From Propionibacteriales bacterium (lineage in GTDB: Bacteria > Actinomycetota > Actinomycetes > Propionibacteriales > Nocardioidaceae): a stretch of 37,927 bases of DNA. The stretch lies in the NCBI GenBank assembly GCA_009379735.1, contig WHTB01000006.1, positions 1 to 37,927 of the forward strand. The letters run 5' to 3'. Shown here one piece after another: positions 1-37,927 of the stretch. The position numbers were made by a program, and so were the translations under genes. The notes under the pieces are model-generated. The model saw only the letters and a program-made list of their open reading frames with translations, was not told the origin of the DNA and ran no database searches. Within the stretch, counting starts at the first letter, position 1. The number at the start of each line of letters is the position of its first letter.

Positions 1-1
1 C

Positions 2-1231
2 GCCATCGGCCGGGTGCTGGAGGCCGCCGGCGCCGACGTCACGCGCGAGTTCTACATCAACGACCGCGGTGCCCAGCTGGACAAGTTCGGAGCATCGCTG
101 CGGGCGGCGGCGCTCGGTGAGCCGATCCCCGACGACGGCTACCACGGGGCGTACGTCGCGGAGCTGGCCGGCCGGATCGTGCAGGCACAGCCCGAGCTGC
201 TCGACCTGAGTGGCGAGCAACAGGTCGCGGCCTTCCGCGAGGCGGGCTACCGCCTCCAGCTCGCCGAGCAGCAAGAGCAGCTCGACGGGTTCCGCACCCA
301 TTTCGACGTCTGGTACTCCGAGCGCAGCCTGCACGAGGGCGGGCCCGGCCATGACAAGGTGCAGCACGGCATCGACAAGCTGCGCGAGCAAGGGCATCTG
401 TACGAGGCCGACGGCGCGCTCTGGATGCGCACGACGGACTTCGGCGACGACAAGGACCGTGTCCTGGTGCGGTCCAACGGCGCCTACACCTACTACGCGT
501 CGGACACCGCGTACTACGTCGACAAGCGCGAGCGCGGGTTCAGCCCGTGCATCTACCTGCTCGGCGCCGACCACCACGGCTACGTCTCACGGCTGAAGGC
601 CATCGCCGCGTGCGCGGGTGACGACCCCGAGCGCGACATCGACGTGCTGATCGGGCAGCTGGTGAAGATCATGCGCGGCGACGAGGAGGTCAAGCTGAGC
701 AAGCGGGCCGGCACCGTCGTCACGCTGCAGGAGCTGGTCGAGATGATCGGCGTCGACGCCCTGCGCTACACCCTGTCGCGCTACCCGTCCGACTCCCCGC
801 TGACCCTCGACGTCAAGCAGATCACTCGGCAGGCCTCGGACAACCCGGTCTTCTATGTGCAGTACGCCCATGCGCGGCTGTCGTCGATCCTGCGCAACGC
901 CGCCGACCTCGGCATCGCACCGGCCGCCGCCGACTTCGACCCGTCGCTGTTGTCGCACGAGCGCGAGGGCGACCTGCTGCGCGCGCTGGGCGACTTCCCG
1001 CGGGTCGTGGCACGGGCCGCCGAGCTGCGTGAGCCGCACCGGGTGGCGCGCTACCTGGAGGCCACCGCGTCGACGTTCCACAAGTTCTACGACGTCTGCC
1101 GGGTGCTGCCGATGGGCGACGAGCCGGCCGAGCCGCTGCACGACGCGCGGCTGCTCCTGGTCGACGCGACGCGCACCGTGGTCGCCAACGGTCTCGGGCT
1201 GCTCGGCGTCACCGCGCCGGAGCGGATGTAA
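2..1231 (+). CDS. argS: Arginyl-tRNA synthetase, 5'-truncated
   Basis: Class I aminoacyl-tRNA synthetase that charges tRNA-Arg with arginine in the cytoplasm. The reading frame is open from base 2, so the gene begins before the window. About 409 residues are visible out of roughly 550 usual for the family, and the HIGH signature and N-terminal tRNA-contact domain are missing. The first visible residues ([16 protein letters not shown]) belong just after the HIGH region of the Rossmann fold. The KMSKS-equivalent is visible as KLSKRAG, encoded near 691-711, followed by the alpha-helical anticodon-binding domain and a typical C-terminus ending in PERM. lysA starts 2 nt after the stop, so the two genes are probably co-transcribed, as in many actinobacteria. 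Identification is firm; only the start is unknown. Confidence 0.97.
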
Positions 1232-1233
1232 CT

Positions 1234-2631
1234 GTGCGCGCTCACGAAGCAGGAGCTCTGCACGCCGACCTGGGCTCGCGCGGCCCCTCGTGGTTGAGTG
1301 CGCCCCACGACGTCAACGCCCTGGTCGACAGCCTCTGGTCATCGACCGTCGAGCGGTCCGCTGACGGCGCCCTCAGCGTCGGCGGCATCGATGTACGACG
1401 GTTGGTCGAGCAGTTTGGCAGCCCGCTCTACGTACTCGACGAGGCCGACTTCCGCAGCCGCGCCGCCGCCTTCAGGGAGGCGTTCCCGGAGTACGACGTC
1501 TACTACGCGGGCAAGGCGTTCCTCTGCTCGGCGGTCGTCCGCTGGGCGGTCGAGGAGGGGCTGCGACTCGACGTATGCACCGGCGGCGAGCTCGCGCTGG
1601 CGCTCCGGGCCGGCGTTGATCCGACCCTGATCGGCTTCCACGGCAACAACAAGTCCGAGGCCGAGCTCGCTCGCGCCGTCGAGGCGGGAGTCGGCCGGGT
1701 GATCGTCGACTCGATGGCGGAGATCGAGCGGCTCGGCCAGATCGCGGCCGAGCGGTCGAAGGTCGTACCCGTGCTGGTGCGCGTGACCGCCGGCGTCGAG
1801 GCACACACCCACGAGTACATCGCGACCGCGCACGAGGACCAGAAGTTCGGTTTCTCCATCGCAGAAGGCGATGCGCTCGAGGCCGTACGTCGAGTCGCCG
1901 CCGCCGACGGGCTCGAGCTGCTGGGCCTGCACTCGCACATCGGTTCACAGATCTTCGACACGTCCGGGTTCGAGGTCGCCGCCCGCCGGGTCCTGGCCCT
2001 GCACGCGCGGATTGTCGCCGAGCTCGGGGTCGTCCCGCCCGAGCTCGACCTCGGTGGCGGGTTCGGCATCGCGTACACGACCCAGGACGACCCGCAGGAC
2101 CCGAAGACGCTGTCCGAGGGGATCTCGCGGATCGTCGACCACGAGTGCCGCGCTCTGGGTATCGACCGGCCACGGCTGTCGATCGAGCCCGGACGCGCGA
2201 TCGTGGGCCCGTCCACCTGCACCGTCTACCGGGTCGGCACGGTCAAGCGGGTCGCCCTCGACGCCGGGGCGTCCCGGCTGTACGTGTCCGTGGACGGCGG
2301 GATGAGCGACAACATCCGCACCGCCCTGTACGACGCCGACTACTCCTGCACCCTCGCGTCCCGGTCGTCGTCGGCGTCGGCGGTGCTCGGCCGGGTCGTC
2401 GGCAAGCACTGCGAGGCCGGCGACATCCTGGTCAAGGACGAGTTCGTCCCGTCCGACGTGACGGCGGGCGACCTGCTCGCCATCCCCGGCACCGGCGCCT
2501 ACTGCCGGTCGATGGCCTCCAACTACAACCATGTCCCGCGGCCGCCGGTGGTGGCCGTCCGTGACGGGCAGGCCGGTCTCGTAGTCCGGGGGGAGTCAGA
2601 GGACGATCTGCTGCGGCTCGACGTACTGTGA
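1234..2631 (+). CDS. lysA: Diaminopimelate decarboxylase
   Basis: PLP enzyme that decarboxylates meso-diaminopimelate to L-lysine, the last step of lysine synthesis. The 465-residue protein is a fold-type III decarboxylase. The PLP-binding lysine is K94 in YYAGKAF. Further signatures are GFHGNNKS, LHSHIGSQ, the glycine-rich phosphate loop DLGGGFGIAY, EPGRAIVGPS, DGGMSDNIR and the C-terminal GAYCRSMASNYNHVPRP. The GTG start at 1234 is supported by the actinobacterial LysA N-terminus (RAHEAGALHAD) and by the 2-nt gap after argS. It opens an aspartate-family block with hom, thrC and thrB. No separate promoter or attenuator was seen ahead of it. Confidence 0.97.
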   Translation: MRAHEAGALHADLGSRGPSWLSAPHDVNALVDSLWSSTVERSADGALSVGGIDVRRLVEQFGSPLYVLDEADFRSRAAAFREAFPEYDVYYAGKAFLCSAVVRWAVEEGLRLDVCTGGELALALRAGVDPTLIGFHGNNKSEAELARAVEAGVGRVIVDSMAEIERLGQIAAERSKVVPVLVRVTAGVEAHTHEYIATAHEDQKFGFSIAEGDALEAVRRVAAADGLELLGLHSHIGSQIFDTSGFEVAARRVLALHARIVAELGVVPPELDLGGGFGIAYTTQDDPQDPKTLSEGISRIVDHECRALGIDRPRLSIEPGRAIVGPSTCTVYRVGTVKRVALDAGASRLYVSVDGGMSDNIRTALYDADYSCTLASRSSSASAVLGRVVGKHCEAGDILVKDEFVPSDVTAGDLLAIPGTGAYCRSMASNYNHVPRPPVVAVRDGQAGLVVRGESEDDLLRLDVL

Positions 2632-2660
2632 GACCGATGTCTTGGATCGTGGACGAGGAA

Positions 2661-2710
2661 AGGAGGGTGGGCCGATGACTGGGCCGATGACTGGGCCGAT
2701 CACTGGGCGC
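2661..2710 (+). repeat. Shine-Dalgarno site and 12-bp tandem repeat over the hom start
   Basis: A strong ribosome-binding site AGGAGG lies at 2661-2666. Three 12-bp units follow at 2675, 2687 and 2699. The first two are identical (ATGACTGGGCCG) and the third differs at three bases (ATCACTGGGCGC). The first two ATGs are in the same frame, so the protein would start [11 protein letters not shown] from the first and MTGPITG from the second. The first ATG is 8 nt from AGGAGG and is preferred; the second is 20 nt away. Confidence 0.75.
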
Positions 2711-4003
2711 ACACTGCGAGTGGCGCTGCTGGGATGCGGTGTCGTCGGTAGCCAGGTTGCCCGCATCCTCACCGAGCAGGCCGACGACCTGACCGCGCGG
2801 ATCGGCGCCCGCCCCGAGATCGTCGGCATCGCCGTGCGCCGGCCGCAGCGCTCGCGTGACGTGCCGGTGGACCCCGCGCTGTTCACCACCGACGCGCACG
2901 CCCTCGTCACCCGGGGCGACGTCGACGTCGTGGTCGAGGTGATCGGGGGCATCGAGCCCGCCCGTTCGCTGATCCTGGCCGCGCTCGAGAGCGGGGCGTC
3001 GGTCGCCACCGCCAACAAGGCCCTGCTCGCCGAGGACGGCGCCACGCTGTTCGCCGCCGCCGAGAAGGCCGGGCGTGACATCTACTTCGAGGCGGCGGTG
3101 GCGGGCGCGATCCCGATCCTGCGGCCACTGCGCGAGTCGCTCGCCGGCGACCGGGTGCGGCGAGTGCTCGGCATCGTCAACGGCACGACCAACTTCATCC
3201 TGGACCGGATGGACAGCACCGGCGCGGGCTTCTCCGAGGCGTTGGAGGAGGCCCAGGAGCTGGGGTACGCCGAGGCCGACCCCACCGCCGACGTCGAGGG
3301 GTTCGACGCCGCGGCGAAGGCGGCAATCCTTGCCAGCTTGGCATTTCACACCCGGGTGACCGTCGCCGACGTCCACCGCGAAGGCATCACCGACGTCAGC
3401 GCCGCGGACATCGCGTCGGCCCGCGACATGGGCTGCGTGGTCAAGCTGCTAGCGATCTGTGACCTCACCGACGGCGACGGCGGCAGCATGGTCTCGGCCC
3501 GCGTGCACCCGGCGATGATCCCGCTGTCGCACCCGCTGGCGAGTGTGCGCGAGGCCTACAACGCGGTGTTCGTCGAGAGCGAGGCGGCCGGGCAGCTGAT
3601 GTTCTACGGTCCCGGTGCCGGCGGCGCACCGACCGCCAGCGCCGTGCTCGGAGACCTCGTGACGATCGCCCGCAACCGGCTCGACGAGGTGCGCGGGGTC
3701 GGCGAGTCGACGTACGCCCAGTGCGCCATCCGGCCGATGGGTGAGACCCGTACGCGCTACCACGTGGCGATCGACGTCGACGACCGGGCAGGCGTGCTGG
3801 CCAGCGTCGCCCAGGTGTTCGCCGAGCACGACGTGTCCATCCAGACGGTGCGACAGGAGGGGCGCGACGACGACGCGGAGCTGGTGATCGTCAGCCACAC
3901 CGCCGCCGACGCCGCCCTCGCCGCCACCGTCCAGGGCCTGCGCGAGCTGGCTGCCGTCCGCGACGTCACCTCGGTGATGCGGGTCGAGGGGGAGGCGGAG
4001 TGA
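2675..4003 (+). CDS. hom: Homoserine dehydrogenase with C-terminal ACT domain
   Basis: Reduces aspartate-4-semialdehyde to homoserine with NAD(P)H, the branch point to threonine and methionine. The 442-residue protein has an N-terminal Rossmann motif ([12 protein letters not shown]), the dimerisation/catalytic region with [31 protein letters not shown] and [22 protein letters not shown], and a C-terminal ACT domain over about the last 80 residues ([20 protein letters not shown]), the usual site of threonine feedback control. The frame could be extended to a TTG at 2642, but the AGGAGG at 2661-2666 favours ATG 2675. The stop overlaps the thrC start by 4 nt. Confidence 0.96.
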
Positions 4004-5085
4004 CCACCACTCGACCTGCCCGCCGCGGGCAGTGGCGGGGAGTCATCGAGGAGTACCGCGACTGGCTGCCGGTCGACGAGACGACGCCCGTGATCACGTT
4101 ATGCGAGGGCGGCACGCCGCTGGTCGAGTCCGGCTGGCTGTCCGAGCGCACCGGCGCCCGGGTGTGGCTGAAGGTCGAGGGTGACAACCCCACCGGGTCG
4201 TTCAAGGACCGTGGGATGACCGTCGCGATCTCGGTGGCGGTCGCCCAGGGCGCGAAGGCCGTCGTGTGCGCGTCGACCGGCAACACGTCGGCCTCGATGT
4301 CGGCGTACGCGGCTCGGGCGGGTCTGACCCCGCTCGTGCTCGTCCCGCAGGGCCGGATCGCCCAGGGCAAGATGGCGCAGGCTGTGGTGCACGCCGCGCA
4401 GATCGTGCAGGTGCGCGGCGGCTTCGACGACTGTCTGCAGATCGCCCGAGGGCTTTCCGACTCCTACCCCGTTGCCCTGGTCAACTCGGTCAACCCGGTC
4501 CGGTTGGAGGGCCAGAAGACCGCCGCCTTCGAGGTCGTCGACTTCCTCGGTGAGGCACCCGACGTGCACGTGCTGCCGGTCGGCAACGCAGGCAACATCG
4601 CGGCGTACTGGAAGGGCTACCAGGAGTACGCCGGTGCGGGGCTCGCCGGCGGCACCCCCCGGATGTGGGGGTACCAGGCCGAGGGCGCGGCGCCCCTCGT
4701 GCGCGGTGAGGTCGTCGCGTCGCCCGACACGGTGGCGACCGCCATCCGGGTCGGCAACCCGGCCTCGTGGAAGCTGGCCGAGGCGGCGCGGGACGAGTCG
4801 GGCGGCCGCATCGACGCCGTGTCCGACGCCGAGATCCTCGCCGCGCAGCGCGACCTGGCGGCGCGGGACGGCGTCTTCGTCGAACCGGCGTCCGCGGCCG
4901 GTGCGGCGGGGCTGCTCAAGGCGTACGCCGCCGGCGACGTCGACTCCGGCCAGACCGTGGTCGTCACCGTGACCGGTCACGGCCTGAAGGACATCGACAC
5001 GGCGCTGGCGACGTTCGACGGGCTGGTCGACACGGTCGTCGACGCGGACATCGACGCCGCCGCTCGCGCCACCGGACTGGCCTGA
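4000..5085 (+). CDS. thrC: Threonine synthase
   Basis: PLP-dependent enzyme converting O-phosphohomoserine to threonine. The 361-residue protein is the short class without the N-terminal extension of the E. coli-type enzyme. The PLP Schiff-base lysine is K69 in [11 protein letters not shown], the phosphate-binding loop is [14 protein letters not shown], and the C-terminal [12 protein letters not shown] is typical. The GTG start overlaps the hom stop in a GTGA arrangement, with a purine-rich RBS (GGGGGAGG) just upstream inside hom, so translation is probably coupled. thrB follows after 4 nt, even though thrB acts before thrC in the pathway. Confidence 0.96.
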
Positions 5086-5089
5086 CGCC

Positions 5090-6007
5090 ATGGCGGTCGT
5101 CCACGACGCGCCGGTCCGCGTCCGGGTGCCGGCGACCAGCGCCAACGTCGGGCCCGGGTACGACAGTTTCGGCCTGGCGCTCGCCAGGCACGACGTGGTC
5201 TGCGCCGAGGTCACCGGAGACCGGCTGGTGGTCAACGTCACCGGCGAGGGTGCCGACGACGTGCCGCGCGACCGCACCCATCTCGTCGTGTCGTCGTTGC
5301 TGGCCGGGCTCGACGCCTGGGCCGACGAGCGCCCGGACGGCCTGCGCCTGGACTGTGTCAACCGGCTGCCGCACAGCCGCGGTCTCGGCTCGTCTGCGGC
5401 GGCGATCGTCGCTGGGCTGATGGCGGCGCGGGCGCTCCTCGACGGAGTCGACGTCGGCGACGCCGACCTGCTCGACCTGTCCAGCCGGCTGGAGGGCCAT
5501 CCCGACAACGTGGCCGCCTGCCTGCTCGGGGGCTTCACCGTGTCGTGGACCGCGGCGGACGGTCGGGCGCACGGCGCCAGACTGCAGCCGCACCGTGACG
5601 TCCACCCGGTGGTCTGTGTGCCCGGCTGGCCGATGTCGACCGAGCAAGCGCGGGGGTTGATCCCGGCGCAGGTCTCGCATGCCGACGCGGTGTTCAACGT
5701 CGCGCGGTCCGCACTGCTGGTCGCTGCGCTGACCCAGCGGCCCGACCTGCTGCTGGAGGCCACCCAGGACCGGTTGCACCAGCCGTACCGCGCCGAGTCG
5801 ATGCGACCGACCGCCGACGTGGTGCAGCGACTGCGTGCCGAAGGGGTCGCGGCCGTGGTGTCCGGTGCCGGGCCGAGCGTGCTGGCGCTGCCGGTGGGCG
5901 ACGAGGACCCGGCCGACGCCGTACGACGCGTGGCCGGCGACGACTGGTCGGTCGAGTACCTGCCGATCGACCTCGATGGAGCACGGGACCTCACGGCATC
6001 GGAATAA
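5090..6007 (+). CDS. thrB: Homoserine kinase (GHMP family)
   Basis: Phosphorylates homoserine to O-phosphohomoserine, the substrate of the upstream thrC product. The 305-residue GHMP kinase shows the N-terminal substrate motif VRVPATSANVGPGYDSFGLA (residues 11-30), the glycine/serine-rich ATP loop PHSRGLGSSAAA (94-105), the GHPDNVAACLLGG segment and the C-terminal VVSGAGPSVLAL motif. The ATG start is 4 nt after thrC. The gene is the last of the lysine/threonine block; the next gene, rho, has its own long leader. Confidence 0.95.
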   Translation: MAVVHDAPVRVRVPATSANVGPGYDSFGLALARHDVVCAEVTGDRLVVNVTGEGADDVPRDRTHLVVSSLLAGLDAWADERPDGLRLDCVNRLPHSRGLGSSAAAIVAGLMAARALLDGVDVGDADLLDLSSRLEGHPDNVAACLLGGFTVSWTAADGRAHGARLQPHRDVHPVVCVPGWPMSTEQARGLIPAQVSHADAVFNVARSALLVAALTQRPDLLLEATQDRLHQPYRAESMRPTADVVQRLRAEGVAAVVSGAGPSVLALPVGDEDPADAVRRVAGDDWSVEYLPIDLDGARDLTASE

Positions 6008-6287
6008 CTCCGGAGCGACACACGTTGAGCCCGATGGACCACCACTCATTCAGGTGGTGGTACTGTCTGGGCAGTAGTCGATCCCCCAGCGGGTCGCTGC
6101 CCCCCTCTCTCCGATCATCGGACGCCCGGCCTCAGATATCGAGTGCCTCGGGCGAGACGACCGGAAAGAGTCCATTGAATCTCCGTCAAACCTGGCGGAC
6201 TTCACACCCACGCGTCGCACCGGCCACCCGATGGCGACGCCGATCCGAGGCGCACGATCCGTGCCGCCGACGTGGGAAGGACCTCAC
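6008..6287 (+). promoter_or_regulatory. rho leader region with probable promoter and hairpins
   Basis: A 280-bp gap before rho with no coding frame I can support. Near its start is an 8-bp inverted repeat, ACCACCAC (6038-6045) with GTGGTGGT (6054-6061). Overlapping its right end is TACTGT (6061-6066), which fits a -10 element, and a 5-bp hairpin TACTG/CAGTA (6061-6076). A further short dyad, TCCGAT-C-ATCGGA, lies near 6110-6122. If transcription starts near 6073 the mRNA leader would be about 215 nt, which would fit rho autoregulation through its leader. No convincing -35 was found. Confidence 0.4.
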
Positions 6288-8153
6288 GTGACTGAACAAA
6301 CCATCACCACCTCCTCGCCAGCCGGTTCACCGGCGACCGACGACTCCGGTGCCGCAACGACTGACGCGCCACGTCGACGGAAGGGAAGTGGTCTCTCCGC
6401 CATGCTGCTGCCCGAGCTGAAGCAGCTCGCCGGCAGCCTTGGCATCAAGGGCACCGGCGCCATGCGCAAGGGCCAGCTGGTCGAGGCGATCCAGGCCGCC
6501 CAGGGCGGTGGAGCGAGCGCTCCCGCCCGTGCCGAGCCGTCGCAGAAGCCGTTCGACAAGCCCGCTGAGAAGCCGGCTGACACGTCGTCTGGGAAGCAGG
6601 CCGAGAAGGCCGACTCGCCGAAGGGCGACGACCAGGCCCGTGACAAGCAGGCCCATGACAAGCAGCACGACGACGCCGACGGCGACGGTAACCGCGATGG
6701 GGGCAACCAGAACCAGCAGCGCAACCGTGACAGTAACCGTGACGGTGGCGGCAACCAGAACCAGCAGCGCAGCCGTGACGGTGGCGGCAACCAGAACCAG
6801 CAGCGCAACCGTGACGGTGGCAACCGGGACGGGGGCGGCAACCGTGACGGTAACCGTGATGGGGGCAACCGGGACCGAGACGACGAGCGCGGCGGACGCC
6901 GGCGCCGTCGGGGCCGTGACCGCTACCGCGACCGTGACAACCGCGGTGGCGGCGGCCGCGGAAACGAGGCCGAGCCCCAGGTGTCCGAGGACGACGTCCT
7001 GCTCCCGGTGGCCGGCATCGTCGACATGCTCGACAACTACGCGTTCGTCCGCACCAGCGGCTACCTGCCCGGCCCGGACGACGTCTACGTCGCCATGTCG
7101 ATGGCCCGCAAGTTCGGGCTCCGCAAGGGTGACGCCGTTACCGGACAGGTGCGCCAGGCCCGGGAGGGCGAGCGTAAGGAGAAGTTCAACCCCCTGGTCC
7201 GGATCGACACCGTCAACGGCGCCGACCCCGAGAACGCCAAGCAGCGGGTGGAGTTCTCCAAGCTGACCCCGCTGTACGCCGCCGACCGGTTGCGGCTCGA
7301 GACCGAACCCGGCGTCCTGACGACCAGGATCATCGACATCGTCGCGCCGATCGGCAAGGGCCAGCGCGGCCTGATCGTGTCGCCGTCGAAGGCCGGCAAG
7401 ACCCTCATCATGCAGGCGATGGCGAACGCCATCACGACCAACAACCCCGAGTGCCACCTGATGGTGGTGCTGGTCGACGAGCGGCCGGAAGAGGTCACCG
7501 ACATGCAGCGCGCGGTCAAGGGTGAGGTCATCGCCTCCACCTTCGACCGGCCGGCCGATGACCACACCACCGTCGCGGAGCTCGCCATCGAGCGGGCCAA
7601 GCGGCTGGTCGAGCTCGGCCACGACGTCGTCGTACTCCTCGACTCGATCACCCGGCTCGGCCGTGCCTACAACCTGGCGGCTCCCGCCAGCGGGCGCATC
7701 CTCTCCGGCGGTGTCGACTCGTCCGCGCTCTACCCGCCGAAGAGGTTCTTCGGTGCTGCGCGCAACATCGAGGACGGCGGCTCGCTGACCATTATCGCGA
7801 CCGCGCTGATCGAGACCGGCTCGAAGATGGACGAGGTGATCTTCGAGGAGTTCAAGGGCACCGGCAACATGGAGCTGCGGCTGCGTCGGGAGTTCGCCGA
7901 CAAGCGGATCTTCCCGGCCATCGACGTGGACGCCTCGGGCACCCGCCGCGAGGAGCTGCTGATGAGCAAGGACGAGCTCGCGATCGTGTGGAAGCTGCGC
8001 CGCGTGCTCTCCGGTCTCGACGGCCAGCAGGCACTCGAGCTGTTGCTGAACAAGCTCAAGCAGACCAAGAGCAACATCGAGTTCCTGATGGAGGTCAACA
8101 AGACCACCCCGGTGGCCGGCAACCGCCGCGACCGCGACAGCGACGACGGCTGA
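6288..8153 (+). CDS. rho: Transcription termination factor Rho with low-complexity insertion
   Basis: Hexameric RNA-dependent ATPase that ends transcription. The GTG start at 6288 is chosen because GGGAAGG (6274-6280) sits 7 nt upstream; it gives 621 residues, well above the ~420 of E. coli Rho. The protein begins with a SAP-like Rho_N helical segment (LLPELKQLAGSLGIKGTGAMRKGQLVEAI). From about residue 98 to 228 it has a disordered insertion rich in Gly, Asn, Gln, Arg and Asp, with NQNQQ-containing units repeated three times. The cold-shock-like RNA-binding domain follows, then the ATPase core with Walker A (SPSKAGKT), Walker B (VVVLLDSITRLGRAYN), the Q-loop/R-loop region (FKGTGNMELRLRREFADKRI) and VDASGTRREELL. 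A strong hairpin follows the gene. Confidence 0.97.
   Translation: MTEQTITTSSPAGSPATDDSGAATTDAPRRRKGSGLSAMLLPELKQLAGSLGIKGTGAMRKGQLVEAIQAAQGGGASAPARAEPSQKPFDKPAEKPADTSSGKQAEKADSPKGDDQARDKQAHDKQHDDADGDGNRDGGNQNQQRNRDSNRDGGGNQNQQRSRDGGGNQNQQRNRDGGNRDGGGNRDGNRDGGNRDRDDERGGRRRRRGRDRYRDRDNRGGGGRGNEAEPQVSEDDVLLPVAGIVDMLDNYAFVRTSGYLPGPDDVYVAMSMARKFGLRKGDAVTGQVRQAREGERKEKFNPLVRIDTVNGADPENAKQRVEFSKLTPLYAADRLRLETEPGVLTTRIIDIVAPIGKGQRGLIVSPSKAGKTLIMQAMANAITTNNPECHLMVVLVDERPEEVTDMQRAVKGEVIASTFDRPADDHTTVAELAIERAKRLVELGHDVVVLLDSITRLGRAYNLAAPASGRILSGGVDSSALYPPKRFFGAARNIEDGGSLTIIATALIETGSKMDEVIFEEFKGTGNMELRLRREFADKRIFPAIDVDASGTRREELLMSKDELAIVWKLRRVLSGLDGQQALELLLNKLKQTKSNIEFLMEVNKTTPVAGNRRDRDSDDG
6690..6880 (+). 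repeat. Repeats encoding the Asn/Gln/Arg/Asp-rich Rho segment
   Basis: In-frame repeats inside rho. The unit GCAACCAGAACCAGCAGCGC or a close variant starts at 6703, 6751 and 6787 (spacings 48 and 36 nt, multiples of 3), interspersed with AACCGTGACGGT-like units. They encode NQNQQRNRD/GGGNRDGN-type peptides. The spacing suggests growth or loss by slippage without a frameshift. Confidence 0.85.
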
Positions 8154-8163
8154 CCACCCACGG

Positions 8164-8204
8164 GATGCGGGTCGGCCACCGGAGTCTCGGGGCCGGCCCG
8201 CATC
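8164..8204 (+). terminator. Strong hairpin between rho and the peroxidase gene
   Basis: A 14-bp stem with one G-T wobble: GATGCGGGTCGGCC (8164-8177) pairs with GGCCGGCCCGCATC (8191-8204) around a 13-nt loop, followed by GCTTTCTC rather than a full T-run. It lies 10 nt after the rho stop and 20 nt before the next start. It is probably the rho terminator or an attenuator limiting read-through. Confidence 0.7.
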
Positions 8205-8223
8205 GCTTTCTCGGGAGAGTGAC

Positions 8224-8718
8224 ATGACGACTGCCTATGACTTCAGTGCGACCGGCATCGACGGCGCCGACCGCTCGCTCGACGACTACCGCGGTCAGGT
8301 GCTGCTGGTGGTCAACACCGCCAGCCAGTGCGGGTTCACGCCGCAGTACACCGGGCTGGAGGCGCTGTACCAGCGGTATTCCGGTGAGGGCCTGGTCGTG
8401 CTCGGCTTCCCGTGCAACCAGTTCGGCAGCCAGGAGCCCGGCGACGAGGAGGAGATCAAGAACTTCTGCTCGACGACGTACGAGGTGTCCTTCCCGATGT
8501 TCGCCAAGATCGACGTGAACGGCCCGGCGGCGCACCCGCTCTACCAGTGGCTCAAGGACCAGCAGGGCGGCCTGCTCGGCGACCGGATCAAGTGGAACTT
8601 CACCAAGTTCCTGGTCGGCCGTGACGGCCAGGTGATCGACCGGTTCGCCCCGACCACAACCCCCGAGTCGCTCGACGGCGACGTCCAGAAGGCGCTCGCC
8701 GACGACGCCAGTGCGTGA
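8224..8718 (+). CDS. Glutathione peroxidase-family thiol peroxidase
   Basis: Reduces hydrogen peroxide and organic hydroperoxides with thiols. The 164-residue protein is a full-length GPx-fold protein: peroxidatic Cys36 in NTASQCGFTPQY, GFPCNQFGSQEPG with Gln70, and the Trp124/Asn125 pair in KWNFTKFL, completing the usual Cys-Gln-Trp-Asn set. It uses Cys rather than Sec at position 36. Cys82 in NFCSTTYEVSFPMF stands where the resolving Cys of thioredoxin-dependent GPx enzymes is found, so thioredoxin is a more likely electron donor than glutathione, which actinobacteria generally lack. The ATG at 8224 follows the purine-rich GGGAGAG. The gene sits alone between a terminator hairpin and a palindrome-rich spacer. 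Confidence 0.93.
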   Translation: MTTAYDFSATGIDGADRSLDDYRGQVLLVVNTASQCGFTPQYTGLEALYQRYSGEGLVVLGFPCNQFGSQEPGDEEEIKNFCSTTYEVSFPMFAKIDVNGPAAHPLYQWLKDQQGGLLGDRIKWNFTKFLVGRDGQVIDRFAPTTTPESLDGDVQKALADDASA

Positions 8719-8943
8719 CCGGCTCAGCCCGGGCACCGGTGTCCTCGGTCCTGCGCCCCAGGCCCGCGGACGGCCGACGGCGGCCGCACCGGTGCGGCCG
8801 CTGGCGACTCACCCCCACGCGTACCCGATCATCCCCACTCCTGCAGGCGTGGGGGTGATCGGGAACGGCACGGGCCCGTGCCGTTCCGGGAGTCCCGCCT
8901 CGGGTGGCACGGCACCGGTGCGCGACCGATGGTAGGAATACGC
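8719..8943. repeat. Palindrome cluster in the peroxidase-rpmE spacer
   Basis: The spacer to rpmE is 362 bp and non-coding. It holds (i) a perfect 22-bp palindrome at 8780-8801; (ii) two competing hairpins that share a right arm, ACCCCCACGC (8811-8820) with 8847-8856, perfect over 10 bp, and 8824-8838 with 8849-8863, 14 of 15 bp; the loop of the second contains CCTGCAGG; and (iii) a perfect 26-bp palindrome at 8862-8887. The decamer GCACCGGTGC forms the centre of the first palindrome (8786-8795) and recurs at 8912-8921. Likely roles are bidirectional termination for the peroxidase gene or a structured regulatory RNA; neither is shown. Confidence 0.8.
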
Positions 8944-8978
8944 CCACCGCCCGGAGCGTTGTGCGGTTGTCTCACCGA

Positions 8979-9009
8979 TTGGCCCCGGCACCAGGTCGGG
9001 TGGCACAAT
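8979..9009 (+). promoter_or_regulatory. Possible rpmE promoter
   Basis: TTGGCC (8979-8984) and CACAAT (9004-9009) are separated by 19 bp, a loose sigma-A-type pair. A 12-bp palindrome, CGTCGTACGACG, lies downstream at 9030-9041, and the RBS GAAGGA is just before the ATG at 9081. The spacer length is not ideal, so this is tentative. Confidence 0.35.
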
Positions 9010-9080
9010 CGTTGGTTGGTTCCGGTTCCCGTCGTACGACGTAGGACGACCCGGCGCCCCTGACAGCGAAGGAACCTCAG

Positions 9081-9290
9081 ATGCAGCGTGACATCCACCC
9101 TGACTACGTGAGCACCCAGGTGACCTGCACCTGCGGCAACACGTTCACCACCCGCAGCACCGCCACCAGTGGCCAGATCCACTCCGACGTGTGCTCGCAG
9201 TGCCACCCCTTCTACACCGGCAAGCAGAAGATCCTCGACACCGGCGGCCGGGTGGCCCGCTTCGAGGCCCGGTACGCCAAGAAGAAGTAG
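9081..9290 (+). CDS. rpmE: 50S ribosomal protein L31, zinc-binding form
   Basis: Structural protein of the large ribosomal subunit at the central protuberance. At 69 residues it has the usual length and a near-canonical sequence ([20 protein letters not shown] at the N-terminus). Cys16, Cys18, Cys38 and Cys41 form the CxC...CxxC zinc ribbon of the 'C+' paralogue, the form used when zinc is plentiful; the Cys-free paralogue is not in this window. The RBS GAAGGA is well placed. The gene is followed at once by a strong hairpin, then prfA, the common actinobacterial order. Confidence 0.97.
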
Positions 9291-9297
9291 CGCGTCC

Positions 9298-9343
9298 ACG
9301 GCGCCGACCGCGCGACGAGTCCGTCTCGTCGGGTCGGCGCCGT
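9298..9343 (+). terminator. rpmE terminator-like double-stem hairpin
   Basis: Outer stem of 12 bp, ACGGCGCCGACC (9298-9309) with 9332-9343, and inner stem of 7 bp, CGACGAG (9313-9319) with CTCGTCG (9325-9331), around the loop TCCGT. No clear T-tract follows. It begins 8 nt after the rpmE stop, so it should terminate or attenuate transcription into prfA. An ATG at 9348 directly behind it is therefore unlikely to be the prfA start. Confidence 0.75.
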
Positions 9344-9389
9344 TGTCATGTCCACCCATCCGTCGCGTCGGGTCGAGGGGAGTAGTCCG

Positions 9390-10478
9390 GTGTTCGAAGC
9401 AGTCGAGTCACTGGTCGCCGAGCACGCGGAGCTCGAGCAACGGCTCGCCGATCCCACCGTGCACGCCGACCAGTCGCTGGCGCGCCGGCTCAACCAGCGC
9501 TACGCAGAGCTGACCGCGGTCGTACGCACGTACCGCGACTGGCAGCAGGTGGGTGACGACCTCGAGGCGGCCCGCGAGCTGGCCGGCGAGGACGCGGGCT
9601 TCGCCGAGGAGGCCGACCGGCTGGCAGTCACCCAGGCCGAGCTGGCCGAGCGGCTGCGCCGGCTCCTGGTGCCGCGCGACCCGACCGACGCCAAGGACGC
9701 GATTCTCGAGGTCAAGGCCGGCGAGGGGGGCGAGGAGTCCGCGCTGTTCGCCGGCGACCTGCTGCGGATGTACCTCCGGTTCGCCGAGCGGCGGGGATGG
9801 CGGACCGAGATCCTCGACGCCGGCGAGTCCGACCTCGGCGGCTACAAGAACGTCACCGTCGCGGTGAAGGCGAAGGGCACCCCGGAGCCGGGCGAGGCGC
9901 CGTACGCGCTGCTCAAGTTCGAGGGCGGTGTGCACCGCGTGCAGCGGGTGCCCGTCACCGAGTCACAGGGTCGCATCCACACCTCCGCCGCCGGCGTGCT
10001 GGTGATGCCCGAGGCCGAGCAGGTCGACGTGCGGATCGACGAGGGCGACCTGCGGGTCGACGTCTACCGCTCGTCCGGGCCGGGTGGGCAGAGCGTGAAC
10101 ACCACCGACTCCGCCGTCCGGATCACCCACCTGCCGGCCGGCATCGTGGTGAGCTGCCAGAACGAGAAGAGTCAGCTGCAGAACCGGGAGCAGGCGATGC
10201 GCATCCTGCGCGCCAGGCTGCTGGCTGCCGCCCAGGAGGAGGCTGCGGCGGCCGCCTCCGACGCGCGCCGCCTGCAGGTGCGCACGGTGGACCGGTCCGA
10301 GCGGGTACGCACCTACAACTTCGCCGAGAACCGGATCAGCGACCACCGGGTGGGCTTCAAGGCCTACAACCTCGACCAGGTCCTCGACGGTGCCCTGCAC
10401 GACGTGATCCAGGCCTGCGTCGACGCCGACCTCGCGGACCGGCTGGCCGCGGTCGAGGCGCAGAGCACGGGCCGCTGA
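9390..10478 (+). CDS. prfA: Peptide chain release factor 1
   Basis: Recognises UAA and UAG stop codons and triggers peptide release. The GTG start at 9390 gives 362 residues starting [15 protein letters not shown], the usual RF1 N-terminus, with GAGGGGAG (9375-9382) 7 nt upstream. An in-frame ATG at 9348 would add 14 residues but has no RBS. The codon-recognition region contains [12 protein letters not shown], with PVT in the place typical of RF1-type tripeptides. The catalytic GGQ is G232-G233-Q234 in [17 protein letters not shown]. The gene abuts prmC, whose product methylates the Gln of this GGQ motif. Confidence 0.97.
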
Positions 10479-11315
10479 GTGCGGGTCCGTGATGCGGTCG
10501 CCCGCGCCACCTGGCGGTTGCGCGCCGCGGGCGTCGACTCCCCCCAGCACGACGCCGAGGCGCTGCTCGCCCACGTCCTGGGGGTGGCCCGGTCCCGGCT
10601 GGGCCTGGCCGACGAGCTCGGCGCGGACGAGGGGGCGCGGTTCGACACGTTGGTCGTTCGCCGGTGCCGGCGTGAGCCGTTGCAACACCTGACCGGGTCC
10701 ACCGGGTTCCGCTACGTCGACCTGGCGGTCGGACCGGGCGTCTTCGTGCCCCGTCCGGAGACCGAGCTGCTGGCCGGCTGGGCCGTGGACCTGGTCCGCG
10801 CCTGTGCCGAGCCGGTGGTCGTCGACTTGTGCACCGGCTCCGGCGCGATCGCGCTGGCCCTGGCCACCGAGGTGCCGGCGGCCCGCGTCCATGCCGTCGA
10901 GCTCGCGCCCGACGCGTACGCCTGGGCCGAGCGCAACCTCGCGGGTACGCAGGTCGACCTGCGGCTCGGCGACATCGCCGACGCGTTCCACGACCTCGAC
11001 GGCACCGTCGACGTGGTGGTCGTCAACCCGCCGTACATCCCGCTGGACGCCTTCGAGACGGTGGCGGCCGAGGCGCGCGACTACGACCCGCCGGTGGCGC
11101 TGTGGTCCGGCCAGGACGGGCTCGACACCATCCGGGTGGTGGAGCGAGTGGCCGCCCGGCTGCTGCGGCCCGGCGGCTGGGTCGGGTGCGAGCACGCCGA
11201 CCAGCAGGGCGAGTCGGTCCCCGCGATCTTCCGGGCCTCGTCGGGCTGGGTCGACGTGCGCGACCGCCCTGACCTGGCCGGCCGTCCGCGGTACACGACC
11301 GCGCGCCGAGCATGA
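10479..11315 (+). CDS. prmC: Release factor glutamine methyltransferase
   Basis: SAM-dependent N5-methyltransferase that modifies the GGQ glutamine of release factors. The 278-residue protein has the N-terminal helical substrate-binding domain (residues 1 to about 75, with REPLQHLTG), then a class I Rossmann domain: VPRPETELL, the SAM loop VVDLCTGSGAIALALA and the catalytic NPPYIP. The GTG start directly follows the prfA stop codon with no gap, so translation is coupled and the enzyme is made with its substrate. Confidence 0.95.
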   Translation: MRVRDAVARATWRLRAAGVDSPQHDAEALLAHVLGVARSRLGLADELGADEGARFDTLVVRRCRREPLQHLTGSTGFRYVDLAVGPGVFVPRPETELLAGWAVDLVRACAEPVVVDLCTGSGAIALALATEVPAARVHAVELAPDAYAWAERNLAGTQVDLRLGDIADAFHDLDGTVDVVVVNPPYIPLDAFETVAAEARDYDPPVALWSGQDGLDTIRVVERVAARLLRPGGWVGCEHADQQGESVPAIFRASSGWVDVRDRPDLAGRPRYTTARRA

Positions 11316-11343
11316 CGCGACCGACCTGGCACGATGGTCCCTC

Positions 11344-11991
11344 GTGAGCCAGCGGTACGACTGCACTGACCCCGACGAGCGTGAGGCCGGCCTGAAGGCT
11401 GCCGTCGACGCGACCCGCGACGGGGAGCTGGTCGTGATCCCGACCGACACCGTCTACGGCATCGCCGCCGACGCGTTCGACCCCGGGTCCGTACGCCGGC
11501 TGCTGGCCGCCAAGGGTCGTGGCCGAGAGATGCCACCGCCGGTGCTGGTGTCGGCGCGGTCGACTCTGGACGCGCTGGCCTCCGCGATCAGTGACGACGC
11601 CCGCGCCTTCGCGGAGGCCTTCTGGCCGGGTCCGCTCACCTTGGTCTGCCGACAGCAGCCGTCGCTGCGCTGGGACCTCGGCGACACGCGCGGCACGGTG
11701 GCGGTCCGGATGCCCGACCACGACCTGGCGGTCGAGCTGCTGGCCCGCACCGGGCCGCTCGCGGTCAGCAGCGCGAACCGCACCGGTCTGCCGGCCGCCA
11801 CGTCGGTCGACGCGGCCGAGGAGATGCTGGAGAGCGCGGTCGAGATCTACCTCGATGCGGGCGAGGCGCCGGGCGGGGTCGCGTCCACCATCGTCGACGT
11901 CACCGGCGAGGTGCCGCGGGTCCTGCGTGCGGGCGCACTGAGCCTGGAGCAGCTGCGCGAGGTCGTGGAGACGACCGAGGACGCCGGCTGA
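11344..11991 (+). CDS. Threonylcarbamoyl-AMP synthase, Sua5/YrdC family
   Basis: Makes L-threonylcarbamoyladenylate from threonine, bicarbonate and ATP for the t6A37 modification of ANN-decoding tRNAs. The GTG at 11344 gives 215 residues, a YrdC-domain-only protein without the extra Sua5 C-terminal domain. Conserved stretches are IPTDTVYGIAADAF, LAAKGRGREMPPPVLV, FWPGPLTLV, VAVRMPDH and LAVSSANRTGLPAAT. The same frame is open far upstream inside prmC, but that is high-GC read-through. It lies 28 nt after prmC and 3 nt before wecA. It could be named tsaC or sua5; the nearest experimentally named homologue cannot be decided here. Confidence 0.92.
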   Translation: MSQRYDCTDPDEREAGLKAAVDATRDGELVVIPTDTVYGIAADAFDPGSVRRLLAAKGRGREMPPPVLVSARSTLDALASAISDDARAFAEAFWPGPLTLVCRQQPSLRWDLGDTRGTVAVRMPDHDLAVELLARTGPLAVSSANRTGLPAATSVDAAEEMLESAVEIYLDAGEAPGGVASTIVDVTGEVPRVLRAGALSLEQLREVVETTEDAG

Positions 11992-11994
11992 CCG

Positions 11995-13128
11995 ATGCGC
12001 GAGTACATGCTGGTGATGCTGGTCGCCGCGGCGGCCACCTACCTGCTCGCCACCATCGCCCGTGAGGTGGCGATGCGGATCGGCGCGGTCGCCCAGGTCC
12101 GCGACCGGGACGTCCACGCGATCCCGATCCCGTACTTCGGGGGCATCGCCATGCTCGGCGGCCTGGTCACGGCCTTTCTGGTGGCGCTGAACCTGCCGTT
12201 CCTCAGTCGCGCGCAGGAGCTGCTGCAAGATGCCGGGTACGTCCTGCTCGGCGGCCTGGTGATCTGCGTCGTCGGGGTGATCGACGACGTCATCGAGCTG
12301 GACTGGATCACCAAGCTGGCCGGTCAGCTGCTCGCCGCCGGCGTCGTCGTGATCGGGGGAGTGCAGTTCCTCTGGCTGCCGCTGCCGGGCTCGTCTCCGC
12401 TGCTGTCGCTGGACCCCTCCCAGGCCGCGCTGCTCACCGTGCTGGTGATCGTGGCGACGTCCAACGCGGTCAACTTCGTCGACGGCCTCGACGGGCTGGC
12501 GGCCGGCATCGTCGGCATCGGCGCCGCCGCGTTCTTCAGCTTCGCCTACCTCGTCTCGGTGGTGAACAACCTCGACCGCGGTACGCCCGCCGCGTTCCTG
12601 ACCGTCGCGCTGGTCGGCGTGTGCCTCGGCATCCTGCCGCACAACTTCTACCCGGCCCGGATGTTCATCGGCGACGCCGGCGCCATGCTGATCGGGTTCA
12701 TCCTGGCCTGCTCGGCGATCACGCTGACCGGCAACTACCCGTCGGTCGACATCGACCGCGGAATCGGCGGGGCGTCGGCCAGCCTGCTGCCCGCGTTGCT
12801 GCCGCTCGTGCTGCCGTTCGCCGTGCTGCTGGTGCCGTTCCTCGACATGGGTCTGGCCGTCGTCCGCCGTACCCGGGCCGGACGCTCGCCGTTCGCGCCG
12901 GACAAGCAGCATCTGCACCACCGGCTGCTCGAGATCGGTCACTCGCACCGGCGGGCCGTGCTGCTGATGTACCTGTGGGCGGCGGTCGTCGCCGGGGGCA
13001 CGGTGATGGTGTCGCTGTTCACCGGCTGGCAGGTGCTGCTCGGGCTCGGTCTGATGCTGCTGCTGGCCCTCGTGCTCACCTTCGGGCTGACCTGGTGGCG
13101 TCGGGACCGGTCCCTGCTCCGCGGCTGA
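11995..13128 (+). CDS. wecA: Undecaprenyl-phosphate GlcNAc-1-phosphate transferase (WecA/MraY family)
   Basis: Polytopic membrane enzyme that transfers a GlcNAc-1-phosphate-type sugar phosphate to a polyprenyl phosphate carrier, starting a cell-wall-linked glycan such as an arabinogalactan linker or teichoic acid. The 377-residue protein has about ten hydrophobic segments, the aspartate pair in GVIDDVIELDW, NFVDGLDGLAAG, the catalytic loop ARMFIGDAGAM and the cytosolic His motif KQHLHHRLLE. A WecA-type gene just upstream of the atp operon is a known actinobacterial arrangement, as in mycobacteria. The exact sugar is inferred from the family. Confidence 0.88.
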   Translation: MREYMLVMLVAAAATYLLATIAREVAMRIGAVAQVRDRDVHAIPIPYFGGIAMLGGLVTAFLVALNLPFLSRAQELLQDAGYVLLGGLVICVVGVIDDVIELDWITKLAGQLLAAGVVVIGGVQFLWLPLPGSSPLLSLDPSQAALLTVLVIVATSNAVNFVDGLDGLAAGIVGIGAAAFFSFAYLVSVVNNLDRGTPAAFLTVALVGVCLGILPHNFYPARMFIGDAGAMLIGFILACSAITLTGNYPSVDIDRGIGGASASLLPALLPLVLPFAVLLVPFLDMGLAVVRRTRAGRSPFAPDKQHLHHRLLEIGHSHRRAVLLMYLWAAVVAGGTVMVSLFTGWQVLLGLGLMLLLALVLTFGLTWWRRDRSLLRG

Positions 13129-13193
13129 AGGCGGGTCGCACGAGTGCCCTGGCGAGCCCTTGCGGGTGGCCGATTTCGTCGCGGCCAGGACTT

Positions 13194-13209
13194 TGTGCTA
13201 GTTTTCACA
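13194..13209. promoter_or_regulatory. CRP/GlxR-type dyad and possible promoter before the atp operon
   Basis: TGTG-CTAGTTTT-CACA, flanked by one further T/A pair (13193-13210). It matches 9 of the 10 defined positions of TGTGA-N6-TCACA and also the mycobacterial form GTG-N2-A-N5-CACA. It lies 92 bp before the AtpI-like gene, in the AT-richest part of the spacer after wecA. A possible -10 (TAGTTT, 13199-13204) lies inside it, in which case binding there would block transcription. Confidence 0.5.
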
Positions 13210-13255
13210 AGCACCCACCAGTGCTCACGAACTGGGGGTGCGAACCCGCTCAGCA

Positions 13256-13279
13256 GCGACCCGGCGGACGCCGGGTCGC
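13256..13279 (+). other. 10-bp hairpin in the leader of the atp operon
   Basis: GCGACCCGGC (13256-13265) pairs perfectly with GCCGGGTCGC (13270-13279) around the loop GGAC, ending 22 nt before the AtpI-like start. There is no T-run. It may end wecA transcription or shape the atp leader RNA. Confidence 0.55.
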
Positions 13280-13301
13280 CAGGCACCAGGACGGCCGCCA
13301 G

Positions 13302-13742
13302 ATGACGACCGCTACCCGGCAGGACACCACCTCGGGAATGCTCCGCGGAGCCCTCGTCCCGACGCTGGTAGTCGGAGTCGTGAGTGCCGCGGTCGCCGGC
13401 TTCCTCGCCGGTGCCGAGGGTGTCGTCGGAGCCGTCATCGGGCTCGCTCTGGTCGTGGTGTTCTTCGGGCTCGGCCTGTACGTACTGCGGCGGAGCGCCC
13501 GCCTCGACCCGGCTGTCGTACTGCTGGTCGCGCTCGGTCTCTACGCCGGCAAGGTCATCATGATCGGTGGCTCGCTGCTGCTGATCGACGCCACGAACGT
13601 GCTGGACGGCCGCGGTAGCGAGCTGGCGCTCGGCCTGACGGCGATCGCGTGCACCGTGACCTGGACCGTCGGGCAGGTCGTCGGCTTCACCCGGTCCCGC
13701 GTCCCGCTGTACGACCTGGGCGACGAGGGGGTGTCGTCGTGA
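13302..13742 (+). CDS. AtpI-like membrane protein
   Basis: A 146-residue integral membrane protein with about four hydrophobic helices, for example LVPTLVVGVVSAAVAGFLAG, VIGLALVVVFFGLGLYVL and VLLVALGLYAGKVIMIGGSL. Position at the head of the atp operon and topology fit the ATP synthase 'subunit I' family, thought to help assembly of the c-ring or Mg2+ handling. No catalytic motif is expected. The ATG at 13302 has a weak RBS (CAGGACGG). The same frame is open upstream through wecA, but that part is a shadow. A second small protein of this operon, AtpZ-like, follows, so both types appear to be present. Confidence 0.7.
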   Translation: MTTATRQDTTSGMLRGALVPTLVVGVVSAAVAGFLAGAEGVVGAVIGLALVVVFFGLGLYVLRRSARLDPAVVLLVALGLYAGKVIMIGGSLLLIDATNVLDGRGSELALGLTAIACTVTWTVGQVVGFTRSRVPLYDLGDEGVSS

Positions 13743-13805
13743 GCCCGTTCCCGAGCTCCCCGGTTTTCGGCGACGCCGGTGCTGACTGCTACGCTCCGGT
13801 GCGCG

Positions 13806-14054
13806 ATGAGTCATCCGCCGAAACCCCCGGATTCGCCGCAATCCACGCCTCCTTCCGGGACTCCGGGCGACCCGTGGCACGTGGTCGGTTATCTCGTGTC
13901 CGGGGTGGCGTTCTACGGGTTCGTCGGCTGGCTCCTCGACCGGTGGCTGGGCACCTCCTTCCTGCTGCCGATCGGCATCGTGTTCGGCGCAGTGTTGGGG
14001 GTGTACCTCACCTGGGTGAGGTTCCGGGAGCCCACAGAGGGAAGCAGCGAGTAA
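13806..14054 (+). CDS. AtpZ/AtpI-family small membrane protein
   Basis: An 82-residue protein with a Pro/Ser-rich N-terminal tail (residues 1-25) and two transmembrane helices: VVGYLVSGVAFYGFVGWLL, then LLPIGIVFGAVLGVYLTWV. The two-helix hairpin with the conserved GWLLDRWLGTSFLLPIG pattern is that of AtpZ, encoded next to F-type ATPase genes. The ATG at 13806 is preferred to an in-frame GTG at 13779, which would add nine residues unlike the family. The gene lies 63 nt after the AtpI-like gene and 64 nt before atpB. Confidence 0.78.
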   Translation: MSHPPKPPDSPQSTPPSGTPGDPWHVVGYLVSGVAFYGFVGWLLDRWLGTSFLLPIGIVFGAVLGVYLTWVRFREPTEGSSE

Positions 14055-14118
14055 GGCCGCGATCGAGCAGCTGCAGGAACGACCGCACGATCGGAGACCA
14101 CACGATGAGGGAGTCACT

Positions 14119-14910
14119 GTGAGCCTCGTAAGACTGGCCAGCGGCGAGTCCTTCACGCCACCCGGGCCGGCCGACTTCCGACTGCCCCCCGTGTTCGGCG
14201 ACTCGGTCTTCTTCACCAAGCCCTACTTCCTGCTGGTGTTGGCCGCGCTCCTGGTGGTCTGGTTCTTCGTCGCGACCTCGCGCCCCTCGGCCGTCGTGCC
14301 GTCGAGGCTGCAGTTCGCCGGGGAGGCTGCCTACAACTTCGTCCGCAACTCCATCGCCCGTGATGTGATCGGCTCGCACGAGTTCATGAAGTACGTGCCG
14401 TACCTCGTCGCGCTCTTCTTCTTCATCCTGGTCAACAACTACTTCGCACTGATCCCGTTCATCCAGTACCCGACGTTCTCGCAGACCGGGTTCGTCTACG
14501 GGCTCGCGCTGCTGACCTGGGTGGTCTACAACGGCGTCGGCATCCGCCGGCACGGGTTCGTCGGCTACTGGAAGCACCAGTCGGTCCCGCCCGGCGTCAA
14601 GGGTCCGATCCTGGGGCTGATCGTGCCGCTCGAGTTCATGTCCAACATCTTGGTCCGCCCGTTCACGCTGTCGGTCCGGTTGTTCGCCAACATGTTCGCC
14701 GGCCACCTGCTGCTCCTGCTGTTCGCCCTAGGCGGCGAGTACCTCATCCTCGAGGCCGGCAACGCCGTCTATATCCCGATGGGCGTGCTGTCGCTGCTGA
14801 TGGGTCTGATCGTCAGCGGCCTCGAGATGCTGGTGCTCGGCATCCAGGCGTACGTGTTCACCCTTCTGACCGCCCTGTACATCTCCGGCGCTCTCGCCGA
14901 AGAGCATTGA
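14119..14910 (+). CDS. atpB: F0F1 ATP synthase subunit a
   Basis: Membrane stator subunit with the proton half-channels of the F0 motor. The 263-residue protein has about six hydrophobic helices. The essential arginine is in [19 protein letters not shown], next to the c-ring interface, and the last helix holds [17 protein letters not shown]. The GTG start at 14119 follows GAGGGAG (14106-14112) by 6 nt; the ATG at 14105 is out of frame. First core gene of the atpBEFHAGDC operon. Confidence 0.97.
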
Positions 14911-14932
14911 GAAACTGACGAAAGGAACTGCC

Positions 14933-15136
14933 GTGGAAGGCAACGTCAACATGATCGGCTACGGCCTGGCCGCCATCGGCCCAGGTGTCGGTATCGGTCT
15001 GATCTTCGCCGCCTACATCAATGGCGTCGCTCGCCAGCCGGAGGCCCAGGGCCGCCTGCAGACGATCGCCTTCCTGGGCATGGCGCTCACCGAGGCACTC
15101 GCGATCATCGGTATCGCGCTCGCCTTCGCTCTCTGA
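14933..15136 (+). CDS. atpE: F0F1 ATP synthase subunit c
   Basis: Proteolipid forming the rotating c-ring. The 67-residue hairpin has helix 1 with the Gly-rich [18 protein letters not shown], a polar loop RQPE and helix 2 with the proton-binding carboxylate Glu54 in [12 protein letters not shown]. Helix 1 lacks the Gln/Glu Na+-ligand pattern, so proton coupling is expected. The GTG start follows AAAGGA. It is 22 nt after atpB. Confidence 0.96.
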
Positions 15137-15732
<596 letters not shown>

Positions 15733-15733
<1 letters not shown>

Positions 15734-16542
15734 TGCGCGGCGTGTCGGCCGGCTCGCTGGCGGAGGTCGTCCGCCTGCTCGAGGCTGCGCTCGAGGGCGG
15801 TGCCGACGCTGCCCAGCTCGGCACCGACCTGTTCGCCGTGGCCGTGCTGCTCGACGCGCAACCCGCGCTACGCCGCGCGATCACCGACCCCTCCACGCCA
15901 CCCGAGGCGCGCGCTCGCGTCGTCAGTAGCGTGCTCGAAGGCAAGCTCTCCGAGCCCGCGGTCGAGCTGAGTGCGGCCGCTGCCGCCGAGCGCTGGTCGG
16001 CGACCCGTGACCTTGCCGACTCCCTCGAGCACGCGGGCGTCATCGCCCAGGTGAGTGCCGCCGAGGACGCCGGGCAGGGCGACGAGCTCGAGGACGAGCT
16101 GTTCCGGTTCGGTCGGGTCGTGGTCGGGAACGCCGAGCTCCGCGATGTGCTGACCGACCGCTCCGCGCCGGTGCAGGGCAAGCAGTCGCTGGTGACGACG
16201 CTGATGGAGGGCAAGGCGTCGGCCCCCTCCGTACGCCTGGCCGAACAGGCGGTCGCCGGTCGGCATCGTTCGTTCGAGGCGGCCCTTCAGGAGTTCACCA
16301 AGGTCGTCGCCGACCGGCGCGAGCGGTTCGTGGCGACGGTGCACACGGCCCAGCAGCTGTCCGACGCCGACAAGGGCCGGCTCGCCGCCGCAATCGCTCG
16401 CGAGTACGGCCGGAACGTGCAGCTCAACGAGGTCATAGACCCCGACGTACTCGGCGGGCTACGGGTCGAGATCGGTGACACCGTGATCGACGGCACCGTC
16501 GCCAGCAAGCTCGACGACGCCCGACGACGGCTCACCGGTTGA
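15733..16542 (+). CDS. atpH: F0F1 ATP synthase subunit delta (long actinobacterial form)
   Basis: Joins the peripheral stalk to the top of F1. At 269 residues it is longer than the ~180-residue E. coli delta, because an additional N-terminal domain precedes the usual OSCP/delta core; this long form is common in actinobacteria. The C-terminal signature is visible as [36 protein letters not shown]. It overlaps atpF by one base and is followed by 61 nt before atpA. Confidence 0.95.
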
Positions 16543-16603
16543 CCGACCCGACCACCACAGGCCTAAGTTCCACGTACGACACCAAGAGAGCAGGGACCAA
16601 GAC

Positions 16604-18244
16604 ATGGCGGAGCTGACGATCCGTCCGGAGGAGATCCGGGACGCACTGCAGCGGTTCGTGTCCGACTACCAGCCGGAGGCGGCCACCCGTGAGGAGGTCG
16701 GCACGGTCAGCGAGGCGGGCGACGGAATCGCCCGCGTCGAGGGCCTGCCCTCCGCGATGGCCAACGAGCTGCTGGAGTTCGAGGACGGCACGCTGGGCAT
16801 CGCGCTGAACCTCGACACCCGTGAGATCGGTGTCGTCGTGCTTGGCGACTTCGCCGGTATCGAGCAGGGCCAGCCGGTCCGCCGCACCGGCGAGATCCTG
16901 TCGGTGCCGGTGGGCGACGGCTACCTCGGCCGCGTGGTCGACCCACTGGGCAAGCCGATCGACGGTCTCGGCGACCTCGAGACGACCGGCCGCCGCCCGC
17001 TCGAGGTGCAGGCCCCCAGCGTGGTCGAGCGGCAGGGCGTCAACGAGCCGCTGCAGACCGGCATCAAGGCGATCGACGCCCTGACCCCCATCGGCCGCGG
17101 CCAACGGCAGCTGATCATCGGCGACCGGCAGACCGGCAAGACCGCGATCGCGACCGACACGATCATCAACCAGAAGGAGTTCTGGGACTCCGGCGACCCG
17201 ACGCGTCAGGTGCGCTGCATCTATGTCGGCATCGGCCAGAAGGGCTCGACCATCGCCGCGGTGCGGGGCGCGCTCGAGGAGGCCGGCGCGCTGGAGTACA
17301 CCACCATCGTCGCGGCGCCCGCCTCCGACTCCGCCGGCTTCAAGTACCTCGCCCCCTACACCGGCTCGGCCATCGGCCAGGAGTGGATGTACGAGGGCAA
17401 GCACGTCCTGATCATCTTCGACGACCTGACCAAGCAGGCCGAGGCGTACCGCGCCGTGTCGCTGCTGCTGCGCCGCCCGCCGGGCCGCGAGGCCTACCCG
17501 GGTGACGTGTTCTACCTGCACTCGCGGCTGCTCGAGCGTTGCGCCAAGCTGTCCGACGACATGGGCGCCGGCTCGATGACTGGCCTCCCGATCATCGAGA
17601 CCAAGGCCAACGACGTGTCGGCCTACATCCCGACCAACGTCATCTCGATCACCGACGGCCAGATCTTCCTCCAGTCCGACCTCTTCAACGCCAACCAGCG
17701 TCCCGCCATCGACGTCGGCATCTCGGTGTCGCGAGTCGGTGGCGCGGCGATGACGAAGGCGATGAAGAAAGTCACCGGCTCGCTCAAGGTCGACCTCGCG
17801 CAGTACCGCGCGATGGAGGCGTTCGCGATGTTCGCCTCCGACCTCGACGCCGCGTCCAAGCAGCAGCTGAACCGCGGTGAGCGGCTGATGGAGCTGCTCA
17901 AGCAGGGCCAGTACACGCCGTACCCGATGGAGGCGCAGGCGGTCTCGATCTGGGCGGGCACCGCGGGCAAGCTCGACGTGGTCCCGGTCTCCGACGTACG
18001 CCGGTTCGAGACCGAGTTCCTCGACTACCTGCGGCGCGACCACGCCGGCATCCTCGACGGCATCCGCGAGTCGCGGGCCTGGGACGACGACACCACGTCC
18101 GCGGTCGAGGCGGCCTACGACTCCTTCCTCGACCAGTTCGAGACCGGCGACGGGCAGAGCCTGCGGGCCGGCAAGGAGGAGTTCGAGGCGCTCGAGGACG
18201 AGGCGGTCGAGCAGGAACAGATCGTCAAGCAGAAGCGGGGCTGA
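16604..18244 (+). CDS. atpA: F0F1 ATP synthase subunit alpha
   Basis: Non-catalytic nucleotide-binding subunit of F1. The 546-residue protein has the N-terminal beta-barrel ([19 protein letters not shown]), Walker [12 protein letters not shown] near residues 172-181, the [11 protein letters not shown] segment, [17 protein letters not shown] (Walker B and DELSEED-equivalent region), the arginine-finger region [18 protein letters not shown], and a C-terminal helical domain with an acidic/lysine-rich tail slightly extended as in other actinobacteria. The ATG follows AGGG. Four bases separate it from atpG. Confidence 0.98.
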
Positions 18245-18247
18245 CCG

Positions 18248-20627
<2,380 letters not shown>

Positions 20628-20628
<1 letters not shown>

Positions 20629-21023
20629 TGGCCGACGAGGTACTCCACGTCGAGCTGGTCGCCGCGGACCGTACGGTGTGGTCCGGCGAGGCGACGATGG
20701 TCATCGCCCGTACCACCGAGGGAGACGTCGGCATCTTGCCGAACCACGCCCCGGTGCTGGCGCTGCTGGTGGACGGCGTCGTCGAGGTGACCACGGACCA
20801 GAAGGAGACCTGGGTGGCCGCCGTCGACGCCGGCTTCTTGTCGGTGGCCGACAACCGAGTGTCTATTCTTTCGGAGCATGCCGAGATGTCGCACGAGATC
20901 GACCTGGAGAAGGCGCGGCACGATCTCGAGCGGGCGCGCTCGGCCGGCGAGCAAGATGACGAGGCCGAAGAGGCTGTCAGACGTGCGCAAGCACGCATCC
21001 GTGCGGTAGAAAAGTCCACGTAG
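20628..21023 (+). CDS. atpC: F0F1 ATP synthase subunit epsilon
   Basis: Rotor subunit that couples and can inhibit F1. The 131-residue protein has the N-terminal beta-sandwich (HVELVAADRTVWSGEATMV, EGDVGILPNHAPVLALL) and a C-terminal helical part (EIDLEKARHDLERARSAGE, EEAVRRAQARIRAVE). The TGATG overlap with atpD gives coupled translation. The open frame continues upstream into atpD, but that part is a shadow. It is the last core gene of the operon. Confidence 0.96.
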
Positions 21024-21063
21024 GCACATTCGGGACAAATGGCGGTGTTGAGGAGCGAGGCGT

Positions 21064-21516
21064 ATGCCGGTCTGGGCCATCGTGCTCGACGTGATCGGTG
21101 TCTGTCTGCTTGCCCTCGTACTCGCCGCCGTCTATCTGGTCGGCCGCCGACGTCTGTTGGCACGCCACGGCGGCACCTTTGATCTCAGCATCCGCGTCCG
21201 GTCCGAAAGGGCCGGGCGCGGATGGGTTCTCGGCGTCGGTCGCTACACCGGCGACCGGCTCGAGTGGTTCCGGATCTTCACCCTGAGCGTGCGGCCGAAG
21301 CGCGACCTGAACCGCCGGCTGCTGCAGATCGAGGGTCGGCGTGACGTCGCGGGGACGGAGGAGTTCGCGCTGTACGACGACGCCGTCATCGTGCAGTGCA
21401 GGTATGGCGGCGAGTCGCTGGAGCTCGCGCTGTCCGACAACGCCCTGACCGGTCTGCTCGCCTGGCTCGAGGCCGCGCCGCCAGGCCCCTCCTCCGGCTA
21501 CCAGCTCCGCACCTGA
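21064..21516 (+). CDS. DUF2550 membrane-anchored protein
   Basis: A 150-residue protein with one N-terminal transmembrane helix (about residues 3-25, WAIVLDVIGVCLLALVLAAV), a basic stop-transfer region (GRRRLLARHGG) and a compact, probably PH-like beta domain (WVLGVGRYTGDRLEWFRIF...LYDDAVIVQCRYGGESLELAL). It matches the DUF2550 family, which lies directly after atpC in many actinobacteria; its function is not established. The RBS GAGGAGCGAGG precedes the ATG. The spacer after it holds the repeat array at 21532, which separates it from its usual neighbour, the cobalamin adenosyltransferase gene. Confidence 0.85.
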   Translation: MPVWAIVLDVIGVCLLALVLAAVYLVGRRRLLARHGGTFDLSIRVRSERAGRGWVLGVGRYTGDRLEWFRIFTLSVRPKRDLNRRLLQIEGRRDVAGTEEFALYDDAVIVQCRYGGESLELALSDNALTGLLAWLEAAPPGPSSGYQLRT

Positions 21517-21531
21517 CCGGTCACCCCCAAA

Positions 21532-21627
21532 TTCCTCGCGCCGAGGTTGCGCGTATGTCCCGTTTCCTCGCGCCGACATTGCGCCTATGTCGGGTTTCCT
21601 CGCGCCGAGGTTGCGCGTATGTCCGCG
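21532..21627 (+). repeat. Left array: three tandem copies of a 32-bp repeat
   Basis: Copies start at 21532, 21564 and 21596 with an exact 32-bp period. Copies 1 and 3 are identical over TTCCTCGCGCCGAGGTTGCG and beyond to ATGTCC. Copy 2 differs at the centre (GACATT for GAGGTT) and at a few later bases. Each contains a dyad, CGCGC-N7-GCGCG or GCGC-N7-GCGC in copy 2. The array begins 16 nt after the DUF2550 stop and ends 62 nt before the next gene. Inverted copies lie on the far side of that gene at 22689-22750. Confidence 0.92.
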
Positions 21628-21689
21628 CATACTCGGCTGCCTGTGGATGACGGACGCCATGAATCGGCCGACGCGAGCATCATCGGGCG

Positions 21690-22682
21690 ATGGACATCTT
21701 CACCTGGACCCAGTGGCTGGCAGCCGGCCACACGCGTCAGGCCCTGATCCAGGCGCTAACCGCTGGCGAGATCCGTCGTGTGCTGAGGGGCGTCTACGCC
21801 GACAGCGGTGTTCCCGACGTACTCGAGAACCGGGCTCGCGCAGTGCGGCTGGTGCGGCCGAGCGAGACCGTCGTCGCTCGGGAGACTGCCGCGTGGCTGT
21901 CAGGGATGGATGTGCTTCCCCCGGGTCGCCGGATCGAGGACGAACCGCTGCACCTGGTCATGCCGAGGTCCGTGACGCCGCCACGGCTTGAGGGATGCAA
22001 GGCGTACCAGGGGCAGTTGCCGGCCGAGGATGTCGTCGAGCATGACGGGATCCGCCGAACGACCGACCTGCGGACCGCGCTTGACCTCGGTCGGTTTCGC
22101 GATCGCGAGCAGGCGGTGGCCGCGCTCGACGCGTACCTGCACCTGGAGCGGGTGACCCTCGAGGAGCTCTGGGGCCGGGCTCGGCTGCTCCGTCGGGTGC
22201 GCAACTGCCGTCGGCTGCGCGCCAACCTTGCTGTTGCCGATGGCGGCGCCGAGTCGTACGCAGAGAGTGCCCAGCGGGTGCTGTTCGTCGACGCGGGACT
22301 GCCGAGACCGAAGACCCAGGTCCCGGTCAACGGGCTGGCGGGCGACCTGATCGGTTTGCTCGATATGGGGTGGGTGGCCTACCTGGTCGGATCGGAGTTC
22401 GACGGCGAGGTTGGCCACGACGACGACGAGCAGCGCGACCACGACGATGGGCGCCGCAGCCGGATGCGCCGCGAGGCAAAGTGGGCGATCGAGGTTGCCC
22501 GCAAAGGGGATCTGTGGGGGAGTCCTGCGCAGCTCGTGCACACCGTCGCCCAGCGGTTGGTGGAGCGGGGGTGGTCACCGCCGTCGGCCGTGCTCGAGCA
22601 GATCGTGCGCGCGGCTGAGTACGAGGCGACGACTGGCGAGCGTTGGCGGTGGATGCCGCTGGAGCGGCTGCTCGCGGCATGA
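21690..22682 (+). CDS. AbiEi-type winged-helix plus DUF559/Vsr-like nuclease-fold protein
   Basis: A 330-residue protein of unproven function. The N-terminal part (residues 1 to about 85) resembles the AbiEi-type antitoxin/regulator winged helix: FTWTQWLAAGHTRQALIQAL, then TAGEIRRVLRGVYADSGVPD, then the region around ETAAWLSGMDVLPP. The C-terminal part from about residue 185 resembles DUF559/Vsr-like restriction-endonuclease folds: Glu188/Glu192 in AESYAESAQRVLFVDAGLP, then Asp225 in GLLDMGWVAY and Glu236/Asp238 in SEFDGEVGHDDDEQ, followed by an Arg-rich segment. Such single-gene fusions are common in actinobacteria and often annotated as AbiEi-family proteins; no cognate AbiEii nucleotidyltransferase toxin is adjacent. 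RBS is weak. The gene stands alone between inverted 32-bp repeat arrays, which suggests a transferred unit or self-binding sites. Confidence 0.7.
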   Translation: MDIFTWTQWLAAGHTRQALIQALTAGEIRRVLRGVYADSGVPDVLENRARAVRLVRPSETVVARETAAWLSGMDVLPPGRRIEDEPLHLVMPRSVTPPRLEGCKAYQGQLPAEDVVEHDGIRRTTDLRTALDLGRFRDREQAVAALDAYLHLERVTLEELWGRARLLRRVRNCRRLRANLAVADGGAESYAESAQRVLFVDAGLPRPKTQVPVNGLAGDLIGLLDMGWVAYLVGSEFDGEVGHDDDEQRDHDDGRRSRMRREAKWAIEVARKGDLWGSPAQLVHTVAQRLVERGWSPPSAVLEQIVRAAEYEATTGERWRWMPLERLLAA

Positions 22683-22688
22683 TCGGAC

Positions 22689-22750
22689 GGACATAGGTGC
22701 AACCTCGGCGCGAAGAATGGGGACATTCGCGCAACCTCGGCGCGAAGAAA
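22689..22750 (-). repeat. Right array: two inverted copies of the 32-bp repeat
   Basis: Reverse-complement copies start at 22689 and 22721 (period 32). Shared core read on the minus strand: TTCGCGCCGAGGTTGC. The outer copy has the CGCGC-N7-GCGCG dyad intact. The array starts 6 nt after the AbiEi/DUF559-like gene and ends 9 nt before the stop of the minus-strand adenosyltransferase gene, so it fills almost the whole spacer. Confidence 0.9.
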
Positions 22751-22759
22751 AGAACTGGG

Positions 22760-23347
22760 TCAGTCCTTGGATTGGTGGGCGCCGCCGGGCTGCCAGAGGA
22801 CGTCTCCGCCGCGGCCGAGGTTGGCGTGCCGGGCCAGGATGAACAGCAGGTCGCTGAGCCGGTTGAGGTAGGTGATCGCCAGCTGGTTCATCGACTCCCC
22901 GTGCTCGTCGTAGGCCGCCCACGCCGACCGCTCGGCGCGCCGGGTGGCCGTGCACGCGACGTGCAGCAGCGCTGAACCCGAGGTGCCGCCCGGCAGGATG
23001 AACGAGCGCAGCTTCTCCAGCTGGTCGTTGTACTCGTCGCACCAACCTTCGAGCCGGTCGATGTACGACTGGGTGACCCGCAGCGGCGGGAACTCCGGGT
23101 CCGCCACGACCGGCGTCGAGAAGTCGGCCCCGACGTCGAACATGTCGTTCTGCACCTGGGTCAGCAGCTCGGCCACGCCCGGGTCGAGATCGCCAAGGGC
23201 CAGCGCCACACCGAGGTGTGCGCTCGCCTCGTTGACGTCGCCGTACGCCGCGACGCGGGCGTCGGTCTTGCGGGTCTGGCTCATATCGCCGAGGCGGGTC
23301 GCGCCGGCGTCGCCGGTCCTGGTGTAGATGCGGGTGAGGTTGACCAT
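22760..23347 (-). CDS. ATP:cob(I)alamin adenosyltransferase, PduO type
   Basis: Transfers the adenosyl group of ATP to cob(I)alamin, making adenosylcobalamin, the cofactor of the mutase encoded just downstream on the other strand. ATG 23347 gives 195 residues starting MVNLTRIYTRTGDAG; a 19-residue upstream extension in frame is not family-like. The ATP-binding N-terminus is TRTGDAGATRLGDMSQTRK with DARVAAYGDVNEASAHLG. The trimer/active-site region is FILPGGTSGSALLHVACTATRRAERSAW, followed by YLNRLSDLLFILARHAN. The five-helix bundle is complete. It is transcribed away from the STAS and mutase genes, so coordination would need a shared divergent control region. Confidence 0.92.
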   Translation of the reverse strand: MVNLTRIYTRTGDAGATRLGDMSQTRKTDARVAAYGDVNEASAHLGVALALGDLDPGVAELLTQVQNDMFDVGADFSTPVVADPEFPPLRVTQSYIDRLEGWCDEYNDQLEKLRSFILPGGTSGSALLHVACTATRRAERSAWAAYDEHGESMNQLAITYLNRLSDLLFILARHANLGRGGDVLWQPGGAHQSKD

Positions 23348-23377
23348 GGCGCCAGCGTAGGCCGTTGCGACCGACGA

Positions 23378-23411
23378 AACCGTTCGGCGTGAGACTGCAA
23401 CCATTCGGCGT
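23378..23411. promoter_or_regulatory. Direct repeat pair in the divergent adenosyltransferase-STAS region
   Basis: AACCGTTCGGCGT (23378-23390) and AACCATTCGGCGT (23399-23411) are 12/13 identical and exactly 21 bp apart, two turns of the helix, in the 125-bp region between divergent genes. This geometry suits a dimeric regulator on one face of the DNA. The regulator is not known. Confidence 0.4.
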
Positions 23412-23472
23412 CGGTACGCGTCATAGTGGGTGAGAGGCGGATCGGGGCCGTCTCCACCGACGGGGAGGTGAC

Positions 23473-23784
23473 ATGGTCGTCGCCGGAAAGATCGAGGCTC
23501 TCCGCCTCACCGGGCGTCTCGACGCGAGCAGTGTGGGCGATGTACGCGCCCGACTCAACGACATCATCGACAACCACCCCATCGGCGACATCGTCGTCGA
23601 CTTGAGCGACGTCGACCTGGTCGACGCCACCGGTCTAGGCGTCCTCGCCGCCACCCACCGCCGCCTGGAGCGCGAGGGCCGGATGCTGGTCCTGCGTGGC
23701 TGCACCGCCCCGATCCATCGCGTGCTCGCGGTGACCCGGCTGCTCCGGGTGCTGCATGTGGAGCCGGTCTCCCGGCCGGCGTGA
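23473..23784 (+). CDS. STAS-domain protein, anti-sigma factor antagonist type
   Basis: A 103-residue single-domain protein. STAS proteins of the SpoIIAA/RsbV type bind anti-sigma kinases and are controlled by phosphorylation. The core DIVVDLSDVDLVDATGLGVL is typical; the phospho-acceptor position, usually Ser in D-S-S/T-G, is Thr53 in DATGLG. ATG at 23473 has a strong RBS (GGGGAGG). No kinase or sigma gene is adjacent. It lies between the adenosyltransferase and mutase genes, but nothing in the sequence ties it to B12. Confidence 0.85.
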   Translation: MVVAGKIEALRLTGRLDASSVGDVRARLNDIIDNHPIGDIVVDLSDVDLVDATGLGVLAATHRRLEREGRMLVLRGCTAPIHRVLAVTRLLRVLHVEPVSRPA

Positions 23785-23795
23785 GACGCCTCACG
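23780..23795. promoter_or_regulatory. CRP-like dyad before the ethylmalonyl-CoA mutase gene
   Basis: CGTGAG-ACGC-CTCACG, a perfect 16-bp dyad that satisfies GTGA-N6-TCAC. It overlaps the STAS stop codon. TACGCT (23824-23829) is a good -10 element placed 6 nt before the mutase ATG, suggesting a leaderless mRNA; the dyad centre would then be near -48. It could instead be a small terminator hairpin of the STAS gene. Confidence 0.4.
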
Positions 23796-23835
23796 ACTTG
23801 GTTACCCGCAGGTTCGATCACCGTACGCTCGGCGC

Positions 23836-25851
23836 ATGCAGGAACGCGACCAGCCCTGGGTGATGCGGACGTACGCCGGGCACAGTTCGGCGACTGACTC
23901 CAACGCCCTCTACCGGCGCAACCTGGCCAAGGGCCAGACGGGACTGTCGGTGGCGTTCGACCTGCCCACGCAGACCGGGTACGACCCCGACTCAGAGCTG
24001 GCCCGCGGCGAGGTCGGCAAGGTCGGCGTGCCGATCCCGCACATCGGTGAGATGCGACGGCTGTTCGCCGACATCCCGCTCGCCGAGATGAACACCTCGA
24101 TGACCATCAACGCCACCGCGATGTGGCTGCTGGCGCTCTACGAGGTGGTGGCCGAGGAGCAAGCAGCGGCGCACGGGTCCGATCCGGGCGAAGCCCGCCA
24201 CCTGCTCGCCGGCACGACCCAGAACGACATCATCAAGGAGTACCTCTCCCGCGGCACGTACGTCTTCCCGCCCGAGCACTCGCTACGCCTCACCACCGAC
24301 GTCATCGCGTACACCGTCAACAACATCCCGAAGTGGAACCCGATCAACATCTGCAGCTACCACCTGCAGGAGGCCGGGGCGACGCCGACCCAGGAGCTGG
24401 CGTACGCGCTCACCACCGCGATCGCGGTCCTCGACGCGGTCCGTGACTCCGGTCAGGTCGACCCGGCGGACTTCGGCACGGTCGTCGGTCGGATCTCGTT
24501 CTTCGTCAACGCCGGGGTGCGGTTCGTCGAGGAGATGTGCAAGATGCGGGCCTTCGTGGCCCTGTGGGACGAGATCACGCGCGACCGGTACGGCGTGACC
24601 GACGAGAAGATGCGCCGGTTCCGGTACGGCGTCCAGGTCAACTCGCTCGGGCTCACCGAGGCGCAGCCCGAGAACAACGTGCAGCGCATCGTGCTCGAGA
24701 TGCTCGGGGTGACGCTGTCCAAGGACGCCAGGGCCCGCGCCGTGCAGCTGCCGGCGTGGAACGAAGCCCTCGGCCTGCCCCGCCCCTGGGACCAGCAGTG
24801 GTCGTTGCGGCTGCAGCAGGTGCTGGCGTTCGAGTCCGACCTGCTCGAGTACGACGACCTTTTCGCCGGCTCAACCGTGGTCGAGGCGAAGGTGGCCGAG
24901 CTGGTGGACGGTGCCCGCGCCGAGGTCGACCGGGTGCAGGCGATGGGCGGCGCGATCGCCGCCGTCGAGTCCGGCTACATGAAGCAGCAGCTGGTCTCGT
25001 CGCACGCGGCCCGGCGGGCCCGGATCGAGGCCGGCGAGGAGAAGGTGATCGGCGTCAACGCCTACGTCGAGACCGAGGTGTCGCCGTTGACCGCCGACCT
25101 CGACGCCGCCATCCAGATCGCCGACCCCGCCGCCGAGTCGTCGGCGGTCGCCGGGGTCCAGGACTGGCGGGCCGGCCGCGACGTCCAGGCCGTGGACGCC
25201 GCGATCGACCGGTTGCGACGGGACGCCAAGACCGGTGACAACCTGATGCCGGCCACGCTCGAGGCCGCCCGCTCCGGCGTGACCACAGGGGAGTGGGCCG
25301 GCGCGCTGCGTGGGGTCTTCGGCGAGTTCCGCGCACCGACCGGGGTGACCGGCGCGGTGGGGGTGGCGGAGGCCGGGGCCGAGCTCGCGGCCGTCCGCGA
25401 CGCCGTTCGGAGGACCGGCGAGGAGCTCGGCGGGCGGCTGCGGCTGCTGGTCGGCAAGCCCGGGCTCGACGGGCACTCCAACGGCGCCGAGCAGGTGGCC
25501 GTACGCGGCCGCGACGCCGGCTTCGAGGTCGTCTACCAAGGCATCCGGCTGACGCCGAGCCAGATCGTGGCTGCGGCCATCGCCGAGGACGTGCACTGTG
25601 TCGGGCTGTCGATCCTGTCCGGTTCCCATCTGGAGCTGGTGCCCGAGGTGCTCCGCGGGCTGCGCGCCGAAGGGATGGCCGACGTCCCGGTCGTGGTCGG
25701 CGGGATCATCCCCGCAGCCGACGCCGTGACGCTCAAGGAGCAGGGTGTCGCCGCCGTGTTCACGCCCAAGGACTTCGGGCTCACCGAGATCATGGCGCGC
25801 ATCGTGGACGAGATCCGCCGGGCCAACGGCTTGGGTACGCTCACCGCGTGA
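23836..25851 (+). CDS. B12-dependent ethylmalonyl-CoA mutase (MeaA-like)
   Basis: Adenosylcobalamin-dependent carbon-skeleton mutase. The 671-residue single chain has the TIM-barrel substrate domain first (SVAFDLPTQTGYDPDS, LAGTTQNDIIKEYLSRGTYV, NICSYHLQEAGATPTQELAY), a linker around 420-530, and the C-terminal B12-binding domain with DGHSNG, where His547 is the lower cobalt ligand, and VVGGIIP. The DGHSNGAEQ form, instead of DGHDRG of methylmalonyl-CoA mutase, and the single-subunit length point to the Ecm/MeaA type that converts ethylmalonyl-CoA to methylsuccinyl-CoA in the ethylmalonyl-CoA pathway. No RBS is visible; a -10-like TACGCT 6 nt before ATG suggests a leaderless transcript. The next gene overlaps its stop by 4 nt. 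Confidence 0.88.
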   Translation: MQERDQPWVMRTYAGHSSATDSNALYRRNLAKGQTGLSVAFDLPTQTGYDPDSELARGEVGKVGVPIPHIGEMRRLFADIPLAEMNTSMTINATAMWLLALYEVVAEEQAAAHGSDPGEARHLLAGTTQNDIIKEYLSRGTYVFPPEHSLRLTTDVIAYTVNNIPKWNPINICSYHLQEAGATPTQELAYALTTAIAVLDAVRDSGQVDPADFGTVVGRISFFVNAGVRFVEEMCKMRAFVALWDEITRDRYGVTDEKMRRFRYGVQVNSLGLTEAQPENNVQRIVLEMLGVTLSKDARARAVQLPAWNEALGLPRPWDQQWSLRLQQVLAFESDLLEYDDLFAGSTVVEAKVAELVDGARAEVDRVQAMGGAIAAVESGYMKQQLVSSHAARRARIEAGEEKVIGVNAYVETEVSPLTADLDAAIQIADPAAESSAVAGVQDWRAGRDVQAVDAAIDRLRRDAKTGDNLMPATLEAARSGVTTGEWAGALRGVFGEFRAPTGVTGAVGVAEAGAELAAVRDAVRRTGEELGGRLRLLVGKPGLDGHSNGAEQVAVRGRDAGFEVVYQGIRLTPSQIVAAAIAEDVHCVGLSILSGSHLELVPEVLRGLRAEGMADVPVVVGGIIPAADAVTLKEQGVAAVFTPKDFGLTEIMARIVDEIRRANGLGTLTA

Positions 25852-26204
25852 GTGATCTGCAGTGTGCCGCGACGTTCGTGATCAGCGGCGCCGTCGCCGA
25901 CTCCGAGGTCCGCGCTCTCGCGGAGTCGCTCACCGGCCGTCGCGTCGCCCAGGTGTACGGCGATGCGGCCCACCGACCGGCCGCCGAGCTGGTGGCCGGC
26001 GTCCTCGGTGTGCACGCAGTGGTACGAGACGACCTCGACCCTGGCCTCGGCGGCGCGGGCGGGCTGGCCGCGCTGGCCGACGTGCACCGCGGTGAGACCG
26101 TCCTGGTGCTTGTGACGCGTCCGTCCGAGCCCGCCACCGTCGAGCTCAGCATCGACGGCGACGGGTGGGCGTGGCGACCATCGGCCGGTGACGTGGAAGG
26201 GTAG
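25848..26204 (+). CDS. Hypothetical protein, remote histidine-phosphatase resemblance
   Basis: A 118-residue protein starting at a GTG that overlaps the mutase stop (GTGA), so translation is coupled to the mutase. I do not recognise it firmly. The order of segments VYGDAAHRPAAELVAGVLGV, VRDDLDPG, then ALADVHRGETVLVLVTRPSEP recalls the middle and end of histidine phosphatase (phosphoglycerate-mutase-like) proteins, where sites of the form 'SxxxRAxQTA' and 'GETVLVVTH' occur. The catalytic N-terminal RHG motif is absent, and the expected His after VLVLV is not there, so any such protein would be inactive. The C-terminus is WAWRPSAGDVEG. Confidence 0.6.
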   Translation: MSDLQCAATFVISGAVADSEVRALAESLTGRRVAQVYGDAAHRPAAELVAGVLGVHAVVRDDLDPGLGGAGGLAALADVHRGETVLVLVTRPSEPATVELSIDGDGWAWRPSAGDVEG

Positions 26205-26257
26205 GCAGTCGCACGGGCCGCACCTGGCACCGTACTGGCACGGAGGGGAAGCACCGC

Positions 26258-28351
26258 ATGGAGGTTTGGCCGGGAGGCGCGTACCCGTTGGGCGCGACCT
26301 ACGACGGTGAGGGCACCAACTTCGCCCTGTTCTCCGAGGTCGCCGACGGTGTCGAGCTCTGTCTGTTCGACGACGACGGCACCGAGACCCGAGTCCAGCT
26401 GGTGGAGCGCGACTCGCTGGTCTGGCACGCGTACCTGCCGGCGGTCGCGCCCGGGCAGCGGTACGCCTTCCGCGTGCACGGCCGCTACGAGCCGGACCGC
26501 GGGTTCCGCTGCGACCCGTCTAAGCTGCTGCTGGACCCGTACGCCAAGGCGATCGAGGGCGACACCGACTGGGCGCCGGCCTGCTACTCGTACGACTTCG
26601 CCGACCCGAAGAAGCGCAACACCGAGGACTCGGCGCCGCACGTGATGAGGTCGGTGGTGGTCAACCCGTACTTCGACTGGCAGGACGACCGGCAGCCGCG
26701 CCGGACGTACCACGAGACGGTGATCTACGAGGCGCACGTACGCGGGCTGACTATGACCCACCCGGACGTACCGGACACGATCCGCGGCACGTATGCGGCA
26801 CTCGGACATCCCGCCGTCGTCGAGCACCTCACCGGGCTGGGGGTCACGGCGGTCGAGCTGATGCCGGTGCACCAGTTCGTGCAGGACGCCCACCTGCTCG
26901 AGAAGGGGCTCAGCAACTACTGGGGCTACAACACGATCGGGTACTTCGCGCCGCACAACGCGTACAGCTCGACCGGTCAGCGTGGCGAGCAGGTGCTGGA
27001 GTTCAAGGCGATGGTGCGCCAGCTGCACCGCGCCGGCATCGAGGTCATCCTCGACGTCGTCTACAACCACACGGCCGAGGGCAACCACCTCGGGCCGACG
27101 CTGGCGTTCCGCGGGATCGACAACCAGTCCTATTACCGGCTCGTCGACGATGACCCGGCGCACTACTACGACACGACCGGCACCGGCAACACGCTGCTGA
27201 TGCGCAACCCCCATGTCCTGCAGCTGATCATGGACTCGCTGCGCTACTGGGCGACCGACATGCATGTCGACGGGTTCCGGTTCGACCTGGCGGCCAGCCT
27301 GGCCCGGCAGTTCCACGAGGTCGACCGGCTGAGCGCCTTCTTCGACCTGGTGCACCAGGACCCGGTGGTGTCGCAGGTGAAGCTGATCGCGGAGCCGTGG
27401 GACGTCGGACCCGGCGGCTACCAGGTCGGCAACTTCCCGCCCCGCTGGACCGAGTGGAACGGCAAGTACCGCGACACGATGCGGGACTTCTGGCGCAGCG
27501 AGCCGGCGACCCTCGGCGAGTTCGCGGACCGGCTGTCGGGGTCGTCGGACCTGTACGAGAGCGACGGCCGCGCGCCGTACGCGTCGATCAACTTCGTCAC
27601 CGCCCACGACGGGTTCACGCTGCGCGACCTGGTGTCGTACAACGACAAGCACAACGAGGCCAACGGCGAGGACAACAAGGACGGTGAGAGCCACAACCGG
27701 TCCTGGAACTCTGGCGCCGAGGGCGAGACGAGCGACCAGGAGGTGCTGGCGCTCCGGGCCCGCCGGCAGCGCAACGTGCTTGCCACGATGCTGCTCAGCC
27801 AGGGCACGCCGATGCTGCTGTACGGCGACGAGCTCGGTCGCACCCAGCGCGGCAACAACAACGCGTACTGCCAGGACAACGAACTCAGCTGGGTCGACTG
27901 GTCCTCGGTCGACAAGGACCTGGTGGCGTTCGTCAACCGACTGACCAGCTTGCGCGCCGAGCACCCGGTGCTGCGTCGCCGCCGCTTCTTCACCGGCGAT
28001 CGGGACGCGGAGGGGGTCCCGGACGTCGCCTGGTTGCGGCCGGACGGTGAGCAGATGGACGCCGACGACTGGGACTCCCAGTCGGTGCGTTCGATGGCCG
28101 TCTACCTCAACGGCCGGGCCATCACCGAACCCGACCGGCGCGGCGAGAAGATTAGTGACGACTCGTTCCTGATGCTGTTCAACAGCGGCGCCGACGCGAC
28201 CGACTTCACCCTCCCCGACGGCCTGTTCGGCGATATGTGGGAGGTGGTGCTGGACACCGCGGTCGGGGACGGTGGCGAGTCCGCGAGCATCCCGGACGCG
28301 TCGGTCCGCACGCTGATCGCGCACTCACTGGTCCTGCTCCGCCGGGTCTAA
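26258..28351 (+). CDS. glgX: Glycogen debranching enzyme GlgX (GH13)
   Basis: Cytoplasmic isoamylase-type enzyme that hydrolyses alpha-1,6 branches of phosphorylase-trimmed glycogen. The 697-residue protein has an N-terminal CBM48-like domain (YPLGATYDGEGTNFALFSEV), then the GH13 barrel: VILDVVYNHT (region I), DGFRFDLAAS with nucleophile Asp343 (region II), IAEPWDVG with acid/base Glu379 (region III) and FVTAHDGFTL with Asp451 (region IV), followed by GDELGRTQRGNNNAYCQDNELSWVDW, diagnostic for GlgX/TreX, and a C-terminal beta domain. ATG follows the strong RBS GGAGGGG. No other glycogen gene is adjacent. It converges with a small minus-strand gene 8 nt past its stop. Confidence 0.96.
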   Translation: MEVWPGGAYPLGATYDGEGTNFALFSEVADGVELCLFDDDGTETRVQLVERDSLVWHAYLPAVAPGQRYAFRVHGRYEPDRGFRCDPSKLLLDPYAKAIEGDTDWAPACYSYDFADPKKRNTEDSAPHVMRSVVVNPYFDWQDDRQPRRTYHETVIYEAHVRGLTMTHPDVPDTIRGTYAALGHPAVVEHLTGLGVTAVELMPVHQFVQDAHLLEKGLSNYWGYNTIGYFAPHNAYSSTGQRGEQVLEFKAMVRQLHRAGIEVILDVVYNHTAEGNHLGPTLAFRGIDNQSYYRLVDDDPAHYYDTTGTGNTLLMRNPHVLQLIMDSLRYWATDMHVDGFRFDLAASLARQFHEVDRLSAFFDLVHQDPVVSQVKLIAEPWDVGPGGYQVGNFPPRWTEWNGKYRDTMRDFWRSEPATLGEFADRLSGSSDLYESDGRAPYASINFVTAHDGFTLRDLVSYNDKHNEANGEDNKDGESHNRSWNSGAEGETSDQEVLALRARRQRNVLATMLLSQGTPMLLYGDELGRTQRGNNNAYCQDNELSWVDWSSVDKDLVAFVNRLTSLRAEHPVLRRRRFFTGDRDAEGVPDVAWLRPDGEQMDADDWDSQSVRSMAVYLNGRAITEPDRRGEKISDDSFLMLFNSGADATDFTLPDGLFGDMWEVVLDTAVGDGGESASIPDASVRTLIAHSLVLLRRV

Positions 28352-28359
28352 CCGCGGCG

Positions 28360-28521
28360 TCAGGCCGCCGTCGGCAGGCGCCTTTGCTTCTTGGTCTTGA
28401 CCAGCTTGCGCTTCTTGACCGTGTAGCCCTCGGGCAGCCGGCCCTCGGTGAGCAGCCGGATCGGGCAGCGCTTGCAGCGTGGCTTGGTCACGCAGCACTT
28501 CTTCTTCGGCTTCGGCGGCAC
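28360..28521 (-). CDS. Small basic Cys-motif protein, conserved type, 53 residues
   Basis: A 53-residue protein starting at GTG 28521: it begins with a Lys/Pro-rich segment, then Cys9-Cys10, Cys16 and Cys19 in CCVTKPRCKRCP, followed by IRLLTEGRLPEGYTVKK and a very basic tail. The Cys pattern suggests one metal site, probably zinc or iron. Similar tiny 'KKKCC...RCxRCP' proteins occur widely in actinobacteria without known function. Its probable -10 (TAGCGT, 28529-28534 on the minus strand) lies 7 nt before the GTG, fitting a leaderless mRNA. Upstream of this, at about its -35 region, lies the iron box shared with the divergent ferritin gene. Confidence 0.7.
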   Translation of the reverse strand: MPPKPKKKCCVTKPRCKRCPIRLLTEGRLPEGYTVKKRKLVKTKKQRRLPTAA

Positions 28522-28543
28522 GGCCGCGACGCTACCACAAGGA

Positions 28544-28562
28544 TTAGGCTTGCCTTACCTAA
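28544..28562. promoter_or_regulatory. DtxR/IdeR-type iron box
   Basis: TTAGGCTTGCCTTACCTAA matches the 19-bp IdeR/DtxR consensus TTAGGTTAGGCTAACCTAA at 15 positions, with both outer TTAGG/CCTAA arms intact. It is in the divergent region between the Cys-motif gene and ferritin, just upstream of the ferritin -35, a position compatible with iron-dependent activation of ferritin. For the minus-strand gene the same box covers the -35 zone, which would suit repression. Confidence 0.8.
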
Positions 28563-28566
28563 GGCG

Positions 28567-28594
28567 TTGAGGCGGTTCCGATCGGCTCTACGAT
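28567..28594 (+). promoter_or_regulatory. Ferritin promoter, sigma-A type
   Basis: TTGAGG (28567-28572) and TACGAT (28589-28594), spacer 16 bp, a good housekeeping promoter. Expected start near 28601, giving a leader of about 35 nt with RBS AAGGAG (28622-28627), 8 nt before the ATG. Confidence 0.65.
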
Positions 28595-28635
28595 GGGCGG
28601 CAGACCGCAACCATCAACCACAAGGAGTCTGCCGG

Positions 28636-29157
28636 ATGCCCGCGCAGCGCTTTATCGACCAGCTCAACGCCCAGATCGGCAACGAGTTCGCCGCGCACCA
28701 GCAGTATCTCGCCTGCGCGATCCATTACGAGACGCTCACCATGCCGCAGATGGCTGCGTTCTTCTACACCCAGGCGCTCGAGGAGCGCGACCACGCGATG
28801 ATGATGGTGCAGTATCTCCTCGACCAGGACGCGCAGGTCGAGATCCCCGGCGTCGAGGCGCCGATCAACAAGTTCGCCGACGTGGTCGAGCCCGTCCAGC
28901 TCGCCCTCGAGCAGGAGCGCCGGGTGACCGGCCAGGTCAACGAGCTGACCAAGATCGCCCGCGAGGAGGCCGACTTCGCCTCCGACCAGTTCATGCAGTG
29001 GTTCATCAAGGAGCAGGTCGAGGAGGTCTCGACGATGAGCGACCTGCTGGCCGTGGTGACCCGGTCGAAGGACGTCGAGGCGGTCGAGGAGTACGTCGCG
29101 CGCGAGCAGGGTGATCCAGGCTCCGACCCGACGGCGCCTCGGGTAGCCGGCTCCTGA
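28636..29157 (+). CDS. Bacterial non-haem ferritin
   Basis: Stores iron as ferric mineral in a 24-subunit shell. The 173-residue protein is a four-helix bundle with the FtnA-type ferroxidase ligands Glu17 (GNEFAAHQQY), Glu50 and His53 (LEERDHAMMM), Glu94, Gln127 and Glu130 (KEQVEEV). No haem-ligating Met in the bacterioferritin position is evident, so a ferritin of the FtnA/mycobacterial BfrB kind is most likely. The start is fixed by AAGGAG. The tail after about residue 158 (DPGSDPTAPRVAGS) is a disordered extension. The iron box and sigma-A promoter upstream suggest iron-induced expression. Confidence 0.94.
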   Translation: MPAQRFIDQLNAQIGNEFAAHQQYLACAIHYETLTMPQMAAFFYTQALEERDHAMMMVQYLLDQDAQVEIPGVEAPINKFADVVEPVQLALEQERRVTGQVNELTKIAREEADFASDQFMQWFIKEQVEEVSTMSDLLAVVTRSKDVEAVEEYVAREQGDPGSDPTAPRVAGS

Positions 29158-29173
29158 CGAACGGTCCTGGCCG

Positions 29174-30097
29174 ATGCGGATACTCGTCGTCGGAGCGGGT
29201 GTCGTCGGGCTGACCTGCGGCGTACGCCTCGCCGAGGCCGGGCACCGAGTTGACGTCGTCGCCCGCGACCTGCCACTGGAGACGACCTCGTCGGTGGCCG
29301 CCGCGCTCTGGTACCCCTACCTAGCCCTGCCGCAGGACAAGGTCGCCGCGTGGAGCAAGACGTCGTACGACGAGTTCGCCGCGATCGCCGCGGCCGACCC
29401 GGACAGCGGCGTCCGCATGCTCGACGGCACGGAGGTGCTTCCGGCCGACGCCCCCGACCCGTGGTGGCGCTCGGCCGTCCCCGAGCTGCGGCGGACGTCG
29501 CCGGGCAACGGTCATCGGGACGGCTGGAGCTTCGTCGCCCCGGTCGTCGACATGCCGGTCTACCTGCGGTGGCTGCAGGACCGGCTGGCCCGCGCCGGGG
29601 GCACCGTCACCCGGCTCGCCCTCGGCTCGCTGCCGAACCACACCCGCATCGTGGTCAACGCCGCCGGTCTCGCGGCCGGCGCGCTCGCCGGAGACCAGAC
29701 GATGCAACCCGTACGCGGGCAGGTTGTGGTCCTCGAACAGGTCGGGCTGGACCGGTGGTGGCTCGACTCGGAGGCGCTGACCTACGTGGTGCCCCATGCG
29801 CACGAGATCGTGGTCGGCGGCACCGAGCAGCACGGCAGCTGGGACCGTACGCCGGACGAGCAGACCGCTGGGCAGATCCTGCGGCGGGCTCGCGACCTGG
29901 TCCCCGAGCTCGAGGGCGCACGCGTCCTGCGCCATCGGGCCGGGCTGCGTCCGGGACGCCCCGCCGTACGCGTCGAGGAGCAGCGGGTCGGGGAGCGACG
30001 GGTGCTGCACTGCTACGGTCACGGCGGCGCGGGCGTCACGCTGTCATGGGGCACGGCCGACGAGATCCTGCAGCTGCTAGAACTGGAGACGACGTGA
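29174..30097 (+). CDS. D-amino-acid oxidase
   Basis: FAD enzyme that oxidises D-amino acids to imino acids with release of hydrogen peroxide. The 307-residue protein has the dinucleotide motif VVGAGVVGLTCGVRLAEAGH at the N-terminus, ALWYPY near the flavin, RGQVVVLEQ, the substrate-carboxylate region around GLRPGRPAVRVE and the C-terminal signature YGHGGAGVTLSWG. The length is typical of bacterial DAAO. No signal peptide is present, so it acts in the cytoplasm. The stop overlaps the VOC gene in GTGA. Confidence 0.92.
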   Translation: MRILVVGAGVVGLTCGVRLAEAGHRVDVVARDLPLETTSSVAAALWYPYLALPQDKVAAWSKTSYDEFAAIAAADPDSGVRMLDGTEVLPADAPDPWWRSAVPELRRTSPGNGHRDGWSFVAPVVDMPVYLRWLQDRLARAGGTVTRLALGSLPNHTRIVVNAAGLAAGALAGDQTMQPVRGQVVVLEQVGLDRWWLDSEALTYVVPHAHEIVVGGTEQHGSWDRTPDEQTAGQILRRARDLVPELEGARVLRHRAGLRPGRPAVRVEEQRVGERRVLHCYGHGGAGVTLSWGTADEILQLLELETT

Positions 30098-30426
30098 AGC
30101 TCGAAGCCGTGTTCATCGCCGCGGACCAGCCCGCCGAGGCGGCCGCCTTCCTGACCGGCGGGCTCGGCCTGCCCGACGCCGAATCGGGCGACGAAGGCCA
30201 GGTGGCGTTCAGCGGGCTCGGCACGTTCGTCGCGCTCGAGCCGGTGGAGAGCGGCTCGCACGCCGGCGCCGTCACCCTGTGGTTCCGGGTCGACGACGCC
30301 GTACGGCAGACCGAGACGCTGCTCGAGCAGGGTGCCGACCTGGTCCAGGCTCCGGCGTCGGCCGGCGGCGAGACGGTCGCGGTGGTGCTCACCCCGCACG
30401 GCGTACGGATCGGCCTGATCTCGTGA
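30094..30426 (+). CDS. VOC-family (glyoxalase/bleomycin-resistance fold) protein
   Basis: A 110-residue protein with one pair of beta-alpha-beta-beta-beta modules: KLEAVFIAADQPAEAAAFLTGGLGLP, then a second half with VTLWFRVDDAVRQTETLLEQGADLVQAPASAGG and a final LTPHGVRIGLIS. This is the VOC fold; substrate and metal ligands cannot be assigned, and the usual His at the start of the first strand is absent. It overlaps the D-amino-acid oxidase gene by 4 nt and is probably co-translated. It is the last gene before the accessory island. Confidence 0.75.
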   Translation: MKLEAVFIAADQPAEAAAFLTGGLGLPDAESGDEGQVAFSGLGTFVALEPVESGSHAGAVTLWFRVDDAVRQTETLLEQGADLVQAPASAGGETVAVVLTPHGVRIGLIS

Positions 30427-30825
30427 GAGGCCATCAACTCCGGCGCGTCAAAGGTTGGTGATCGCGGCCAGGATCGCGGTCCTGTGTTCACGATCTGTTT
30501 CTGGAGTCAACGAAGGCGGTGATGCGTCAGCGTCGGGCCCAGCTGACCTATCGGTCTAATGCGGCGCCGGAGTCGCTGGGTGCCAGTTGGAGGATTCGCC
30601 GGAGCCCCTTCCTTGAGTAGGTAGGCATGGTGCAGCCGGGTCGGTCATGGCGTCCATTCCGGCTAGGCGGCTTGGTGGTCGGGGGAGGTCGTCGGGGTTC
30701 ATCCGCAGCGCCAAGTTGGCCTATCCAGCACTTTGGCGTCGCTGGCCGCGGCGTCTGCTCGGGCTCGCGGAGGAGCCACGACACGCTAGGTTGTTGTGGA
30801 GTTCGACGAGCTTGGGAAGGCGCCG
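30427..30825. other. Non-coding left flank of the accessory island
   Basis: A 399-bp stretch without a gene I can support. A repeated octamer GATCGCGG occurs near 30462 and 30473. A short plus-strand frame from about 30522 (MRQRRAQLTYRSN...) ends at TAG near 30621 and resembles nothing I know. TAGGTT (30787-30792) may be a -10 for the island genes. Composition is visibly less GC-rich than the neighbouring operons. It may be a decayed remnant plus promoter region. Confidence 0.4.
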
Positions 30826-31125
30826 ATGTCGCGGGCCGATGATTCGCAGCACTGGTGGTCATACGGGCACGAGGCGCGCCAGCGGGCGGGTCGGCTGCAG
30901 GAGCTTCAACGGGCACTACGAGTGATGGCCGCGCTGGTCGAGGGTTTGATCGGCCAGACCGTGACCGGCACTGATGTCAAAATGGTCGCGGAGTTGGCCG
31001 ATGTACAGGCACGGTTGCTGCGGATGGATGGGGCATTCGATCAAGCCGGTGGGGTGTGTAACGACTGGGCGGGGTACATGGCCGACACCCGCGACCAAGA
31101 CGGCGGTGGTGGTTGGGGTGTCTGA
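30826..31125 (+). CDS. Island gene 1: small helical protein of unknown function
   Basis: A 99-residue protein starting at ATG 30826 with RBS GGGAAGG (30814-30820); an in-frame GTG at 30796 lacks an RBS. It is mostly alpha-helical by composition: residues about 12-45 (ARQRAGRLQELQRALRVMAA) and 51-70 (VKMVAELADVQARLLRMDGA), with a Gly-rich end (DQDGGGGWGV). A helical pair of ~100 residues resembles the size of WXG100-type secretion partners, but the only W-x-G (WAG, 81-83) is near the C-terminus rather than in the turn, so I do not call it one. It overlaps the synthetase-domain gene by 8 nt, so the two are co-translated. Confidence 0.65.
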   Translation: MSRADDSQHWWSYGHEARQRAGRLQELQRALRVMAALVEGLIGQTVTGTDVKMVAELADVQARLLRMDGAFDQAGGVCNDWAGYMADTRDQDGGGGWGV

Positions 31126-32467
31126 GTCGGAGTTGCAGCGGATCGCGCGGGAATTGCAGGAACTGGCCGACCGGATGCCATCGGTGGTCAGTGAGATCCG
31201 CGACCACATGGGTTGGGCCGACCAGCGGGCGCTGGAAGCGGCATACGAGGCCAACCATCGCGAGGACCCGAATGATCGCCAGTTCGCCCACGACGTGGCC
31301 GTCCGATTCGACCATGTGCGCGACTCCGGCGAGGATGTGATCGCCGGGTTGGAGCAGGTCCGGCGGTTCGGGCAGTGGTGGGTTGAACGCTCCATCGCGA
31401 CGGGAAGTCCGGCAGCCGGCCGACCACCCCAGGACTGGACACCCGGACAACCACCGGCAGCAAAGTCGCCCGGTGTCGGCGTTGAAGGCGGTAGGACGAG
31501 CGGCACCGATACGGCCCCAGATTCTGTCTCGGAGTTCGTACGGGCATCGTTGGCTGATGCACATCCAGAGGTTGCCGCCGTCCTGGTCGGGCTGTTGGCT
31601 GATCGGGCGCACTCGTTGGATCTGACTCGGGCATTGTTCGATCCCCGAACGCGCGAGCGCACATTGGCGACGATCCACGAATTGGTCGCTGGAGGTGTGT
31701 TGGCGGATCAGGACCTGGACGAGTATCGGGCGAGTCACCCGGGCAGGGGCCCGCTGTTCGACACGGCCCCGTCCGAGCCCAACGATCTTCGGCCGGGCGA
31801 GTCCCACAAGGCCGCGTACCTCAGAGTCTGCAAGAAGCAGGATGCGGCCCGAAGGGTGGGCGCGAATCCGACTGATGATGAGTACTCCGCCGTCGTTGAG
31901 TACTGCAGTCGCCTGCGCAACGCGGTCGCTCCGCGAGTGTGGTCGGAGGTGAGCGCGATCGCGGGCGAGGTCGACGGCATCGCGAGTATCCGCACGAAGA
32001 ACACGGCTGACGTGTTGGACAAGGTGACCCGGATGTCCTCCGGAACCAGCGGTCGCTCGTCACGTGCAGGGTACGAGGTGGGCGATGTGGTCGATGCGGT
32101 TGGAGCACGGGTGACCGTCCCCGACACCGAGGCTCTCGAACGGGCCCTTGTCGAAGTCCGTTCTCGTTTCGGCACCGGTCCACAGTCCCGGGTGTTGGAG
32201 CTGGAGAACATGTACGCGGCGCCGAAGCCCCACAATCGCGCCTATCGTGTGGTCCCGCTGCTGATCTCGACCGAGGCGGACGGACAGCCGTACACCTTCG
32301 AGCTGCAGCTATGCACGAGGCGCGCGTCGATCGCCTCAGACCTGGAACACAACACGATCTACAAGGCGTACGTCGAATCCACGCCAATACAGCAGACCGT
32401 GGTGCGGCGGATGCAGGCCGAAGCTGCGGCGCTAGACCAGCAGGAGACGAGGAGGCGGTACAAGTGA
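31118..32467 (+). CDS. Island gene 2: RelA/SpoT-domain alarmone synthetase-like protein with N-terminal extension
   Basis: A 449-residue protein. Residues 1 to about 95 are helical (ESELQRIARELQELADRMP, DVIAGLEQVRRFGQWWVERS). Then comes a Pro/Gly-rich linker (100-135), a middle helical region, and from about 280 to 425 a RelA/SpoT nucleotidyltransferase domain: Arg292/Lys294/Lys302 in IRTKNTADVLDKV (ATP-binding pattern), Asp326 and Arg331 in VVDAVGARVTV, Lys370 and the guanine-stacking Tyr376 in APKPHNRAYRVV, Glu395/Gln397/Thr400 in FELQLCT, and His411 in LEHNTIYK. The catalytic residues look intact, although RT of the usual QIRT is CT. No HD domain is present. GTG 31118 overlaps gene 1. Likely product: (p)ppGpp, (p)ppApp or tRNA-CCA pyrophosphorylation, as in toxSAS toxins; inferred only. 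Confidence 0.82.
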   Translation: MSESELQRIARELQELADRMPSVVSEIRDHMGWADQRALEAAYEANHREDPNDRQFAHDVAVRFDHVRDSGEDVIAGLEQVRRFGQWWVERSIATGSPAAGRPPQDWTPGQPPAAKSPGVGVEGGRTSGTDTAPDSVSEFVRASLADAHPEVAAVLVGLLADRAHSLDLTRALFDPRTRERTLATIHELVAGGVLADQDLDEYRASHPGRGPLFDTAPSEPNDLRPGESHKAAYLRVCKKQDAARRVGANPTDDEYSAVVEYCSRLRNAVAPRVWSEVSAIAGEVDGIASIRTKNTADVLDKVTRMSSGTSGRSSRAGYEVGDVVDAVGARVTVPDTEALERALVEVRSRFGTGPQSRVLELENMYAAPKPHNRAYRVVPLLISTEADGQPYTFELQLCTRRASIASDLEHNTIYKAYVESTPIQQTVVRRMQAEAAALDQQETRRRYK

Positions 32468-32742
32468 ACGACTTCGACAACCTGTGGGCCTGCATCGTCC
32501 ACGTCAAGAAACCGGGTGGCGATGTGGTAACCGTGTTCGTCATCGATGCCCGCCGCTACGCCGATGACCAGGCGGCCCGTGACGTCATAAGCGAGGCCGG
32601 ACAGTTCCTGGATGATCGCCGCGTACCTGCGGAGTTCGAGTACATCCAGGTACGACGTGACCAGCCTCTTCCGGACCTGCCGACCTGGGAGGACTATCAG
32701 CGCCAAACCGAGTCCGTTGACGGCAGGGAGGCGAAGCCGTGA
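32464..32742 (+). CDS. Island gene 3: 92-residue protein of unknown function
   Basis: Starts at GTG 32464 in a GTGA overlap with the synthetase gene and ends in a GTGA overlap with the HD gene, so it is translated as part of the same unit. The protein looks like a compact alpha/beta domain: LWACIVHVKKPGGDVVTVFV (strands), then a helix YADDQAARDVISEAGQFLDD, a strand AEFEYIQVRR and an acidic end PTWEDYQRQTESVDG. I recognise no family. Its place between a putative toxin and a putative hydrolase makes an antitoxin or adaptor role conceivable, with no direct evidence. Confidence 0.65.
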   Translation: MNDFDNLWACIVHVKKPGGDVVTVFVIDARRYADDQAARDVISEAGQFLDDRRVPAEFEYIQVRRDQPLPDLPTWEDYQRQTESVDGREAKP

Positions 32743-33779
32743 AGGTGTTCGGAAATTGGCGCTCGTGGAACGAGGCCGCGAACGGGCTCGACGGCCTAGT
32801 GACGGCCGAGACGGTCGTGCGGCTGGGTGAGGCCTACGTATTCGCCGCTGAGAATCACCGAGGCCAATTCCGCCCGGCTGGTGAGCCGTACGTCTGGCAC
32901 CTACTTGAGGTCATCGAACTGCTGGCTGTCGAGCTCGGTGTTACCGACGGTGCCTTGCTGACCGCCGGTCTACTCCATGACGTTGTCGAAGACACCGATG
33001 CCACCCTGGCAGAGACGACGCAGCGGTTTGGTGCCCGGACCGCTTCTCTAGTTGACGCCGTGACGATGCCCATACTCGTCTCCAGCGCCGACAAGGGCGT
33101 CGCCCGTAAGACCTATCTGGGAGGCATCGCGAACGCATCGGTCGATGTGGTGCGGCTAAAGCTCGCGGACCGATATAGCAACGTTCAAAGACTCCACACT
33201 CATCCGCAGGTCGCGAAGCAGCGCTCGTACTTTGCTGAAACCGTCGAGCACTTCGTGCCGCTGGCCGGTGTGGATGTGCGGCTGGCCAGACTGTTCACCG
33301 AATGGGCCGACGCATACGACTTCCTCGCCGGAGACGTCGAAACCGTCGATGCCGCGGACAAGCTCGCTGCGGCCGCACATCGTGAGCAGATCGACAAGAC
33401 CGGTACGCCCTATGTCAACCACGTGCGCAGGACAGCCCGGATCGCAACGGCGCACGATGCATCAGAACACCAGCAGATGGCCGCACTTCTTCATGACTCA
33501 GTCGAAGACACCCTTCTTACCCTCGACCAGCTCCGTCACCTCGGTACGCCACCGGCTGTCGTCGATATGGTTGACGCCTTGACCCACCGCACGGACGAGC
33601 CCCAGCACGACTATCTCAAACGCCTTGCACAGACACCCGACGCGATCTTGGTCAAACGGGCCGACATCGAAGACAACCAAAGCTCTCAGCGCCTTGCGCA
33701 GCTCGACCCTGACACCCAGCAGCGCCTACGAGTCAAGTACCGCACCGCTCTCGACATCCTCGACACGGCACGGCCGTGA
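32739..33779 (+). CDS. Island gene 4: tandem HD-domain, SpoT-like alarmone hydrolase
   Basis: A 346-residue protein with two HD phosphohydrolase domains. Domain 1: AAENHRGQFRPAGEPYVWH, His54, then LLHDVVEDT with His80/Asp81 and Glu84/Asp85, QRFGARTASLVDAVT, and KLADRYSNVQRL with Asp144. This is the Mn-dependent ppGpp hydrolase pattern of SpoT/MESH1. Domain 2: AAAHREQIDKTGTPYVNH, His228, LLHDSVEDT with His252/Asp253 and Glu256/Asp257, and VKRADIEDN with Asp309. Both domains keep a full HD...ED...D set. There is no synthetase domain. MESH1-like small hydrolases normally have one such domain. It overlaps gene 3 by 4 nt. Most likely it removes the alarmone made by gene 2. Confidence 0.85.
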   Translation: MKVFGNWRSWNEAANGLDGLVTAETVVRLGEAYVFAAENHRGQFRPAGEPYVWHLLEVIELLAVELGVTDGALLTAGLLHDVVEDTDATLAETTQRFGARTASLVDAVTMPILVSSADKGVARKTYLGGIANASVDVVRLKLADRYSNVQRLHTHPQVAKQRSYFAETVEHFVPLAGVDVRLARLFTEWADAYDFLAGDVETVDAADKLAAAAHREQIDKTGTPYVNHVRRTARIATAHDASEHQQMAALLHDSVEDTLLTLDQLRHLGTPPAVVDMVDALTHRTDEPQHDYLKRLAQTPDAILVKRADIEDNQSSQRLAQLDPDTQQRLRVKYRTALDILDTARP

Positions 33780-33842
33780 GTCGTCGCATCCAGGGGCCAC
33801 GATGACCTCGTCGTACTCATCGAACTCGACGTACTCGATCAC
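33726..33842 (-). CDS. Possible short acidic ORF at the island's right junction
   Basis: A 38-codon frame from GTG 33842 with RBS GGGAG (plus-strand 33849-33853) 6 nt upstream. The first residues MIEYVEFDEYDEVIVAPG are strongly acidic and protein-like; from about residue 21 the frame runs antisense into the 3' end of the HD gene. It follows nucS on the same strand. It could be the front part of an older gene cut by the island, or chance. Confidence 0.3.
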   Translation of the reverse strand: MIEYVEFDEYDEVIVAPGCDDSRPCRVEDVESGAVLDS

Positions 33843-33878
33843 GACGCGCTCCCTGCCCGATCAGGTCGTCGGTGATGG

Positions 33879-34553
33879 TCAGAAAAGCCGAGCGGTCGGG
33901 TCGTCCATGCCCCGCAGCGCGTCGTAGTCGACCACGACGCAGCTGATGCCGCGGTCGGTCGCGAGCACCCGCGCCTGCGGCTTGATCTCCTGCGCGGCGA
34001 AGATGCCTCGCACCGGCGACAGCAGCGGATCGCGGTTGAGCAGGTCGAGATAGCGGGTCAGCTGTTCGACGCCGTCGATCTCCCCGCGCCGTTTGACCTC
34101 GACCGCCACCGACGCGCCGGCGTGGTCGCGACACAGCAGGTCGACCGGCCCGATCGCGGTCGGGTACTCCCGTCGTACCAGGGAAAGACCCTCGGCCAGC
34201 GAGGCCGGATGGTCGGCCAGCAGCTCCTGGAGGTGCTTCTCGACGCCGTCCTTCTGCAGCCCCGGGTCGACCCCCAGCTCGTGCGACGAGTCGTGCACGA
34301 CCTCGGTCAGCAGGATGCGCAGGGTGTCGCCGTCCTTGCCAGTGACGACCCACTCCGGCGTGCCTTCCTCGTTGACGCCCTCGCGCAGCGTGCACGGCGG
34401 CGACATCCAGTTCAGCGGTTTGTAGGCCCGGTCGTCGTTGTGGATCGACACCGAGCCGTCGGACTTCACCAGGATCAGCCGGGTGGCCGGCGGCAGGTGG
34501 GCGGTCAGCCGACCGGCGTAGTCGACCTGGCAGGTCGCGATGACGAGGCGCAC
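33879..34553 (-). CDS. nucS: Mismatch-specific endonuclease NucS (EndoMS)
   Basis: Cuts both strands at mismatches such as G-T, G-G and T-T and carries out non-canonical mismatch repair in actinobacteria lacking MutS/MutL. GTG 34553 gives 224 residues with the standard start [21 protein letters not shown]; a 20-residue extension upstream is not family-like. The N-terminal dimerisation/DNA-binding domain has [20 protein letters not shown] and NWMSPPC. The C-terminal RecB-like nuclease domain has Asp138 (GPVDLLCRD) and Glu152/Lys154 ([20 protein letters not shown]), completing the D...ExK site. The last residues TARLF fit the clamp-binding C-terminus known in this family. TAGCGT lies 8 nt before the GTG on its strand, so the mRNA may be leaderless. 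Confidence 0.95.
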
Positions 34554-34569
34554 GGGGACGCACGCTACC

Positions 34570-34587
34570 CCGTGACTAGCCTCACGG
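34570..34587. promoter_or_regulatory. CRP-like dyad between nucS and the hydroxyacyl-CoA dehydrogenase gene
   Basis: CCGTGA-CTAGCC-TCACGG, a perfect dyad with 6-bp arms and the GTGA-N6-TCAC core. It lies in the 68-bp divergent spacer, 35 bp before the dehydrogenase ATG and 17 bp before the nucS GTG. If the dehydrogenase mRNA is leaderless its centre is near -43, close to a class II activator position; for nucS it would fall between -35 and -10. Confidence 0.45.
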
Positions 34588-34621
34588 TGCGACCGCGCCC
34601 GGACGTGCCACACTTCGGCCC

Positions 34622-36403
34622 ATGAGTCGCGAGTTCACCAGCATCGGCGTGATCGGCCTCGGCACGATGGGCGCCGGCATCGCCGAGGTCTTTGCCCGCA
34701 ACGGGTTCACGGTCGTCGGCGTCGAGCTCACCGAGGAGTCGCTGGAGCGCGGGAGGCAGCACGTCCAGCACTCGACCGACCGGGCCCACAAGCGAGGCAA
34801 GCTGACCAGCGAGGAGCAGGCCGACATCTTCGGCAGGATCTCCTTCACCACGGCACTGGCCGATGTGAAGGACTGCGACCTCGTGGTCGAGGCGGTCGTC
34901 GAAAAGCTCGCGCTGAAGCGGGAGATCTTCCAGCAGCTCGACACGATCGTGCGTCCCGACGCGGTGCTGGCCACCAACACATCGTCGCTGTCGGTCACTG
35001 AGATCTCGGCCGCGACCTCCAACCCCGGCCGGGTCGTCGGCATGCACTTCTTCAACCCGGCGCCGGTGCAGCAGTTCGTCGAGGTCATCCGTACGGTCGT
35101 GACCGAGCCCGACGTCGTGTCCGACGCCCTCACGCTCGCGGCGGCGCTGGGCAAGAGCCCGGTGACCTGTGGCGACAAGGCGGGCTTCATCGCCAACGCC
35201 CTGCTGTTCGGCTACCTCAACCACGCGGTCTCGATGTACGACGGCCGCTATGCCACCCGCGAGGACATCGACGCCGCGATGAGGTTCGGCTGCGGCTACC
35301 CGATGGGACCGCTGGCGCTGCTCGACCTGATCGGCCTCGACACCGCGTACGAGATCCTCGACACGATGTACCGGCAGGGCCGCGACCGCCTGCACGCGCC
35401 GTCACCGATGCTCAAGCAGATGGTCACCGCCGGCCTGCTCGGCCGCAAGACCGGACGCGGCTTCTACACCTACGAGGAGGCCGACTCCCCGATCGTGGTC
35501 GACGACGCGCACACGCCTTCGGCTGACGACGCGCCCCAGCTCCGGCGGCCGATCAGCGCCGTCGGTGTCGTCGGCACCGGCACCATGGCCAGCGGCATCG
35601 TCGAGGTGTTCGCGAAGGCGGGGTACGACGTCATGTACGTCGGCCGCAGCCAGGACAAGGTCGACGCGGTGCGCTCTCGGATCGAGCGCTCACTCGACAA
35701 GGCCGTGCAGCGAGGCAAGCTCGAGCAGCCCGCCCGCGACGAGGCGGTCGGCCGGCTGACCGGGTCGACCAGTCTGGACGACCTCAGCCAGGTCGACCTC
35801 GTGGTCGAAGCGATCGCCGAGGACCTGCACGTCAAGCAGACACTGTTCGAGAACCTCGACGAGATCTGCAAGCCCGGCGCGATCTTGGCCACCACGACCT
35901 CGTCGCTGCCGGTGATCGAGTGCGCGCGGGTGACCAAGCGCCCCGGCGACGTGGTCGGCATGCACTTCTTCAACCCGGCGCCGATCATGCAGCTGGTCGA
36001 GGTCGTCTCGACCGTCTCGACCGGCGACGAGGTCGCGGAGACGGTGCGGGCGCTGTGCGCCGAGGTCGGCAAGGTCGCGGTGTCCTGCAGCGACCGTTCC
36101 GGGTTCATCGTCAACGCCCTGCTCTTCCCGTACCTCAACGACGCGGTGGGGATGCTCGAAGCGCACTACGCCACCGCCGACGACATCGACACCGCGATGA
36201 AGAAGGGCTGTGCGCTGCCGATGGGACCGTTCGAGCTGCTCGACGTGGTCGGCAACGACGTGTCGCTGGCCATTCAGCGCGAGCTCTACCTGGAGTTCCG
36301 CGAGCCCGGCTTCGCGCCGGCCCCGCTGCTGGAGCATCTGGTGACCGCGGGTTACCTCGGGCGCAAGACCGGCCGGGGCTTCCGCGACTACTCGACGGTC
36401 TGA
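34622..36403 (+). CDS. 3-hydroxybutyryl-CoA dehydrogenase, internally duplicated
   Basis: Interconverts 3-hydroxyacyl-CoA and 3-ketoacyl-CoA with NAD(P). The 593-residue protein is two full dehydrogenases head to tail: half 1 (about residues 1-283) and half 2 (about 305-593). Each has a Rossmann motif ([34 protein letters not shown]), the Ser of TSSL, the catalytic His and Glu ([32 protein letters not shown]), the conserved Asn ([28 protein letters not shown]) and the end [11 protein letters not shown]. Both look catalytically complete. Usual single-copy family length is about 285. Partners could be the butyrate/polyhydroxybutyrate or ethylmalonyl-CoA routes; the mutase at 23836 supports the latter. 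Confidence 0.93.
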
Positions 36404-36405
36404 CC

Positions 36406-36693
36406 GTGTCCCGGCGCCGACAGCAGCGGCCGCCTCGGTCGGCGGAGCAATCGTCCGACGGGCAGGTCGTGGAGGTGTGGTCGGGTGAGCAGTGGGTCGT
36501 ACGCCAGGTGACCGGCGCGGCCGCCACCAAGCACTACCGCTGCCCCGGCTGTGACCACCTCATCGCGATGGCCACGCCGCACGTCGTCGCGTGGCCGGCC
36601 GAGCCGGGCGTGTTCGCGGAGAGCGGCCTCGAGGAGCGCCGGCACTGGCACACCGGGTGCTGGCGCGCCCGCGAGCGACGCCGTCCTGGCTAG
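36406..36693 (+). CDS. Conserved actinobacterial small protein with Cys/His motif
   Basis: A 95-residue protein starting at GTG 36406, two bases after the dehydrogenase stop. The disordered, basic N-terminus (about 1-18) precedes HYRCPGCDHLIAMATPHVVAWP and a C-terminal RRHWHTGCWRARERR. Cys46/Cys49 with the later His and Cys suggest a zinc-ribbon-like site. This short protein type is conserved in actinobacteria and often mislabelled 'ATP/GTP-binding'; no nucleotide-binding motif is present. Function unknown. The frame continues upstream inside the dehydrogenase as a shadow. Confidence 0.75.
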   Translation: MSRRRQQRPPRSAEQSSDGQVVEVWSGEQWVVRQVTGAAATKHYRCPGCDHLIAMATPHVVAWPAEPGVFAESGLEERRHWHTGCWRARERRRPG

Positions 36694-36703
36694 GCTGGCC
36701 GGG

Positions 36704-37498
36704 ATGCCTGCGATCCGAGCCAGTTCCGTGCTTCCCGCCCGCCGCGAGGCCCTCACGCTGACAACGGCCGACGGGCTCTCGCTGGTGGGCGAGCTCGCCG
36801 TGCCGGAGTCGGCCGACCCGGTGGCCACGCTGGTCTGCCTGCACCCGTTGCCGACCCATGGCGGCATGATGGACAGCCACGTCTTCCGCAAGGCGGCGTA
36901 CCGGCTGCCGGCGCTGGCCGACCTCGCGGTGCTGCGCTTCAACACCCGCGGCACGTCCAGCGAGCAGGGCACCAGCGAGGGCGCGTTCGACGGCGGCAAG
37001 GGCGAGCGGTTCGACGTCGCGGCGGCGATTGAGTACGCCGAGTTCGCCGACCTGCCCCACATCTGGCTGCTCGGCTGGTCGTTCGGCACCGACCTCGCGC
37101 TGATGCACGGCTGCGACCCCGGCGTCACCGGCGCGTTCCTGATGTCACCGCCGTTGAAGTTCGCCACCGACGAGGACCTCGACCGGTGGGCGGCGTCCGG
37201 CAAGCCACTGGTCGCGATGGTCCCGGAGCACGACGACTACCTGCAGCCTCCGGCGGCCCGGGAGCGGTTCGCCCGGGTGCCGCAGGCCGAGGTGATCGGG
37301 GTCGACGGCGCGAAGCACCTGTGGGTGGGCGACGCCGAGACCGCCCTCGACCTCATCGTCGAGCGGCTCGCGCCGGACCGCTCACCGCTGCCGACCGAGT
37401 GGGACGGCCCGATGCAGCAGGCCGACTCCTCGGCGTACGCCGACCGCACGGTCGCGGCCTTCTCCGACGTACCCGTGGCCCAACCCGAGAGGGACTGA
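36704..37498 (+). CDS. Alpha/beta hydrolase
   Basis: A 264-residue alpha/beta-hydrolase-fold protein. LTTADGLSLVGELAVPE starts the fold, LVCLHPLPTHGGMMDSHV holds the oxyanion strand, GWSFGTDLAL contains the nucleophile Ser, AMVPEHDDYLQP the acid Asp and DGAKHLWVGD the His. It resembles the KANL/CIB-type hydrolase group (dienelactone hydrolase-like); the natural substrate is unknown. TAGGCT, overlapping the preceding stop codon, lies 7 nt before the ATG, so a leaderless transcript is likely. The frame is open upstream but that part is a shadow. Confidence 0.85.
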   Translation: MPAIRASSVLPARREALTLTTADGLSLVGELAVPESADPVATLVCLHPLPTHGGMMDSHVFRKAAYRLPALADLAVLRFNTRGTSSEQGTSEGAFDGGKGERFDVAAAIEYAEFADLPHIWLLGWSFGTDLALMHGCDPGVTGAFLMSPPLKFATDEDLDRWAASGKPLVAMVPEHDDYLQPPAARERFARVPQAEVIGVDGAKHLWVGDAETALDLIVERLAPDRSPLPTEWDGPMQQADSSAYADRTVAAFSDVPVAQPERD

Positions 37499-37499
37499 C

Positions 37500-37927
37500 A
37501 TGACCGAGCTGCCGGTGGTGCTGCTGCACGCGTTCCCGTTGTCGAGCGCGATGTGGGCGGCGCAGGGTGAGTTCGACCCGATCACGCCGGACCTCCCGGG
37601 TTTCGGTGGGGCACCCGTCAGTGCCGAGGCCCCCGACCTCGGCGTGCTGGCCGACAGCGTGCTCGCGGACATCGACGACCGCGGGCTCTCCAGCGTCGTG
37701 CTCGGCGGATTGTCGATGGGTGGGTACGTCGCGATGGAGATCCTGCGGCGCCGGCCGGAGTGTGTCGCCGCAATCGTACTCGCCGACACGAAGGCGTCGG
37801 CCGACCCGGAAGAGGCACGGGCCAACCGCGAGCGGGTGGCGTCGTTGCTGGACGCGCGGAAGAGCGCCGACGTGCTGGTCGAGGAGGTCCTGCCCAGCCT
37901 GCTCGGTGAGACCACCAGGCGCGACCG
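37500..37927 (+). CDS. Alpha/beta hydrolase, cut by the window end
   Basis: Starts at ATG 37500 after the RBS GAGAGGGA, directly after the previous hydrolase stop. The visible 142 residues show LPVVLLHAFPLSSAMW (strand and oxyanion region), TPDLPGFGGAP, and the nucleophile elbow GGLSMGGYVAMEIL; the acid and His lie beyond the window. The pattern fits the 3-oxoadipate enol-lactonase/MenH-like group of small esterases. The 3' end is missing. Confidence 0.85.
   Translation, partial: MTELPVVLLHAFPLSSAMWAAQGEFDPITPDLPGFGGAPVSAEAPDLGVLADSVLADIDDRGLSSVVLGGLSMGGYVAMEILRRRPECVAAIVLADTKASADPEEARANRERVASLLDARKSADVLVEEVLPSLLGETTRRD

Follow-up and report, generated by a model that had tools for sequence, protein, structure and literature searches.

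The locus described here raises the question of why a single gene, situated between two conserved neighbors, is enclosed by inverted arrays of a 32-bp repeat, and whether the protein it encodes is itself connected with that repeat. The window (the whole stretch of DNA that was analyzed) comprises 37,927 nt of contig WHTB01000006.1 (GCA_009379735.1) from a Propionibacteriales bacterium of the Nocardioidaceae, the genome of which (G000) is 4.5 Mb in 483 contigs. The answer we favor, and regard as probable, is a REPIN-RAYT-like system based on an unrelated nuclease, in which the enclosed protein binds its cognate repeat unit and drives its spread.

Organization of the Locus

The left array (21532..21624, forward strand) consists of three direct units with a 32-bp period (core TCGCGCCGAGGTTGCGC..TATGTCC), located at 21532-21560, 21564-21592, and 21596-21624, with start-to-start distances of exactly 32 and a TRF score of 151. 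The right array (22689..22749, reverse strand) contains two inverted units at 22689-22717 and 22721-22749, again spaced by exactly 32; these coordinates confirm the arrangement of three direct and two inverted copies described in the first-pass annotation. The two arms (21532-21591 and 22690-22749) are 87% complementary over 60 nt. Between them is an intact reading frame of 330 aa (21690..22682, forward strand) that encodes an AbiEi-like winged-helix N-terminal part and a DUF559/Vsr-like nuclease C-terminal part, and a CTGTGGA element (CTGTGGATGAC; 21641..21647, forward strand) is located 49 nt upstream of its start codon.

The flanking genes lie outside the element. On the left, the stop codon (21516) of the conserved DUF2550 gene (21064..21516, forward strand) is followed by the left array after 15 nt, and on the right, the array ends ∼10 nt from the stop codon (22760) of a conserved, convergent gene for a PduO-type cobalamin adenosyltransferase (22760..23404, reverse strand). 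Gene calls and profile searches revealed no recognized transposase between or beside the arrays in the window, as had been noted from the sequence. No AbiEii nucleotidyltransferase adjoins the enclosed gene, whose neighbors are DUF2550 and PduO with no further gene between. Elsewhere in the window (6698-6875), there is an imperfect 36-bp tandem repeat of the type GGCAACCAGAACCAGCAGCGCAACCGTGACGGTGGC, with a score of 153-167.

The Enclosed Protein

The AlphaFold2 model of the window protein is confident (pLDDT 93.9, pTM 0.91). The N-terminal part matches the folds of the AbiEi antitoxin (6y8q; E 7.5e-6) and Rv2827c (1zel), and the PADLOC AbiEi model matches the protein with an E-value of 1.5e-13, so that the AbiEi-like assignment of the first reading stands. 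Both AbiEi and Rv2827c recognize cognate tandem/inverted repeats of 23 bp in their own promoters, with neither protein binding the repeats of the other (PMC7319586).

The nuclease-like part that had been proposed for the same protein is below threshold when the window protein is taken alone (MTES_1575; E 0.038, 14.5 bits, below the curated Pfam cut-off of 38.2 bits), and is recovered through its homologs: of those aligned, 22 of 29 match PF18741 (E ≤ 0.01) and 9 of 29 match DUF559. Residues E192, E236-x-D238, H243, and D252 are invariant in the 29 homologs, and D225 is present in at least 90%; E192, E236, D238, H243, and D252 are putative catalytic residues. The resulting motif, E..D..ExD....H..D, resembles the EDxHD/Vsr-like type, and EDxHD is a recognized homing endonuclease family (PMC6083498). 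A fold search among viral proteins returned weak DUF559-like matches only.

Dispersal of the Repeat in the Source Genome

The repeat is dispersed throughout the genome: there are 216 copies of the 21-nt core with up to three mismatches (reversed control, 0), and 344 copies of the 17-nt core with up to two mismatches (control, 2). Across 41 contigs of this genome (0.49 Mb), 163 of 197 units are intergenic, though intergenic sequence makes up only 17% of the total. Of 86 close pairs of same-strand neighbors in these contigs, 64 have a spacing of 32 bp, and among neighbors within 150 nt the strand switches from + to - 34 times and from - to + 4 times; the basic object is therefore an inverted cluster, composed of +n units and then -m units. 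These clusters occur mostly 10-40 nt from a stop codon, and 17 of the 36 that were classified are found between convergent genes, as compared with 72 of 339 gene pairs overall, with all of these placements being approximate because genes were called with a simple GC3 script. A rule that the unit follows the stop of a gene on its own strand suits many arrays, although not all.

Inverted unit pairs fold as strong hairpins (z -5.6 to -11). The distances from + to - units cluster at 31-33, 41-44, 50-54, 61-63, and 83-86, with a best period of ∼10.9; none of 5000 jittered sets was as strongly phased (26 of 5000 when distinct values were counted once). Unit periods among the homologs are 21-22 and 32 bp, with one of 17, and are mostly near whole helical turns. 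Taken together, the helically phased spacings and these periods point to arrays that are bound by protein as duplex DNA.

Guide arrays of the CRISPR or TIGR type were ruled out, as the units follow one another as near-perfect tandem repeats, with no unique spacers between them, and no known RNA family in Rfam matches the repeat. Three arrays in this genome (L008:10006-10196, L016:1491-1743, and L046:3853-4011) have exactly 141 nt between their + and - units, and at least the L008 and L016 arrays share a similar ∼95-nt hairpin-like insert mid-array, in opposite orientations.

Co-occurrence of Unit and Gene Across the Family

Among 342 family genomes, a close ortholog of the window protein (E ≤ 1e-60) is present only in G000 and in G003, a member of another genus, and the expanded unit is also restricted to these two genomes, with 307 and 416 copies, respectively, and 0-6 in each of the remaining genomes. 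The association of unit with gene, and the dispersal of the unit, are thus directly observed. The first-pass annotation had counted genome-wide scattering of the repeat with no link to genes of this kind against its own reading; half of this applies, in that the scattering is real but the link to the gene is strict.

The G003 ortholog (63% identity, with one in-frame TAG) is located between nicotinamidase and LuxR-type regulator genes, away from the DUF2550 site, and is again enclosed by arrays (two + units on the left, three - units on the right). In the DUF2550-PduO gap of G003 there is a gene-free inverted cluster, and in ∼10 other relatives these two genes are 31-86 bp apart, with neither array nor gene between them. 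The module is therefore absent from this site in relatives, as the first-pass annotation had anticipated, and does not occupy the same place in all of them. Comparison of G003 with stretches of G000 gave 13 ortholog-like matches, with no informative orthologous array site among them.

Homologs and Their Private Units

Homologs were identified at 30-39% identity, and in a set of 97 (which includes a few near-duplicate loci), 71 have inverted repeats on both flanks (score ≥ 15), as compared with 0.6% for a null of mismatched cross-locus flanks and 0 of 30 for DUF2550 as a control gene. This substantiates the earlier suggestion that the repeats consistently flank genes of the AbiEi/DUF559 family. 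A typical array has a 21-22-bp period, with + copies on the left and - copies on the right. Further homologs, mostly with inverted arrays of their own, were recovered from Aeromicrobium, Mumia, Miniimonas, Cellulomonas, and Kineococcus in a contig scan using subgroup alignments. Those without flanking repeats are mainly members of a Kribbella clade or loci that are cut by contig ends. Because the Kribbella clade (∼12 homologs) carries the protein without flanking arrays, the protein can persist in their absence.

The array sequence differs from gene to gene, and paralogs within one genome carry different units (G025, G019, and G028). Genome-wide dispersal of a unit was seen in five genomes; private units reach 73 copies in Mumia sp. 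zg.B17, 66 in G025, and 150 in Miniimonas arenae, with other genomes near background. The more similar two proteins are, the more similar their units tend to be (Mantel rho 0.30, 0 of 999 permutations; rho 0.16 for a reverse-orientation control).

The element upstream of the window gene recurs in 68 of 97 homolog upstream regions, compared with 1-2 in control stretches. As CTGTGGA(C/T)(A/G)AC, noted for 57-68 homologs, it is located at position -49/-50 from the start codon in most homologs, including Kribbella homologs that have no arrays. It resembles a DnaA box (TGTGGAYAA). Distant homologs at four loci (L199, L201, L203, and L204) have partly self-palindromic inverted repeats (e.g., TGGATGTTTACCATGTAAACATGGTAAACATCC) and not 22-bp tandem arrays. 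Pairs of + and - arrays are also present around native genes, including PduO beside DUF2550 (Mumia sp. zg.B17), MsrB, and a dihydrofolate-reductase-like gene (G025), at loci L171, L181, and L167. Because ordinary native genes such as PduO and MsrB are bracketed in this way, bracketing is not sufficient by itself to identify a mobile unit.

Presence and Absence Between Congeners

Seven array sites of Mumia sp. zg.B17 were compared with the same intergenic sites in congeners, which are empty, rearranged, or occupied by a short cluster of the unit belonging to that species; several of the empty sites are without any unit. Arrays therefore differ in presence between congeners, and the enclosed gene occupies a different site in another genus. 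In G143, the arrays bracket an AbiEi-DUF559 gene relic with an internal deletion (tblastn E 4.5e-6; L238, about 1730-2040, reverse strand) that ends in LGMTPLPRRW-stop, and three congeners hold arrays only at the same site. Such a pattern would be expected if an autonomous element decays into, or seeds, non-autonomous arrays. No target-site duplication was seen in these comparisons, in which the empty sites are cross-species only and too divergent to place the ends to the base, and no excised intermediate was seen. In Mumia xiangluensis (G059, L248), an orthologous gap is filled by a different dispersed palindromic repeat (CCGCTGGTCGAGGCGCGAAGCGATCGAGACC).

A Probable Repeat-Spreading Element and Its Alternatives

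In the reading that we favor, the window would contain the gene-bearing copy of a repeat-disseminating element, and the enclosed protein would be the cognate enzyme of the repeat. The AbiEi-like winged-helix part would recognize the ∼22-bp units (of 32-bp period here) in duplex form, with several copies along one helix face; molecules on the left (+) and right (-) arrays would then join, pairing the two inverted arms, and the DUF559/Vsr-like domain would cut or nick the DNA at the array. The inverted array, rarely together with the gene, would be moved, or copied, into further sites, mainly just past stops between convergent genes. Solo +n/-m clusters would represent the non-autonomous form and a gene between arrays the autonomous form, and each lineage, as well as each paralog within a genome, would own a unit that changes along with its protein. 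Such a model of binding, joining, and spread agrees with the size of the binding site, the phasing, the rule for orientation, the pairing of unit and cognate protein, and the pattern of presence/absence; the binding, cutting, and copying themselves are inferred. Against this reading, the G003 gene has its in-frame stop although repeats are abundant in that genome, the Kribbella proteins persist without arrays, native genes are bracketed as well, and neither a target-site duplication nor an excised intermediate was seen. We also know of no nuclease of the DUF559/Vsr-like fold that acts as a stand-alone transposase; TnsA, a related restriction-like nuclease, needs TnsB.

The closest parallel is the REPIN-RAYT system, in which a low-copy enzyme gene is bracketed by inverted short repeats with hundreds of dispersed extragenic copies, many of them hairpin-capable inverted pairs, and lineage-specific repeat families are tied to one enzyme (PMC3116915, PMC8266576). 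In the element described here, too, inverted copies of a short repeat enclose the gene, further copies occur throughout the genome in inverted pairs, and every repeat family goes with a single lineage of the enzyme. It differs in having an AbiEi winged helix and a DUF559/Vsr-like nuclease instead of an HUH/Y1 (PF01797) protein, in its mostly non-palindromic units, which are arrayed in tandem every 21-22 or 32 bp, the inverted arms being helically phased, and in its occurrence in Actinomycetes. The window protein matches AbiEi and MTES_1575 models only, and because the defining HUH enzyme is absent, the element is not a member of the REPIN-RAYT group.

An unlikely alternative is that the protein is mainly an AbiEi-like DNA-binding autoregulator with an operator-array regulon, the arrays beside its gene being operators and the dispersed arrays being regulatory, chromosome-organizing, or terminating, and spread by other means such as recombination or gene conversion. 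In its favor, AbiEi and Rv2827c have 23-bp tandem/inverted sites in their own promoters (PMC7319586), helical phasing suits stable binding to a duplex, and the strong hairpins are positioned at the 3' ends of convergent genes. However, the arrays flank both ends of the gene, with the right array downstream of its stop, the nuclease-type residues are invariant, complete modules are found at sites that are not orthologous, arrays come and go within a single genus, and each paralog has a private unit. With AbiE systems the element has in common the N-terminal DNA-binding fold (6y8q, 1zel) and a unit size close to the known 23-bp sites. It has no AbiEii beside the window gene, its protein extends C-terminally as a nuclease-like domain, and arrays lie on either side of the gene and by the hundreds elsewhere; it is not an AbiE toxin-antitoxin system.

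Also unlikely, and slightly more so, is a homing or selfish nuclease that cuts the chromosome near the unit, such that break repair copies the arrays and occasionally the gene, with no true transposition chemistry. The EDxHD/Vsr-like motif and the G143 gene relic, at a site that holds only arrays in congeners, are consistent with this possibility. Homing copies a gene into allelic sites, whereas hundreds of gene-free arrays at non-homologous sites predominate here, and several empty sites are without any unit. The likeness to DUF559/MTES_1575/Vsr-like endonucleases, including EDxHD, extends to the nuclease-like domain and the conserved E, D, ExD, H, and D residues, but no member described in the open-access literature searched is tied to a dispersed cognate repeat.

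The first-pass annotation viewed the module as a small cargo cassette, perhaps moved by a trans-acting enzyme or by recombination between repeats. A passive defense or cargo cassette mobilized in trans by an IS or RAYT enzyme is very unlikely, despite the matching PADLOC AbiEi models and the presence in G000 of one IS200-like Y1_Tnp gene (C33:29765-30130), which is intact and the sole one in that genome; one in G003 is broken. We do not take such mobilization as the main explanation, since four of the six array-bearing genomes tested (G025, G032, G058, and G059) have no Y1_Tnp (PF01797). In addition, it is one gene family that is enclosed repeatedly, each time with a gene-specific unit, its protein combines a DNA-binding part with a nuclease-type motif, and no AbiEii toxin neighbors the window gene. 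Insertion sequences and MITEs share with the element a gene between inverted terminal sequences, short gene-free derivatives, and presence/absence at orthologous sites, but the element has no known transposase family, its ends are multi-copy tandems, and no target-site duplication was seen in the cross-species comparisons. Finally, coincidence, in which the gene merely lies inside one region of ordinary convergent-gene terminator palindromes, has almost nothing to recommend it beyond the excess of clusters between convergent genes, given the all-or-none co-occurrence of unit and ortholog and the 71 of 97 flanked homologs against a 0.6% null.

Implications for the Actinomycete Family

The module looks like a previously undescribed kind of repeat-spreading genetic element. 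No prior description of AbiEi-DUF559 proteins with repeats was found in the open-access literature, which is weak evidence, as subscription journals were outside the scope of the search. A broader proposal, for which we consider the chances to be even, is that Actinomycete AbiEi-DUF559 proteins in general drive an interspersed-repeat class of their own, each protein recognizing and spreading its own 21-32-bp unit, with several such pairs per genome and the proteins assembling on helically phased inverted arrays as a new transposition machine.

In bacteria, REP-type interspersed repeats are known to be linked to one enzyme class, the RAYTs, and the element, if our reading is true, would be an independently evolved, non-homologous counterpart to them. 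It would provide dozens of natural protein/unit code pairs, several per genome, that are directly testable. A large Actinomycete family whose current annotation is AbiEi antitoxin or DUF559 nuclease would be reassigned, and the lineage-specific repeat arrays found between convergent genes would be explained.
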